Origin: Phenylobacterium sp.
Lineage (GTDB): Bacteria > Pseudomonadota > Alphaproteobacteria > Caulobacterales > Caulobacteraceae
Reading direction: 5' to 3'
Assembly (NCBI GenBank): GCA_020402745.1
Contig: JADBYZ010000002.1
Coordinates: 31,615 to 95,614 of the forward strand
Length of the DNA: 64,000 nt
Part shown: piece by piece, positions 1 through 64,000 of the stretch
How the letters are laid out: the number at the start of each line of letters is the position of its first letter
Numbering within the stretch: position 1 is the stretch's first letter
Translations under genes and position numbers: made by a program
Notes under the pieces: model-generated
Databases searched by the model: none
The model's input: the letters and a program-made list of their open reading frames with translations, nothing else
Told to the model about the DNA's origin: nothing

Positions 1-715
1 GCGGGAGCCGGCCCTGGTGGCTGAGTGCATGGCCGCAATCCGGCAGGCTGTGCAGGTTCCGGCGACGGTGAAATGCCGGATCGGCGTGGATGACCAGGAC
101 CCGGAGGCCAGCCTCTTCACCCTGGTGGACGCTTGCGCGGCGGCGGGGGTCGACACCTTCATCGTCCATGCGCGCAAGGCGATCCTAAAGGGCCTGTCGC
201 CCAAGGAGAACCGCGACGTCCCGCCCCTGAACTATGATCTGGTCCGGCGCCTGAAACGCGAACGGCCCGGCCTGACGATTGCACTGAACGGCGGGATCGG
301 CGGGCTCGACGCGGCGGAGGCCCTGCTGGCCGACTTCGACGGGGTCATGCTGGGCCGGGCGGCCTATCACGATCCCGGCCTGCTGGGGGAGGTGGACGCC
401 CGGATCTTCGGCGAGGGCGAGATCGTGAGCCCGGAGGCGGCCGTGGAGGCCTATCTCCCCTATGTCGAGGCGCGCCTGGCGGAAGGCGTGCCGCTGGCGG
501 CCATGACCCGGCACATGCTGGGCCTGTTCCAGGGCCGGCGCGGGGCGCGGGCCTGGCGGCGGATCCTCACGGTGGAGTCGGTCAGGCCCGGGGCGGGGAC
601 AGAGGTCATCCTCCGCGCCCTGGCGGAGGTGTCCGGGTCAGGGGTGGAGGCGCAGGGCCTGGGGCGTGGCCTCGAAACCGGAGAGCCGGCGCAGATAGCT
701 CATGCCCAGCAGTGA
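1..715 (+). CDS. dusA: tRNA-dihydrouridine synthase A, C-terminal part (5' end outside window)
   Basis: Dus enzymes reduce uridine in the tRNA D-loop using FMN and NADPH. The open frame enters from the left edge, so the N-terminal flavin-binding half and catalytic Cys are outside the window. The visible part has the DusA signature VHARKAILKGLSPKEN followed by NRDVPPL, then the NGGI and MLGRAAYHDP phosphate-binding region of the TIM barrel. The usual end of DusA falls near RRILTVESVRPGAGTEVILRALAEV. Here about 27 more residues follow, and that tail is antisense to the end of the protease gene on the other strand, so it looks like a stop codon was lost and translation extended into the neighbour. 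Family identity is secure; whether the tail matters is unknown. Confidence 0.9.
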   Translation, partial: REPALVAECMAAIRQAVQVPATVKCRIGVDDQDPEASLFTLVDACAAAGVDTFIVHARKAILKGLSPKENRDVPPLNYDLVRRLKRERPGLTIALNGGIGGLDAAEALLADFDGVMLGRAAYHDPGLLGEVDARIFGEGEIVSPEAAVEAYLPYVEARLAEGVPLAAMTRHMLGLFQGRRGARAWRRILTVESVRPGAGTEVILRALAEVSGSGVEAQGLGRGLETGEPAQIAHAQQ

Positions 716-1135
716 GGCGTCGGTATCCCGGTCAAGCACCAGGGCGTCGACATTCTGCACCACCGCCCCATCCACCCCCACGGAGGCCAGGGTGATCCGG
801 GCGGCGCGGGCCTCACCGGCGGCGGTCGCCACCTTCAGGCCGTAGGTCAGGGCGTCGGGATCAAGGCCCACCCGGCGGGCGTCAGCCGCGGTCAAGGAGA
901 CAACGGTAGCCCCGGTGTCCACCAGCATGCGGACGGACTGACCATTGACCTCGGCCTGAGCCCAGTAATGCCCGTCCTTGCCCATCGCGACGGCGGCGGG
1001 GCTCGGGGAAGGGGCCCCGGTCGGCGGAAGGATAGCTGACGAGGCGCGCACCCCGGGCGCCAGGGTCAGGATGGCCTGGCCCGCGGCCACGGCCGCGATA
1101 GCGGAGGCCAGGGCGATCATCGCCTTCCTGTGCAT
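638..1135 (-). CDS. Retropepsin-like aspartyl protease (TIGR02281-type)
   Basis: Single-domain, pepsin-fold protease of the clan AA family found in Proteobacteria. An N-terminal hydrophobic segment (about residues 5-25 of the chosen start, AMIALASAIAAVAAGQAIL) should anchor it in the inner membrane. The catalytic motif VDTGATVVSL is present, and the second conserved element LLGMSYLRRL lies near the C-terminus. The start MHRKAM is chosen because it places the membrane segment directly at the N-terminus; an ATG 24 bases upstream is also possible. The last 78 bases overlap the 3' end of dusA tail to tail. Substrate unknown. About 165 aa, normal for the family. Confidence 0.8.
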   Translation of the reverse strand: MHRKAMIALASAIAAVAAGQAILTLAPGVRASSAILPPTGAPSPSPAAVAMGKDGHYWAQAEVNGQSVRMLVDTGATVVSLTAADARRVGLDPDALTYGLKVATAAGEARAARITLASVGVDGAVVQNVDALVLDRDTDASLLGMSYLRRLSGFEATPQALRLHP

Positions 1136-1347
1136 GGCCTCTGCGTCTCCGGAACCCATTCCAACGCGCCAAGGCTAGTCGAGGATGGTTAGCCGGTTAT
1201 GAACATCCCCGGGCGGTCGGTCCGCCTCAGAGTTGGTCAACGCGGATCTCGCCGCTTCCGGCCGTCTGGGCGGCCAGCGCCGAGATGAGATGGCGCCTGT
1301 TCATGCCTGTCAGGGTCCGGGTCTGTCAGGAGCGTGAGGCGATGTCC

Positions 1348-1536
1348 TCACGAGAACATGGCCCGCTTCTCCGGGCGGATCAGGTTCACCCGCGACGGCA
1401 GCTCCGCCATGATGGCGTCTCGCGCCTCAGGCGTCATCTTCGACCAGCCTGCGACCTCGTTCAGGCGTCGGTAGCAGCCCATGCAAAGGCCGCTCTCGCC
1501 ATCGACGACGCAGATCTTGATGCAGGGCGTGCGCAT
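1348..1536 (-). CDS. DUF1289 family small cysteine-rich protein
   Basis: 62-residue protein with the DUF1289 pattern: PCIKICVVDGESGLCMGCYRR (spaced cysteines that could bind a metal) followed by a conserved EVAGW and a helical tail. Function is not established for the family. It stands alone between two gaps (1160-1347 and 1537-1774) in which I see no further gene I can support. The starting ATG is the only one giving the full cysteine motif. Confidence 0.75.
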   Translation of the reverse strand: MRTPCIKICVVDGESGLCMGCYRRLNEVAGWSKMTPEARDAIMAELPSRVNLIRPEKRAMFS

Positions 1537-1774
1537 GGGCGAGGGCCTGTCCGGCGACGACGGGGCTTCCGTCGCGTGAAGAAAACGATGAACGCATACT
1601 GAGCCCGTCCGCCCGGCTGCGACAAGCCTCCGGCGCAGGGGCTGGTCCCGGAGCCGGTCCGCGCGGCGGCTTTCCCGACGTCATGGAGACGCGCCGCTTT
1701 TCAATCCGGGGTCCTTCACCTATGTGGAGCGGTGGAACGGCGCGTATGTCCGCGCCGGACGCCGGAGCTTTCTG

Positions 1775-2977
1775 ATGAACCTGGATTTCTCCCCCGAGGA
1801 CAACGCCTTCCGCCAGGAAGTCCGCACCTTCATCGCCGAGAACTACCCCCAGGCGCTGCGCGAGAAACAGGAACGCGGCGAGACCCTGGGCAAGGAAGAC
1901 CAGCTTTCCTGGCACCGGATCCTGGCCAAGAAGGGCTGGGCGGTTCCCTCCTGGCCGGTGGAGCTGGGCGGTACGGGCTGGACGCCCACCCAGAAGTACA
2001 TCTGGTCCGAGGAGCAGGCCCGGGCCGATACGATCGGCGTCCTGCCTTTTGGCGTCTCCATGCTGGCGCCGGTGCTCTACAACTTCGGCACCGAGGAGCA
2101 GAAGCAGCGCTTCCTCCCCGGCATTCGCGACGGCCTCGTCTGGTGGTGCCAGGGCTATTCCGAGCCGGGCTCGGGTTCTGACCTCGCCAGCCTCAAGACC
2201 CGCGCCGAGCGCGTCACCGGCGACGACGGCGAGGAGTACTACATCGTCAACGGCCAGAAGACCTGGACGACCCTGGGCCAGCACGCCGACTGGGGCTTCT
2301 TCCTCGTCCGGACCGACCCGGACGCCAAGCCGCAGTCGGGCATCTCCTTCCTGCTCATCGATATGAAAAGCCCGGGCATCTCGGTCCGCCGGATCACCAC
2401 CCTGGAGGGCGGCCACGAGGTCAACGACGTCTTCCTCGACAATGTGAAGGTGCCGGTCGAGAACCGCGTTTTTCACGAGAACCAGGGCTGGACCTGCGCC
2501 AAGGCCCTGCTGGCCCACGAGCGGTCCGGCATCGCCGGGGTGGCGCGCTCCAAGCGCGGCCTCGAGCGCCTGCGCCAGATGGCCTCCACCGAGCTGTCCG
2601 ACGCCGGCGGCGCCCTGATCCAGGACGCCTTCTTCCGCCGCAAGGTGGCCGAGCTGGAGATTGACCTGACGGCCCTGGAATTCACCGAACTGCGCACCCT
2701 GGCGGGCGAGTCCAGCGGCAAGGGCCCGGGCCCGGAAAGCTCGATCCTCAAGATCAAGGGCACCGAGATCCAGCAGCGCCTGCAGGAGTTGGCCCTGGAG
2801 GCCGCTGGTCATTACGGCGCACCCTTCCTCGGCGAGGCGGGCCACAATTCCGGCATCGGGCCCCAGCATTCGCTGGACCTGGCCGGCGACTACTTCAATG
2901 GTCGCAAGACCTCGATCTACGGCGGCTCCAACGAGATCCAGCGCAACATCATCTCCAAGATGGTGCTGGGCCTCTAA
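1775..2977 (+). CDS. Acyl-CoA dehydrogenase, large-subunit type (PimC-like)
   Basis: FAD-dependent acyl-CoA dehydrogenase of about 400 residues that would introduce an alpha-beta double bond into an acyl-CoA. The N-terminal helical domain starts at MNLDFSPEDNAF, the middle beta domain carries the FAD/substrate signature QGYSEPGSGSDLASLKT, and the C-terminal helical domain ends with SIYGGSNEIQRNIISKMVLGL. At the position of the MCAD catalytic Glu376 this protein has Gly (IYGGSNEIQ rather than YEG), so the base, if any, must come from elsewhere or from a partner. ATG at 1775 is preferred over an upstream in-frame start because it begins at the family N-terminus. The second dehydrogenase follows after 51 bases, an arrangement like pimeloyl-CoA dehydrogenase PimC/PimD; the substrate is inferred only loosely. 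Confidence 0.88.
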   Translation: MNLDFSPEDNAFRQEVRTFIAENYPQALREKQERGETLGKEDQLSWHRILAKKGWAVPSWPVELGGTGWTPTQKYIWSEEQARADTIGVLPFGVSMLAPVLYNFGTEEQKQRFLPGIRDGLVWWCQGYSEPGSGSDLASLKTRAERVTGDDGEEYYIVNGQKTWTTLGQHADWGFFLVRTDPDAKPQSGISFLLIDMKSPGISVRRITTLEGGHEVNDVFLDNVKVPVENRVFHENQGWTCAKALLAHERSGIAGVARSKRGLERLRQMASTELSDAGGALIQDAFFRRKVAELEIDLTALEFTELRTLAGESSGKGPGPESSILKIKGTEIQQRLQELALEAAGHYGAPFLGEAGHNSGIGPQHSLDLAGDYFNGRKTSIYGGSNEIQRNIISKMVLGL

Positions 2978-3028
2978 GGCCTCCCAGGGGACATTCAGGA
3001 GGGGCCAAAGGCCTCGGGCGGGACGAAC

Positions 3029-4174
3029 ATGGATTTCAGCTTCACCGAAGAACAGTCGATGCTCCGCGACACGGTCGCGAGCTACCTGGCGGACAACTAT
3101 GGTTTCGACCAGCGGCGGGCGGCCCTGGGGCGCGAGCCCTTCTGGCGGCCGGACGTCTGGAGCGCCTTCGCCGATGAGCTGGGCATCCTGGGGGCGGCCT
3201 TCCCGGAGGCCCTCGGCGGCCTGGGTGGCGGCTACACCGAGAACATGGTGGTCATGGAAGAGCTGGGTAAGGCCCTCGTGGTCGAGCCCTATCTCGGCAC
3301 GGTGGTCATCGGCGGCGGCTTCCTGAAGCACGGCGCCCCCGCCGGCGCCGAGGAGATGATCGGCCAGATCATCGCCGGCAAGGCCATCTTCGCCTTCGCC
3401 TACGCCGAGCCGCAGGGCCGCTACAACATCCGCGACCTGAAGACGACCGCCCGCAAGGACGGCGCGGGCTACGTCCTAAACGGCCATAAGGCCGTGGTGG
3501 TGGGCGCGCCCTACGCTACCCACCTGGTCGTCACCGCCCGCACCGGCGGCGGCCAGCGCGACGCCGGCGGGATCTCGGTCTTCATCGTGCCGAAGTCGGC
3601 CAAGGGCGTGTCCACCCGCGACTATCCGACGGTTGATGGCTTCCGCGCCTCGGAAGTCTATTTCGAGAACGTGGTCCTGGGCGCCGAGGCCCGGATCGGC
3701 GGCGAGGGCGAGGCCCTGCCCCTGGTCGAGAAGGTGATGGACGAAGCCATCGCCGCCACCTGCGCCGAGGCCTGTGGCGTCCTGCGTCGCCTGCAGGAAG
3801 GCACGGTCGAGTACACCAAGCAGCGCAAGCAGTTCGGCGTGCCGATCTCGTCCTTCCAGGTCCTGCAGCATCGCATGGTCGACATGTTCATCCAGCTCGA
3901 GCAGTCGATCTCGATGACCTACATGGCCACCATCCGCCTGTCCGACAGCGACGCCGAGCGGGCCAAGGCCGCCTCGGCCGCCAAGGTGCAGATCGGCAAG
4001 GCCTGCAAGTTCGTCGGGCAGAACGCCGTTCAGCTCCATGGCGGCATGGGCGTGACTGACGAGATGGCCATCGGCCACTACTTCAAGCGCGCGACCATGA
4101 TCGAGGGCCTGTTCGGCTCCACCGACCATCACCTGGCGCGTTACGAGACCCTGTCGCTCGGCGCGGCGGCCTGA
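3029..4174 (+). CDS. Acyl-CoA dehydrogenase, small-subunit type (PimD-like)
   Basis: Second acyl-CoA dehydrogenase fold, 381 residues, in the same transcription unit as the preceding gene. It starts MDFSFTEEQSMLRDTV. The middle domain is less canonical than in its partner (YAEPQGRYNIRDLKT in place of the usual E-GSGSD motif), and the C-terminal domain has QLHGGMGVTDEMAIGHYFKR, typical of the FAD-contacting helix. This degenerate-partner pattern is what is seen in alpha2beta2 dehydrogenases acting on bulky or dicarboxylic acyl-CoAs, so the two products probably form one complex. Its last 34 bases overlap the convergent gene at 4141. Confidence 0.85.
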   Translation: MDFSFTEEQSMLRDTVASYLADNYGFDQRRAALGREPFWRPDVWSAFADELGILGAAFPEALGGLGGGYTENMVVMEELGKALVVEPYLGTVVIGGGFLKHGAPAGAEEMIGQIIAGKAIFAFAYAEPQGRYNIRDLKTTARKDGAGYVLNGHKAVVVGAPYATHLVVTARTGGGQRDAGGISVFIVPKSAKGVSTRDYPTVDGFRASEVYFENVVLGAEARIGGEGEALPLVEKVMDEAIAATCAEACGVLRRLQEGTVEYTKQRKQFGVPISSFQVLQHRMVDMFIQLEQSISMTYMATIRLSDSDAERAKAASAAKVQIGKACKFVGQNAVQLHGGMGVTDEMAIGHYFKRATMIEGLFGSTDHHLARYETLSLGAAA

Positions 4175-4746
4175 AGCTCGGCCGCCAGGCGCGCGCGCTC
4201 GGCGGCCATTTCGGCGCGGAAGCCCTCGGTGGACCAGAGACGGTAATCCCCGGTCGCGTAGGCTTCCGCATTCCGCCGGTAGAGAAAGGCGTTCAGCCGG
4301 TTCGCCAGGGTGTTGTCCCGGGTGCGGGTCACTGCGCCTGGTGAGCCCATGACGATGGAGCCGGGGGGGATCACCGTCCCCTCCTTCAGGAAGGCGCCCC
4401 CGGCCACGATGGACCCGGCGCCGATCCGGCAGCCGTCCATGATGGTGGCGCCGATGCCGATCAGACAGGCCTCGCCGATCTCGCAGCCATGGAGGGTGAC
4501 ATGGTGGGTGATCGAGCAGTCGGCGCCGATAAGGGTCCCTGTGCCGGCGCCCACATGGATCATCACGAAGTCCTGGATGTTGGCGCGCGGGCCGATCACC
4601 ACCCGGTCGCTCTCGGCGCGCACCACCACATTGCACCAGACCGAGGCGCCGGGATGAATCTCCACCGCGCCGAACAGCCGGGCTGAGGGGTCGATCCAGG
4701 CCGCGCCGAAGTCCTTCACGTCGGGTCCGAGAAAGGGTCCGCTCAT
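4141..4746 (-). CDS. Gamma-carbonic anhydrase-like hexapeptide protein
   Basis: Left-handed beta-helix protein of 201 residues with repeated hexapeptides from about residue 15 to 150 (for example GAVEIHPGASVWCNVVVRAE and IGACLIGIGATIMDG-like turns). Three histidines expected to bind the metal are in place, in DFVMIHVGAG and SITHHVTLHGC. Relatives (YrdA/PaaY group) are gamma-class carbonic anhydrases or thioesterases associated with aromatic acid and acyl-CoA pathways, which fits its position beside the dehydrogenase pair, although it is on the opposite strand. Start chosen at MSGPFLGPDV; longer in-frame extensions upstream lack family similarity. Confidence 0.85.
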   Translation of the reverse strand: MSGPFLGPDVKDFGAAWIDPSARLFGAVEIHPGASVWCNVVVRAESDRVVIGPRANIQDFVMIHVGAGTGTLIGADCSITHHVTLHGCEIGEACLIGIGATIMDGCRIGAGSIVAGGAFLKEGTVIPPGSIVMGSPGAVTRTRDNTLANRLNAFLYRRNAEAYATGDYRLWSTEGFRAEMAAERARLAAELQAAAPSDRVS

Positions 4747-4852
4747 CTGCGCCTCCGTTTGCGCCAGCCTCGCCCGGCCAGCCGAGACTGACAAGGCCCC
4801 GGAGGGGCGGAAAGGCGTTGCCCTTGTGGCCAAAGCGGGCGAAAGCCCCGGC

Positions 4853-5749
4853 ATGAGCCCCCGCGATTTCAGCCTGATGACTCTGGTCTGCCTGATCTGG
4901 GCGGCGAATACGATTGTCTCCAAGCTCGTGATCGCCAACCTGGAGGCGCCGCCCATGTTCTATGCGGCTCTCCGCTTTGCGATCGTGCTGGCCGTGGTCT
5001 GGCCCTGGCTGCGAAACGCGCCCCGACCGCTCTGGCGGATGATTCTGGTGGGCCTGTGTATGGGTTGCGGGACCTTCGCGCTGACCTTCTTCGCCTTGAA
5101 GACCGCAAGCCCATCGGCGGTGGCCATCGTCAGCCAGCTGGGTGTGCCGGTCACGGCGGTCCTTTCCTGGTTCCTCCTGGGCGAGCGCCTGGACGCCCGC
5201 CGGATCGCCGGGACGGCCATGACCCTGGCCGGCGTCGTCCTGGTCATGTGGAACCCTGACGGACTGCATATGTCGGCGGGCTTGCTCTTCGTGGTCGCCT
5301 CGGCGGTGATCGGCTCCTTCGGGGCCGTGCTGATGAAGCAGATCGAGGGGGTGAAGCCCCTGCAGTTCCAGGCCTGGGTCGGCCTGACCTCGGTAATCCC
5401 GACCCTCGGCTACACTCTGGCCTTCGAGGGAGGGCAGGGCGCAGTGATCGCGGCTGACCCCTGGATCTTCGGCGCGGCGTTGCTGTTCTCGGGCCTCATC
5501 GCCTCAGTGCTGGCCCATACCCTCTATTACACCTTGATCCAACGCTATGAGGCGACGCTGGTCTCGCCGCTGACCCTGATGACGCCGATCTTCACCATCG
5601 CCCTGGGGGTGATCTTCACCGGCGACGTGGTCGACCTGCGGATGGCGTTGGGGGCGGCTCTCGCCATGGTCGGCGTCCTGGTCATCGCCTTCCGCTTCAA
5701 CCAGTTGGCCCGCCTGGTCCTCCTCTTCGGTCGCGGGCAGGGCGCCTGA
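4853..5749 (+). CDS. EamA-family (DMT) transporter
   Basis: Inner-membrane protein of about 298 residues with ten hydrophobic segments in two EamA repeats, the second beginning near GLLFVVASAVIGSFGAVLMKQIEG. Drug/metabolite transporters of this type usually export amino acids or other small metabolites; nothing here identifies the substrate. ATG at 4853 is used; a GTG at 4826 in the same frame would add nine residues. It is divergent from the gamma-carbonic-anhydrase-like gene, with about 106 bases between the two starts. Confidence 0.85.
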   Translation: MSPRDFSLMTLVCLIWAANTIVSKLVIANLEAPPMFYAALRFAIVLAVVWPWLRNAPRPLWRMILVGLCMGCGTFALTFFALKTASPSAVAIVSQLGVPVTAVLSWFLLGERLDARRIAGTAMTLAGVVLVMWNPDGLHMSAGLLFVVASAVIGSFGAVLMKQIEGVKPLQFQAWVGLTSVIPTLGYTLAFEGGQGAVIAADPWIFGAALLFSGLIASVLAHTLYYTLIQRYEATLVSPLTLMTPIFTIALGVIFTGDVVDLRMALGAALAMVGVLVIAFRFNQLARLVLLFGRGQGA

Positions 5750-5765
5750 CCCACCTCCGTTGACC

Positions 5766-5811
5766 CCCTCAGCCAGCTTCGCTGACAGCTCCCCCTTGGG
5801 GGAGCAATTGG
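5766..5811. repeat. Short palindromic intergenic repeat, Caulobacterales style
   Basis: Between the transporter and the amidase lies a stretch reading CCCCCTCAGCCAGCTTCGCTG followed by acagctccccc-ttgggggag, the second part being a hairpin. Short elements of this general make-up are scattered through many Caulobacterales and sphingomonad genomes. Only one copy is seen in this window, so its repeat status is inferred from its form. Confidence 0.4.
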
Positions 5812-5908
5812 CTTTCTCATTCCTCGCCGTCGGGCGAGCTTCGGCCTCTCTGAGGACGCCTCGACAATCCGGATGCGGAGCCTAGGAATTCATCCTAGCT
5901 TCCGGGCC

Positions 5909-6637
5909 ATGGACCTGATCGACGCCCCGTCGCCGAACTTCGACACTCGCACCGCCCCGCCGGACATGATCGTCCTGCACTATACCGGCATGCAGACCGG
6001 CGAGGCCGCCCTGGACAGGCTGCGCGACCCCACGCCCGGCGGCAGGGTCAGCGCGCACTACCTTGTCGAGGAGGATGGCCGGGTCTTCCGTCTGGTGGAT
6101 GAGGCTCGGCGCGCCTGGCACGCCGGCGTCGCCTCCTGGAAGGGCCAGACCGACATCAACAGCCGCTCCGTTGGGATCGAGATCGTCAATCCCGGTCACG
6201 AGTTCGGCTATCGCGACTTCCCCGAGCCCCAGGTCGCCGCCGTCATCGCCCTGGTGGGCGACATCCGCAGCCGCTGGACCATCGCCGACGGCGACATTGT
6301 CGGCCATTCCGACGTGGCCCCGGCCCGCAAGCCGGACCCGGGGGAGCGGTTCCCCTGGAAGCGGCTGGCGGCGGCGGGGCATGGCCTTTGGGTCGAGCCC
6401 CCGCCCGCGCCCGGCGCACCCCTGGCGGAGGGGGAGGAGGGGGCCGCCGTCTTCGCCTTCCAGGCCGGCCTGACCCGGCTCGGCTATGACTGCCCGCCCA
6501 CCGGTCGCTTCGACGCCGCCACCCGGGAGGTCGTCACGGCCTTCCAGCGGCACTGGGTGCAGAGCCGCATCGATGGAGTCGCCGACGGGCTCACCCGCGC
6601 CCGGCTGATCGCGCTCCTGAGACTCGGTGGCGGATGA
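5909..6637 (+). CDS. N-acetylmuramoyl-L-alanine amidase with peptidoglycan-binding domain (AmpD/AmiD-like)
   Basis: Zinc amidase that would cut the bond between MurNAc and the stem peptide. The Amidase_2 domain covers about residues 10-165: the first zinc ligand is in IVLHYTGM, and GHSDVAPARKPDPG carries the second histidine and the Asp/Lys of the active site. A PG_binding_1 domain follows at about residues 175-240 (AVFAFQAGLTRLGYDCPPTG...TAFQRHW). No convincing signal peptide is seen at this start, so it could be cytoplasmic and serve recycling. ATG at 5909 is used; an ATG at 5873 would add 12 unremarkable residues. The next gene overlaps the stop codon (ATGA). Confidence 0.88.
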   Translation: MDLIDAPSPNFDTRTAPPDMIVLHYTGMQTGEAALDRLRDPTPGGRVSAHYLVEEDGRVFRLVDEARRAWHAGVASWKGQTDINSRSVGIEIVNPGHEFGYRDFPEPQVAAVIALVGDIRSRWTIADGDIVGHSDVAPARKPDPGERFPWKRLAAAGHGLWVEPPPAPGAPLAEGEEGAAVFAFQAGLTRLGYDCPPTGRFDAATREVVTAFQRHWVQSRIDGVADGLTRARLIALLRLGGG

Positions 6638-7167
6638 TCACCGATCCGCCCCGGGTCGACGGCTTCGAGCTGCGCGCCTTGTCAGAGGCGGACGTAGATG
6701 GCCTGGTGAACCTCTTTTCTGACCCGGAGGTCTGCGCCTTCCTGGATATCGAGCCCCTCCAGACGGAGTTCGAGGCTCTGGACATCATCGACTGGGCGGA
6801 GGCCCAGGCGGCGCAGGGCCTGGGCGTGCGGTGGGGCGTCCGGAGGGCTGGCGACGGGCGGCTCATCGGGACGGTGGGTTTCAACCGGATCGAACTCGGC
6901 CGGGGGCGATGGGGTGAGATCGCCTATGATCTCGCCCGCGACCAGTGGGGCCGTGGAGTCATGTCGACGGTCCTGCCGGCGGTGATCGCGCGGGGCTTTA
7001 CGGACTTCGGTCTCTTGCGCCTCGAGGCCATGGTGACGGTCGGGAACGAAAGGTCCTGCGCCCTCCTTGGGCGGATGGGATTCCGGTTGGAAGGGATCCT
7101 GGCGCGCCGCGGGTGGTGGAAGGGCCAGGCTTGGGACCAGATGGTCTTCGCCCGCCTCGCCGATTGA
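6634..7167 (+). CDS. GNAT N-acetyltransferase, RimJ/RimL type
   Basis: 177-residue acetyltransferase with the acetyl-CoA site pattern of the RimJ/RimL group: GEIAYDLARDQWGRGVMSTVLPAVIARGF, then ARVTVGNERSCALLGRMGFRLEG-like elements (here LEAMVTVGNERSCALLGRMGF). Such enzymes modify protein N-termini or small molecules; the substrate cannot be told from sequence. The start codon overlaps the amidase stop by four bases, so the two are translationally coupled. Confidence 0.85.
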   Translation: MITDPPRVDGFELRALSEADVDGLVNLFSDPEVCAFLDIEPLQTEFEALDIIDWAEAQAAQGLGVRWGVRRAGDGRLIGTVGFNRIELGRGRWGEIAYDLARDQWGRGVMSTVLPAVIARGFTDFGLLRLEAMVTVGNERSCALLGRMGFRLEGILARRGWWKGQAWDQMVFARLAD

Positions 7168-7198
7168 CGGCTGGCTTCTCCGGGGCCACTTGTAGCAG

Positions 7199-7590
<392 letters not shown>

Positions 7591-7641
7591 ATCTCTTCCC
7601 CAGATCCACGGTTATCAACAGAAGGCCCGCGCACCGGGGCT

Positions 7642-7700
7642 GAACATCCTGATGTTCCCTGTATGACCTGTGGAGGGTGAGTGGAGATTAACCATATTTG
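7642..7700 (+). promoter_or_regulatory. Intergenic control region upstream of mraZ
   Basis: The 291-base gap between rnpB and mraZ holds no gene but does hold signals. A perfect inverted repeat GAACATC-CT-GATGTTC is at 7642-7657. Two GTGGAG units start at 7670 and 7681, resembling the repeated TGG-rich boxes that MraZ binds in front of its own operon, though the 11-base spacing is not the usual 10. TTAA-N7-TGAA at 7687-7701 is one base off a CtrA box. The patch is also clearly more AT-rich than its surroundings, as expected for a promoter. All assignments are by pattern only. Confidence 0.35.
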
Positions 7701-7881
7701 AATGAAAATCAGCTGGAATTACTGGATATTGCCATCCAGAGTCATTGTTTCCCATCCGATCCCATGTTAGCCCATTGGAACCCTGAACAGGCGTGCTGGC
7801 GCGCGGCTCACGCCGCCGCCCCCGCCGTTCGGGGATTGGCAGGGGCGCAGCCAGAGGGGCTGCAGGACGGGACGCTGCGGG

Positions 7882-8364
7882 ATGTTCATCTCGACGTTCG
7901 AGAAGCAGCTGGACGCCAAGCGTCGCATCGTCGTGCCGCAGGAGTTCCGCGCCGCCGTCGCCGGCCCCTTCGACGGGGTGGTCTGCTTTCCCTCCATCGA
8001 GGCCGACTGCATCGAAGGCGGCGGCCAGGCTCTGTTCGAGCGCTACGTTGGCGTGATCGAGGAGCTGGATTTCGGCGATCCCCTGCGATCGGCCCTGGAG
8101 ACCTCCGTGCTGGGCGGCATGGCGCGCCTGAGCTTCGACACCGCCGGCCGGATCACGCTTCCCGAGACCCTGTGCGACGCCTTCGACCTGACGGACTGGG
8201 TGGTGGTGGTCGGCCTGGGCGACCGTTTCCAGATCTGGGAGCGCGACGCCTTCCAGGCCCATCGCGCCGCCCAGAGGGAGCTGGCCCGGGATGGACTCGC
8301 CCAGCTCCGCGCCGCGCAAAGGGCCCAGAGGTCCGGACTTTCCGGCGCAGGATCTGCAGGATGA
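7882..8364 (+). CDS. mraZ: Transcriptional regulator MraZ
   Basis: First gene of the dcw cluster. MraZ is an AbrB/SpoVT-fold DNA-binding protein that forms rings and in E. coli represses its own operon; it can also restrain RsmH activity. The protein starts [23 protein letters not shown] (first MraZ repeat, DAKRRI motif). It has the second repeat at about residues 75-125, [18 protein letters not shown], and an extended Ala/Arg-rich tail. 160 residues. The stop overlaps the rsmH start (ATGA). Confidence 0.93.
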
Positions 8365-9290
8365 CCGCGCCGCACCTCTCCGTCCTCCTGGAAGAGGTCG
8401 TCGCCGCCATCGCCCCCGCGCCCGGCCGCCACATCATCGACGGAACCTTCGGGGCGGGCGGCTACACGCGAGCCTTCCTCGCTGCAGGCGCCCGCGTCAC
8501 CGCCTTTGACCGCGACCCTTCCGCCGCCCGGTTCGCCGAGGGTCTGGGCGCCGGCTTCACCCTGGTCTGCGCGCCCTTCTCCACCATAGCCGACGTCCTC
8601 GGCGCGGCGTCGGTCGACGGCGTGGCCCTGGACCTTGGGGTTTCGTCAATGCAGCTGGACGAGGCCGAGCGGGGCTTTTCCTTCCTGCGGGACGGACCCC
8701 TCGATATGCGGATGGGCGACCAGGGCGTGACGGCGGCGGAGATCGTGAACACCGCCGAGGCTGCTGAGATCGCCCGCATCCTATGGGTCTATGGCGAGGA
8801 GCGGCAGTCCAGGCGGGTGGCGGCCGCCATCGTCCGCCGCCGCGAGGCCCAACCCTTCGCCCGCACCACCGACCTGGCCGATGTGATCGAGCGGGCCCTC
8901 GGCGGCCGGCGCGGCGCCCGGGTGCATCCGGCCACACGGTCCTTTCAGGCCTTGCGGATAGCCGTGAACGATGAGCTGGCCGAACTGGAGGCGGGGCTCC
9001 TCGCCGCCGAGCGGGTGCTGCGCCCTGGGGGGCGGCTCGCGGTGGTGACCTTCCACTCCCTCGAGGATCGAATCGTCAAGGGCTTTCTGGTCAGCCGGTC
9101 CGGCCGCACGCCTGGCGGTTCGCGCCATTCACCCCAGGCTCCGCGCGTTGCGGATCCCAGCTTTACCCTCCTGTCGTCCCGGTCCACAGCTCCTGCAGAG
9201 TCTGAGACCGCCGCCAATCCCCGCGCGCGATCCGCCCGGCTCAGGGCCGCCGAACGCACCTCGGCTCCGGCCTGGAGGGCCGCGGCGTGA
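8361..9290 (+). CDS. rsmH: 16S rRNA (cytosine(1402)-N4)-methyltransferase
   Basis: RsmH (MraW) methylates C1402 of 16S rRNA in the ribosomal P site using S-adenosylmethionine. The sequence begins [17 protein letters not shown]. The SAM-binding glycine loop is [15 protein letters not shown], followed by [29 protein letters not shown] and [12 protein letters not shown], all diagnostic of the family; the end carries [12 protein letters not shown]. 309 residues, normal length. The previous longer frame reaching upstream of 8361 is not used because mraZ occupies it. Confidence 0.97.
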
Positions 9291-9724
9291 ACCTGCTCGA
9301 ACACCGCGTGCTGGGCTTCAGAACCCTCGACCTCGCCCTGAGCGTTCTCCTGGTGGCCCTGATCCTCGGAGTCTACCTGGCCAAGACCCTGGCGGGTGGA
9401 GAGCGCGGACAGATCGCGTCTACGGAGCGCCAGATTACAGAGGAAAAGGACCGCATTGTCCTTCTCGAAGCCGAGGTCGCCCATCTCGAGCGCCCGGAGC
9501 GACTCGCCAGCCTTGCCCGGACCTACGCCGGCCTTTCCCCCGTGGCCTCCAATCGCGAGATCACGCCTCAGGGTCTGGCGGACGCGTTGCAAAGCCCGGC
9601 GGCTCCGGCGCCCCAGCTCCTCGTGGTCGGCTCATCCTCGATGGCCGGCTTGGCCGAAGCCGAGAGCTCCGCCCTTGAAGCAGAGAGCACGGCTCCGCCG
9701 TCCGACAAGGAGCCTGAGCCATGA
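9287..9724 (+). CDS. ftsL: Cell division protein FtsL
   Basis: Small bitopic divisome protein linking FtsQ/FtsB with FtsW and FtsI. It shows a short cytoplasmic head, one membrane span at about residues 15-35 ([18 protein letters not shown]), then a coiled-coil stretch ([30 protein letters not shown]) in the periplasm and a low-complexity Ala/Ser/Glu tail of about 45 residues. GTG start overlaps the rsmH stop; the product is followed by ftsI with another four-base overlap. Identity rests on position plus topology, since FtsL sequences diverge strongly. Confidence 0.88.
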
Positions 9725-11466
9725 GCCTGACCCACGCTGGGGCGCTGGCGCCCGGCTGGCGCTGGATCAAGGGGCGCTTGTGGAATCTTGAACGCGCCTT
9801 CGGGAAGGCCCGCGCCTCCGGTCGGGCGGAGAACGACGCCCGCATCCGGATTTTTGTTGTCCTTGTCTTCTTTGTGATCGGATTCGTCTGTCTCGCCGTC
9901 GGGGCGACCCGGCTGGCCATCTTCTCAAGCCCTGACTCCGTCTCAAGGGTCGGAGGCGGTGCGGGTCCTGGCCGCGCGCCCCTCGTTGACCGTCACGGCG
10001 CCTTGCTGGCTGCGGATCTTCCATACTTCACACTCTACCTCGATCCCCAGGACGTCTGGGATCCTGCGGAAACCCGGGCGGGCTTGCTCAGGGCGCTGCC
10101 GGAGCTGTCGGTCAGCCGGCTCGACCGAGCGCTGGCGAGTTCGCGCCGAACCTTCCTTGCAGGGCCGCTTTCGCCCAGAGACAGGGAGAGGGTTCACGCC
10201 CTCGGCCTGCCGGGTGTTGCATTTGAGCGAGAGCCGCGAAGGGTCTATCCCTTGGGCGGCGGAGCGGCCCACCTGATCGGCTTTTCCGACACCGGAGGCG
10301 AGGGCTTGGCGGGGGCTGAGGGCGCTCTCAACGAACGAATCCGCGCCGACTCAGGCGACCGCCAGCCCACCCCCCTTTCCATCGACATTCGGGTGCAAGC
10401 CGCCCTGGACGACGAACTCAATGCTGCGGCCACACGACTTCAGGCCAAGGGTGCGGTCGGGCTGATCACAAATGTCCAGACCGGCGAGGTTCTGGCAATG
10501 TCCTCCTGGCCAAGCTTCGATCCCGATCAGGCAGGTGAGTCCTCGCCTGACCAACTCAGAAATCGCGCCGTCGCCTCGGTCTACGAGATGGGATCCACCT
10601 TCAAGGTATTCACCCTGGCGGTGGGGCTCGACACCCATCAGATCACCCCTCAGACCGTGTTCAGCACAACCAAGGGTGTGAACATAGGGTCGCGGGTCAT
10701 CCGAGACCTGCACGCTGTCGACCATGACATGACGGTGACGGATATCTTTCTGAAGTCTTCGAACATAGGCGCCAGCCAGATCGCCCTGGCGGTCGGCGGC
10801 CCGACCCTGACCCGGTATTTTGAGGCGTTCGGCCTGTTCAAGGCGGCGCCAATTGAGCTGACCGAGTCGGCTCGTCCTATTCTTCCCCGAGAGTGGAATC
10901 CCAATACCCTCGCCTCCGCCTCTTTTGGTCACGCGATTTCGGTATCTCCGGCCGCCTTGGCGGCTGGCTTGGGTTCGGTCGTGAACGGTGGTCGCTACCT
11001 TCCCCTGACGGTTCAGCCCATGAGTCCGGGCGCCCGACCCGATGGACGCCGAGTGGTCAGTGAGGAGACCTCGCGGCTAATGCTCGGCCTGATGCGCCGA
11101 AATGTTCTGGAAGGGTCCGGTCGTCGCGCCAACGCCGCCGGTCTTCGGGTGGGCGGCAAGACCGGGTCCGCCGAGAAGGTAATCGACGGGCGCTATGTCC
11201 GTGACAAGGTCCTCGCCTCCTTCGCCGGGGTTTTTCCCACCGATGGGGCCCTTTCTGATGATCGTTATCTGGTTCTGATCATTATCGACGAGCCCGTCGC
11301 CGACGCTGAGTCCGGCGGGCGCACGGGCGGGCTGACCGCAGCGCCGGCTGCGGGCAAGGTCATCGACCGCGTGGCCCCCTTCCTGGGCGTGAGCCGACGG
11401 TTTGAGCAGGTGGCGGTGCAGCCGGCAACGGCGGGCGCTGAGCTCGCCGCCCTTAACGAACGCTGA
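9721..11466 (+). CDS. ftsI: Peptidoglycan D,D-transpeptidase FtsI (PBP3)
   Basis: Septal transpeptidase that crosslinks new peptidoglycan in complex with FtsW. One N-terminal membrane span at about residues 40-62 (IFVVLVFFVIGFVCLAVG) precedes the pedestal domain and the penicillin-binding domain. The three active-site motifs are visible: STFK (in YEMGSTFKVFTL), SSN (in LKSSNIGASQ) and KTG (in GGKTGSAEK). 581 residues, usual length. Target of beta-lactams. Six bases separate it from murE. Confidence 0.96.
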   Translation: MSLTHAGALAPGWRWIKGRLWNLERAFGKARASGRAENDARIRIFVVLVFFVIGFVCLAVGATRLAIFSSPDSVSRVGGGAGPGRAPLVDRHGALLAADLPYFTLYLDPQDVWDPAETRAGLLRALPELSVSRLDRALASSRRTFLAGPLSPRDRERVHALGLPGVAFEREPRRVYPLGGGAAHLIGFSDTGGEGLAGAEGALNERIRADSGDRQPTPLSIDIRVQAALDDELNAAATRLQAKGAVGLITNVQTGEVLAMSSWPSFDPDQAGESSPDQLRNRAVASVYEMGSTFKVFTLAVGLDTHQITPQTVFSTTKGVNIGSRVIRDLHAVDHDMTVTDIFLKSSNIGASQIALAVGGPTLTRYFEAFGLFKAAPIELTESARPILPREWNPNTLASASFGHAISVSPAALAAGLGSVVNGGRYLPLTVQPMSPGARPDGRRVVSEETSRLMLGLMRRNVLEGSGRRANAAGLRVGGKTGSAEKVIDGRYVRDKVLASFAGVFPTDGALSDDRYLVLIIIDEPVADAESGGRTGGLTAAPAAGKVIDRVAPFLGVSRRFEQVAVQPATAGAELAALNER

Positions 11467-11471
11467 TCCCG

Positions 11472-12920
11472 ATGCGCTTGTCCCAGCTCCTCAATCGCGC
11501 CCTTCCGGTCGATCCGGAGATCTGCGGCGTCACGGCGGACAGCCGCCGGGTAGGTCCGGGCGTCCTATTCGCCGCCCTTCCCGGCGCGGCCCGGGATGGC
11601 GCCGACTTCGCACCACAGGCGGTCGCCGCCGGCGCCGCCGCCGTCCTCTGCAGCCGTGAACTCCTCGGCCTTGGCGCTCCTGTCATTGTCAGCGAGGATC
11701 CTCGTCGGGCCTACGCCCTGGCCGCACGCGCCTTCTACGGCGGCCAGCCAGAGGTGGTCGTCGCCGTCACGGGAACAAACGGCAAGACCTCTGTCGCCGG
11801 CTTCTGTCGTCAGATCTTCGCTGCGTCGGGGCGGTTGTCGGCCAGCATGGGTACCCTCGGCGTCCTTCTGTCCGGTCCCGGCCGGGACGACGTCGCCCTC
11901 ACGCCTCCTGGACTGACCACTCCCGATGCCGGGGATGTCGCAGCCCTCCTCGCCGAACTCGCCGGCCGGGGAGTCACCGATCTGGCGCTGGAGGCCTCCT
12001 CTCACGGGCTCGATCAGAGGCGACTTGACGGCGTGCGTCTCTCCGCCGCCGCCTTTCTGAACCTGACCCAGGACCACCTGGACTATCACGGCGACATGGC
12101 CAGCTATCAGGCCGCTAAGCTGCGGCTGTTCGACACCCTGCTGCCACGGGGCGCCCCTGCGGTCCTCAACGCGGACTCCCCCGCCTTCCCTGCCTTCGCC
12201 GCCGCCGCGACCCTCGCTGGCGCTGACCTTCTAACCTTTGGAGAGTCGGGGCGCGATCTGAGGCTCGTAGACCGGCAGACGCGGCCGGGCGGCCAGGTGC
12301 TTACCCTTGAGCACAATGGGCGGATCTGGCGGGTGGACTTGCCTTTGGCAGGGGCCTTCCAGGCCATGAACGCTCTGGCTGCAGCTGGCCTTGGCCTGGC
12401 GGTCGGTGAGGCTCCAGAGGATGTTTTCGGCGCGCTCGAGCATCTGACCGGGGCCCCCGGTCGTCTCCAGTACGTGGGCTCCGGCTTGCGCGGCGGCGAG
12501 GCCTATGTGGACTACGCCCATACCCCCGACGGGCTCGAGACCGTGTTGACGGCGCTTCGACCCCATGTCTCCGGGCGACTGGTGGTGGTGTTCGGGGCGG
12601 GCGGCGACCGCGACCGGACAAAGCGCCCCCTCATGGGCGAGGTGGCCGGCCGCCTGGCGGACCTCGCCATCGTTACTGACGACAACCCCCGCAGCGAGGA
12701 CCCCGCAGCCATCCGCGCTGAGGTGAGAGCGGGTCATTCCGGGCTCAAAGAGATCGCCGACCGTCGCGAGGCGATCCAGTCCGCGGTCGCAGGTTTGCAG
12801 ACGGGCGATGTTCTCGTCGTCGCGGGCAAGGGCCACGAGCCGGGCCAGACCGTCGCCGGGGTCGTCCACCCCTTCGACGACGTGGCCGAGACGCGGTCCG
12901 CCTTGGAGGACCGGTCATGA
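11472..12920 (+). CDS. murE: UDP-MurNAc-tripeptide synthetase (meso-DAP adding)
   Basis: Cytoplasmic ATP-dependent ligase adding the third stem-peptide residue. The P-loop TGTNGKTSVAGFC lies in the central domain; the carbamylated-lysine region and HTPDGLETVL follow. The C-terminal DNPRSEDP motif is the signature of enzymes that add meso-diaminopimelate rather than lysine, as expected in a Gram-negative. 482 residues. Overlaps murF by four bases. Confidence 0.96.
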   Translation: MRLSQLLNRALPVDPEICGVTADSRRVGPGVLFAALPGAARDGADFAPQAVAAGAAAVLCSRELLGLGAPVIVSEDPRRAYALAARAFYGGQPEVVVAVTGTNGKTSVAGFCRQIFAASGRLSASMGTLGVLLSGPGRDDVALTPPGLTTPDAGDVAALLAELAGRGVTDLALEASSHGLDQRRLDGVRLSAAAFLNLTQDHLDYHGDMASYQAAKLRLFDTLLPRGAPAVLNADSPAFPAFAAAATLAGADLLTFGESGRDLRLVDRQTRPGGQVLTLEHNGRIWRVDLPLAGAFQAMNALAAAGLGLAVGEAPEDVFGALEHLTGAPGRLQYVGSGLRGGEAYVDYAHTPDGLETVLTALRPHVSGRLVVVFGAGGDRDRTKRPLMGEVAGRLADLAIVTDDNPRSEDPAAIRAEVRAGHSGLKEIADRREAIQSAVAGLQTGDVLVVAGKGHEPGQTVAGVVHPFDDVAETRSALEDRS

Positions 12921-14317
12921 CCCGACGTTCGCTCTGGACCGCCGCCGCCATCGCCCGGGCCACGGGGGGCAGGGTATCCCGAGCCTTCCAGGTTCGCGGC
13001 ATCTCCATTGACACCCGGACTCTGGAGCCTGGCGACCTCTTCGTGGCTCTCGGTGGGGCGCGGGACGGCCACGACTTTGTCGACCAGGCCATGGCGGCGG
13101 GGGCGGCGGGGGTGCTGGCGTCCCGTCCGGTGGACGCCCCCCATGTCCAGGTCGATGACACCTTCCTGGCTCTGCAGGCCCTGGCCCTGGCTGCGCGGGA
13201 GCGGGCGGTGGATGCGCGCCGGGGTGCAGTGACCGGTTCCGTGGGCAAGACCAGCGTCACCCAGGCGGTCGCGGCGGGGCTGGCCCTGGCCGGTCGCGCC
13301 CACGCCTCGATAAAGAGCTACAACAATCATATCGGCGTCCCCCTGACCCTGGCGCGCATGCCAGAGGACACCGAACGGGCCGTCTTTGAGATCGGTATGA
13401 ACCACGCCGACGAGATCACGCCCCTCTCCGGGATGGTCCGCCCCCACGTCACGGCCATCACCACGGTCGGGCCTGTGCATGTGGAGAACTTCCCCGACGG
13501 GGAGACTGGCGTCGCGCGGGCCAAGGCCGAGATCTTTGATGGGGCGGCCCCGGGCGCCGTGGCCGTCCTGAACGCCGATAACCGCTGGTTCGACTGCCTC
13601 GCCGCCCGGGCCCGGGCCCGGGGCTTGGCGGTCCGTAGTTTCGGGCGGGCTGAGGGATCCGACGCCCGCCTTTTGGACTTCGCCGTCGACGCCGGTCGAG
13701 GGTGGGTCCGAGCTGAAATCGATGGTCGTCCCCTCGATCTCAGCCTCTCCCAGACCGGCGCTCATTGGGGCCTGAACGCCATGTGCGTCCTCCTGCTTCT
13801 CGAAGCCCTGGATGTCGGCCGGGAGGATGGCTTAAGCGCCCTTTCGGACTTCGAGGCCTTGCCGGGCCGGGGGACGGAGAACCGGGTTCGCCTGTCGGGC
13901 GGCGGAGAGTTCATCCTGGTGGACGAAAGCTACAACGCCAATCCGATCTCCATGGCCGCGACCATCAGCTCCCTTGGCGTACGCCGGGCGGAAGGGCGGC
14001 GCATCCTGGCCCTCACCGATATGCTGGAACTGGGCGAGGAGGCTCCGCACTTCCACGCCGACCTGGCCCGTCCCATCGCGGACGCCGGGATCGACCTCGT
14101 CTACTGCGCTGGCCCCCTGATGAAATCCCTCTGGGATGCCCTTCCTTCGACTCGGTGCGGCGGCTACGCCCTTCAAGCATCGGAATTGACGCCGATGATC
14201 GCCGGGTCCGTTCGGCCGGGCGACCTGGTGATGGTCAAGGGGTCCAACGGGTCGCGGGCAGGGCTGATCGCCCAGGCGCTGCGCGCCCTGGAGTCCGAGG
14301 CCGAGGGGGCGGGCTGA
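12917..14317 (+). CDS. murF: UDP-MurNAc-tripeptide-D-alanyl-D-alanine ligase
   Basis: Adds the D-Ala-D-Ala dipeptide to complete the cytoplasmic UDP-MurNAc-pentapeptide. Mur-ligase P-loop [13 protein letters not shown], then [15 protein letters not shown] and [11 protein letters not shown], which are MurF signatures, and [12 protein letters not shown] in the C-terminal domain. 466 residues. Its TGA stop shares one base with the mraY start, continuing the coupled string. Confidence 0.96.
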
Positions 14318-15429
14318 TGCTGTACTGGCTGTATGAACAGGCGATGGCGGCGGGCGTTCACGCCCCTCTCCTTAACCTCATGAAGTATATTACTTTCCGG
14401 ACTGGAATGGCGCTCTTTACGGCCCAGCTTGTGGTGGTCCTGATGGGGTCGCGTTTCATCCGCTGGATGCAGGCGAAGCAGGGACGCGGCCAGCCGATAC
14501 GCACGGATGGAATAGAGCGTCACATCCTGGAGAAGTCTGGAACTCCCACCATGGGTGGGGTCATGATTCTGGCTGGACTGTTCACAGGCGCCCTACTGTG
14601 GTGCGATCTCTCAAACGTCTATGTCTGGGCTGTTCTGATGGTGACGGCGGGCTTCGGCCTGCTTGGATTCATGGACGACTATGCAAAAGTCACCCGACAG
14701 AGCTCGGCAGGCGTCTCGGGTCGCCTTCGCCTCCTGGTCGAAGCCCTTCTGGCTGGCCTCGCCGTTCTGATGATGGTGCTTTGGGGCCAATACGCCTCGA
14801 CCGACCCAACCCTCTATACGAGCATCGCCTTGCCGGTGTTCAAGGACGTCCTGATCAATCTCGGATGGTTCTATCTCGCCTTTGGCGCCTTCGTGGTCGT
14901 CGGCGCCGCCAATGCGGTCAACTTCACCGACGGTCTGGACGGCCTGGCGACTGTGCCGGTCATGATCGCTGCAGCGGCTTTTGGCCTCATAGCTTATCTG
15001 GTCGGCAACGCGGTCTTCGCGGGCTACCTGCAGCTTCACTTTGTGCCGGGCGTCGGCGAGGTGGCGGTCTTCTGCGGCGCTACGATCGGAGCGGGACTGG
15101 GGTTTCTCTGGTATAACGCCCCACCTGCAAAGATCTTTATGGGCGACACCGGCTCCCTGGCCTTGGGCGGCGCTCTTGGGGCTACGGCTGTGGCCACGAA
15201 GCATGAGATCGTACTGGCGTTGATCGGCGGCCTGTTTGTCGCTGAGACCCTGTCGGTGATGATCCAGGTCGCCTATTTCAAGCGCACCGGGAAGCGAATC
15301 TTCCTGATGGCGCCCATCCACCACCACTTCGAGAAGCTCGGTTGGTCGGAATCGACCATCGTCATCCGCTTCTGGATTATCTCGGTGATGCTGGCCATTC
15401 TGGGCCTCGCCACCCTGAAGCTGAGATAG
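14317..15429 (+). CDS. mraY: Phospho-MurNAc-pentapeptide transferase
   Basis: Integral inner-membrane enzyme that moves phospho-MurNAc-pentapeptide to undecaprenyl phosphate, making lipid I. Ten hydrophobic segments. Family motifs are present: [21 protein letters not shown] (Asp-rich Mg site), [28 protein letters not shown] and [15 protein letters not shown]. 370 residues. ATG at 14317 is the family start; a much longer frame upstream is only antisense-free overlap with murF and is ignored. Confidence 0.97.
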
Positions 15430-15439
15430 GGGAGGGCGC

Positions 15440-16849
15440 TTGATCCCGGTTCGCGGCTTCGAAGGCAAGACGGTCGCCGTCTTCGGGCTCGCCCGGACCG
15501 GGTTAGCCGCCGCGCGCGCACTCCTTGCCGGAGGCGCCGAAGTCGCGGTCTGGGACGAACGCGCCCCTGGCCTCGCCGCCGCCCAGGCCGAGGGACTGGA
15601 GATTGCCGATCTGTCCGTGGCGGAGTGGTCGCGCTTCGACGCTCTCTTGCTGTCGCCGGGCGTGCCCCTTACCCATCCCGAGCCCCACTGGACTGTCCGG
15701 ATGGCCCGGCGGGCTGGCGTCGAAATCCTCGGGGACATTGAACTCTTCGCCCGGACGGTCAACCTCGCCCCGGCGCACAAGCGACCCAAGATCATCGCCA
15801 TCACTGGCACCAACGGGAAGTCGACCACCACCGCCTTGATTGGCCACCTCTGCGCCCATGCCGGGCGTGACACCCGGGTCGGCGGCAATATCGGCGTCAG
15901 CGTCCTTGATCTGCCCGACATGCACGGCGGGGCGGTCTATGTGTTGGAGCTGTCCTCCTACCAGCTGGACCTGACTTCCAGTCTTCATCCGGATGTCGCG
16001 GTCCTGCTGAACATCTCTCCTGACCATCTCGACCGTCACGGAGGCATGGAGGGGTATGTCGCCGCCAAGCGGCGGGTTCTGATGAATCAGGGGCACGGCG
16101 ACACAGCGGTGATTGGGGTCGACGATCCCTGGGGGCAAAGGCTCTGCACCGAGGTCACGGCTGCGAACCGAAGGACCCTCACGCCCGTGTCCGCCTCCAA
16201 GGCCATCGGCCGGGGGGTCTACGCCTTGCAGGGAGTGCTCTACGACGCCACCGGCGACCGCGCCGTCCAGGTCGCCGACCTGAACCGGGCGCGTTCCCTT
16301 CCCGGTCGCCACAACTGGCAGAACGCTGCGGCTGCTTACGCCGCCGTACGGGGTCTCGGGGCTCCGGCGTCTGAGATTGTTGAGGGACTCCTCAGCTTCC
16401 CGGGTTTAGCGCACCGGATGGAGACCGTTGGGCATATCCGGGGGGTCCGTTTCATCAACGACTCCAAGGCCACCAATAGCGACGCCGCCCGCCAAGCCTT
16501 GGCGAGCTATCCGAAGGTTTACTGGATCGCCGGCGGACGGGCTAAGGACGGCGGTATCGAGTCCCTGGCCGATCTGTTTCCGCGGATCGAGCGGGCCTAT
16601 CTGATTGGCGAGGCGGCCGGGGAATTCGCCAGGACTCTCGAGGGGCGGGCGCCTCATGTGATCTGCCCGGATCTTTCGGCCGCCGTAGCCCGGGCCTTTT
16701 CCGACGCCCAGGCCTCGGGGCGGGGCGGGATCGTCCTTTTGTCTCCGGCCTGCGCGTCCTTCGATCAGTTTGCCGACTTTGAATCTCGCGGCGAGGCCTT
16801 CCGCAGCGCCGTGCTCAAGCTCGGTGACTCGGTCTCTGCAGGCGCTTGA
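15440..16849 (+). CDS. murD: UDP-MurNAc-L-alanine:D-glutamate ligase
   Basis: Adds D-glutamate to UDP-MurNAc-L-Ala. N-terminal Rossmann-like UDP site (VAVFGLARTGLAAARAL), P-loop ITGTNGKSTTTALIG, ELSSYQLDLT, NISPDHLDRHG and FINDSKATNSDAA, all MurD hallmarks. The start is a TTG at 15440 preceded by GGAGGG at 15431-15436, a good spacing; no ATG is available at the right place. 469 residues. Confidence 0.95.
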   Translation: MIPVRGFEGKTVAVFGLARTGLAAARALLAGGAEVAVWDERAPGLAAAQAEGLEIADLSVAEWSRFDALLLSPGVPLTHPEPHWTVRMARRAGVEILGDIELFARTVNLAPAHKRPKIIAITGTNGKSTTTALIGHLCAHAGRDTRVGGNIGVSVLDLPDMHGGAVYVLELSSYQLDLTSSLHPDVAVLLNISPDHLDRHGGMEGYVAAKRRVLMNQGHGDTAVIGVDDPWGQRLCTEVTAANRRTLTPVSASKAIGRGVYALQGVLYDATGDRAVQVADLNRARSLPGRHNWQNAAAAYAAVRGLGAPASEIVEGLLSFPGLAHRMETVGHIRGVRFINDSKATNSDAARQALASYPKVYWIAGGRAKDGGIESLADLFPRIERAYLIGEAAGEFARTLEGRAPHVICPDLSAAVARAFSDAQASGRGGIVLLSPACASFDQFADFESRGEAFRSAVLKLGDSVSAGA

Positions 16850-16853
16850 TCCC

Positions 16854-17999
16854 ATGAGCCAGAACCCCGCGCAGCCTGTCTTCGCCCGCTCTGACCGATC
16901 GCCGATCGGCGTCTGGTGGTGGACCATGGACCGCTGGCTACTTGGCGCCGTTGCGGTCCTTCTCGTGCTCGGCGTGTTGATGTCCTTTGCGGCCAGTCCG
17001 GCGGCTGCGGCCCGAATGAACGTGGGGGACCCCTTCCATTTCGCTCTGCGCCAGTGCGTCTTCGCCGCCGGCGGCGCAGTCATTCTCATTGGCGCCTCCG
17101 TGCTCAACGATAGGGGGGTGCGCCGCACGGCCTTTTTCGTTTACCTGGTCGCCATCCTCATTATGGCGGCCCTGCCTTTCATCGGCCATACCGCCAAGGG
17201 CGCCACACGGTGGCTAGATCTCGGCGATTTCTCCCTTCAGCCCTCGGAGTTTATGAAGCCGGCTCTGATCGTGCTCGTAGCCTGGATGTTCGCAGAGGGT
17301 CAGAAGGGGCAGGGCGTGCCCGGCGTAACCATCGCCTTCGCGCTCTATGGCGTCTCTGTCGCACTCCTGTTGATCCAGCCTGACGTCGGGCAGACCATCC
17401 TGATCACCATGGCCTTTGGGGCTGCGTTCTGGATGGCCGGGGTGCCGATTTCCTGGGTCATGGGGCTGGGGGTTTCGGCCCTTGCGGGCCTGGCCTCGAC
17501 CTATTTCCTTTTCCCCCATGTGGCCAGCCGGGTGGACCGGTTTGTGAACCCAGACGCTGCCGACACCCACCAGGTCGACCGGGCGGCTGAGGCTATTGCC
17601 GCCGGCGGCCTGCTGGGCCGGGGCCCGGGCGAGGGCGTGATGAAGCGACATGTGCCAGACCTGCACACCGACTTCATCTATTCAGTGGCGGCGGAGGAGT
17701 ACGGGCTGATCTTCTCCCTTGCTCTGATCGGACTCTTCGGCTTCCTCGTGGTGCGAGGCCTCTACAGAGCGTTGAAACTCTCCGATCCCTTCAGGCAGAT
17801 CGCAGCGGCTGGGCTCTTCGTATTGGTGGGCGAGCAGGCCCTGATCAACATCGCCGTCAACCTCAACCTGATCCCGACCAAGGGCATGACGCTGCCCTTC
17901 ATCTCCTATGGCGGCTCTTCCATGCTCGCCATCTGTCTGACCCTCGGCCTGGCCCTGGCTCTCACTCGACGTCGGCCAGGCGCGTACGCGCAGGGCTGA
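16854..17999 (+). CDS. ftsW: Septal peptidoglycan glycosyltransferase FtsW
   Basis: SEDS-family polymerase that works with FtsI at the septum. About ten membrane spans. Motifs include GATRWLDLGDFSLQPSEFMKPALIV, HTDFIYSVAAEEYGLI, NLNLIPTKGMTLPFISYGGSS, typical of FtsW/RodA; position in dcw decides for FtsW. ATG at 16854 lies four bases after the murD stop; in-frame codons upstream overlap murD and are not used. 381 residues. A cytoplasmic N-tail of about 30 residues precedes the first span. Confidence 0.95.
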   Translation: MSQNPAQPVFARSDRSPIGVWWWTMDRWLLGAVAVLLVLGVLMSFAASPAAAARMNVGDPFHFALRQCVFAAGGAVILIGASVLNDRGVRRTAFFVYLVAILIMAALPFIGHTAKGATRWLDLGDFSLQPSEFMKPALIVLVAWMFAEGQKGQGVPGVTIAFALYGVSVALLLIQPDVGQTILITMAFGAAFWMAGVPISWVMGLGVSALAGLASTYFLFPHVASRVDRFVNPDAADTHQVDRAAEAIAAGGLLGRGPGEGVMKRHVPDLHTDFIYSVAAEEYGLIFSLALIGLFGFLVVRGLYRALKLSDPFRQIAAAGLFVLVGEQALINIAVNLNLIPTKGMTLPFISYGGSSMLAICLTLGLALALTRRRPGAYAQG

Positions 18000-18058
18000 C
18001 AAGGCCTGGCTTTGTTCGCCCCCTACCCAACCTCAAGGGACTCCCGTAAACCCCGCCC

Positions 18059-19165
18059 ATGCAGAAGATCGCCGTCGTCGCCGCCGGGGGAACCGGAGGC
18101 CATCTGTTCCCGGCTCAGGCCCTGGCCGAGGCGCTGATCGCCCGGGGCTGGCGGATCGTTCTGGCCAGCGACGAGCGCGTGGCCGCCCTCGCCGAGACCT
18201 TTCCCGCCGAGCAGAGGATCGGCCTGTCGGCGCGGAGCTACCGGCCGGGCGACCTGATCGGCATGGGCCGCGCCGGCCTCGCCATCTTCGCCGGCGTCCT
18301 GCAGGCCCGGGCAGCCTTCCGGGAGATCAGGCCTGACGTGGTGATCGGCTTTGGCGGCTACCCTTCGGCGCCGGGCCTCCTCGCGGCCCTGACCCAGAAC
18401 CGGCCTACCGTGCTGCACGAGCAGAATGCGGTCATGGGTCGGGCCAATCGGCGGCTGGCGGGCCGGGTCCGCGCCGTGGCCTGCGCCTTTCCCATCCTGC
18501 AGAAGGCGCCCCCCGGCGTAGCCGAGCGCGCCGTCGTGGTGGGCAACCCCGTCCGGGCCGAGATCCGCGCCATCGCCGGGACCCCTTACGATCCGCCAGG
18601 CGCGACCGGACCCATCCGTCTCCTGATCACCGGGGGGAGCCAGGGCGCACGCCTGCTCTCAGAGCTCATGCCCGCAGCCATCGCCGCACTGCCCGAGGAC
18701 CTGCGGTTCCGGCTCGAGGTGCAGCAGCAGACGCGGCAGGAGAGCCTGGACTTCGCCCGCCGGGTCTATGCTGACGCCAATGTGAAGGCCGAGATCGCCC
18801 CCTTTTTCCGGGACATGGCGGGCCGGCTGAAGGCCGCCCACCTGGTGATCGGCCGGTCCGGGGCCGGATCGGTATGCGAGTTCGCCATCGCTGGACGTCC
18901 CGCCATCCTTGTTCCCCTCGCGGCGGCCCTTGATGACGACCAGGGCCAGAACGCCCAGGTGATGGTCGAGGCCGGCGGCGCCGTGGTCGCTCGGGAGGAC
19001 CAGCTGACGGTCGAGACCATGTCCACCGCCCTCGTCAAGCTCCTGGGAAATCCTGATCGGCTGGCCCGCATGGCCGCCGGCGCCGCCAGCCTGGCGCGCC
19101 CTGACGCCGCCGAGCGCCTCGCCGACCTGGTCGAAGCCGTGGCCGCGGAGGGACGCGGGCGATGA
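18059..19165 (+). CDS. murG: Lipid II synthase, UDP-GlcNAc transferase MurG
   Basis: Peripheral inner-membrane GT-B glycosyltransferase converting lipid I to lipid II. The N-terminal glycine loop [19 protein letters not shown] and the [13 protein letters not shown] and [13 protein letters not shown] segments mark the acceptor side; [15 protein letters not shown] and [25 protein letters not shown] mark the UDP-GlcNAc side. 368 residues. The 59-base gap after ftsW is the first real spacing in the cluster. Stop overlaps murC start. Confidence 0.96.
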
Positions 19166-20577
19166 ACCGACGCAGGCCCACTCCCTTTGACCTGGGCCCC
19201 GTCCATTTCGTGGGCATCGGCGGCATCGGGATGAGCGGCATCGCCGAGATCATGCTGCGGGTCGGCTATACGGTTCAGGGCTCCGACGCCCGCGCCAGCG
19301 CCAACACCGAGAGGCTGGAAAAGCTGGGTGCGCGGATCTTCATCGGCCAGGACCCCGGCAACCTGGAGGGAGCCTGCGCGGTCGTCTATTCCACCGCCAT
19401 CCGCCCGGACAATCCCGAGCTGGTCGAGGCGCGCGCCCGCCGCCTGCCCCTCGTGCGCCGGGCGGAGATGCTCGCTGAGCTCATGCGCCTGCAGTTTTCG
19501 GTGGCGGTCGGCGGGACCCATGGCAAGACCACCACCACCTCCATGGTGGCGGCCCTGCTGGATGCCGGCGGCCTCGACCCCACGGTGATCAATGGCGGGA
19601 TCATCAACGCCTACGGCGCCAACGCCAAGGTGGGGCAGGGCGACTGGATGGTGGTCGAGGCCGATGAGTCCGACGGCACCTTTCTGAAGCTGCGCGCCAC
19701 CTGCGCCATCGTCACGAACATCGATCCGGAGCACCTGGACCACTACGGCTCCTTCGACGCTGTCCGGCGCGCCTTCCGCGAGTTTGTCGAGAGCACGCCC
19801 TTCTACGGCTTCGCGGCGGTCTGCACCGATCACCCCGAGGTCCAGGCCTTGGCCGCCCGGGTGGAGAACCGGAGGCTGATCACCTACGGCGTCAACCCTC
19901 AGGCGGAGGTCCGCGCCGAGCGGATCGAAATGGGGCCGGAAGGCTGCCGCTTCGACGCTGTGATCCGGCCCCACGACGGCCCCGCCTTGCGCTGGGAGGG
20001 GCTGCACCTGCCCATGGCGGGCCACCACAATGTGCTCAACGCCCTGGCGGCCCTCGCCGTGGCGCGGGAACTGGGGGTGGGCGAGGACGACGTGCGCAAG
20101 GGGCTCGCCGGCTTCGGGGGCGTGCGCCGGCGCTTCACCACGACCGGCGTCGCCGACGGCGTCCGGGTTATCGACGACTACGGCCACCATCCGGTGGAGA
20201 TCGCCGCCGTTCTGCGCGCGGCCCGGGCGGTCACCGCCGGCAAGGTCCTGGCGGTTGTCCAGCCGCACCGCTATTCGCGCCTGAAGGACTTGTTCCAGGA
20301 CTTCTGCTCCTGCTTCAACGACGCTGACACGGTGATCGTCTCGGACGTCTACGCCGCCGGCGAGACGCCCCTGTCGGGCGCCAGCCGGGACGATCTGGTC
20401 GAGGGCGTTCGCCGCCACGGCCACCGCCGCGTCCTGCCTCTATCCGGACCAGACGCCCTGGCCGCCCTGGTGAAGGCGGAGACCACGCCCGGCGACCTGG
20501 TGGTCTGCCTGGGCGCCGGCGACATCACGGCCTGGGCCTACGCCCTGCCGGGCCAGCTTGAGGCCCTGTCCCCGTGA
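19162..20577 (+). CDS. murC: UDP-MurNAc-L-alanine ligase
   Basis: Adds the first stem-peptide residue. [17 protein letters not shown] is the N-terminal nucleotide loop; [16 protein letters not shown] is the P-loop; [13 protein letters not shown] and [12 protein letters not shown] and [10 protein letters not shown] follow in the expected order. 471 residues. GTG of murB overlaps its stop. Confidence 0.97.
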
Positions 20578-21491
20578 CCTGGCGGGATCATCTGCCGGAG
20601 GTCCGCGGGCGGCTCCTGCGGGACGAGCCCCTGGCGCCCATCACCTGGCTTCGGGTTGGAGGGCCTGCCGACATCCTCTTCCTGCCGGCGGACGAGGCCG
20701 ACCTCGCCGCCTTCCTGGCGGCGCTCGATCCGGCGGTTCCCGTTACGCCCCTGGGTGTGGGCTCCAACACCCTGGTGCGAGACGGCGGCGTCGAGGGGGT
20801 GGTGATCCGCCTCGCCGGCCGGGCCTTTTCCGGCATCGAAAGGGTGGGCGAACGGCGGATCCTGGCCGGCGCCGGCGCCCTCGACGCCCAGCTGGCCAGG
20901 GAGGCCGCCGCGGCCGGGCTGGCGGGGCTGGAGTTCTACCGGGGTGTGCCGGGTTCGGTGGGCGGGGCCTTGGTCATGAACGCCGGCTGCTACGGCGCCG
21001 AGACGGCGGATGTCCTGGTCGAAGCCCGGGCCGTGACCCGGGACGGCCGCATCGTCCAGGTCCCGGCTTCGGAGATGGGATTCAGCTACCGGCGGTGCGC
21101 CCGGGCGGCCGTCGGTGATCTGATTTTCACTGCGGGCCTCTTTGAGGGCCGGCCTGACGATCCCGCCGCTATCACCGCCCGGATGGACGAGATCACCGCC
21201 CGGCGCGAAGTCAGCCAGCCGATCCGCGAGAAGACCGGCGGGTCGACCTTCAAGAACCCCGAGGGCCACTCCGCCTGGAAGCTGGTGGACGCCGCCGGCT
21301 GGCGCGGCCGGGCCTTCGGCGGAGCCATGTTCTCGCCCCAGCACGCCAACTTCCTGATCAATGTGGGCGAGGCCACGGCCGCCGACCTGGAGGGACTGGG
21401 CGAGACGGTCCGGGCCGACGTCGAGGCGCAGACCGGCGTCCGGCTCGACTGGGAGATCCGGCGGATCGGCCGCCCCGCCGCCGCAGCTTGA
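20574..21491 (+). CDS. murB: UDP-N-acetylenolpyruvoylglucosamine reductase
   Basis: FAD enzyme that reduces the enolpyruvyl group to make UDP-MurNAc. Motifs: [40 protein letters not shown] (flavin site with the catalytic Ser region), [17 protein letters not shown] and [14 protein letters not shown]. 305 residues, type I length. GTG start coupled to murC. Confidence 0.96.
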
Positions 21492-21545
21492 CAGGACCCG
21501 CCGTCCGCGCGAGGCCCGACCCCGCCTTTCGAGAGGAGCGCGCCC

Positions 21546-22505
21546 ATGCCGGAAGCTGATTCCCGCCCCCTGGCGGGGCGCCATGTCGCCGTCCTCCTGG
21601 GCGGCCTGTCTTCCGAACGGGAGGTGAGCCTTGTCTCCGGGGCCGCCTGCGCCGACGCCCTTGAGCGGCTCGGCGCGCAGGTCAGCCGGGTCGACGCCGG
21701 CCGCGACCTTGCGCAGGTCCTGTCCCGTCTGAAGCCTGACATCTGCTTCAACGCCCTGCACGGGTCGTGGGGCGAGGATGGGTGCGTTCAGGGCGTGCTG
21801 GAAACCCTGGGCCTGCCCTACACTCATTCCGGCGTGCTGGCCTCGGCCCTGGCCATGGACAAGACCCGCGCCAAGGCGGTGCTGGCGGCGGCGGGGGTTA
21901 CGGTGCCCGGCGGCGGACTGTACGACCGGCGCGAGGCGGCTGCGGGCCACGTCCTGCCGCCGCCCTATGTGATCAAGCCCAACGCCGAAGGCTCCTCCGT
22001 CGGCGTGTTCATCGTCAAGGCCGGCGCCAATTCGCCCCCGGAAGCCATCGCCGCTGAGGACTGGGCCCTGGGCGACCAGGTCCTGATCGAACCCTACATT
22101 CCTGGCCTGGAACTCGCGATCGGAGTCATGGATGGGCGCGCCATGGGGGTCACCGAGATCGTCCCCGCGACCGGGTTCTTTGATTACACCGCCAAGTACG
22201 CCGAGGGGGGGTCGGTGCACATCCTGCCCGCCCGGATTCCCAACGCGACAACTGAGCGCGCGCTGCGAATGGCTGAGGCCGCGCACGACGCCCTGGGGTG
22301 TACTGGCGTGACCCGCTCCGACCTTCGTTATGACGACGTTAACGACATTCTGGTTCTTCTGGAGGTGAACACGCAGCCTGGCATGACGCCGACCTCCCTC
22401 GTCCCCGAGCAGGCCGCCGCGATGGGTGTGACGTTCGACCAGCTGGTGCTCTGGATGACGGAGGACGCCCATGCCCGCGGCCATGCGGGGAGGATCGTCG
22501 GCTAG
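21546..22505 (+). CDS. ddl: D-alanine-D-alanine ligase
   Basis: ATP-grasp ligase that makes the D-Ala-D-Ala dipeptide for Mur[20 protein letters not shown] at the N-terminus, [45 protein letters not shown] and [19 protein letters not shown] are all in place. 319 residues. GAGAGGAGCG a few bases ahead of the ATG is a good ribosome site. Its last 35 bases overlap ftsQ in another frame. Confidence 0.95.
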
Positions 22506-23358
22506 GCCGACCGGACGGGGCGCGGCGACAGCTGCAGCCCGGGGCCGCTCGGCTGCGCCCTCCGGAGGGCTCTCCGCTCAGGCTATTCTCATCGCTGCCC
22601 TCGGCATGCTGCTCGCAGCCTTTGTGGCCATCTTCGCCACCGGCGAGCGGGGCGCGCGACTGGTTGCGACGGTTCAGCAAGACGTCAGTTCACGTCTTGC
22701 TGCGGCGGGCTTCAGGCTTGCCGTTGTCCGGGTCAAGGGCGCCTCTCCCCTGGCAACCGCCGACATCCTGAAATCCGCTGGCCTCTACAAGGACCAGCCC
22801 CTCGTGAGCCTTGATCTTGATGAGGTGCGCCGTCGGATCGAATCTGTCGGCTGGGTGCGCGATGTGCGGGTGGTGCGGCTTCTGCCCGACACCCTTCTGA
22901 TCCAGGTGGTGGAGCGGAGGCAGATTGCCGTCTGGCAGGTCGGCGGGCGTCGTCAGGTCATCGATGTTCGCGGCGCACCGATACCGGAGGCGGATCCCGA
23001 TCAGTTTTCCAACCTGCCGCTCATTGTGGGCGCCGGCGCCAATGTCGGCGCTGCAGACCTTCTCTTTGAACTGAGCCGTCGGCCGGCGGTCCTTTCCCAG
23101 GTTGAAGCCCTGGTCCGTGTAGACCAGCGCCGGTGGGACCTAAGGCTAAAGTCCGGCGGCCTGATCCTTCTGCCTGCGGAGGACGCGGCGGCGGCTCTGC
23201 GCCGGCTTGATGATCTGGATCGGGCTTCCGGCTTGATGCGGATCGGATTTGAGCGGCTGGACCTCAGGGTTCCGGAGGTGGCGGCGGTTCGGCCGCGGCC
23301 TGGAGACATGCAGCCTGCCCCGGCGCAGCAATCCGCGGAAACGTCGGCAGAGCAATAA
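22471..23358 (+). CDS. ftsQ: Cell division protein FtsQ
   Basis: Bitopic divisome protein. A basic, Arg/Ala-rich cytoplasmic head of about 35 residues, one span at about residues 36-56 ([19 protein letters not shown]), then a POTRA domain ([27 protein letters not shown]) and the beta domain ([23 protein letters not shown], typical of FtsQ). 295 residues with a Pro/Gln-rich tail. The start lies inside the end of ddl; this overlap is common in alphaproteobacterial dcw clusters. Confidence 0.92.
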
Positions 23359-23377
23359 CTGGGGGTGTCTTTTGACC

Positions 23378-24697
23378 ATGCTGGAAGCGAGTCGGGAGTC
23401 CCGCGACGGATTGAAGGTGGCCCTGGGCCGTCCGCAGGTGACCGCCGCCGTGGACCTCGGGGCCAGCAAGGTCGCCTGCTTCATCATGAAGCCCGACGGT
23501 GTGCGCCGGGTGGACCGCACCCTCACCACATCGGGGGTGGCCCACGTTCAGTCCCGGGGGGTCCGAAATGGGGCTGTGATCAACATCGATGAGGCCTCGG
23601 AGGCGGTAGCGCAGGCGGTGGAACGGGCCGAGAGCATGGCTGAGGTCCGGGTGCAGGGGGTGACGGTCACCACCTCCGGCGGCCATCTCGCTGGCCGCCG
23701 GATTACAGGGCGGGTATCCCTCGGCGCGCGTCCTATCTCAGACGAAGATCTGGCCCGTGCGATCCGCTCCGCCATGGCCCAGTTCAAGCTCCAGGACCGT
23801 AAGGCGATTCACATCCTGCCTATCTCGTGGGCGGTGGACGCCCAGTCCGGAATACGAGATCCCCGACAGATGTTTGGCCGCACCCTAGGCGTGGAGCTTC
23901 TGGTGGTGACTATCGCCGAGGCCGCTTATCGCGTGCTGGCCACCTGCGTGGAGCGCGCCCATCTGACTTTCGAGGGTATTGCTGCAGCGCCCTTCGTCTC
24001 CGCCCTTGCCGCCCTGGAGGAGGATGAAATGGACCTCGGGGCGGTGTGTATCGACATGGGAGGCGGTTCGACCTCGGCCGCGGTCTTCGCTGGGGGCAGT
24101 TTGGTACATGTCGAGACGGTGCCGGTGGGCGGCCAGCATGTGACCTCGGACATCGCCCGGGGCCTGTCGACTTCCTGGGCCGGCGCGGAGCGGATCAAGA
24201 CCCTGCATGGATCGGCCATCGCTTCGGCCAACGAAGACCGGGAGATGATCGAGGCTCCGCCCCGTGGAGACGACCCCGGCGCGGGGCCTGTGATTGCACC
24301 CCGCTCCCTGCTCAAGGGCATCATCGCCCCCAGGGTTGAGGAGACGATGGAACTCCTTCGCGACCACCTGAAGGCCTCCGGGGCGCCTGTGGAGCCTGGT
24401 GCAGGCCTCATCCTGACAGGCGGCGCCAGCCAGCTCGCGGGGGTCCGAGAAGTCGCGCTGCGGGTCTTCGACCGTCCCGTCCGCCTCGGACGCCCGCGTC
24501 GGGTGCCGCACCTGGCCGACGCTGCGTCGGGGCCAGCCTTCTGCGCCGCGGCGGGCGTTCTCCAGCGCGCCGCCTTCGGTCCGCGCGAGGCGGTTCCAGC
24601 CCGCGCCCTGGTCAACTTCGGCGTTCGCCGCGAGCCCCTCGACGCCCGGACGAATCCTGTCATCCGGGCGGCGGTCTGGCTGCGCGACAACCTTTGA
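23378..24697 (+). CDS. ftsA: Cell division protein FtsA
   Basis: Actin-fold membrane tether for FtsZ. AAVDLGASKVACFIM is the phosphate-1 loop; FRGVRNGAVINIDEAS-type 1C-domain entry, CIDMGGGSTSAAVFAGG is phosphate-2 and ILTGGASQLAGVREVALRVF the adenosine loop. The C-terminal amphipathic helix is AAVWLRDNL. Start set at ATG 23378; a TTG six bases earlier (23372) has a better spacing to GGGGGTG at 23361-23367 and may be the true start. 439 residues. Confidence 0.94.
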   Translation: MLEASRESRDGLKVALGRPQVTAAVDLGASKVACFIMKPDGVRRVDRTLTTSGVAHVQSRGVRNGAVINIDEASEAVAQAVERAESMAEVRVQGVTVTTSGGHLAGRRITGRVSLGARPISDEDLARAIRSAMAQFKLQDRKAIHILPISWAVDAQSGIRDPRQMFGRTLGVELLVVTIAEAAYRVLATCVERAHLTFEGIAAAPFVSALAALEEDEMDLGAVCIDMGGGSTSAAVFAGGSLVHVETVPVGGQHVTSDIARGLSTSWAGAERIKTLHGSAIASANEDREMIEAPPRGDDPGAGPVIAPRSLLKGIIAPRVEETMELLRDHLKASGAPVEPGAGLILTGGASQLAGVREVALRVFDRPVRLGRPRRVPHLADAASGPAFCAAAGVLQRAAFGPREAVPARALVNFGVRREPLDARTNPVIRAAVWLRDNL

Positions 24698-24758
24698 GCT
24701 GATGTCGTCCGCCTTCCGCAGCTGAACCCCAGAATTTGTGCACAGGAAAGCAAGTCCA

Positions 24759-24828
24759 AGCCTCGACGAGGCTCCGACTCGCGCTACTCCATTAACCCCG
24801 AATTAAGGGCGTCAGGGTGACATATTAA
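24759..24828 (+). promoter_or_regulatory. ftsZ control region: palindrome, GANTC site and CtrA-type box
   Basis: In the 203-base gap before ftsZ three signals line up. A 15-base palindrome AGCCTCG-A-CGAGGCT is at 24759-24773. A CcrM methylation site GACTC is at 24776-24780. A perfect CtrA consensus TTAA-N7-TTAA is at 24792-24806, with another TTAA at 24825-24828. In Caulobacter crescentus ftsZ transcription is repressed by CtrA and affected by GANTC methylation (established); conservation of both elements here suggests the same cell-cycle control (inference). The box lies about 95 bases before the ftsZ start codon. Confidence 0.7.
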
Positions 24829-24900
24829 CCCTGTCGTCAGGCTGGTTCTTCTGGGGTGTCCGGGAAAGTCAGTCAATCTGACGGAGGACGCGAGGGTCTC

Positions 24901-26457
24901 ATGGCAATTGCACTTTCCGCGCCGCGCGCGACCGAACTCAAGCCGCGCATCGTCGTCTTCGGCGTGGGGGGCGCCGGCGGGAACGCTGTCAACAACATGA
25001 TTGACGCTGGCCTTGAGGGCGTCGAATTCGTGGTCGCCAACACCGACGCACAGCAGCTGGCCTTCGCCAAGACCGACCGCCGCATTCAGCTGGGCGTGAC
25101 CGTGACCCAAGGGCTGGGGGCCGGCGCCCACCCCGAGGTCGGCATGAGCGCCGCCGAAGAGTCTATCCCCGAGATCGGTGAGCATCTTGACGGCGCCCAC
25201 ATGGTCTTCATCACCGCCGGCATGGGCGGCGGCACCGGCACCGGCGCCGCGCCGATCATCGCCAAGGCGGCCCGTGAGCGCGGCATACTGACGGTAGGCG
25301 TCGTCACCAAGCCCTTCCACTTCGAGGGCCGGCACCGGATGCGCCTGGCCGACAGCGGCATCTCCGAGCTGCAGCGTTACGTCGATACGCTGATCGTCAT
25401 CCCGAACCAGAACCTGTTCCGCGTCGCCAACGAGCGGACGACCTTCGCCGAGGCCTTCGGCATGGCTGACCAGGTGCTGCACTCTGGCGTCCGGTCCATC
25501 ACCGACCTGATGGTCCTGCCCGGCCTTATCAATCTCGACTTCGCGGACGTCCGCACGGTCATGACCGAAATGGGCAAGGCGATGATGGGTACGGGCGAGG
25601 CCGAGGGCGAGGACCGCGCCCTGATGGCCGCCAACAACGCCATTCAGAACCCGCTGCTCGATGAAGTGTCCCTGCGTGGGGCCAAGGCCGTCCTGGTCAA
25701 CGTCACCGGCGGTTTGGATATGACTCTGCTGGAGGTCGATGAAGCCGCCAACGCCATCTCCGAGCAGGTTGATCCGGAAGGCAACATCATCTTTGGCGCC
25801 GCGTTCGATCCAAGTCTCGATGGCCGTATCCGCGTTTCCGTTGTGGCCACGGGCATGGACGGCGCCTCGATGTCAGTGATCGAGCCCCGGTCCTCACGAA
25901 CCACGGCGCAACCACCGCCCCTTCGCTTTGCGGATCCGGCTGTCGCCGAGCCCGTCCCAAACATGGCGCAGCCAGTCTCTGCCGGGCCTGGGTCCGCCCA
26001 GCCGGTTCTCGCCCCGACTCCGGCGGTCGAGATGCCGGCCGAGACGGCGATATTCAATGATCTTTCCTCGGCGTCCCCAAACTTCCTGGCGCCAGAGCAA
26101 GGAGACCTGCTCACATCCTCCAGCGAGCCTGCGGCGCAGATCGAGGCGCTGGTTGAACCCTCGCCGGCTATCCGGCCATACGAGGCGCCCGTGAAGAAGA
26201 TCGTCGACCCTAGCGTTGCGGGCGATGATGATGCGGACGCCATCTTCCCCAATCCAATCGCCGCCTCCCCGCCGCAGTCCCGTTCCTCGGGATTCCGGCT
26301 CTGGGGGCAGAAGCGTCCGACCAGGATGGATCCCCCTCCTGTCGTCGCCTCGCCACGCGCTGGCGGCGCCTTGCCGGTGGAGTCGCCTTCTGAGGCTCCG
26401 GCCCCGGAGGGCGACAATCTCGAGATTCCGACCTTCCTACGCAGGCTGGCAAACTAG
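24901..26457 (+). CDS. ftsZ: Cell division GTPase FtsZ
   Basis: Tubulin homologue that forms the Z-ring. [38 protein letters not shown] (tubulin signature loop) and the T7-side NxDFADV ([12 protein letters not shown]) are intact. GTPase core about residues 15-330, then a disordered linker of about 170 residues rich in Pro/Ala/Ser, as in other Caulobacterales, ending in the conserved C-terminal peptide [11 protein letters not shown] that binds FtsA. Start at ATG 24901 behind GAGGACGCGAGGG; an earlier in-frame codon adds 15 residues without support. 518 residues. The TAG stop runs directly into a dispersed repeat. Confidence 0.97.
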
Positions 26458-26570
26458 ATCTTGTTCCGATAAATGGGCGCCGGTTATCGGATCGAAACAT
26501 GATCTAGCGTATTGAAATCAGAGCCTGTTTTGTCCTTTCAGACGGTCCGTCTGAAGGGAACAGGCTCTGG
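26457..26570 (+). repeat. Dispersed two-hairpin repeat, copy 1
   Basis: 114-base element also present at 32519 and 55022. The left half is a palindrome (GATCTTGTTCCGATAA ... TTATCGGATCGAAACATGATC), and the right half is a second long inverted repeat (GAGCCTGTT at 26521 pairing with AACAGGCTC at 26559, with an inner TTCAGACGG/CCGTCTGAA stem). The first base G is the last base of the ftsZ stop codon TAG. The right hairpin could also act as a transcription terminator for the dcw operon. Confidence 0.85.
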
Positions 26571-26594
26571 CGCCCTCGCCACTGCGGTGAGATC

Positions 26595-26625
26595 AAGAGC
26601 CCGTCGTTTTCTCCGGTGGGCTCTT
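26595..26625 (+). terminator. Hairpin between ftsZ and lpxC
   Basis: Inverted repeat AAGAGCCC (26595-26602) and GGGCTCTT (26618-26625) with a T-rich loop, followed by ATGTCTC rather than a run of T. It sits just after the dispersed repeat in the 316-base ftsZ-lpxC gap, so the gap seems to hold two successive stem-loops and presumably the lpxC promoter; nothing else coding is seen there. Confidence 0.4.
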
Positions 26626-26773
26626 ATGTCTCAAAGTGGAATCTCGAACCATTCTCGTAGCTTAATCTGAGAAACATTGCGAAACGCAACGTGTTTTGCG
26701 GCGCCGCAGCAAGCTCCCTATCTCCACATTGGCGTCGTTGGCGCTCGTCCTGTGTGTCCCGGAGTCTGAAGCC

Positions 26774-27667
26774 TTGGTCGAATTTGCGTTCCAGCACACC
26801 GTCCGTAATCCGGTCCGGTTCTCGGGTGTTGGTGTTCACACTGGCGAACAGGCGCGGGTCACATTGCTGCCTGCGCCTGCCGATTTCGGCGTGGTCTTCG
26901 TGCGGACGGATGTCCGGGATCGGGATAACCGCATCGCCGTGAGCGGCGAAGCGGTCTGCAAGACACAGCTGGGTACAGTGATCACGAATCTCGCTGGCGT
27001 TACTGTGTCGACCATCGAGCACCTCATGGCCGCCTTGGTCATGTCGGGTGTCGACAACGTCCGGGTGGAGATCGACGGACCTGAGATGCCGATTATGGAT
27101 GGCTCGTCGATCGATTTCATCCGTGGCCTGGATCGCGCCGGCCTGCAGCCTCAGGGCGCTCTTCGCCGGTTTGTTGAGATCACGGATGTGGTCGAGGTGA
27201 TCGAGGGCGACAAGCGCGCGACCCTTCGCCCCTCCGACGGTTTCGAGGTGGCCTTCGAGATTGCCTTCGCTTCCAAGGCCATTGGCCGGCAGGCCGTCGA
27301 CCTCAAGATGGACGCCGAGGCCTTCCGCCGCGAACTCGCCGACTGCCGCACCTTCGGCTTCTTGCATGAAGTCGAGGCCCTTCGCGCCATGGGGCTGGCC
27401 CGGGGCGGCTCCATGGAGAACGTCGTGGTCATCGACGGCGATGAGATCATGAATCCCGAGGGACTTCGCCGTCCTGACGAGTTCGTGCGTCACAAGGCGC
27501 TCGACGCCATCGGCGACCTCTTCGTACTCGGCGCGCCCATGATCGGGCGGTTTGAGGGCGTTCTTGCCGGCCATGCCCTTAACAATGCGGTGGTCCGCGC
27601 CCTTCTGGCGACGCCACATGCCTGGCGCGTCCGCACCCTGGCCCCGGAGATGGCCGAGGCGGTCTGA
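26774..27667 (+). CDS. lpxC: UDP-3-O-acyl-N-acetylglucosamine deacetylase
   Basis: Zinc deacetylase, first committed step of lipid A synthesis. QHTVRNPVRFSGVGVHTGEQARVTLLPAP is the LpxC start; STIEHLMAAL carries the first zinc histidine, and EFVRHKALDAIGDL-type (FVRHKALDAIGDLFVLG) carries the others; LAGHALNNAVVRALL closes the fold. Start taken as TTG at 26774 (preceded by GGAG at 26761), giving 297 residues. The frame is open to 26696, but that would add 26 residues not typical of the family. Confidence 0.93.
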   Translation: MVEFAFQHTVRNPVRFSGVGVHTGEQARVTLLPAPADFGVVFVRTDVRDRDNRIAVSGEAVCKTQLGTVITNLAGVTVSTIEHLMAALVMSGVDNVRVEIDGPEMPIMDGSSIDFIRGLDRAGLQPQGALRRFVEITDVVEVIEGDKRATLRPSDGFEVAFEIAFASKAIGRQAVDLKMDAEAFRRELADCRTFGFLHEVEALRAMGLARGGSMENVVVIDGDEIMNPEGLRRPDEFVRHKALDAIGDLFVLGAPMIGRFEGVLAGHALNNAVVRALLATPHAWRVRTLAPEMAEAV

Positions 27668-27763
27668 GGTCGCTTCCGGCATGCGTGGCGTTTGCGCTGG
27701 CGGCGGCCTCGTGTAGAACCCTGATTGGTCAGGCGCGGGGGCGCGCTCGTGTCCTTTGAGGTG

Positions 27764-28666
27764 ATGGTGTCCGTGTTTCGCAGATCCTGGACCACGCCGG
27801 CCCTTGCCGGCCTGGCCGCCGCCCTTTTCCTTGCCGGATGCGCCGCCCAGCCCTCCAGACCCCGTCTGGTTTACGAGGAGCGTCCCGTCGAACTTCTATT
27901 CTCCACGGGAGCCGCCCGTCTAGACGCCCGGCAGTGGGGCCAGGCCATCGACTATTTCGCCGAGGTCGAGCGACAGCATCCGTACTCGGAGTGGTCCCGG
28001 CGGGCCATCCTCATGACCGCCTATGCCAACTATCAGTCTGGCAAGTACATCGACGCGATTGGAGATGCGGACCGGTTCTTGTCCCTCTACCCGGGCAATC
28101 CTTCGGCGGCCTACGCCCACTATCTGAAGGCCATCTGCTACTTCGAACAGATCGTCGACGTGGGCCGTGACCAGGCTGCCACAGGGCAGGCCCTCGCGGC
28201 CCTCCGAGAAGTGGTCCAGCGTTTTCCCAAGACCGAGTACGCCGCAGACGCCCGGCTGAAGGTCGACATGGTCAACGACCAGCTGGCCGGCAAGGAGATG
28301 GCGGTCGGGCGCTACTATTTGCGGCAGGGCGACACCCTTGCCGCTATAGGCCGCTTCCAGACGGTCATTCAGCGTTATCAGACCACCACCCATGCGCCGG
28401 AAGCCCTCTATCGCCTTGTTGAGGCGAACCTGACCCTTGGCCTCGTGGAGGAGGCGCGGCGGAACGGCGCGGTGCTGGGCTTCAACTATCCCGGTGATTA
28501 CTGGTACCGTGAGGCCTACGCTCTCTTGACTTCGAAGAGCCTCCAGCCGGCTGTGACCCCGCAAGGCAACGCCAAGCGTCGCCTGCCCCTACCTTTCATC
28601 CGGGATCCGTCGAGGACCTTGCCGCCCCAGTCCTCAGGCTTGAGCCCCGCTTCGGGTGAGGGCTGA
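27764..28666 (+). CDS. bamD: Outer membrane protein assembly factor BamD
   Basis: Lipoprotein of the BAM complex. Signal peptide with lipobox LAGC (ALFLAGCAAQ), then tetratricopeptide-like repeats (WGQAIDYFAEVERQHPYSEW; YPGNPSAAYAHYLKAICYFEQI; AVGRYYLRQGDTLAAIGRFQTVIQRYQTT). The start is uncertain: ATG 27764, GTG 27767 and GTG 27773 are all in frame behind GAGG at 27758-27761. About 300 residues. Placed as in Caulobacter between lpxC and recN. A Pro/Ser-rich tail of about 40 residues extends beyond the last repeat. Confidence 0.92.
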   Translation: MVSVFRRSWTTPALAGLAAALFLAGCAAQPSRPRLVYEERPVELLFSTGAARLDARQWGQAIDYFAEVERQHPYSEWSRRAILMTAYANYQSGKYIDAIGDADRFLSLYPGNPSAAYAHYLKAICYFEQIVDVGRDQAATGQALAALREVVQRFPKTEYAADARLKVDMVNDQLAGKEMAVGRYYLRQGDTLAAIGRFQTVIQRYQTTTHAPEALYRLVEANLTLGLVEEARRNGAVLGFNYPGDYWYREAYALLTSKSLQPAVTPQGNAKRRLPLPFIRDPSRTLPPQSSGLSPASGEG

Positions 28667-28726
28667 GCGTCCGATCAGCGGACTGCCGGACTTCCGGTCA
28701 GGCCGATTCGCGGCGAACCTGTCCCT

Positions 28727-32518
<3,792 letters not shown>

Positions 32519-32519
<1 letters not shown>

Positions 32520-32632
32520 ATTATGTTCCTATAAGTGGGAACCGGCTATCGGATCGGAACATGATCTAACGTGTTGAAATAATAGCCGTTTTTCTCCTTT
32601 CGGAGGTTCCGTCTGAACGGAACAGGCTCTAG
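32519..32632 (+). repeat. Dispersed two-hairpin repeat, copy 2
   Basis: Second copy of the 114-base element. It begins with the final G of the ligA stop codon TAG (TTAGATTATGTTCC), reads through the left palindrome (GGAACATGATC at 32556-32566) and ends with CGGAACAGGCTCT. It is more diverged inside the right hairpin than copy 1. Lies at the left side of the cargo inserted after ligA. Confidence 0.85.
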
Positions 32633-32871
32633 GTGAGGATTCCAAATCCCCCAACTTCGAAGGAGATGGGGCGGGGAGAAAGCCCCGTGGAGGAAGGGAG
32701 TAACCGCAGCCGCGTTGCCAGATCTCCGACGCCCCGTTTCTCTGAAAGCGGCTCGGGCGGGAAATCCAGAACCCGTCGCCATATTCTCATGTCATCGTAT
32801 TCCGTGTAACTGTCACCGCGCTCTTTCGTATTCTTACACGCGAGACGCTTTGAAGGTGGGGGGTCACGCAT
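32633..32871. other. Intergenic stretch before the CoaD-like gene
   Basis: 239 bases without a supportable gene. It holds a G/C-rich hairpin (GGGGCGGGGAGAAAGCCCC near 32668-32686) and then becomes noticeably AT-richer from about 32780, marking the transition to the low-GC cargo. A minus-strand frame is open through it, but I regard it as a by-product of the repeat-like sequence. Confidence 0.3.
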
Positions 32872-33375
32872 ATGAAGCGAGGAATCTACGCTGGCTCCTT
32901 CGACCCCATTTCGCTGGGGCATCTCGACGTCGTTCGGCGCGCCAGCCTCATCTTGGATGAGATTCATGTGATGATAGGCGTGAATCCGAAGAAGAGTGCG
33001 GGCCTATTCGATGTGGAACAGAGAATTCGTCTGATCCAGGATTCACTTGATTATATGAATTGGTTTGGACGTCACAAAGATGCGTTCATCGTTGGCGATT
33101 TCACGTGTCTTTTGGTCGAATACTGCCAGGAACATGAAATTAAATTTAACGTTCGCGGTTTACGCGCTGCACAGGACTTCAACTCCGAGTTTGAGATGCA
33201 CCTTATTAATTGCGATATCGCGCCTGGGATCGATACGATTTTCCTCCCGGCTCCTCCCGAGTTTCAATTCCTGAGCAGCAGCGCCATCAAGGAACTCGCG
33301 AGTCACAATTCGCCTGCTGTGCGCAAGTATGTGACACCGACCGTGGCTGACGCCTTGCAGAATGTGAACGTCTGA
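32872..33375 (+). CDS. CoaD-like phosphopantetheine adenylyltransferase (extra, low-GC copy)
   Basis: Nucleotidyltransferase of the CoaD family, which joins AMP to 4'-phosphopantetheine in coenzyme A synthesis. YAGSFDPISLGHLDVVRRA carries the substrate loop and GH motif, FNVRGLRAAQDFNSEFEM is the family's RGLR...DFxxE block, and FLSSSAIKEL replaces the usual ISSTxVR-type element. Length 167 matches complete CoaD. Its base composition and codon use (for example gat-tat-atg-aat, aaa-ttt-aac) are far more AT-rich than neighbours, pointing to horizontal acquisition. It lies in the insert between the two ligA 3' ends. The essential coaD is presumably elsewhere; whether this one makes CoA or another dinucleotide is unknown. 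Confidence 0.8.
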   Translation: MKRGIYAGSFDPISLGHLDVVRRASLILDEIHVMIGVNPKKSAGLFDVEQRIRLIQDSLDYMNWFGRHKDAFIVGDFTCLLVEYCQEHEIKFNVRGLRAAQDFNSEFEMHLINCDIAPGIDTIFLPAPPEFQFLSSSAIKELASHNSPAVRKYVTPTVADALQNVNV

Positions 33376-33530
33376 AGGTAGCGGATTCCTGTTTCAGAGA
33401 GTTATGGAGTCGCGAGAGGACTCCTCTGAATTCGAATCATTCATTATGTAATTTGATAATGTAGACAGATTTATTGCGGAGTATTCTCGGATAATGTTGA
33501 ATTATCGCGGATTTCATTGAGTTCATCGGA

Positions 33531-34064
33531 TCAGGTGAATTCAATAACCATTTCACCTTCATCAATTGGCGTCTGAAAGTCTTTGAGGAATTTGGTGAGT
33601 TCATCTGCACCAATGGGAAACGCCGCGTTCGCATCGAACCTCCGGCCTCTCTCCTCCAGACGTTCACGGAGCAAGTTCTCAGGCGCACGGAGATAGACAA
33701 GCCGCCATGCGCCGCCCGCGTTTTCTATTAGCTCCTTGTAACTGTCGCGGTGGGCCCGACTCCAAAAACTTGAGTCCACGACCGCCGGCTGTCTCCTGGC
33801 GAGTAGCTGAAGTAGGACGTCCTTTATCGCGTCTCGTGCGGCAGACACGTGGCCCGGATAGTCTTCTGGCGTGTAGTCGAGGCCATATCGACCGAAGCGG
33901 CCCCAGATCTCTTCATCGATTGCCAGGCGCGTGAAGCCTTTTGAGGCCAGTTTTGTGGAAAAGCTGGTCTTGCCGCTCCCGGCAACGCCGCACATCAAAA
34001 TGACCAACCCGGGTTCAGGGTTGAGCAGCTTCAGCGCCGCGTCCTCTGTCAGGGCTTCGCTCAT
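33531..34064 (-). CDS. Small P-loop kinase, AAA_33 / zeta-toxin-like fold
   Basis: 177-residue ATP-binding protein. Walker A GVAGSGKTSFSTKLASKG at about residues 26-43, IDEEIWGRFGRYG after the first strand, VVDSSFWSRAHRDSY (Walker-B-like strand with a conserved Ser/Asp pair) and YLRAPENLLRERLEERGRR as the arginine lid. This layout is shared by small-molecule kinases, polynucleotide kinases and zeta toxins; I cannot choose among them. It converges on the CoaD-like gene in the same insert; 156 bases between them hold nothing recognisable. GC content is lower than in flanking operons. Confidence 0.7.
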   Translation of the reverse strand: MSEALTEDAALKLLNPEPGLVILMCGVAGSGKTSFSTKLASKGFTRLAIDEEIWGRFGRYGLDYTPEDYPGHVSAARDAIKDVLLQLLARRQPAVVDSSFWSRAHRDSYKELIENAGGAWRLVYLRAPENLLRERLEERGRRFDANAAFPIGADELTKFLKDFQTPIDEGEMVIEFT

Positions 34065-34137
34065 GGACCTCGAATAGCTTGTTGAGGGTTTCCCGACAAA
34101 CGCTCGCCTGGAGGCGTGTTTGGTGACCGCTCTCTAA

Positions 34138-35462
<1,325 letters not shown>

Positions 35463-35502
35463 CCCGACGCTGACCCCCTTAACCGGCTCCGCGGTCAGGA
35501 TT

Positions 35503-35571
35503 CCGGCGCGTAGCTGAGGATCGGCGCCAGCCACCGCTCCGCCGTGGCGAGGTCCCAGCCCTTGCGGCGGG
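35503..35571 (-). pseudogene. Displaced metH 3'-end fragment
   Basis: A 69-base copy of the end of metH (functional copy at 36672-36740) with about four mismatches, after which similarity stops abruptly. The two copies lie in the same orientation and bracket the SASA-type gene, giving a direct repeat 1169 bases apart. It is too short to code for anything by itself. Confidence 0.85.
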
Positions 35572-35628
35572 TGTAGACCGCACTGACCATCATTTGGACA
35601 TCGCTTCTGCCCCGGAGCCTGCGAACGC

Positions 35629-36495
35629 CTACTTCCCTGCAGTGAGCGCCGTCCAAGTCTCAAAGAAGTCATCGCCCAACCGGTGCACGGACCTTGTATT
35701 GTAATGCAACCCGTCTTCCTGGGTTTCGTAATCGGCGGTCTCGAAGATCACGACATTCGGCTCAGAGGCTGCAAGGGCTCTCAGCTCGCGTTGGACAGTT
35801 GTCGCATAGGGCGCTGTATCGTCCGGCAAACCTACCACCCACTTGATCTGTGATCCCCATTCCAAACGGCTGAGATCGATCAAGGCTTTCATGTTCGCTC
35901 CGACACGTTCAGCCTTTTCCTGCCTCAGACCGTCGCTGTGATTACCCATCCAGAAAATGGCATCCACCCGGCCGTCACATGTTTTAAGCGCCGCATTGAC
36001 CATGCCATCCAGGCGGGTCCACGCCTCGCCCTGGCTCAGGGGACTCCAGTCGTTCTCACCTGGGTCGAAGGCGGCCCCTGTTTGCCCGGGAGCGTGCTTG
36101 ATGAGGAAGAGTTGCGTTGTCGGATTCCCCCGCCGCAGTCGCGCCGAAAGCTGCAGTTCCGGTCCCCACTGTCCTCTGGGAGCGGAGTTGACCCCCGGGC
36201 GATACACTTCCCAACGGCTGGACGCTGGCTCAGGGCCGCTCACCCAGATGTGAACGCCGGGATCGAGTTTCCAGCTCGCCGGAACCGTGTTCGGATTCAT
36301 GCCAAACGTGGTCGCCTGGCTTTGTCCAGCCAGGATCCAAATCCGTGCAAAGCGCATCTGGTCCCGGGGTTGGCAACCCAACGCGGAATCGCTTGAAGAG
36401 TCGAGTGAAGCCGCCAAGGCATCAGATGGTGCGTAGGCTAGGGTCATCAGACCCAAAACCGTCAGCACGACCAGTCGGTTCCATCCCGTCCCCAT
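35629..36495 (-). CDS. Secreted SASA-type (sialate O-acetylesterase-like) SGNH hydrolase
   Basis: 288 residues with a signal peptide (VVLTVLGLMTLAYAPSDALAAS). The esterase signature begins IWILAGQSQATTFG, in which the nucleophile Ser is in the GQS motif, and ends with DGLHYNTRSVHRLGDDFFETW, which supplies the catalytic Asp/His pair. FWMGNHSDG and WVVGLPDDT fill the middle blocks. Relatives deacetylate sugars on polysaccharides or glycoproteins outside the cytoplasm. It is an isolated cargo gene between two metH 3' ends and its GC is lower than its neighbours. The 168 bases upstream hold no gene. Confidence 0.72.
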   Translation of the reverse strand: MGTGWNRLVVLTVLGLMTLAYAPSDALAASLDSSSDSALGCQPRDQMRFARIWILAGQSQATTFGMNPNTVPASWKLDPGVHIWVSGPEPASSRWEVYRPGVNSAPRGQWGPELQLSARLRRGNPTTQLFLIKHAPGQTGAAFDPGENDWSPLSQGEAWTRLDGMVNAALKTCDGRVDAIFWMGNHSDGLRQEKAERVGANMKALIDLSRLEWGSQIKWVVGLPDDTAPYATTVQRELRALAASEPNVVIFETADYETQEDGLHYNTRSVHRLGDDFFETWTALTAGK

Positions 36496-36663
36496 CGATC
36501 TGTCCCCCGGAGTCCCGGCCTATGGCGCGTCTACGTCGAGTCGACCTCGGTGATCTCGCATGTACTGTCGACAGTCGAACTTCGTATAGCTCGCGCTACA
36601 AGCTTTACGGGCGTGAAGTCAGCAGCCCTGATCGAGGGCCCCGGTTTTCATTCGCCTGCAAGT

Positions 36664-39317
<2,654 letters not shown>

Positions 39318-39321
<4 letters not shown>

Positions 39322-40379
39322 GACAGCTCTAGGGGCTCCAGCCCCGAGAGGCGCATGGCGCGCGGGCGCTCGGCCGGCTTGCGGGTGGGCAGGCCCTGCA
39401 CCGCCTGGGCGACGTGGGCGATGTGCTCCGGCGTCGTGCCGCAGCAGCCGCCGACGATGTTGACGATGCCGTCCTCGGCCCACTGGTGCAGGGAGTGCCC
39501 GGTCTCGTGGGGCTGCTCGTCGTACTCGCCCATGGCGTTGGGCAGTCCGGCGTTGGGATAGGCGCTGACCAGGGTGTCGGCCACCCGCGACAGCTCGGCG
39601 ATGTGGGGCCGCATGAGGTCCGCGCCCAGGGCGCAGTTCAGGCCCACGGCGAAGGGCCGGGCATGCCGGACGGAGTTCCAGAAGGCCTCCACCGTCTGGC
39701 CGGAAAGGGTGCGCCCCGACCGGTCGGTGATGGTGCCCGAGATCCAGATCGGCAGGGGCTCATAGCCCTCGTCTTCCAGGTCCATGATGGCCTTGATGGC
39801 GGCCTTGCAATTGAGCGTGTCGGTGATGGTCTCGACCAGGTAGAGGTCCACGCCGCCCTCGTTCAGGGCGATGACCTGCTCGCGATAGGCCTGGTAGACC
39901 TCCTCGAAGGTCACCGAACGGGCGCCGGGGTCGTTCACGTCCGGGGACATGGACAGCATCTTGTTCAGGGGACCGATGGAGCCGGCGACAAAGCGCGGCT
40001 TGTGCGGCTCGGCGGCGGTCCAGCGGTCGGCGGAGGCCCGCGCCAGGCGGGCGCCCTCCAGATTGATGTCCCGCACCGCCGCCTCCAGGCCGTAGTCCGC
40101 CTGGGCGATGGTGGTGGCCGAGAAGGTGTTGGTCTCGGAGATGTCGGCGCCCGCTCCAAAATAGGCGTCGTGCAGCTCAGTGATGATGTCCGGCCGGGTC
40201 AGGCAGAGAAGGTCGTTGTTGCCCTTCAGCTGGCCGGGATGCCCGGCGAAGCGGTCGCCCCGGTAGTCGGCCTCGTCCAGGCCGCGCTTCTGGATCATCA
40301 CGCCCCAGGAGCCGTCGAGGACCAGGATGCGCTCCCGGGCGGCGGCCTTGAGGGCGGCGATGCGGTCAGTGCGGTTCAT
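39318..40379 (-). CDS. metH: Methionine synthase, homocysteine-binding protein (N-terminal half)
   Basis: Homocysteine methyltransferase domain, 353 residues, the first half of the split Met[18 protein letters not shown] start, [37 protein letters not shown] and [14 protein letters not shown] supply the zinc-binding cysteines (Cys in LNCA and the CC pair). It would bind homocysteine and receive the methyl group carried by the cobalamin protein. Both ends overlap neighbours by four bases, so subunit stoichiometry is probably fixed by translational coupling. Confidence 0.94.
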
Positions 40380-40453
40380 TTCGCTAAGGCCTCCGGCCGG
40401 GCGAGCTCAGGGTTGAAGTCGGTCTCGCTCTCGGCGACCCGGTCGGTTCTCAT
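40376..40453 (-). CDS. 25-codon micro-ORF coupled between metF and metH
   Basis: A 25-residue acidic/basic peptide starting [15 protein letters not shown] and ending PEALAK. Its ATG overlaps the metF stop (ATGA at 40450-40453) and its own TGA overlaps the metH ATG (ATGA at 40376-40379). Both junctions therefore have the same geometry as the proven genes of this operon. It is too short for ordinary gene finders. It may make a functional micropeptide or only serve to carry ribosomes from metF to metH; nothing in the sequence shows a domain or membrane segment. Confidence 0.6.
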
Positions 40454-41358
40454 GAAGCGGCGCCTTCGCGGAGGCCCAGGATCCGGCAGATGGCGTAGAC
40501 CAGGTCGGCCCGGTTCAGGGTGTAGAAGTGGAAGTCCGAATAGCCTTCTTCGGCCAGTTTCACGCACATCTCGGCGGCGACGCCGGCGGCGATCATGCGT
40601 CGGGTCTCGGGATCGCGGTCCAGGCCCTCGAACAGGGCGCCCAGCCAGCTGGGCAGGGGGATGCCGACGGGTCCAGCCATGCGCTTCAGGCCCTTGAAGT
40701 TCGAGACCGGCATGATGCCCGGCGAGATCGGGATGGTGACGCCGGCCTTGCGCACCCGGTCCATGAACCGCAGGAAGCCGTCGGTGTCGTAGAAGAACTG
40801 GGTGATGGCCCGGGTGGCGCCGGCATCGATCTTGGCCTTCAGCACGTCGATGTCATGGTCGATCGACCCGCTTTCCGGGTGGGTCTGGGGGTAGAGGCTG
40901 ACGCTCACCTCGAAGGGGCCGATGGCGCGGATGCCGGCGGTCAGCTCTGTGGCGTTCAGGTAGCCGTCTGTGCGGGGAAGGTAGACCCCGCCGATCTGGC
41001 CGGGCGGATCGCCGCGCAGGGCCACGATATGCCGGACCCCGGCGTCCCAATAGTCGCGGATCACCTCGTCCACCTCGGCGCGGCTGGCGTCGACGCAGGT
41101 CAGGTGGGCGGCGGGGGCCAGCTGCGTCTCGGCCAGGATGCGGCTGACCGTCCGGTGGGTGCGGTCGCGGGTCGAGCCCCCGGCGCCGTAGGTCACCGAG
41201 ACGAAGGCCGGGTTCAGGGGAGCAAGGCGACGGATCGCCTCCCAGAGAGCGACCTCGGCCTCCTCGGTCTTGGGCGGCGAGAACTCGAAGGAGACGCGTG
41301 GCGGCTGGGCCAGGCCAGCCCCGGCGCGGGCGATGGGCCCAAGGGCGGGTTCGGTCAT
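40450..41358 (-). CDS. metF: 5,10-methylenetetrahydrofolate reductase
   Basis: Flavin enzyme making 5-methyltetrahydrofolate, the methyl donor for MetH. TIM barrel of 302 residues: VSFEFSPPKTEEAE at the first strand, SVTYGAGGSTRDRT, HLTCVDASRAEVDEVI, HIVALRGDPPG, ITQFFYDTDGFLRFMD and ISPGIMPVSNF, all MetF signatures. ATG at 41358 overlaps the regulator's stop; the frame upstream of it is inside the regulator gene. Confidence 0.95.
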   Translation of the reverse strand: MTEPALGPIARAGAGLAQPPRVSFEFSPPKTEEAEVALWEAIRRLAPLNPAFVSVTYGAGGSTRDRTHRTVSRILAETQLAPAAHLTCVDASRAEVDEVIRDYWDAGVRHIVALRGDPPGQIGGVYLPRTDGYLNATELTAGIRAIGPFEVSVSLYPQTHPESGSIDHDIDVLKAKIDAGATRAITQFFYDTDGFLRFMDRVRKAGVTIPISPGIMPVSNFKGLKRMAGPVGIPLPSWLGALFEGLDRDPETRRMIAAGVAAEMCVKLAEEGYSDFHFYTLNRADLVYAICRILGLREGAAS

Positions 41359-42305
41359 GCAGGGCTCCTTTGGGCGGTCCAGACACAGACGGTCAGGCCC
41401 TCGGTCCTGGCCGATGGCAGGGTTTCCAGCTCCACCTGGCGGAGGCCGGCGGCGGACAGCCAACGCTTCATCTCTGCGGCGGAGAATCCAAGGCGCCGGT
41501 GCTGGTGCTGCTCACGAAGCACCTCCAGGGCGTGGGGGGCGAAGTCGATGATGACCAGGCGTCCGCCCGGGCCGGTCAGCCTGCCCGCCTCGCGCACCGC
41601 GGCGGCAGGATCGCCCAGGTAGTGGAGGACCTGATGCACCACCACCAGGTCGGCGCACCCTTCCGGAAGGCGGGTGGCGAAGATGTCGCCATGCCGAAGC
41701 TCGACCCCGTCGAGGCCCGCCGCCTCGACCCGGGCGCGGGCGACGTTGAGCATCTGCTGCGACAGGTCGAGCCCGACGCCCGATCGGGCCCGGTCCCCCA
41801 ACAGGGTGAGCATCCGGCCGGAGCCCGTGCCCAGGTCCACCAGGCGCTGGAAGGGGCCTGGCCCCGCGGCCCGCAGGATGGCGGCCTCCACCCGGTCTTC
41901 AGCCACATGCAGAGAGCGGATTTCGTCCCAGGTCGAGGCGTTGCGCGCGAAGTACTGGTCCGCCGCCGCCCGGCGCTCGGCCCGGACGGCCTCCAGCCGT
42001 TCCACGTCCCGGGCGAAAGCAGGGTCGGAGAGGTCCAGTGCGGCGAGCACCTGGTCGGCCAGGGTGCGGGCCTCGCTCCTTCCAGAGGGGCGGTAGAACA
42101 CCCATGCGCCGTCCGGGAACCGTTCCACCAGGCCCGCCTCCGCTAGGAGCCGCAGGTGCCGCGAGACCCTGGGTTGGCTCTGGTCCAGCACCTTGCAGAT
42201 CTCCAGGACCGCCAGCTCTTCCCGGGCCAGCAGGGCGAGGATCCTCAGTCGCGAGGGCTCCCCGGCGGCGCGCAGGACATCGACGGTGCGGGAGGCGCTC
42301 AACAT
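41355..42305 (-). CDS. ArsR-family regulator fused to a SAM-dependent methyltransferase domain (SahR-like)
   Basis: Two-domain protein of 316 residues. Residues 1-90 are a winged-helix ArsR domain (VDVLRAAGEPSRLRILALLAREELAV... with the recognition helix SQPRVSRHLRLLAEAGLV). Residues about 125-310 are a class I methyltransferase fold with LVDLGTGSGRMLTLLG as SAM loop and DLVVVHQVLHYLGDP. First gene of the methionine operon and almost certainly its regulator; SahR proteins of this family are known to sense S-adenosylhomocysteine in Proteobacteria, and the SAM-type pocket would suit that ligand (inference). The ATG lies only six bases from the operator, with no ribosome site. Confidence 0.88.
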   Translation of the reverse strand: MLSASRTVDVLRAAGEPSRLRILALLAREELAVLEICKVLDQSQPRVSRHLRLLAEAGLVERFPDGAWVFYRPSGRSEARTLADQVLAALDLSDPAFARDVERLEAVRAERRAAADQYFARNASTWDEIRSLHVAEDRVEAAILRAAGPGPFQRLVDLGTGSGRMLTLLGDRARSGVGLDLSQQMLNVARARVEAAGLDGVELRHGDIFATRLPEGCADLVVVHQVLHYLGDPAAAVREAGRLTGPGGRLVIIDFAPHALEVLREQHQHRRLGFSAAEMKRWLSAAGLRQVELETLPSARTEGLTVCVWTAQRSPA

Positions 42306-42310
42306 GAGCG

Positions 42311-42340
42311 CATAAAGATATCTTTATGTCTTTATGTCAA
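42311..42340 (-). promoter_or_regulatory. Operator/promoter of the methionine operon
   Basis: Perfect 18-base palindrome CATAAAGATATCTTTATG at 42311-42328, followed by a further half-site TCTTTATG at 42329-42336. On the minus strand TTGACA (42340-42335) is 17 bases ahead of CTTTAT (42317-42312), a plausible -35/-10 pair, so the palindrome covers the whole spacer and the -10. The predicted transcript would start at or next to the regulator's ATG at 42305, i.e. leaderless. Autoregulation by the ArsR-type protein is the obvious reading. Confidence 0.75.
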
Positions 42341-42369
42341 CCTGTAGTGGACCGGTCTCGGACCCGGGT

Positions 42370-43695
42370 TCAGCCGACGCCGTCGAGGACCCCGCCCAGG
42401 ATCTCGAACAGCTTGCCGATCTCGTCCGCGCTGATGATCAGCGGTGGAGAGAGGGCGATAATGTCCCCCGTCGCCCGCACCAGCAGCCCGGCCTTCAGGG
42501 CCTTGACCAGGACCTCGTAGCCGCGGGCGCCCGGAGCCTCTGGGCGGGGCGACAGCTCGACGGCGCCCATCAGGCCGATATTGCGGATGTCGATGACATT
42601 CGGCTTGCCGCGGAGGGCGTGGAGGCTGTCCTCCCACAGGCCGGCCAGGGACTTCACCCGGGTGAAGAGGCCGTCGCGCCGATAGATCTCCAGGCTGGCG
42701 AGAGCCGCCGCGCAGGCGACCGGATGCCCGGAATAGGTGTAGCCATGAAAGAACTCGATGGCCGCCGGTGGGCCCTGGACGATGGCGTCGTGCACCTTCC
42801 GGTGGGCGAAGACCGCACCCATGGGCAGGGCGCCATTGGTGATGCCCTTGGCTGTGGTCATGATGTCCGGGATGACGCCCAGGGCCTGGGCGGCGAAGGG
42901 TTCGCCCAGGCGGCCGAAGCCGGTGATGACCTCGTCGAAGATCAGCAGGATGCCGTGCCGGTCGCAGACCGCGCGCAGGCGTTCGAGATAGCCCGTGGGC
43001 GGCGGCAGGACGCCCGCCGACCCGGCCACGGGCTCGACGATCACGGCGGCGATGGTCTCGGCCCCGTGCAGGGCGACCAGCCGTTCCACTTCGTCCGCCT
43101 TCTCCGCCCCATGGTCCGGCAGGCCGCGGGAGAAGGCGTTGCGCTCGGGATCGAAGGTGTGGGCGATGTGGTCGGCGCCCGGCAGGGTGAGGTAGGTTCT
43201 GCGGTTGTTGACCAGGCCGCCGACGGAAATCCCGCCGAAGCCCACGCCGTGATAGCCCTTCTCCCGGCCGATCAGCCGCACCCTCTGCCCCTCGCCACGA
43301 GCCCGGTGGTAGGCCAGGGCCATCTTCAGGGCGGTATCGACCGACTCCGAACCTGAATTGGTGAAGAAGATCCGGTCCAGCCCGGGCGGTGCGAACTCCG
43401 ACAGGGCCGCCGCCAGGCGGAAGGGCAGGGGGTGCCCCATCTGGAAGGTCGGGGCGAAGTCCAGGGTGGCCAGCTGGCGCGAGACCGCCTCGGTGATCTC
43501 TTCCCGGGCGTGGCCCAGGTTGCAGCACCAGAGACCCGCCGTGCCATCCAGCACGCTGTCGCCATCAATGGTGCGGTAGTACATGCCGCTGGCTTCAACG
43601 AGGAGGCGCGGCGCGTCCTTGTACTGGCGGTTCGCCGTGAAGGGCATCCAGAAGGCCGACAGATCCGGCCGGTTGTCCCCGTAGTCCGCGCTCAT
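42370..43695 (-). CDS. Class III omega-aminotransferase (beta-alanine/omega-amino acid:pyruvate type)
   Basis: PLP enzyme of 441 residues. [26 protein letters not shown] start, [22 protein letters not shown] (phosphate cup), [20 protein letters not shown] (Asp pairing with PLP) and [19 protein letters not shown] (Schiff-base Lys). These match omega-amino acid:pyruvate transaminases; the exact amine is unknown. Start MSADYGDN at 43695 follows GAGAGGGGCAAGGGC, a good ribosome site; a longer frame upstream is ignored. 64 bases separate its end from the regulator gene start. Confidence 0.88.
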
Positions 43696-43841
43696 GCCCT
43701 TGCCCCTCTCGCTCAGGAACCGGAGGTATCTTAGCGCCTCCGACCGCGATTGCGAGGCTTGCCACCCCGCAGGGGCGCGCTTATCAGCCGGGCTCCGGAC
43801 AGATGGGCGATCAGGCCCGCGCCGCGTCAGGGGAGACCGCC

Positions 43842-44858
43842 ATGCAGCATCAACGTCTGGGCCGCAGCCCGATCGTCGTTTCCAAGATCTGCATGGGCAC
43901 CATGACCTTTGGCTCCCAGGCGGACGAGAAGACCTCATTCCGGATTCTCGACCGCAGCCTCGAAGCCGGGATCAACTTCTTCGACACCGCCGAGAACTAT
44001 CCGGTACCGCCGCAGGAGTCCTGGGCGGGTCTGACCGAGGAGATTTTCGGCCGCTGGATGAAGACCAAGCGGCGGGACGAGATCATCCTGGCCACCAAGG
44101 TGTGCGGGCCCAGCCATGGCTGGATCAAGGGCTCCCAGCGGGCGGGCATGACGGCGCTGGACCGGCACAACATCACCCGGGCCATCGAGGACAGCCTGCG
44201 CCGCCTGGGCGCCGACTATGTCGACCTCTACCAAACCCACTGGCCCGACCATGGCGCACGCTACGAGGACGCCCTGGAGACCCTGGACGAGCTCGTCCGC
44301 GCCGGGAAGGTGCGTGTTCTGGGCTGCTCCAACGAGACCTCCTGGGGTCTGATGAAGGCCCTCTCAACCTCCGAGCGCGAGGGCTTCGCCCGCTACGAGA
44401 CGATCCAGAACAACCACAGCCTGAACAATCGCCGCTTCGAGGACGAGCTGGCCCAGGTCTGCCGGCAGGAAGGGGTCAGCTCCATTCCCTACTCGCCCCT
44501 GGCGGGCGGCGTCCTTTCGGGCAAGTACAACGGCGGCGCCCTGCCGGCCGGCGCGCGTTTCAGCCGTTATCTCGAGATCGGCGGCCGGCAGGGGGCGATG
44601 GCGCGCCGCTTCGTCAACGAGAAGTCGCTGGCGACCACCGAGCGCTTGTCGGCGATCGCGGCGGAGGCGGGCATGTCCCTTGTCACCCTGGCCACGGCCT
44701 GGTCCAAGCAGCACGACTTCGTCGCCTCGACCATCGTCGGCGTGACCCGCGAGGACCAGCTGGACGACATCTTCGCCGCCGCCGACGTGGTGCTGTCGCC
44801 GGAAGTTTTCAAGGCCATCGATGCTGTCACCCGGGACATCCTCTACCCCATGGGCTGA
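43842..44858 (+). CDS. Aldo/keto reductase (Tas/YghZ-like)
   Basis: NADPH-dependent oxidoreductase, 338 residues, TIM barrel. [24 protein letters not shown] start; the catalytic Asp and Tyr are in [11 protein letters not shown], the Lys in [10 protein letters not shown] and the His in [15 protein letters not shown] contact [16 protein letters not shown] and [14 protein letters not shown]. Length and the long insert after the lysine put it with E. coli Tas/YghZ. ATG at 43842 is used because of GGGGAGA just upstream. Divergent from the aminotransferase. Confidence 0.88.
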
Positions 44859-44879
44859 GGCCTTCTGCGGACCTGAACC

Positions 44880-45797
44880 GTGACCGAGCCGGCCCCCATC
44901 GCCGTGGACGCTGCGTCGTCCCGCCCGGTCGCCCAGAGCCCCGCCCTGGGCATCCTCCTGCGGGTCCTCGCCATGGCCCTCATGGCGATGCTGGCGGCGA
45001 TCGTGAAGGCGTGCGCCGAGCGCGGCGTGCCCGTGCTGGAGATCATCTTCTTCCGCAACGCCTTCGCCTTCATCCCGGTGATGCTCTACATCTGGCGGAC
45101 CTCCGGGTTCGGGGTGCTGCGCACCCGGCGGCCCGGGGCCCACCTGACCCGGTCTGCGGTCGGCCTGACCGGCATGATCTGCGGGTTCACCGCGGTGAGC
45201 CTCCTGCCCCTCACACAATCCACCGCCATCTCCTTCTCGGCGCCCCTGTTCATGGTCGCCCTGTCGGCCCTGATCCTGAAGGAGCCGGTAGGCCTACATC
45301 GCTGGGCCGCCGTCGCCGTGGGCTTCGTCGGGGTCCTGATCATGGTCCACCCTGATCCGCGCCATTTCGTCGGTGTCGGGGTCCTTTTCGCCATCGCCGC
45401 CGCGGTAGGATCTGCAGGGGCGATGATCGCGATCCGGGAGATCAGCCGGACGGAACCCGGTCCGACCATCGTCTTCTACTTCACCCTCGCCGGGACAGCG
45501 GTGGGCCTGGCCAGCCTGCCCTTCGGGTGGGTCATGCCCAGCCCGGGGGTCCTCGCCCTGCTGGTCGCGGCCGGGCTGATCGGGGGGACCGGCCAGCTCC
45601 TGCTGACCGAGGCCATCCGCCGGGCGCCTGTCGCCGTGGTGGCCCCCTTCGACTACACCCAGCTGGTCTGGGCGGGCCTGATCGGCTTCCTGGTCTGGGG
45701 CGAGACGCCGGCGATTCTGACCCTGATCGGGGCCATGGTGGTGGCGGCCAGCAGCACCTATATCCTTTGGCGGGAGATCGGGCGCTCCCGGATTTAG
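44880..45797 (+). CDS. EamA-family (DMT) transporter
   Basis: Ten-span inner-membrane protein of 305 residues with two EamA halves (LGILLRVLAMALMAMLAAIVKACAERG..., and LFAIAAAVGSAGAMIAIREISR...). Starts with GTG 21 bases after the reductase stop, so probably the same transcript. Substrate unknown; relatives export small metabolites. FDYTQLVWAGLIGFLVWGE is the conserved end of the second half. Confidence 0.85.
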   Translation: MTEPAPIAVDAASSRPVAQSPALGILLRVLAMALMAMLAAIVKACAERGVPVLEIIFFRNAFAFIPVMLYIWRTSGFGVLRTRRPGAHLTRSAVGLTGMICGFTAVSLLPLTQSTAISFSAPLFMVALSALILKEPVGLHRWAAVAVGFVGVLIMVHPDPRHFVGVGVLFAIAAAVGSAGAMIAIREISRTEPGPTIVFYFTLAGTAVGLASLPFGWVMPSPGVLALLVAAGLIGGTGQLLLTEAIRRAPVAVVAPFDYTQLVWAGLIGFLVWGETPAILTLIGAMVVAASSTYILWREIGRSRI

Positions 45798-45822
45798 GTC
45801 GCCCTCAGCCTTGGAGCCAGTA

Positions 45823-46383
45823 ATGCGGTATCGTTGGACCTGCGCCGCGATCGGTGCAGCCTTGGTGATGGGAGCGGCCGGTTCCGGCCACGCGGCGATC
45901 ACGGTTCTTGGCGGAGGTTTCGCCCAGGCCTGCTCTGAGGCCGCCATGACCGGCGAAGTGGACAAGAAGTTCGAGGAGCTCTGCACCCTGGCCCTGGAGA
46001 CCGAAGGCCTGAATCTGCGGGACCGCGCGGGCACCCTGGTCAATCGCGGCGTCTTCAAGCTCCGCCGCCAGGAGTACGCCTCATCCGTCCGGGACTTCGA
46101 CGCCGCCTTGAAGCGTGACCCCACAATGGGGGAGGCCCTGGTCAATCGCGGCGCCGCCCGGATCGGCCTCAAGGCCCCGGAGGCCGCCCTCGCCGATATC
46201 AACAGGGCCCTGGAGCTGGGGGTCGCCGAGCCCGCAAAGGCCTACTTCAACCGCGCCCTGGCGCACGAGCGCCTTGGCGACCTCAGGTCGGCCTGGCTGG
46301 ACTACACCAAGGCGGCGGAACTGGACCCCGAATGGTCGGCGCCGCGCACGGAGCTGACCCGCTTCTCGGTGACCCGCAAGTAG
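45823..46383 (+). CDS. Exported tetratricopeptide-repeat protein
   Basis: 186-residue protein with signal peptide (WTCAAIGAALVMGAAGSGHAA) and three TPR-like units at about residues 70-175 (GTLVNRGVFKLRRQEYASSVRDFDAAL; GEALVNRGAARIGLKAPEAALADINRAL; AKAYFNRALAHERLGDLRSAWLDYTKAAEL). Predicted periplasmic adaptor; partner unknown. ATG at 45823 is preceded by GGAG at 45813; an ATG 12 bases earlier would disturb that site. Two cysteines in the mature N-terminus (QACSEA, EELCTLAL) could pair. Confidence 0.78.
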   Translation: MRYRWTCAAIGAALVMGAAGSGHAAITVLGGGFAQACSEAAMTGEVDKKFEELCTLALETEGLNLRDRAGTLVNRGVFKLRRQEYASSVRDFDAALKRDPTMGEALVNRGAARIGLKAPEAALADINRALELGVAEPAKAYFNRALAHERLGDLRSAWLDYTKAAELDPEWSAPRTELTRFSVTRK

Positions 46384-46388
46384 GGGAC

Positions 46389-46961
46389 CTAACGGTCGAA
46401 GGGCTTCTTCGCCCTCAGGGTGACGTGGAGCTCCTTGACGACGTTCCAGCGTTCGCCCGCCCAGGTGCGAAGCTCTTCCCGGGTGACTTCGCCCAGCCGC
46501 TCCCGCTCCAGCCACCGCGGGTCATAGACCTGGCTGGCCTGGGCCACCTCGAAGTCGACCCCGAGCGCGTAGGCGATCATCGAATAGTTGGCCTTCCGGG
46601 CGATCCATTCGTCGTTCTTCGCCTTCGACATCATCTCGAAGGTCAGGAGGGTGAAGGGTCGAACGTGGGTCGGATCTGACCAATAGGTGTCATGCCGGAA
46701 GTGCGGGACGTGAATCTCCACCAGGCCATCGGGCGCCGTGACCCGATAAATCTCGCGCATCACGGAACGGAAACCGGCGAAGTCTGCGCCGACATGTTCC
46801 AGGACGTGCTTCATGAGGACGTACTCGAAGGCGTTGTCCTCAAACGGCCAGGGCGCAGCCTCGATGTCCATGAGGACGTCGGGTTGGCACTCAGGAAAGT
46901 TGTCGGCGTTGACGAAACCGTCCCGACGGTCGAATCCGCACCCAAGGTTCAGCTTAGCCAT
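46389..46961 (-). CDS. SAM-dependent methyltransferase
   Basis: 190 residues, class I Rossmann fold: KLNLGCGFDRRDGFVNADNF is the SAM loop, DIEAAPWPFEDNAFEYVLMKHVLEH the second nucleotide motif, and HVPHFRHDTYWSDPTHVRPFTLLTFEMM is a block typical of small methyltransferases near polysaccharide or lipid genes. Ribosome site GAGGAAG is within the end of the preceding small gene. Substrate unknown. Confidence 0.78.
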   Translation of the reverse strand: MAKLNLGCGFDRRDGFVNADNFPECQPDVLMDIEAAPWPFEDNAFEYVLMKHVLEHVGADFAGFRSVMREIYRVTAPDGLVEIHVPHFRHDTYWSDPTHVRPFTLLTFEMMSKAKNDEWIARKANYSMIAYALGVDFEVAQASQVYDPRWLERERLGEVTREELRTWAGERWNVVKELHVTLRAKKPFDR

Positions 46962-46973
46962 TCGGGGACTTCC

Positions 46974-47165
46974 TCAGTCTCTTCCCGCCGTCGAGGCTCT
47001 GTCTGCAGCGTCAGCCTCGGACGTCGGGGGGGCGGCGCCATTGGTAGCCGGGACTTCCGGCAGGGGTTCGGGCCGCCGTCCCAGCACCCGAAGACCCGCA
47101 AGGGCTGATCCCAGAAAGCTGAAGAGCTCACGCAGTGGCGACCGGCGCTCCGGGCGGGGGGTCAT
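46974..47165 (-). CDS. Small hypothetical protein coupled to the LOG gene
   Basis: 63 residues, no recognised domain. A basic N-terminus (MTPRPERRSPLRELFSFLG) that could form an amphipathic helix is followed by a Pro/Ala-rich tail. The ATG overlaps the LOG-family stop (ATGA), and 12 bases after its own stop the methyltransferase starts; this packing supports translation. Moderate confidence only. Confidence 0.5.
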   Translation of the reverse strand: MTPRPERRSPLRELFSFLGSALAGLRVLGRRPEPLPEVPATNGAAPPTSEADAADRASTAGRD

Positions 47166-47950
47166 GGCCGCGCTCCGCCCTCGGCGGCCAGAACACCAGC
47201 GCTGACCTCGCGCCAGAGGTCCTCCGCCGAGTTGGCGAAGCGGAGAAGCTGCAGGTCGGCGGCGTCGATCATGCCGCGCTCGACGAGGGCCTCGAACCGC
47301 ACGAGATCGCGCCAGTAGGTCTCGTCAAACAGGACGATGGGCACCCTGGGGCCCTTGCCCGTCTGGACGAGGGTCAGGATCTCGAACAGCTCGTCCAGGG
47401 TCCCGAAGCCGCCCGGGAAGGCCACCAGGGCGTTGGCCCGCATGGCCAGGTGCATCTTCCGCATGGCGAAATAGTGGAACCTGAAGGCGAGACCCGGCGT
47501 GATCCAGGGATTGGGGAACTGCTCGTGGGGCAGGGAGATGTTGAACCCGATGGTCGGGGCGCCGGCGTCCGCCGCCCCCCGGTTGGCCGCCTCCATCAGG
47601 CCGGGTCCGCCGCCCGTGGCGATGACGTTGTTCCGGGGCCCGCCGCCGGTTGGACCATCCAGGGCGCCGCCCCGTTCCGAGGCGATGCGGCCGAAGGCCC
47701 GGGCCTCGGCGTACCAGCGCCCCTTCTCGCCCGGGTCATCCTCCCGCACCCGCGCCGAGCCGAAAACCACGATGGTCGAGCGGACGCCCCAGGACTTCAG
47801 GGTCTGGTCGGCCTTTTCGTACTCAAGCAGGAAGCGCACCCCACGCATGCTCTCGCCGAGCAGGAAGTCCGGATCGAGGGCTGCGAGGCGATAGGCGGGC
47901 TGGGAGATGAGCGCCCGGGGGTCGGTTTGATGGGCGCCGGTGGGCGTCAT
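47162..47950 (-). CDS. LOG-family protein (TIGR00730-like, cytokinin riboside phosphoribohydrolase fold)
   Basis: 262 residues, Rossmann-like lysine-decarboxylase-motif fold. VVFGSARVREDDPGE, ATGGGPGLMEAANRGAADAGAPTIGFNISLPHEQ and the catalytic motif ALVAFPGGFGTLDELFEIL are present. Family members release the base from nucleoside 5'-monophosphates; the bacterial role is usually nucleotide housekeeping. Longer than minimal LOGs by an N-terminal extension of about 55 residues. Opens the three-gene minus-strand unit with the small protein and methyltransferase. Confidence 0.85.
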   Translation of the reverse strand: MTPTGAHQTDPRALISQPAYRLAALDPDFLLGESMRGVRFLLEYEKADQTLKSWGVRSTIVVFGSARVREDDPGEKGRWYAEARAFGRIASERGGALDGPTGGGPRNNVIATGGGPGLMEAANRGAADAGAPTIGFNISLPHEQFPNPWITPGLAFRFHYFAMRKMHLAMRANALVAFPGGFGTLDELFEILTLVQTGKGPRVPIVLFDETYWRDLVRFEALVERGMIDAADLQLLRFANSAEDLWREVSAGVLAAEGGARP

Positions 47951-48021
47951 GGTCAGGCGTCCGCTGGGCGTGGCATGGGCCAGCTATAGGCAGTCGTCCC
48001 CGGCGAGGCAATCGGCGCGGT

Positions 48022-48411
48022 TCAGGTCGGGGGAGTCTGTCCAAGGGCGCAACGGATGTTCCGGATCAGGCGGTCATCTATCAGGGGCTTCTCAATGATC
48101 GGCACCCGCATGCGGCCCGCACGACGTCGAAGCTCCGGCCCTGGGTGACTGGTGATCAGCAGGGCTGGTAGGTCCTGAGACCGGGCCCGCAGCGCCCCCA
48201 CAGAGTCAAGCCCGCCCATGCCCGGAAGGTTCTCGTCCACGACCAGGCAGACGTTCCGGGCGGGAAGGTCCGCCGCAAGCAGGGCTTCCCCCGAAGCGAA
48301 GGTCTGTACCCTGTACCCGTCCAGTTCGAGGGCGAACTTCAGGGCGCTCCGGAGCGCGACGTCATCGTCCACGAGCAGCAGAGTCGGGGGCGGAGCGGAA
48401 TTGGCGGGCAT
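48022..48411 (-). CDS. Single-domain response regulator (receiver only)
   Basis: 129 residues holding only a CheY-like receiver: LLLVDDDVALRSAL (acidic pocket), phosphoacceptor Asp in CLVVDENLPGMGG, TSHPG in place of the usual Thr/Ser-Ala switch region, and IIEKPLIDD with the conserved Lys. No output domain, so it probably relays or competes for phosphate, perhaps from the FixL-type kinase encoded next to it. ATG 48411 preferred over a start 48 bases upstream. Confidence 0.82.
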   Translation of the reverse strand: MPANSAPPPTLLLVDDDVALRSALKFALELDGYRVQTFASGEALLAADLPARNVCLVVDENLPGMGGLDSVGALRARSQDLPALLITSHPGPELRRRAGRMRVPIIEKPLIDDRLIRNIRCALGQTPPT

Positions 48412-48485
48412 GCACCGACCGGAGTTTCTGATCTCTGGCAGGGTGCTCCTGGCCCGCAAGCCCGGCCTTGATCCAGCGCAAGCTT

Positions 48486-49094
48486 TCAGAAGCCAGCCAG
48501 AATTGACATCCGGACGAGCTCCGAAAGGCTTCTGGCGCCCGTCTTGGTCATGACATTGGCCCTGTAGACCTCCACCGTCCTCGGGCTGATCCCGAGTTCC
48601 CGGGCGATGACCTTGTTGGCCTTGCCGTCCACGACCCCCTTCAAGACCTCGCCTTCCCGGGGTGAGAGAGAGGACAGCATGGCGGAGAAGGCGCCGCCGC
48701 CCTGCGACGGAGCGCTGTTCGCAGCCTTCTTGAGCGCGTCATGGATCGCCGCCAGCAGCGCCTCGTCATCGAAGGGTTTCTCGAGGAAGTCGGCCACTCC
48801 CCGCTTCAGGGCCTCGACCGCCATGGGAACGTCGCCATGTCCTGTGATCACGATGACCGGCGTGGTTACCGCCCTCGCGTTGAGTTCGGCCACCAGTTGA
48901 AGACCGGTCATACCGGGCATTCGGACGTCCGTGACAATGCAGTCACTGGATGCTGTTTCCCCCGAGTTCAGGAAGGCGAAGGCCGAGTCCCAGGTGCGGC
49001 AAGAGAACCCTGCCGTCTCCAGGAGGAAGGCGAGGGAGGCGCGAACAGCCTCGTCGTCATCGATGACATGCACGAGGGCGGACGATGGGCTCAT
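48486..49094 (-). CDS. fixJ: Response regulator FixJ
   Basis: 202 residues: receiver domain with [22 protein letters not shown], phosphoacceptor Asp in [42 protein letters not shown] (FixJ/NarL-like), then a LuxR-type helix-turn-helix ([40 protein letters not shown]). FixJ activates transcription after phosphorylation by FixL when oxygen falls. The ATG overlaps the fixL stop (ATGA), so kinase and regulator are coupled. Confidence 0.9.
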
Positions 49095-50593
49095 GCGTCG
49101 GTCTCGTCTGAGAGCGGCAGATCCGCTGTGCGTAGCGTGAAACGGAAGACAGCGCCACCTTCCGGCCGGTTCCGGGCGGTGAGCTCCCCGCCATGCGCTT
49201 CGATGATGGTCCTGCAGATGGACAGGCCCACCCCCATGCCGTCGGCCTTTGAGGTGACAAAGGGCTGGAAGAGGCGTTCCTGGATCTCGGGGGCGAGTCC
49301 AGGACCCGTATCCCAGATGAGGACCTCCGCCCATCCTCCATCCAGGGGGTTCGCCTCCACCGTCAGGTTTCGGACCGTGGTCTCGCTCATCGCCTCAACG
49401 CTGTTCCGCATGAGGTTCAGCACCACCTGCTGGATCTGGACCTTGTCGGCCAACACCGGGCCCACCATCGGGGAAAGGTTGAGGTCCAGCCGGATTCCAG
49501 CGTCCCGGGCTCCCGTCATGGCCAGCGCCCCGGCCTCTTCGAGCAGCTTCGGCAGGGCCTCAATGCGCATGGCCGCCTCCCCCTTACCAACGAAGGCGCG
49601 GAGGCGGCGGATGATCTCGCCGGCCCGAAGCGCCTGCTCCCCAGCCGCCGTCAGGGCGGACCGAACCCGGTCCAGGTCGGGGGTTTCAGAGTCCAGGAGA
49701 CGGACCGAGCCCTTCATGTAGCTGGCGATGGCGGAGAGCGGCTGGTTGAGCTCGTGGGCCAGTGCAGAGGCCATTTCGCCCATGGAGGTCAGCCGCGAGA
49801 CATGGATCAGCTCCGACTGCATGTCATGGAGCCGCCGTTCCGCCGCCTGTGGCTCGGTGAGGTCGCGGATGAAGCCTGTGAAGAACCTCCGCCGACCGCT
49901 CTGCATCTCCCCGACAGCCAGTTCGATCGGGAAGGTGGAACCGTCCCGGCGCACGCCCACCGCCACCCGGCCAATCCCAATGATCTTCCGCTCGCCGGTA
50001 TCGAGATAGCGCCCGAGGTATCGGGCGTGCTCGGCCCGGTAGGGGTCTGGCATGAGCAGGGTGACATTGCAGCCGATCGCCTCGGCCGCAGTCCAGCCGA
50101 ATAGCCGCTCAGCCGCCGCGCTGAACGAGCGGATGGTCCCGGCCTCATCGATGACGATCATCGCCTCCGGTACGGTGTCGAGGATGGACTGGAGGTGATC
50201 CTGCCTCTGTTTCGAAAGGGCCAGCATGGTCCGCGCCGTGGCGGTCATGCGCCTGAGGCGCCAGGCCGCCGCCGCAAGGGCGCCTGAGGCGGCGATGTAG
50301 AGCACCAGGCCGAGGATCTCCTCGCCGTCCATCAGGGCGCGACCGCCCGTCAGGGCGAAGGAACCGGCGAGTCCGAGGAGGGAGGCGAGGATCACCGGCC
50401 CGGCGCCGCCGGGAATCGCCGCCGCCAGGAGGGCCGGGGCGAGGAGGAAAAGGTCCAGGCGCGGGGTGGGCTGGGTTGTAAAGACAACCCGAGCCATCAG
50501 CACAACCATGACGGCGGCCACGGCGAGGCCATAGGCCAGCCATCGCCGCCGTGCGGGCTCGCCCTCGATCTCTCTCTGAATCTCCGAGTCCAT
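49091..50593 (-). CDS. fixL: Oxygen-sensing histidine kinase FixL
   Basis: 500 residues. Four hydrophobic segments in the first about 110 residues, a heme-PAS domain ([31 protein letters not shown] ...), then dimerisation/H-box [19 protein letters not shown] and ATPase motifs ([35 protein letters not shown]). In the PAS domain the proximal heme His is present ([11 protein letters not shown]), with arginines at +6 and +20 corresponding to R206 and R220 of Bradyrhizobium FixL, where they bind the bound oxygen or heme propionate. The sequence thus supports a working oxygen sensor. Start MDSEIQ at 50593; the longer frame upstream has no support. Confidence 0.92.
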
Positions 50594-50640
50594 GACCCGG
50601 ACTCCTACCGCCCGGGACCCTCTGTGGGAATGCGCGGCGT

Positions 50641-51465
50641 CTAGTGGCTGAGGAAGACGAACCGCTCGGAGGCATTGAGCAGGTGTCGGGTCACCCCGCC
50701 CAGGACCCATTCGTACGCCCGGCTATGGCCGTAGGCGCCCGAGACGATCAGGTCGGCGTCCATGCGGTCCGCCTGGGCGAGGAGCTCGGCCTGCACGTCG
50801 TCGGCTCCCGCGATCGCCACATGGGTGCGCGGCCTTGCCACACTGTGCCGGGCGATCATCCCGGCCACGTCCTCGGCTTGGGCGTGCAGGGCCTCCTGGT
50901 CCTCCTTGTCGCCAAGGGCGACGATTAGAATCTCGTCGGCCATGTGCATGAAGGAGAGGGCGTCAGACACCGCCCGCCGGGCCTCGCGGGTGTCCTTCCA
51001 GGCCACCAGGATCCGGCGGGTCTCAAGACGGCCGCCGTGCGGTGGGACCACCAGTATGGGCCGGCCTGAACTGATCAGGAGTTCGGGGGTGCTGACCCTT
51101 GTGTAGATATCGCCTTCCCCGGCAGGACCTCCCGTGACCACCAGGTCCACAGCACGAGCCACGCGGGCCATGGCGGGCGTAGGCAGGTCGCTGACAGAGC
51201 GCCATTCGGTGCGGGCGCCCTTCGCATGCGCGGTGAAGGCTGCGTGCGCCGCTTCCAGGTTGCGTGTCTGCTGCTCATAGAGAAGCGGCGTCCACTGAGC
51301 CGTCCCGAACCCGTAGGGGTCTATGGCGGCGATGGGAGGAATGGCCTCGGCGCCCAGGCCGATCAGGAGGGCGTCCAGCTTGATGGCCAGGGCCGCCGCC
51401 GCCTCCGTGCGGAGCTTGGAGGCCTCGCCGGGCTGGGCGTGGACGAGCAGGGACCGGAAACTCAT
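50641..51465 (-). CDS. Tandem universal stress protein
   Basis: 274 residues, two Usp domains. The second contains the nucleotide-binding motif [24 protein letters not shown] (G-x2-G-x9-G). The first half is degenerate in that region ([14 protein letters not shown]). Usp genes next to FixLJ/FixK are typically induced in low oxygen. Ribosome site GGAGGCGAC lies just upstream of the ATG. Confidence 0.85.
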
Positions 51466-51521
51466 GATGTCGCCTCCTTTTGGCCCGCTTGGGCCGTGAG
51501 CCGGTTACGACCGGCGAGTCT

Positions 51522-52190
51522 TCACTGGGCCTGATCCGCGAGCCGGGCAAGGCCTTCGGGGTTCACCACCCGGAACCGCCGGGTGGTGCAGAAGGAAACG
51601 ATCCGTCCTGACTGCAGCTGGGAGAGCATGCGAGAGACGGTCTCTATGGTCAGGCCCAGATAGTCGGCCATGTCCTGGCGTCCCATGGGCAGGTCCACCA
51701 CCAGGTCGCCGCCGGACTTGTCGGACAGGCCCTTCAGGAAGCTGGCGACGCGCTCGCAGGCTGTCTTGCGGCCGAGGAGGAGCACGTGCTCCTGGGCCCG
51801 CTCAAGCTCCTGACGGGTAGCCTCCCAGCCCAGGCGTTCGAATTCTCCGCCGGAGGAGCGGAGCACCGAGGCCTTGATGACCAGGATAACGCTGTCACGG
51901 ACCGCTTCAGCCGAGAAGCGATGGCGGGGGCCCGTCTCCAGGCCGAACAAATCCCCGGCGAGGTAGAACTCACCGATCTGCCGCCGCCCATCGGCCATCA
52001 CCCGGGTGGTGCGCACCGCGCCCTCAAGGACCCTGTAGATAAGGTCGGCGCTCTCGTCCTGGCCGTAGATCTCCTCATCCTTGGCGAAGGCCATGGTCAA
52101 ACCCATGCGGAACAAGGCGTTCACGGGTTCGCTGTTCCGCTGACGGATCGGCGGGAAGTGAACTTCATTGTAATCATAGGCGAGGGCCAT
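51522..52190 (-). CDS. fixK: Crp/Fnr-family regulator FixK
   Basis: 222 residues: cyclic-nucleotide-type beta barrel (about 30-130), long dimer helix, and C-terminal winged helix MGRQDMADYLGLTIETVSRMLSQLQ. The E-x-x-S-R of the recognition helix (ETVSR) predicts binding to TTGAT-N4-ATCAA boxes. There is no N-terminal cysteine cluster for an iron-sulfur centre, so it is FixK-like rather than Fnr: oxygen input would come through FixLJ. ATG 52190 chosen to match family N-termini; one seven codons earlier is possible. Confidence 0.88.
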   Translation of the reverse strand: MALAYDYNEVHFPPIRQRNSEPVNALFRMGLTMAFAKDEEIYGQDESADLIYRVLEGAVRTTRVMADGRRQIGEFYLAGDLFGLETGPRHRFSAEAVRDSVILVIKASVLRSSGGEFERLGWEATRQELERAQEHVLLLGRKTACERVASFLKGLSDKSGGDLVVDLPMGRQDMADYLGLTIETVSRMLSQLQSGRIVSFCTTRRFRVVNPEGLARLADQAQ

Positions 52191-52267
52191 GGCGTCGCTC
52201 CCAAGGGTCAACGCATTCAGGCTAGGCCTCGGCGGACCCCGGGCCTATCCGGGGCGGTCCCCTACGG

Positions 52268-52299
52268 GCAACTACCTAGAGTTGCGAGGGGCTCCAACT
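52268..52299. promoter_or_regulatory. Alternative inverted repeats between fixK and the beta-CASP gene
   Basis: In the divergent 164-base gap GCAACT (52268-52273) pairs perfectly with AGTTGC (52280-52285), and GAGTTG (52279-52284) pairs equally with CAACTC (52294-52299). The middle arm is shared, so only one hairpin can form at a time. This could be two overlapping dyad operators or an attenuator-like switch in the leader of the downstream gene. Confidence 0.4.
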
Positions 52300-52354
52300 C
52301 GGATAGGCTCTCTCGGTCGCTGGCGCGGGGCCGGCGAGGAGCCAAGGCTGCGCC

Positions 52355-53947
52355 ATGACGCTTGATCTCCTCTTCCACGGCGCGGCGGGTTGCGTCACCG
52401 GTTCGTGCGCAGAGCTGTCGGGCCCCGGCTTCCGGGTGCTGGTGGACTGCGGGATGTTTCAGGGCTCAAAGACCCTGAAGGCCCTGAACTACGAGCCCTT
52501 TCCGTTCGATTCCCGACGGATCGACGCCGTGCTCCTGACCCACGCCCATATCGATCACTCCGGCCTCCTGCCAAAACTGATGAAGGCGGGTTTCTCCGGC
52601 CCCATCTACGCCACGGCCGGGACCCGGGACCTGTGTCGCATCATGCTGGCCGACGCCGGCGGCATCCAGGAAAGCGAGGTCCGCCACCTGAATCGCCGTA
52701 ACCAGAGGCGTGGGCGGGAAATGGTCGAGCCGATCTACACCGAGGCCGACGCTCGCCGTGTGATGGAGCAGTTCGTCAAGGTACGGCTGGGCGAGACCAT
52801 CGAGGTTCTGCCCGGGCTTGAAGCGGTCTGGTGGGAGGCCGGCCACATCCTCGGCGGCGCCTCCGTCGAGGTCCGGGCCGAGGGCGGTGACGGGCCGGTA
52901 AGTCTGCTCTTCTCCGGCGACCTGGGTCCGGGGGGGCGGGATTACATGCCCGATCCGGAGGGGCCCTCGGGGGTCGATCACCTGATCCTGGAGTCCACCT
53001 ACGGCGACCGGGACCGGCCCCGGGTGACTCCCGAGGACCGCCGCGCCCTGCTGGCGGAGGAACTGAAGGCCGCCCATGCCGCCGGCGGGCCCCTGCTGAT
53101 CCCCGCCTTCGCCGTCGAGCGCTCCCAGGAACTGCTGGCGGACATCATGACCATCATGGATGAGGGTCAGGCGCCCGAGGCCGACATCTTCCTGGACTCG
53201 CCCATGGCCGCGGAGGTGACGGAGGTCTTCCGGCAGAGGGGTTGGAACCGGGCGACCGGCATCAATCCCTTCACCTCCCTCCATACGGCTGGGCGGCTCA
53301 AGTTCACACCTGACCCGGCGGACAGCGACCGGCTGGAACAGCTCCGGGGCTGGCACGTCATCATGGCCGCCAGCGGCATGTGCGACGCTGGCCGGGTGCG
53401 CCGCCACCTCAAGCGCCTGCTCTGGAACCGCGAGGCCACCGTCCTGATCACCGGCTACCAGGCTGTGGGCACGCTCGGCCGGCTGCTGGTCGATGGGGCC
53501 CGCCGCGTGCGGATCCAGGGCGAGGAGTTCCGCGTCCGGGCGCGCATCCGCAGCATCGAGGTCTATTCCGGCCATGCCGACGCCGCCGGCCTTGTGGAGT
53601 GGGCCCGCGCCCGTGGGCCCATACGCGGGTCGGTCTTCCTCGACCATGGCGAGCCCCCGGCGTTGGAGGGGCTGGCGACGCGTCTGGCCGAGGCGGGGAC
53701 GCCCCGGGAGCGGATCATCATTCCCCAGGTGGACCAGGCCTATCGCCTGACGCTGGCCGGCGCGGAGGCCGGGCCCGTCCCGACGCCGCGGATCGCCCCA
53801 GGCCTCGCCGCTACCCCCGACTGGCACAACGCCCGGGCCCAGCTGATCCTCGATCTCAACGAGCGCCTGGAGGGCCTGCCGCCTGAGGCGCGTGAATCCC
53901 TGATCCGGCGGATCGGCGAACTTGTCGCCGGCGCCGAGGAGACCTGA
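52355..53947 (+). CDS. Beta-CASP metallo-beta-lactamase-fold hydrolase (RNase-like)
   Basis: 530 residues. MBL domain with the HxHxDH zinc motif in LLTHAHIDHSGLLPKLM, AGHILGGASVEV, SGDLGPGGRDYMPDPE and LESTYGDRDRPR; beta-CASP insert with LLIPAFAVERSQELL and SPMAAEVTEVF, IMAASGMCDAGRVRRHL and the RIRSIEVYSGHADAAGLVEW C-terminal histidine region. Such proteins cut RNA, or act on other phosphoesters in bacteria; a C-terminal extension of about 60 residues is of unknown use. It begins a plus-strand unit with a cytochrome and stress genes beside FixK. Confidence 0.85.
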   Translation: MTLDLLFHGAAGCVTGSCAELSGPGFRVLVDCGMFQGSKTLKALNYEPFPFDSRRIDAVLLTHAHIDHSGLLPKLMKAGFSGPIYATAGTRDLCRIMLADAGGIQESEVRHLNRRNQRRGREMVEPIYTEADARRVMEQFVKVRLGETIEVLPGLEAVWWEAGHILGGASVEVRAEGGDGPVSLLFSGDLGPGGRDYMPDPEGPSGVDHLILESTYGDRDRPRVTPEDRRALLAEELKAAHAAGGPLLIPAFAVERSQELLADIMTIMDEGQAPEADIFLDSPMAAEVTEVFRQRGWNRATGINPFTSLHTAGRLKFTPDPADSDRLEQLRGWHVIMAASGMCDAGRVRRHLKRLLWNREATVLITGYQAVGTLGRLLVDGARRVRIQGEEFRVRARIRSIEVYSGHADAAGLVEWARARGPIRGSVFLDHGEPPALEGLATRLAEAGTPRERIIIPQVDQAYRLTLAGAEAGPVPTPRIAPGLAATPDWHNARAQLILDLNERLEGLPPEARESLIRRIGELVAGAEET

Positions 53948-53951
53948 CGCC

Positions 53952-54284
53952 ATGAGACACATCGCCGCCATCCTCCTTCCCGGCGCCCTGGTCCTCGCCC
54001 TCGCCGGATGCGCCACGACAGCGGGTGAAGACGCCCCCTCGGCCGCCAGGGGACAGCTCCTGGCGGAGGCCCAGTGCGGAACCTGCCACGCCATCACTGG
54101 CGAGGCCCAGCCTGGCCAGGCGCCCTCCTTCACGAGCCTCGCCGCGCGCTTCCGGGCCCACAGCTTGAGAGCCCGGCTGACGGAGATCGATGAGACCGGG
54201 CATTTCAACATGCCGCCCCTGAAGATGGGGGACGCCGACGTCGAGGACATCGCCGCCTGGCTGGACAGCCTGCCTCTGCCCTGA
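53952..54284 (+). CDS. Lipoprotein cytochrome c
   Basis: 110 residues. Signal peptide with lipobox LALAGCATT, single heme-binding motif CGTCH (EAQCGTCHAITG) and a likely axial methionine in FNMPPLKMGDADVEDIAAWL, the small class I cytochrome layout. Probably membrane-anchored in the periplasm and carrying electrons under low oxygen. ATG four bases after the hydrolase stop. Confidence 0.85.
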   Translation: MRHIAAILLPGALVLALAGCATTAGEDAPSAARGQLLAEAQCGTCHAITGEAQPGQAPSFTSLAARFRAHSLRARLTEIDETGHFNMPPLKMGDADVEDIAAWLDSLPLP

Positions 54285-54295
54285 CCCCCGGCCCT

Positions 54296-54309
54296 TTGCG
54301 GCAGATCAA
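54296..54309 (+). promoter_or_regulatory. FixK/Fnr-type box
   Basis: TTGCG-GCAG-ATCAA: the right half matches the ATCAA consensus exactly and the left half three of five bases of TTGAT, a form often seen in alphaproteobacterial FixK/FnrL sites. It is centred about 60 bases before the lipoprotein ATG, a distance that suits a class II activated promoter, and FixK is encoded 2 kb away. Confidence 0.5.
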
Positions 54310-54361
54310 GGCGACGGCGCCGGGGGCATGGTCTTTGGACCCGCTCACGGAGACGACAGCC

Positions 54362-54577
54362 ATGGTGGCCTCCCCTGTTCGACGCAACGCTTGCAAGGCG
54401 CGCAGGACGCACGCCCAAGGCCCCTTGGCGGTAGGCGCCGTCCTCGTCGTCATGATCACCCTGACGGCTTGCCACCGCCCGATCCCGCCCAACGTCACGC
54501 CCCCGGGTGAGACGGCGGCCTTCTCTGAACCCAGTCCGGGCGCCCCTGCGGCCCGGGAGACGGAGATTCCGAAATGA
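54362..54577 (+). CDS. Small lipoprotein, unknown function
   Basis: 71 residues: basic head, hydrophobic segment (GPLAVGAVLVVMITLTAC) with lipobox LTAC at about residue 37, then a Pro/Glu-rich tail. A secreted anchored peptide of unknown role. Its stop overlaps the next ATG by four bases, which supports translation. A longer frame from 54296 has no ribosome site and starts in the FixK-type box. Confidence 0.55.
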   Translation: MVASPVRRNACKARRTHAQGPLAVGAVLVVMITLTACHRPIPPNVTPPGETAAFSEPSPGAPAARETEIPK

Positions 54578-55008
54578 CGGCTTCCGAACGCACCCGCATT
54601 CTGGTCGCGGCAGGCGGCGGTGCGCGCTGGATCGAGCGCGAACGCGATCACGCCGACCCTGTCACCCTGGGCGAGATGAAGCCGCCAGCCGTGCACCATC
54701 ACCAGGGGCCGCCGGGCGTGTCGTTCGAGAGCGCTACCGCCATGCGGCACGGGACCGGCCAGCATGACCTGGCCGATCGTCGTCGGGAGGCCTTCGCCAA
54801 GGAACTCGCCGAGCTTCTCAACACGCAGGCGGGGAAGGGCGAATACGAACACCTTGTCCTCGCCGCCCCGCCGCGCCTCCTGAAGGCGATCCGCGAGCGG
54901 CTTTCGGATACGGCGCGTGGGCGAATCCTGGCGGAGATCCCCAAGGACCTGCTGAAGGTCTCCAACCACGACATCAAGGACTGGCTCCGGGCGCCCGGCA
55001 TCCTCTGA
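54574..55008 (+). CDS. Host attachment protein-like (PF10116 family)
   Basis: 144 residues resembling the family first named for a plant-attachment role in Agrobacterium: TRILVAAGGGARWIERERD start, a His-rich centre, DLADRRREAFAKELAELLNTQAGKGEYEHLVLAAPPRLLKAIRERL and ILAEIPKDLLKVSNHDIKDWL, the conserved end. Real biochemical role unknown; the fold is thought to be related to release-factor-like proteins. Genes of this family often sit in Fnr/FixK regulons, as here. Followed by repeat copy 3. Confidence 0.8.
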   Translation: MTASERTRILVAAGGGARWIERERDHADPVTLGEMKPPAVHHHQGPPGVSFESATAMRHGTGQHDLADRRREAFAKELAELLNTQAGKGEYEHLVLAAPPRLLKAIRERLSDTARGRILAEIPKDLLKVSNHDIKDWLRAPGIL

Positions 55009-55021
55009 GGGCGTCCCGCTC

Positions 55022-55134
55022 GATCATGTTCCGATAAGTGGGAACCGGTTATCAGAGCGAAACATGATCTAACATATTGAAACGAAAGTCTGTTTTGTCC
55101 CTTTAGACGTTCCGTCTGAAAGGAACAGGCTCTG
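55022..55134 (+). repeat. Dispersed two-hairpin repeat, copy 3
   Basis: Third copy of the element, 113 bases, beginning GATCATGTTCCGATAAGTGG and ending GGAACAGGCTCTGG. Here it begins 13 bases after the upstream stop codon, not on it. The left palindrome is the cleanest of the three (GATCATGTT ... AACATGATC at 55061-55070). It separates the host-attachment gene from the PfkB kinase gene. Confidence 0.85.
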
Positions 55135-55190
55135 GCGGGAATCGGGGGTTCGGGTCCATCTGGTCGCGGGCGTCGCCAGGAGGCGTGAGC

Positions 55191-56156
55191 GTGACGAAGG
55201 CCAAACCTGCACCGGTCCTGGCGACCTTGACCCTCAATCCGGCCCTGGACCTCCAGACCGGCGTGGACATCGTCGAGCCAGAGAACAAGCTGCGCTGCGA
55301 CGTCGCCCGACAGGATGCGGGCGGCGGCGGCGTGAACGTCGCCCGGGTCCTGGGCCGGTTGGGTGGGAGGGCGACCTGCATCCTGCCCCTTGGCGGCCCG
55401 GCCGGACAGGCCCTCCAGGCCCGCCTCGCCGATGAGGGCCTGGACGCCCTGGTGGTCCCGATCGCCGGTGAAACCCGTCAGAGCTTCACCGTCTTCGATC
55501 GTTCGAGGGGGGCGGAGTTCCGCTTCGTCCTTCCAGGCCCCAAGCTGAAGGCCGGCGAGGTCCGCGCCCTAGAGACGGCGCTGGCGGACCTGTCGCCTGC
55601 TCCGGACGTCCTGGTGGTCAGCGGCAGCCTGCCGGCCGGCATGGATCCGACCCGCCTCGCCCGTCTAGCTGCGCGTGTGCGCCGCCAGGGCGTGAAGCTC
55701 GCCCTGGACGCTTCGGGCGAGGGGCTCGGGGCCGGACTGGAGGCCGGTGTCTGGCTCGTGAAACCCAACCTCCGGGAGTTGCAGCAGTGCCTCGGGCGGG
55801 ACCTGCCGGATCTTTCGTCGCAGCTCTCCGCCGCCCGCGGGCTGATCGATGACGGTCGCGCCGCCTGGGTGGCCCTGAGCCTCGGGCGCCAGGGCGCCCT
55901 GCTGGTCGGCGCCGGCTTCGCCGCCCACGCGCCCGCCTTGCCGATCACCCCGGTCTCCACAGTGGGCGCCGGGGACAGCTTCCTTGCGGGCCTCGTCTGG
56001 GAGCTTTCCCGGGGTCGCCCGCCGCGCCAGGCGCTGGCGACCGCTGTCGCCGCCGCCTCGGCGACCCTGATGTCGCCCGGTTCCGGCATGGCCCGCAGCG
56101 CCGATATCCGGCGCCTGAGGCCCGGAGTGCGGATTGAGGTCCTGGCGGGCGGTTAG
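55191..56156 (+). CDS. PfkB-family carbohydrate kinase (phosphofructokinase-2 / 1-phosphofructokinase type)
   Basis: 321 residues, ribokinase fold. TLTLNPALDLQTGV at the N-terminus, GGGGVNVARVLGRLGG (substrate loop), VSGSLPAGMDPTRL, KPNLRELQQCLG and the catalytic anion-hole motif STVGAGDSFLAGL. Most similar in layout to E. coli Pfk-2 and FruK; sugar not decidable. Start placed at GTG 55191 because AGGAGG at 55178-55183 is seven bases upstream; a GTG at 55185 is too close. Its last four bases overlap the convergent PAS gene. Confidence 0.85.
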   Translation: MTKAKPAPVLATLTLNPALDLQTGVDIVEPENKLRCDVARQDAGGGGVNVARVLGRLGGRATCILPLGGPAGQALQARLADEGLDALVVPIAGETRQSFTVFDRSRGAEFRFVLPGPKLKAGEVRALETALADLSPAPDVLVVSGSLPAGMDPTRLARLAARVRRQGVKLALDASGEGLGAGLEAGVWLVKPNLRELQQCLGRDLPDLSSQLSAARGLIDDGRAAWVALSLGRQGALLVGAGFAAHAPALPITPVSTVGAGDSFLAGLVWELSRGRPPRQALATAVAAASATLMSPGSGMARSADIRRLRPGVRIEVLAGG

Positions 56157-56581
56157 CCCTTCGCCAGGCCGCCGACCAGCATGCGCACCTCGCCCTCGCC
56201 CCAGGCGGGCAGGAGAAGACGCTGGCCGCCTCCCGCCGCATAGAGGGTGGGCCGCATCAGCTCCACTGTCGCGCTAGCCTGGGCGCGGAGGAGGGTGAAG
56301 ACCTCGGGCAGGTCGACGTCATCGAGGAAGAGCCCGAGCAGCAGGTCGCTCTGCACCGCTGGGGGGGCGACCTCCAGGTCGTTGAAGCGGAAACGTTCCG
56401 GCCGGCTGAAGACATCCAGAATGAAGGTCTCCGCGCCCGAGGCCTCGATCTTGATCTCCGAAAGGTCGTCCCAGAACGGAACCTCCGCCTGGCCGCGCTT
56501 CAGGCCCTCCCAGTAGGCGAGCAGCCGGGCGAGGGGAGGGGCCAGGGGGCCGTCGACGGCGAAGGGCGCGGCCTGGGTCAT
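56153..56581 (-). CDS. PAS-domain-like protein (PAS_5 group)
   Basis: 142 residues, single domain. The pattern LLAYWEGLKRGQAEVPFWDDLSEIKI ... FILDVFSRPERFRFNDL resembles the PAS_5 family common in Alphaproteobacteria, some members of which (for example Caulobacter MopJ) are cell-cycle signalling proteins. No kinase or output domain is present. Start MTQAAPF at 56581 follows GGAAGGACCC. Family assignment is tentative. Confidence 0.55.
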   Translation of the reverse strand: MTQAAPFAVDGPLAPPLARLLAYWEGLKRGQAEVPFWDDLSEIKIEASGAETFILDVFSRPERFRFNDLEVAPPAVQSDLLLGLFLDDVDLPEVFTLLRAQASATVELMRPTLYAAGGGQRLLLPAWGEGEVRMLVGGLAKG

Positions 56582-56793
56582 CAAGGGTCCTTCCGGGCGC
56601 TGCAGAATCTGGAGCCGCATCCTAGCTTCCGCCCGGAGAAGGTGAAAGCGCGGCGTCCGGTCAGTTGACCTTACGGCGTTCTGCCCTTTGGATGCGGGTG
56701 CGGCGGGGGTGGGAGCCGCAGTAGGGTGATTTCGAGCGTTCCCGACGCCCTGGCCATGAACCGGGTCGCGGTCCATTCTCAGGGAGTGAGTTC

Positions 56794-58238
56794 ATGTCCA
56801 GCGCCCAGGCCGACACCGTCGACCGGCTGCCGCTTCGCACCAAGTTCTTCTTCGGGATCGGATCCGTCGGCGACTCCATCATCCTCGCCACGGTCGGCTC
56901 CTACGCCATGCTCTACTACAACCAGATCCTGGGGTTGAGCGCCGTCCTCGCCGGCCTTGCGGTTTCCGCCAGCCTCATCTTCGACGGTTTTGCGGATCCC
57001 GTCATCGGATCCCTGTCAGACCGTACCCGCGGCCGGTTCGGCCGGCGCCACGGCTATCTCTTCCTCGCCCCGCTCCCCATCGCCCTGTCGGTCATCGCGG
57101 TCTTCAATCCGCCGCCAGGGGCCTCCGACTTGGTCCTCTTCCTCTGGTTCGCCCTGTCGGTGAGCTTCATGCGGGTCTCGATCAGCCTCTTCAACACGCC
57201 TCACCTGGCCCTCGGCGGGGAGTTGTCCAGCGACTACATCGAACGCTCTAAGGTGCTGAGCTGGAACAACTTCTTCACCTGGGCGGGGGGGCGGGCATGA
57301 ACTTCCTGGCGCTCCATTTCGTCTTCAAGGCCACCCCCGAGTATCCGAGGGGCCTCCTCAATCCTGAACCTTATGGCCCCTTTGCGGTTGCATGTGGACT
57401 TGCGGCGATGGCCCTGCTGCTCACCTCGGCCTGGTTTACCCGAGACCAGATCGCCCGTCTCCCGAAGGCGCCGGAACAACTTCCGCGGTTCAGCCCCCTG
57501 GAGTTCCTCAAGGATGTAGGAAAGGCTCTTGGGAACCGGAACTACATGTGGCTCCTCATTGCGTTCTTCTTCCTGTCGATGATGATTGGCGTCAGAAGCG
57601 GCCTGAACCTTTACGTCAACACCTTCTTCTGGGGTCTCACGAGCGAGCAGCTGAAGTGGTTCGTGATCGGCAGCTTCGTTGGCTACGCCACCGGCTTCCT
57701 GTTCGCGGCCCGCATGCACCGGCGCCTCGACAAGCGGCTGAACATGATCATCTGGGCCATCGTCTTCTCGATCGGCCCCGCCGTCCCCATGATCCTCGGC
57801 CTGACGGGCGTCCTGAGCGCCGAGACGCCGGGCCTGACGCCCATGCTCATCGCCTTCTCGGCGGTGGGGAACGCCGGCGCCAGCGTGCTCAGCATCACAG
57901 TGATGTCCGCCCTCGCCGACATTGCCGACGAGAACGAGCTCGCCCATGGGGTCCGCCAGGAAGGGGTCCTCTACTCAACCCGTAACCTCGCCGCCAAGAT
58001 CGACCAGGCCCTGGGCGCCGCCCTGGCCGGGTTCGCCCTCTGGGTGATCAGCTTCCCGCCGAAGGCCAAGCCGGGCACAGTGCCTGACGAGGTTCTCTAC
58101 AACCTCGTCTTCGTGGATGGGGTCCTCGCCACCATCCCCGGCCTCATCGCCGCCGTCTGTTACGCCCGCTACAACATCACCCGGGCGCGGTACGACGCCA
58201 CCAAGGCGGCCCTGGCGGCGCGAAGGGCGGCGGCCTGA
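56794..58238 (+). pseudogene. GPH-type sugar (glycoside/pentoside) transporter split by a frameshift in a G run
   Basis: Two frames together encode one MFS/GPH symporter of about 480 residues. The first (56794-57300) has LPLRTKFFFGIGSVGDSIILATVGSYAMLYYNQILG and the loop DPVIGSLSDRTRGRFGRRHGY and stops after NNFFTWAGGRA. The second (57297-58238) continues NFLALHFVFKATPEYPRGLLNPEPYG and carries the remaining spans. The break lies in a run of seven G at 57286-57292: one more G would join the two as NNFFTWAGGAGMNF. The downstream ATG overlaps the upstream TGA (ATGA), so coupled translation of two half-transporters is also conceivable. Sequencing error, phase variation and true inactivation cannot be told apart here. 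Confidence 0.8.
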
Positions 58239-58299
58239 GGGCCTCCGCCTTTCCGGGCTTGGCGCCGGGCGCAGCCCGTGGCATCGCTCCGCCCGGCCA

Positions 58300-58376
58300 G
58301 GCCCGGTAGCTCAGCAGGATAGAGCAGCGCTTTCCTAAAGCGAAGGTCGGGGGTTCGAGTCCCTCCCGGGCCGCCA
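58300..58376 (+). tRNA. tRNA-Arg (anticodon CCU)
   Basis: 77-base cloverleaf with encoded CCA: acceptor GGCCCGG/CCGGGCC, D stem GCTC...GAGC, anticodon loop TTCCTAA giving CCT at positions 34-36, T arm GGGGGTTCGAGTCCCTC, discriminator G. The bottom pair of the anticodon stem is a G-A mismatch. It reads AGG codons. Confidence 0.93.
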
Positions 58377-58478
58377 GGCGGTCTCGTTCCCGGGTCGTGT
58401 TTAACGATTCGTTGAATTGTCTTGGCCTCGGACCTGGGCGAAGGTTCCACGGTCTGGGACGGGAACGGAGGGCGCTTT

Positions 58479-58907
58479 ATGCTGATCTCACAGATTCTTC
58501 GGGCCAAGGGCGATGCGGTGTTCACCGTCGCGCCCACAAATACGGTCGGCCGGGTTGCCGAGCTCCTGCACTCCAAACGTATCGGCGCCCTGGTGGTGAC
58601 GGAGGGTGATCGCGTGGTGGGCATTGTCTCGGAACGCGACATCGTCCGGGCGGTGGCGGGCGGCGACGGCAAGGTCACCTCGCGCCCGGTTTCCGCCTAC
58701 ATGACGGCGGACGTGGTGTTCGCAGAGCCGGGCGAAACCCTGGATTCGCTGCTCTCACGCATGACCGACCGGCGGTTTCGCCACCTGCCGGTCGTCCAGG
58801 CCGGGCGGCTGGTCGGCATTGTCTCCATCGGCGACCTGGTGAAATGGAAGATTTCCGAGGTCGAGGCCGAGGCGCACGGCCTGAAGGCCTACATCGCCGG
58901 GAGTTGA
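58479..58907 (+). CDS. Two-CBS-domain protein
   Basis: 142 residues with a CBS pair: GDAVFTVAPTNTVGRVAELLHSKRIGALVVTEGDRVVGIVSERDIVRAVA and TSRPVSAYMTADVVFAEPGETLDSLLSRMTDRRFRHLPVVQAGRLVGIVSIGDLVKW. Stand-alone CBS pairs bind adenine nucleotides or SAM and regulate partner enzymes or channels. ATG 58479 is preceded by GGAGGGC; longer frame upstream lacks a ribosome site. Last gene before the island. Confidence 0.85.
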   Translation: MLISQILRAKGDAVFTVAPTNTVGRVAELLHSKRIGALVVTEGDRVVGIVSERDIVRAVAGGDGKVTSRPVSAYMTADVVFAEPGETLDSLLSRMTDRRFRHLPVVQAGRLVGIVSIGDLVKWKISEVEAEAHGLKAYIAGS

Positions 58908-58924
58908 TCTCGAGGAGAGCTTCC

Positions 58925-58947
58925 TGGTGGAGCCGAGGGGAATCGAA
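58925..58947 (-). other. Island boundary: displaced 3' end of an alanine-type acceptor RNA (attachment site)
   Basis: On the minus strand this reads TTCGATTCCCC followed by TCGGCTCCACCA: the T-loop, 3' acceptor strand (with the U of a G3-U70 pair), discriminator A and CCA of tmRNA or tRNA-Ala. The upstream T-stem half is absent, so it is only the 3' tail. Such a tail next to a recombinase-bearing region is the classic left-over of integration into the 3' end of an RNA gene. By strand logic the intact RNA gene should lie beyond the right edge of the window. Confidence 0.7.
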
Positions 58948-59034
58948 ACACCCCTTGTTTTTCCAGGGTTTTTTCTGACCGAATGTTACAGGTGAGATTG
59001 TCGTTTGTAGCAGTCTCGGACCGGATCGCAAGGG

Positions 59035-59847
59035 CTATGCGGCTCCAATCAACGGAAGGGCTGCGGCCATCAACTCGCCAAACTGGGGTGTCAGCAATGC
59101 GCCTGCCGCTACTTCCTCAACGATGTTGCGAAGGGACTTCAGGCTTTCTCTCACGATCACGGCGCTAGGCGCGGGCTTGCTCAGCTGGGGCCGGATCGTC
59201 TCGATTTCCGCGCGGATCGCGGCTCTAGCCTGCTCGCTAAGGTCCACTTCGGCAGCAGCCCGATCAAACGCATCTAACGCCTGCTGCATGGAGCCAATAT
59301 CCAGTATGTTGGCGCTCTGCTGATGGGCATGGTTTCCCGCCTGCTGGATGTTTCCAACGGTCGCGCCATCGCCCACGTTGACGGTGTTGCTGGTCACAGA
59401 AACCTCCTCACGTGGCAAGCGGGGCCGCCATACGCCTGAACCGAACTCATATAGTTCTGCCAGCGGGTAGGCATCACCTCTATCGAGGATTTCGGCTAGG
59501 GCGTCTTCTGCGGCAGCCCCGTTTTGAGCGCCGCCAGACAGGACCGGTGCTCGGCTTTCTTTCATGAAATCGGCCAAGGAACCCCGGATGACATGACCAT
59601 GCTCGTTCCAGCTAGAGGTTACGTCGCCGGGCAAGCCCATCACCTCGGAAGGGCAACAATCAGCCAAATCCGCGAGGTGCTCATTGCGGACCTGTGCCCG
59701 CTGTTCTAGGCGGGGGCCGCTCTTTAGCAGGCCTCGGGCGGAGGACTCTGCCATGACTTGGCGCTGCGCCTCGGCCAACTGCCCGGACGCTTTCTCGGCG
59801 TGACGTTGAATACGCCGATCAAAAGCGTCGCGAAAGGCCACGCTCAC
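59035..59847 (-). CDS. Island gene B: hinge-containing protein with helical C-terminal domain
   Basis: 270 residues. N-terminal part (about 1-145) helical and without known motifs. Residues about 150-175 form a low-complexity hinge (SVTSNTVNVGDGATVGNIQQ then AGNHAHQQS). The last 95 residues are a helical module (DAFDRAAAEVDLSEQARAAI ... VIVRESLKSLRNIVEEVAAG). That hinge-plus-helices layout is like the end of AbiTii-type abortive-infection proteins, as far as I can judge by eye. GTG start overlaps the stop of gene A (GTGA), so the two are a coupled pair. No hydrophobic span, apart from a weakly hydrophobic end. Role in defence is an inference from layout and island context. Confidence 0.65.
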   Translation of the reverse strand: MSVAFRDAFDRRIQRHAEKASGQLAEAQRQVMAESSARGLLKSGPRLEQRAQVRNEHLADLADCCPSEVMGLPGDVTSSWNEHGHVIRGSLADFMKESRAPVLSGGAQNGAAAEDALAEILDRGDAYPLAELYEFGSGVWRPRLPREEVSVTSNTVNVGDGATVGNIQQAGNHAHQQSANILDIGSMQQALDAFDRAAAEVDLSEQARAAIRAEIETIRPQLSKPAPSAVIVRESLKSLRNIVEEVAAGALLTPQFGELMAAALPLIGAA

Positions 59848-60395
59848 TCTGCGTTCCCCCGCTGGGCTGAGTTAGCGCCGGACTGCTGGACGTTCCCCAC
59901 TTGGGAGTCGGTGATATTCGCCACGTTGATTATGACCGGTGAGCTTGGATCACCTGGCAGCGTGTACATCCCAAGCTCGTATTCTCGGAACACCTCGCCT
60001 TGCAGATCAATGAGGTTCGCACGCACCACGTCAGCGCGACTGTCTCCGGTTGATGCGCTGGACGCGAACGCCGGATCGGGCGCGGGCACTAACTGTGTCA
60101 CCAGCGCGTCGCGGTGTGCGGCGAGCAACTCCGATGCCGCTCCTAGCAAATCACACTCAGTCAGCGTTCCCCGGGCGGACATCTTGCGGCACTCACCCAA
60201 CGCGAGTTCCATCGCTGATACAAACTGGACTTTCGCCAAGTGCTCTCGTTGATGGCGATGCGCTGAACCCTCGAAGGCCCCGTGTTTCACAGCCTGAAGG
60301 TTAAGCTGCTGCTTGGCCTCTTCCGCCGAATCGAGGGCCACCCCGAGAAGTCGCCCGAGCCGCCGCCTGAAGGCATCCAAGGTTGGTTCGCCCAT
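59844..60395 (-). CDS. Island gene A: hinge-ending helical protein, partner of gene B
   Basis: 183 residues. Mostly helical N-terminal 110 residues (RRRLGRLLGVALDSAEEAKQ; HLAKVQFVSAMELALGECRKM). It then has a segment that parallels gene B (REYELGMYTLPGDPSSPVIINVANI) and ends in the hinge sequence TDSQVGNVQQSGANSAQ. Gene B has ELYEFGSGVWRPRLP and then its own VGNIQQ hinge at the matching point, so the two share a local homologous stretch around the hinge. In A translation stops there; in B an extra helical domain follows. No known domain otherwise. Follows the DUF2188 gene by four bases. Confidence 0.65.
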   Translation of the reverse strand: MGEPTLDAFRRRLGRLLGVALDSAEEAKQQLNLQAVKHGAFEGSAHRHQREHLAKVQFVSAMELALGECRKMSARGTLTECDLLGAASELLAAHRDALVTQLVPAPDPAFASSASTGDSRADVVRANLIDLQGEVFREYELGMYTLPGDPSSPVIINVANITDSQVGNVQQSGANSAQRGNAE

Positions 60396-60399
60396 TGTG

Positions 60400-60642
60400 C
60401 TATTTCATATCCCGAGGGGGGAAGGGGTCATTGCCCGGTGCAATCGTATCACTGTCGCGGAACTTGCCGTCGCGCCCCTGGGTGACGACCTCGCCACCAC
60501 CTGCATTGGCCACGATCTGCCGGGCTGCGGCATGAGCTTCGGCTTGGGTATCGAAGACGCGGCTAGCGCGCTTCGCGCCAGGAGCCTTCACGGCCCAACC
60601 CTCGGGATGGTTCACCACGAACCGGTCGCTCTTCTTGACCAT
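60400..60642 (-). CDS. DUF2188 family protein
   Basis: 80 residues. DRFVVNHPEGWAVKAPGAKRASRVFDTQAEAHAAARQIVANAGGGEVVTQGRDGKFRDSDT follows the DUF2188 pattern: short beta hairpins with W-V/VK and a conserved G-R-D-G-K-F-R-D end. Function unknown; frequent in mobile regions. First gene of the three-gene minus unit with A and B. ATG at 60642 follows AGAGGGGCC; an earlier start has no such site. The 276 bases upstream to 60918 hold only the presumed promoter of this unit. Confidence 0.75.
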   Translation of the reverse strand: MVKKSDRFVVNHPEGWAVKAPGAKRASRVFDTQAEAHAAARQIVANAGGGEVVTQGRDGKFRDSDTIAPGNDPFPPRDMK

Positions 60643-60918
60643 TGAAGGCCCCTCTTTCTGAACACTCTGACCATAGGTGGGGAACCGGCACTTTGCGGTC
60701 AAGCGTTCGTGGTGCGTTCTTTTTCTGGATTGACGATGGCCCCGCCTCTAGTCTCGTCCGCCCGAGGCTCGCGGGTTCTTTGCGCGCCACAGTAAGACGC
60801 GAGCAACACCGCTATGAAGGTGGCGGATTCTGCGCCAGATAGGGCCCATGAGCCAACCGGAAGTCACTAGGCGACTCGACGCGCCGCACTCCGCACAGGT
60901 GGATGCGAGGCGGAGACG

Positions 60919-61215
60919 GATCGGCATGGGAGTATGCCCGATGTCATTATCTACGACACCGAGAGAAGCTGGCTTGTCCTTGCGAAGGCGGTGGCCAGTC
61001 ACGGCCCTGTCGATGGAAAGCGGTGAGACAAATTGAAACACCTTTTCGGGGGCGCGAAGGCTGGGCTTGTCTACGTCACCCCTTTCCCGACGAGGGCGGT
61101 TAGGGCGAGGTATCTCACCGAGGTTACGTGGGAAACCGAAGTCTGGGTCTCAGAAGCGCCGACCCACCTCGTTCATTTCAACGGCGTCCGTTTCCTTGGA
61201 CCATATGAAAACTAG
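60919..61215 (+). pseudogene. Remnant of a BsuBI/PstI-type restriction endonuclease (C-terminal domain)
   Basis: In one frame the DNA reads DRHGSMPDVIIYDTERSW then LVLAKAVASHGPVDGKR, a TGA stop at 61024-61026, and DKLKHLFGGAKAGLVYVTPF followed by TEVTWETEVWVSEAP and HLVHFNGVRFLGPYEN. This matches block for block the C-terminal nuclease domain of the BsuBI/PstI family (PDVV-Y, EAV-SHGP--KR, TAFP, WETEVW, HFNG-RFLGP). Two lesions: the in-frame TGA, and Lys instead of the catalytic Glu in the EAV motif (AKAV). The N-terminal two thirds is missing and no partner methylase is visible, so the enzyme is dead. Confidence 0.82.
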
Positions 61216-61454
61216 TCACCCGACGACCTAGTTTTGGCCCGCTGTCGCGCGACTCCACCTGAGACTTCTTGGAGAAGGGTCGCCCCCATCGGGGGCCGGT
61301 CAGCGTCCTCCGGTCAAAAAAGGCATCGCCTCATTTGGGTATACCCTCACGAGACAGCAACGCGAGACGCCTTAAGCGTACCAATAGGGTTGACTTGGGA
61401 TTCTGGGACGGGCTAAGTCTCGAACTCTAGAGCCTATTGAGACAGGAGGCCGCA
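61216..61454. other. Gap before the serine recombinase
   Basis: 239 bases with no gene. TTGACT at 61390-61395 could be a -35 for the recombinase operon. Short inverted units around CTCGAACTCTAGAG (61423-61436) and the complementary GGGGGCCGG/CCCCCATCGGGGG near 61284-61302 might belong to a recombinase res-type site, but I cannot define one. Confidence 0.3.
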
Positions 61455-62009
61455 ATGGCGACCGTCGGTTATGCCCGTGTCAGTTCCACGGGACAGAGCT
61501 TGGAAGTCCAGGATGAGCAACTTCGTGCCGCAGGGTGCGAGAAGGTGTTCTCGGAGAAGGTGACGGGCACCACCACCGAGGGCCGCGAACAACTGGAGGC
61601 TGCCTTGGATTATGCGCGAGAGGGTGATGTGCTCATTGTCACCCGCCTTGACCGCCTCGCACGATCACTTGTCGATCTTCGCAAGATCATCGACCGGCTG
61701 ACCGCCAAGGGCTGCGCCTTCCGGGCGCTACAGCAGGGAGCCATCGACACCACCCGCTCTGATGGCCGGCTTATGCTCAACATTCTCGCGAGCTTTGCCG
61801 AGTTCGAGACGGACATCCGCAAGGAGCGGCAGATGGAAGGCATCGCAAAGGCCAAGGCTGCGAACCTCTACAAGGGACGCAAGCCGTCTGTCCCAGTGGA
61901 GGAAGTGCGGCGGCTCGCGGGCGAGGGCGTCGGCCCCACGGACATCGCGAAGCGGCTGGGGATCGGGCGGGCGTCAGTCTATCGCGCACTGTCACCTGAG
62001 GCCGCGTGA
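61455..62009 (+). CDS. Serine recombinase (resolvase/invertase family)
   Basis: 184 residues. TVGYARVSSTGQSLEVQDEQL holds the catalytic Ser, and IVTRLDRLARSLVDLRKIIDRL, NILASFAEFETDIRKERQMEGI give the rest of the active site and the long E helix. The C-terminal helix-turn-helix is RRLAGEGVGPTDIAKRLGIGRASVYRAL. Complete small resolvase-type enzyme. AGGAGG six bases before the ATG. Its stop overlaps the start of the polymerase gene (GTGA), so the two proteins are made together. Confidence 0.95.
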   Translation: MATVGYARVSSTGQSLEVQDEQLRAAGCEKVFSEKVTGTTTEGREQLEAALDYAREGDVLIVTRLDRLARSLVDLRKIIDRLTAKGCAFRALQQGAIDTTRSDGRLMLNILASFAEFETDIRKERQMEGIAKAKAANLYKGRKPSVPVEEVRRLAGEGVGPTDIAKRLGIGRASVYRALSPEAA

Positions 62010-63367
62010 CACAGGCACTCGACGACCAGACGCCGGATAGGCCACGTCCGTCCGCAGCCGAGCTCTTCCGGCGCGCACAGTTCACGGGTGAGGAGCTTCG
62101 GAACTTCCGACACCTGGACCCCGAGCGGACCTTGGCGGGCGACGCTGGCGCGGCGCTCCTGTCCCGCGTGGTGTCGCTAGCAGAGACCCATGAGGCGCGG
62201 CAGCGGGCGCTAAAGCCCGAGGCCGCGAAGTCCAGGGTCCTGACCGCCTCCACGCTGCTGGCGAACCTCGCGAGCCTCGCGCTCAACAGGGTGGATGACA
62301 CGCGCTTTCTTGCCGTGCCGTTCAATCGGAACGCCTATGCGAACACACACCTCAGTCTGTCGGCAATGTCGATGTTCCGGGACGCCATGCTCACGAGCGG
62401 CCTGATTGAGGGTAGCGCGGGCGGGCGGCGCATGAGGCCGGACGATACGGCTTTCGGATGGCTGACCCGCATGAGGGCTACACCGACCCTGCGCACGATC
62501 TTCGCGGATTGTCGGATCAGCTACGCCTCGATACGGCGGACGGTGGGTGACGTGCTGATCTTGCGGGATCGAAAAGCAGGCGTCCCGACCGACCCGCCCA
62601 TCGACGTGGAGACGACGCGCCAAACGCTGGCAATCGTCAACCGGCGCATTGAAGCTGCCAAGATCGAACTGCCGCAGGATGCTTGGGCGCGTGTCACGCC
62701 CGGCATTGTAGACGCCATGCACCTGGAGGAAGAGGACCGCGCACCCGCTGGCGACCTTGTGGGCAAGTCCCTGGTCCGGCTCTTCAAGTACGATTGGAGG
62801 CACGGCGGACGGCTCTACGGCGGCTGGTGGATGAGCTTGCCGAAACGAGAACGGCTGCTGCTGACTATCGATGGCGAGGCGGTGGCGGAACTCGATTACG
62901 GCCAGCTACACCCTTCGATCCTCTATGCCCGTATCCACGAGGAGCTAGAGGGCGACGCCTACACAGTTGGCGATTGGACTTCTCCGCCGACGCGGGACCT
63001 TGGGAAGACGACCTTCGCCAGGATGCTGAACACGACCACCGATGACGGCGAACCGCGCGCTATCCAGATGGCGGATGGGGATGCGGAAAAGCTGCCGCCC
63101 GGCGTTACCTGGGAAGAGTACCTTGCCGCCTTCCAACGGAGACTAGCGCCGATTGCCGATCGTTTCTGGATTGGCGAGGGCCTGCGGCTGCAACGGGAAG
63201 ATAGCGACATCGCGGTATCGGTGCTGGCGACAATGGAAGAACACGGCGTCACGACACTGCCAGTCCATGACAGCTTCATTGTGCCTAAGCAGCATAGGCA
63301 ACTCCTGCGCTATGCCATGACGAAGGCCTATAGGGAGAAGTTTTACTATCACCCCACGATCAAGTGA
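62006..63367 (+). CDS. Stand-alone polymerase with family-A palm motifs (TV-Pol-like)
   Basis: 453 residues. Three spaced motifs match the palm of superfamily A polymerases. Motif A is EAVAELDYGQLHPSILYAR with the metal-binding Asp and an H-P after it, a basic finger-helix motif is SPPTRDLGKTTFARMLNTT (R...K), and motif C is TLPVHDSFIVP (VHD). No 3'-5' exonuclease or helicase is attached; the first 280 residues are helical with WWMSLPKRERLLLTIDGE just before motif A. This is what was described as the TV-Pol family of polymerases/primases in bacterial mobile elements and Sputnik-like viruses (Iyer, Abhiman and Aravind). GTG start inside the recombinase stop. It presumably replicates the island or primes its copying. 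Confidence 0.72.
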   Translation: MTQALDDQTPDRPRPSAAELFRRAQFTGEELRNFRHLDPERTLAGDAGAALLSRVVSLAETHEARQRALKPEAAKSRVLTASTLLANLASLALNRVDDTRFLAVPFNRNAYANTHLSLSAMSMFRDAMLTSGLIEGSAGGRRMRPDDTAFGWLTRMRATPTLRTIFADCRISYASIRRTVGDVLILRDRKAGVPTDPPIDVETTRQTLAIVNRRIEAAKIELPQDAWARVTPGIVDAMHLEEEDRAPAGDLVGKSLVRLFKYDWRHGGRLYGGWWMSLPKRERLLLTIDGEAVAELDYGQLHPSILYARIHEELEGDAYTVGDWTSPPTRDLGKTTFARMLNTTTDDGEPRAIQMADGDAEKLPPGVTWEEYLAAFQRRLAPIADRFWIGEGLRLQREDSDIAVSVLATMEEHGVTTLPVHDSFIVPKQHRQLLRYAMTKAYREKFYYHPTIK

Positions 63368-63585
63368 GGGTTTGTAGTCCAGGCCAACCCGGGGGAGGGG
63401 AACGCGGGGGGACATAACTAAGACGCATAAGCCGCCCATGCATGGGGCTCACTGGACGGCCTGAACCGGACACCGGACGCGCACCGTCACCCCGCGCCAA
63501 GCCCCTCAGGAGCCCTCAGGAGCCCTGTCCGCCCGCCCGCGAGGCAGGTACATGGGGCGAAGTTTGAGCCCGTCTGGAGCCTCCC

Positions 63586-63912
63586 CTGTCGAAACCTGCC
63601 CGCCCCTATGGACCGAACAGCGACGGTCGGTTCGCGCTCCACCAGCGCCAGCCCCGCGCCGACAAGCTGGACGCCCGACAACGAGCGATCTGCAATGCCG
63701 ATCCAGCCTATGCCGAAGCCCTTCGGCAGCGCGTCTCAAACGAGGGTCGGTTCTCTGCCTTCATGGCGAACGTGCCGTCCTACATCGACATCGACGGGCT
63801 CTGCCCACGGTGCGGAAACTTCCGGCGACGGACCCGAGACCGATCCTGCTACGCCTGTCACCTAGAGCGGTTTCCCTGCGCTGTGAATCGGGAGGGATTC
63901 CCAAATCAGTGA
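63586..63912 (+). CDS. Zinc-ribbon protein with apparent CTG start, 3' end altered by an IS element
   Basis: An open frame with strong coding character but no ATG, GTG or TTG at its head: it reads LSKPARPYGPNSDGRF, then RADKLDARQRAICNADPAYAEALRQR, VPSYIDIDGLCPRCGNFRRR and RSCYACHLER. CPRC and CYAC make a four-cysteine zinc ribbon. A CTG at 63586 has GGAG exactly six bases upstream (63576-63579) and is the best start; an internal ATG at 63763 would give only 50 residues. After CYACH the frame enters what looks like IS sequence, so the last about 15 residues are foreign. Confidence 0.6.
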   Translation: MSKPARPYGPNSDGRFALHQRQPRADKLDARQRAICNADPAYAEALRQRVSNEGRFSAFMANVPSYIDIDGLCPRCGNFRRRTRDRSCYACHLERFPCAVNREGFPNQ

Positions 63913-64000
63913 TGGGGTGATTCAAGCTGCATGCTGGTGAAGGAGGCCGGCATGCATGGGTCATCCTTTGTCATGTGATCTTCGAGATCGGGCGTTGGCG
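63865..64000 (+). mobile_element. Left end of an IS630-family insertion sequence (cut by window edge)
   Basis: Sequence character changes at the TA dinucleotide 63863-63864, the target type of IS630 elements, and a transposase starts at 63956. The stretch between contains the nested inverted units GAATC...GATTC (63885-63900 and 63918-63922). The right end and the inverted repeats cannot be checked because the window stops. The exact left boundary is an estimate. Confidence 0.55.
63956..64000 (+). CDS. IS630-family transposase, N-terminal start only
   Basis: The last 45 bases read MGHPLSCDLRDRALA, the typical opening of IS630 transposases (S-x-D-L-R-x-R before the helix-turn-helix). GGAGG lies ten bases upstream of the ATG. 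The DDE catalytic domain is outside the window. Confidence 0.65.
   Translation, partial: MGHPLSCDLRDRALA

Follow-up and report, generated by a model that had tools for sequence, protein, structure and literature searches.

We analysed a window of 64,000 nucleotides (G000:C12:31615-95614) from a 2.87-Mb Phenylobacterium genome in 46 contigs. Near its right edge, which coincides with the end of the contig, a small serine recombinase gene and a stand-alone polymerase gene overlap. The features concerned, in order of position, are:

58300..58376, plus strand: tRNA-Arg(CCT) in the left flank (ARAGORN and Rfam).
58422..58907, plus strand: conserved chromosomal flank gene (open reading frame; ~58397-58941 kept at 86-90% in four same-genus genomes).
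58925..58947, minus strand: attL-like remnant, the last 23 nt of tRNA-Ala(CGC), at the apparent left island edge; the intact tRNA-Ala(CGC) of L064 ends in the same 23 nt.
59035..59847, minus strand: open reading frame without known family, 270 aa (weak match to the PADLOC candidate PDC-M14B, best E 8e-5).
59844..60395, minus strand: open reading frame without known family, 183 aa, overlapping the preceding one (no family match).
60400..60702, minus strand: DUF2188 protein (Pfam PF09954, E 2.3e-20).
61351..61443, no strand assigned: candidate res or operator site upstream of the resolvase gene (GAGAC at 61351, 61364 and 61439; GTCTC at 61417).
61455..62009, plus strand: small serine recombinase of gamma-delta/Tn3 resolvase type, 184 aa (Pfam, PDB comparison, alignment).
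62006..62009, plus strand: GTGA overlap, combining the polymerase GTG start and the resolvase TGA stop.
62006..63367, plus strand: stand-alone A-family polymerase of TV-Pol/divPolA2 type, 453 aa (structure, motifs, profile).
62216..62509, plus strand: N-terminal domain (residues ~71-168) whose predicted topology is that of a winged helix (model pLDDT 90.9).
62894..62896, plus strand: codon of motif A Asp297 (D297 in 114/114 relatives; aligned with host PolA motif A).
63269..63271, plus strand: codon of motif C Asp422, in an HD pair (D422 in 111/111 relatives).
63863..64000, plus strand: repeat, matching a stretch near the end of contig C19 at 138/138 positions; a putative insertion-sequence start.

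An earlier note on this DNA had read the two genes as a coupled pair, and this part of it holds, as the recombinase gene overlaps that of a stand-alone polymerase and both frames are intact, with GC highest at third codon positions (0.746 and 0.762). The recombinase matched Pfam Resolvase (1.4e-40) with a C-terminal HTH_7, and its nearest solved structures were gamma-delta and Tn3 resolvases and DNA invertases (first six, E 2.2e-26 to 1.4e-24). Catalytic Ser and Arg residues were retained in all 18 aligned small serine recombinases, that of the window included. A search for the pair in other genomes, as the note had suggested, returned a second overlapping pair (TAATG) in L248, from Sphingomonadaceae, where the polymerase is 31% identical to that of the window and the recombinase 67%, the latter exceeded among the recombinases compared by that of L184 (Caulobacter sp. 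SLTY, 71%). The L248 pair shares its stretch with an integrase and tRNA-Leu, and no bounding repeat was found there. Two identities were rejected for the window copy: a Tn3-type transposon, since no transposase was recognised among the scanned island open reading frames of a region cut by the contig end, and a D5-helicase-linked TV-Pol, since no helicase was recognised.

Upstream of the resolvase gene, the count of the repeated 5-mer in the window was reached in 32 of 300 shuffles, and a res array that is significant in the window by itself was therefore rejected. Across 18 loci, GAGAC or TCTCA was the commonest upstream 5-mer in 11; the count of the commonest 5-mer was reached in 0-1 of 300 shuffles at six loci (L195, L235, L232, L257, L242 and L113), in 3-14 at L244, L020 and L233, and in at least 47 at the other eight. 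Such repeats would agree with res or operator sites at part of the 18 loci.

For the second gene, the earlier note had reported family-A palm motifs of the TV-Pol kind and had proposed to test the catalytic Asp residues and the predicted fold. Structural matching of the predicted model did find a palm, and D297 and D422 are conserved in the family. The hairpin Arg before motif A was present in every relative aligned (R269 in 115/115; model strands 256-260 and 267-272), and the fingers carry D317 (106/113), which we take as the fingers Asp, together with R330 (113/114) and K334 (113/113), which form RxxxK. For the thumb, which in TV-Pol is a module of two antiparallel helices, the model has one long helix (199-217), followed by a low-confidence stretch (231-248). 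The polymerase had no Pfam or NCBIfam match and no credible PDB match with a 12-row profile, and hhalign of the polymerase profile against host PolA gave a probability of 0.4 and an E-value of 0.15, although motif A fell into the expected alignment. Proof of kinship to Pol I at the sequence level failed, and the palm is assigned from structure and motifs. Likewise, the TV-Pol of Microcystis phage Ma-LMM01 was not matched at E<=0.01, nor above the inclusion threshold with a 39-row profile, such that TV-Pol membership rests on features rather than on direct homology to a named TV-Pol. Neither of the two outcomes named in the note as contrary to its reading, a predicted structure lacking the palm or a pair confined to this genome, was seen.

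The 39-row family profile matched the divPolA2 protein AUR84708 with 117 bits in hmmsearch (profile positions 41-437 of 484); the N-terminal profile by itself matched this protein marginally, with 4.0 bits. The third match in BFVD was a protein of 435 aa labelled 'DNA polymerase' from Rheinheimera phage Barba31A, a member of a phage group that the excerpts of PMC11348598 name as one in which divPolA2 was found. Winged-helix matches of the N-terminal domain were weak but consistent, and the PDB hits are interdependent (20 of the 31 listed are of PadR or LmrR type, many being variants of one protein); on this weak evidence from the model, the N-terminus of the polymerase may be a winged helix.

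Structural matches include an initiating mitochondrial RNA polymerase and T7 RNA polymerase, and the Glu that host PolA carries five residues past its motif A Asp is found in none of 114 family members, 85 of which have His at this position. The corresponding residue of E. coli Pol I, E710, helps to exclude ribonucleotides. RNase HI genes adjoin the polymerase gene in four loci (L133, L122, L113 and L023), directly upstream of it in L023 and L122. Each of these observations would suit an RNA polymerase or a primase confined to transcribing island genes or to supplying RNA primers, as opposed to a DNA replicase, and the authors of divPolA2 raised an RNA polymerase for their own enzyme (excerpts of PMC11348598); we regard such a role as somewhat unlikely here.

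The left edge of the element was located by comparison with same-genus genomes. The tRNA-Ala(CGC) remnant sits downstream of the genus-conserved flank gene, which judging by its sequence may encode a CBS-domain protein, and directly past the remnant the sequence diverges from those genomes. In L067 (G339, same genus) an intact tRNA-Ala(CGC) directly follows the flank gene and represents the uninterrupted site; in L062, L064 and L066 other DNA separates the two. A sequence search of the 46 contigs of the source assembly found no intact tRNA-Ala(CGC), and the tRNA-Ala(CGC) locus matched this genome over only 28 nt, at the remnant; the remaining hits were short or fell in other tRNA genes. The right chromosomal flank lies at the start of contig C7, ~1.3-1.5 kb beyond the tRNA position of relatives. 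GC content is 0.622 in 58948-63862 compared to 0.677 in 1-58924, and falls even lower elsewhere in the window (0.57-0.59 at 32-35 kb). Judged from the sequence, the remnant looks like an island end.

Three minus-strand open reading frames lie between the remnant and the resolvase gene, and the two that overlap have a GN(V/I)QQ stretch in common. To the left of the remnant, tRNA-Arg(CCT) and the conserved flank gene adjoin (58300-58401), while in close same-genus genomes they lie on different contigs; blastn breakpoints against same-genus genomes fall between 58376 and 58401, where the right neighbour of tRNA-Arg(CCT) varies, and this is possibly another integration hotspot. Further left, at 56794-58238, a sugar:cation symporter appears as two overlapping open reading frames (168 and 313 aa) that match successive parts of MFS_2, consistent with a split gene or a frameshift.

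Because the last 138 bases of the window recur at the end of C19, a repeat, perhaps an insertion sequence, appears to have broken the assembly. This repeat begins 496 bp 3' of the polymerase gene, which could indicate that the pair belongs to a decayed remnant without present function, but the intact frames, the retained catalytic residues and the GC-rich third positions argue against decay, and we judge it decidedly unlikely.

The polymerase occurs in one copy in its own genome, and was matched in 12 of the 299 genomes scanned for the order and in 29 of the 385 scanned for the class, own genome included in both. The source genome belongs to the same genus as G037, whose polymerase is 100% identical to that of L244 (Phenylobacterium sp. 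MS003). A contig scan added the best 80 of 243 confirmed loci, including Desulfovibrio, Nitrosomonas, Methylophaga and Amphritea records. Protein searches yielded 3 and 2 records from plasmids and 65 from phages, mostly of Vibrio; viral contigs gave no match in a single-protein scan and 8 matches with a 4-row alignment. The non-redundant sample comprised 116 loci, and because it was seeded by this polymerase and its relatives and includes the best 80 of the 243, its frequencies describe this sample only. Left out of the 116 were the near-duplicates L016, L017, L189 and L231 (100% identical to L244, L260, L015 and L128, respectively), the degenerate homologues of one family in L138-L141 and the 8 viral contigs; the match in G513 (a 71-aa frame) and the plasmid and phage records were left out of the flank survey, and the two copies in L136 were counted as one locus.

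Some homologues depart from the common form. L138-L141 (G670, G590, G492 and G359), from four genomes of ~1.4 Mb that belong to one family, carry a ~455-aa homologue whose gene context is conserved. Its match falls mainly in the N-terminal portion of the profile, it has lost the hairpin Arg to another residue in L138, and it is possibly a domesticated, degenerate copy. In L118, L219, L238 and L256 the homologues are in two pieces or two open reading frames, which may mean that certain islands are decaying or hold two copies.

In 84 of the 116 sampled loci the fetched flank contained a tyrosine integrase; these integrases form three clusters, and 30 of 31 founding members match Pfam Phage_integrase. 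A tRNA gene was present in the fetched flank of 70, the nearest having its 3' end towards the polymerase in 63 and away from it in 7. The window enters this count as one of the 63, with tRNA-Arg and not the tRNA-Ala remnant as its nearest tRNA. Of the 65 loci flanked by 7 kb or more on each side, 41 had a tRNA within 7 kb, which faced the polymerase in 38; of 20 control windows, hand-placed away from polymerase genes in 19 of the same genomes, 3 had a tRNA within that span. Direct repeats of at least 15 nt reaching the tRNA 3' end were found beyond the polymerase in 35 of 116 sampled loci, bounding islands of 4199-13867 bp (median 8339). One of these, in L182 (Novosphingobium ovatum FSY-8), measures 7.1 kb and has tRNA-His repeats. 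As a null, 3'-part repeats lay behind the tRNA for 2 of 82 tRNAs, under a slightly different rule, which accepted any 15-nt copy from the tRNA 3' part lying behind the tRNA, and over other sequence lengths than in the search that gave 35. In the first set of bounded islands (n = 14), 10 have the integrase next to the tRNA and 4 (L018, L119, L122 and L128) have it at the opposite end, and GC was below that of the flanks in 13.

A small serine recombinase was recognised in 28 of the 116 loci, of which 23 also had a tyrosine integrase and 19 a tRNA, and its gene overlapped that of the polymerase in two (the window and L248); in L113 the genes are on the same strand with a 441-nt gap. These results do not support the earlier note's view of the recombinase-polymerase pair as a minimal self-copying transposition unit, since the window pair adjoins a tRNA-Ala(CGC) remnant and many relatives are bounded islands with a tyrosine integrase. 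A rival model is a replicative transposon, in which the serine recombinase moves the element and the polymerase copies it during transposition, independently of a tyrosine integrase. It was proposed by the earlier note and by Iyer et al. in 2008, by the latter from nearly identical TV-Pol/resolvase copies with ~200-nt direct repeats (PMC2579912), and would be in line with the gene overlap in the window and L248 and with a 9-kb tandem duplication in L136 that contains TV-Pol and a serine recombinase. The visible edge, however, is a tRNA 3' remnant, tyrosine integrases are more frequent in the sample than small serine recombinases and accompany most of these, and the polymerase is single-copy in its own genome, so we consider replicative transposition unlikely. 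The duplication itself (L136/L137, G455 contig C14; period 8949) also carries open reading frames that by eye resemble ParA and a plasmid Rep protein; a circular episome was rejected for L136, as it is a tandem duplication whose flanks do not repeat.

The polymerase stays constant while the other island genes differ, and lies near the integrase in many loci. Eight defence-looking genes from seven islands, which were chosen by look and give no frequency estimate, all matched PADLOC models, and included type I and II methyltransferases, AriA/OLD-like and LmuB-like ATPases, a type III restriction-like helicase and a DUF4062 protein; the match of L126:10720-12924 spans only the last ~30 residues. 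One locus (L017) has a thymidylate synthase gene next to that of the polymerase, and L110 has open reading frames that by eye resemble metal-resistance genes. The polymerase could itself be cargo, a phage-defence protein of a defence-carrying island, given the restriction-modification, OLD/Gabija-like ATPase and DUF4062 genes in some islands and the occurrence of the same polymerase family in phages. Its constancy amid variable genes and its position near the integrase argue against this, as does, mildly, the lack of any PADLOC match (2023 set, E 0.01) for the window polymerase and three relatives (4/4), and we hold a defence role to be highly improbable.

A tRNA-targeted integrative island is the most economical reading of these observations. 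With moderate confidence, we suggest that the window pair is part of such an island in the 3' end of tRNA-Ala(CGC), in which the polymerase would act as initiator or primase and the resolvase on circle multimers. Movement of the island is more likely due to a tyrosine integrase; neither such an enzyme nor the right end of the island was seen on this contig. Encoded off it, and by analogy with relatives, the integrase would insert the island into the tRNA and excise it again. Through its winged-helix-like N-terminal domain, the TV-Pol-type protein would bind the resulting circle, presumably at an origin, and initiate DNA synthesis at that place, whether as primase, as polymerase or as both, before the host replisome takes over. 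Multimers of the circle would be resolved by the co-translated serine recombinase, acting at a res-like site that precedes its own gene, and this recombinase would perhaps also autoregulate; we assign it multimer resolution because it is optional and mostly accompanies a tyrosine integrase. By the same analogy, the polymerase family probably serves in many islands to start island copying once they are excised.

More tentatively, and with slightly less than even confidence, we propose that small (~4-14 kb) tRNA-targeted islands of this kind are widespread and mostly unrecognised in Alphaproteobacteria and other groups, that their constant winged-helix/A-family polymerase is an origin-specific initiator and primase-polymerase, that they form an A-family counterpart of pipolins and often carry defence genes, that tailed phages carry the same enzyme as divPolA2, and that a co-translated resolvase keeps the circle monomeric in some. 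The bounded 4-14 kb islands, together with an uninterrupted site for the window, make the 2008 prediction for TV-Pol testable, as excision, circle copy number and priming are measurable with single-gene deletions. The link between divPolA2 and the island polymerase suggests one enzyme family common to phages and host islands, and gives a candidate role to genes without a family name.

TV-Pols were predicted in 2008 as primase-polymerases of mobile elements, and a TV-Pol/gamma-delta-resolvase element with a replicative-transposon model is already in print (Iyer, Abhiman and Aravind 2008; PMC2579912). As described in that paper, the present polymerase shares with TV-Pol the stand-alone form of 400-600 aa, the hairpin Arg, two palm Asp, the fingers Asp and RxxxK, and its element shares the lack of a nuclease, the extra N-terminal domain, the gamma-delta resolvase neighbour and the setting in a mobile element of bacteria. 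The paper further mentions lambda-type integrases and restriction-modification hot spots. Unlike in that account, in whose main text the word 'tRNA' has 0 occurrences, we place the relatives in tRNA-targeted islands bounded by tRNA-3'-end repeats. The same paper predicts an all-helical N-terminal domain and reports no nuclease linkage, whereas our model has winged-helix topology and RNase HI adjoins the polymerase in the four loci above. We found no description of tRNA-integrated TV-Pol islands in the open-licence literature, covered mostly as titles and abstracts.

With divPolA2 (PMC11348598, in excerpts), the polymerase has in common a palm, the absence of an exonuclease, an N-terminal domain without assignment and a similar match to mitochondrial RNA polymerase, but divPolA2 occurs in phage genomes with variable neighbourhoods and the genes studied here in integrated islands; those excerpts name TV-Pol once, for the PolA of some small viruses. 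A further A-family polymerase of an integrative element is CcPol-MP of SCCmec, alongside the PolA-SSB primases (PMC7581432 and PMC10061031, in part); CcPol-MP was shown to prime DNA synthesis with a partner. It differs from the window polymerase in working with this OB-fold partner and in having no N-terminal domain, and serine recombinases and a helicase adjoin it; no OB-fold partner was noticed for the polymerase described here. Pipolins, as outlined in PMC7385651, resemble the islands in being tRNA-integrated, with att repeats, one or more tyrosine recombinases, variable genes and a constant self-encoded polymerase. Their polymerase, however, is of the B family and has priming capacity, whereas the palm found here is of the A family, so that the window element is not a pipolin and would, by analogy, at most work like one.
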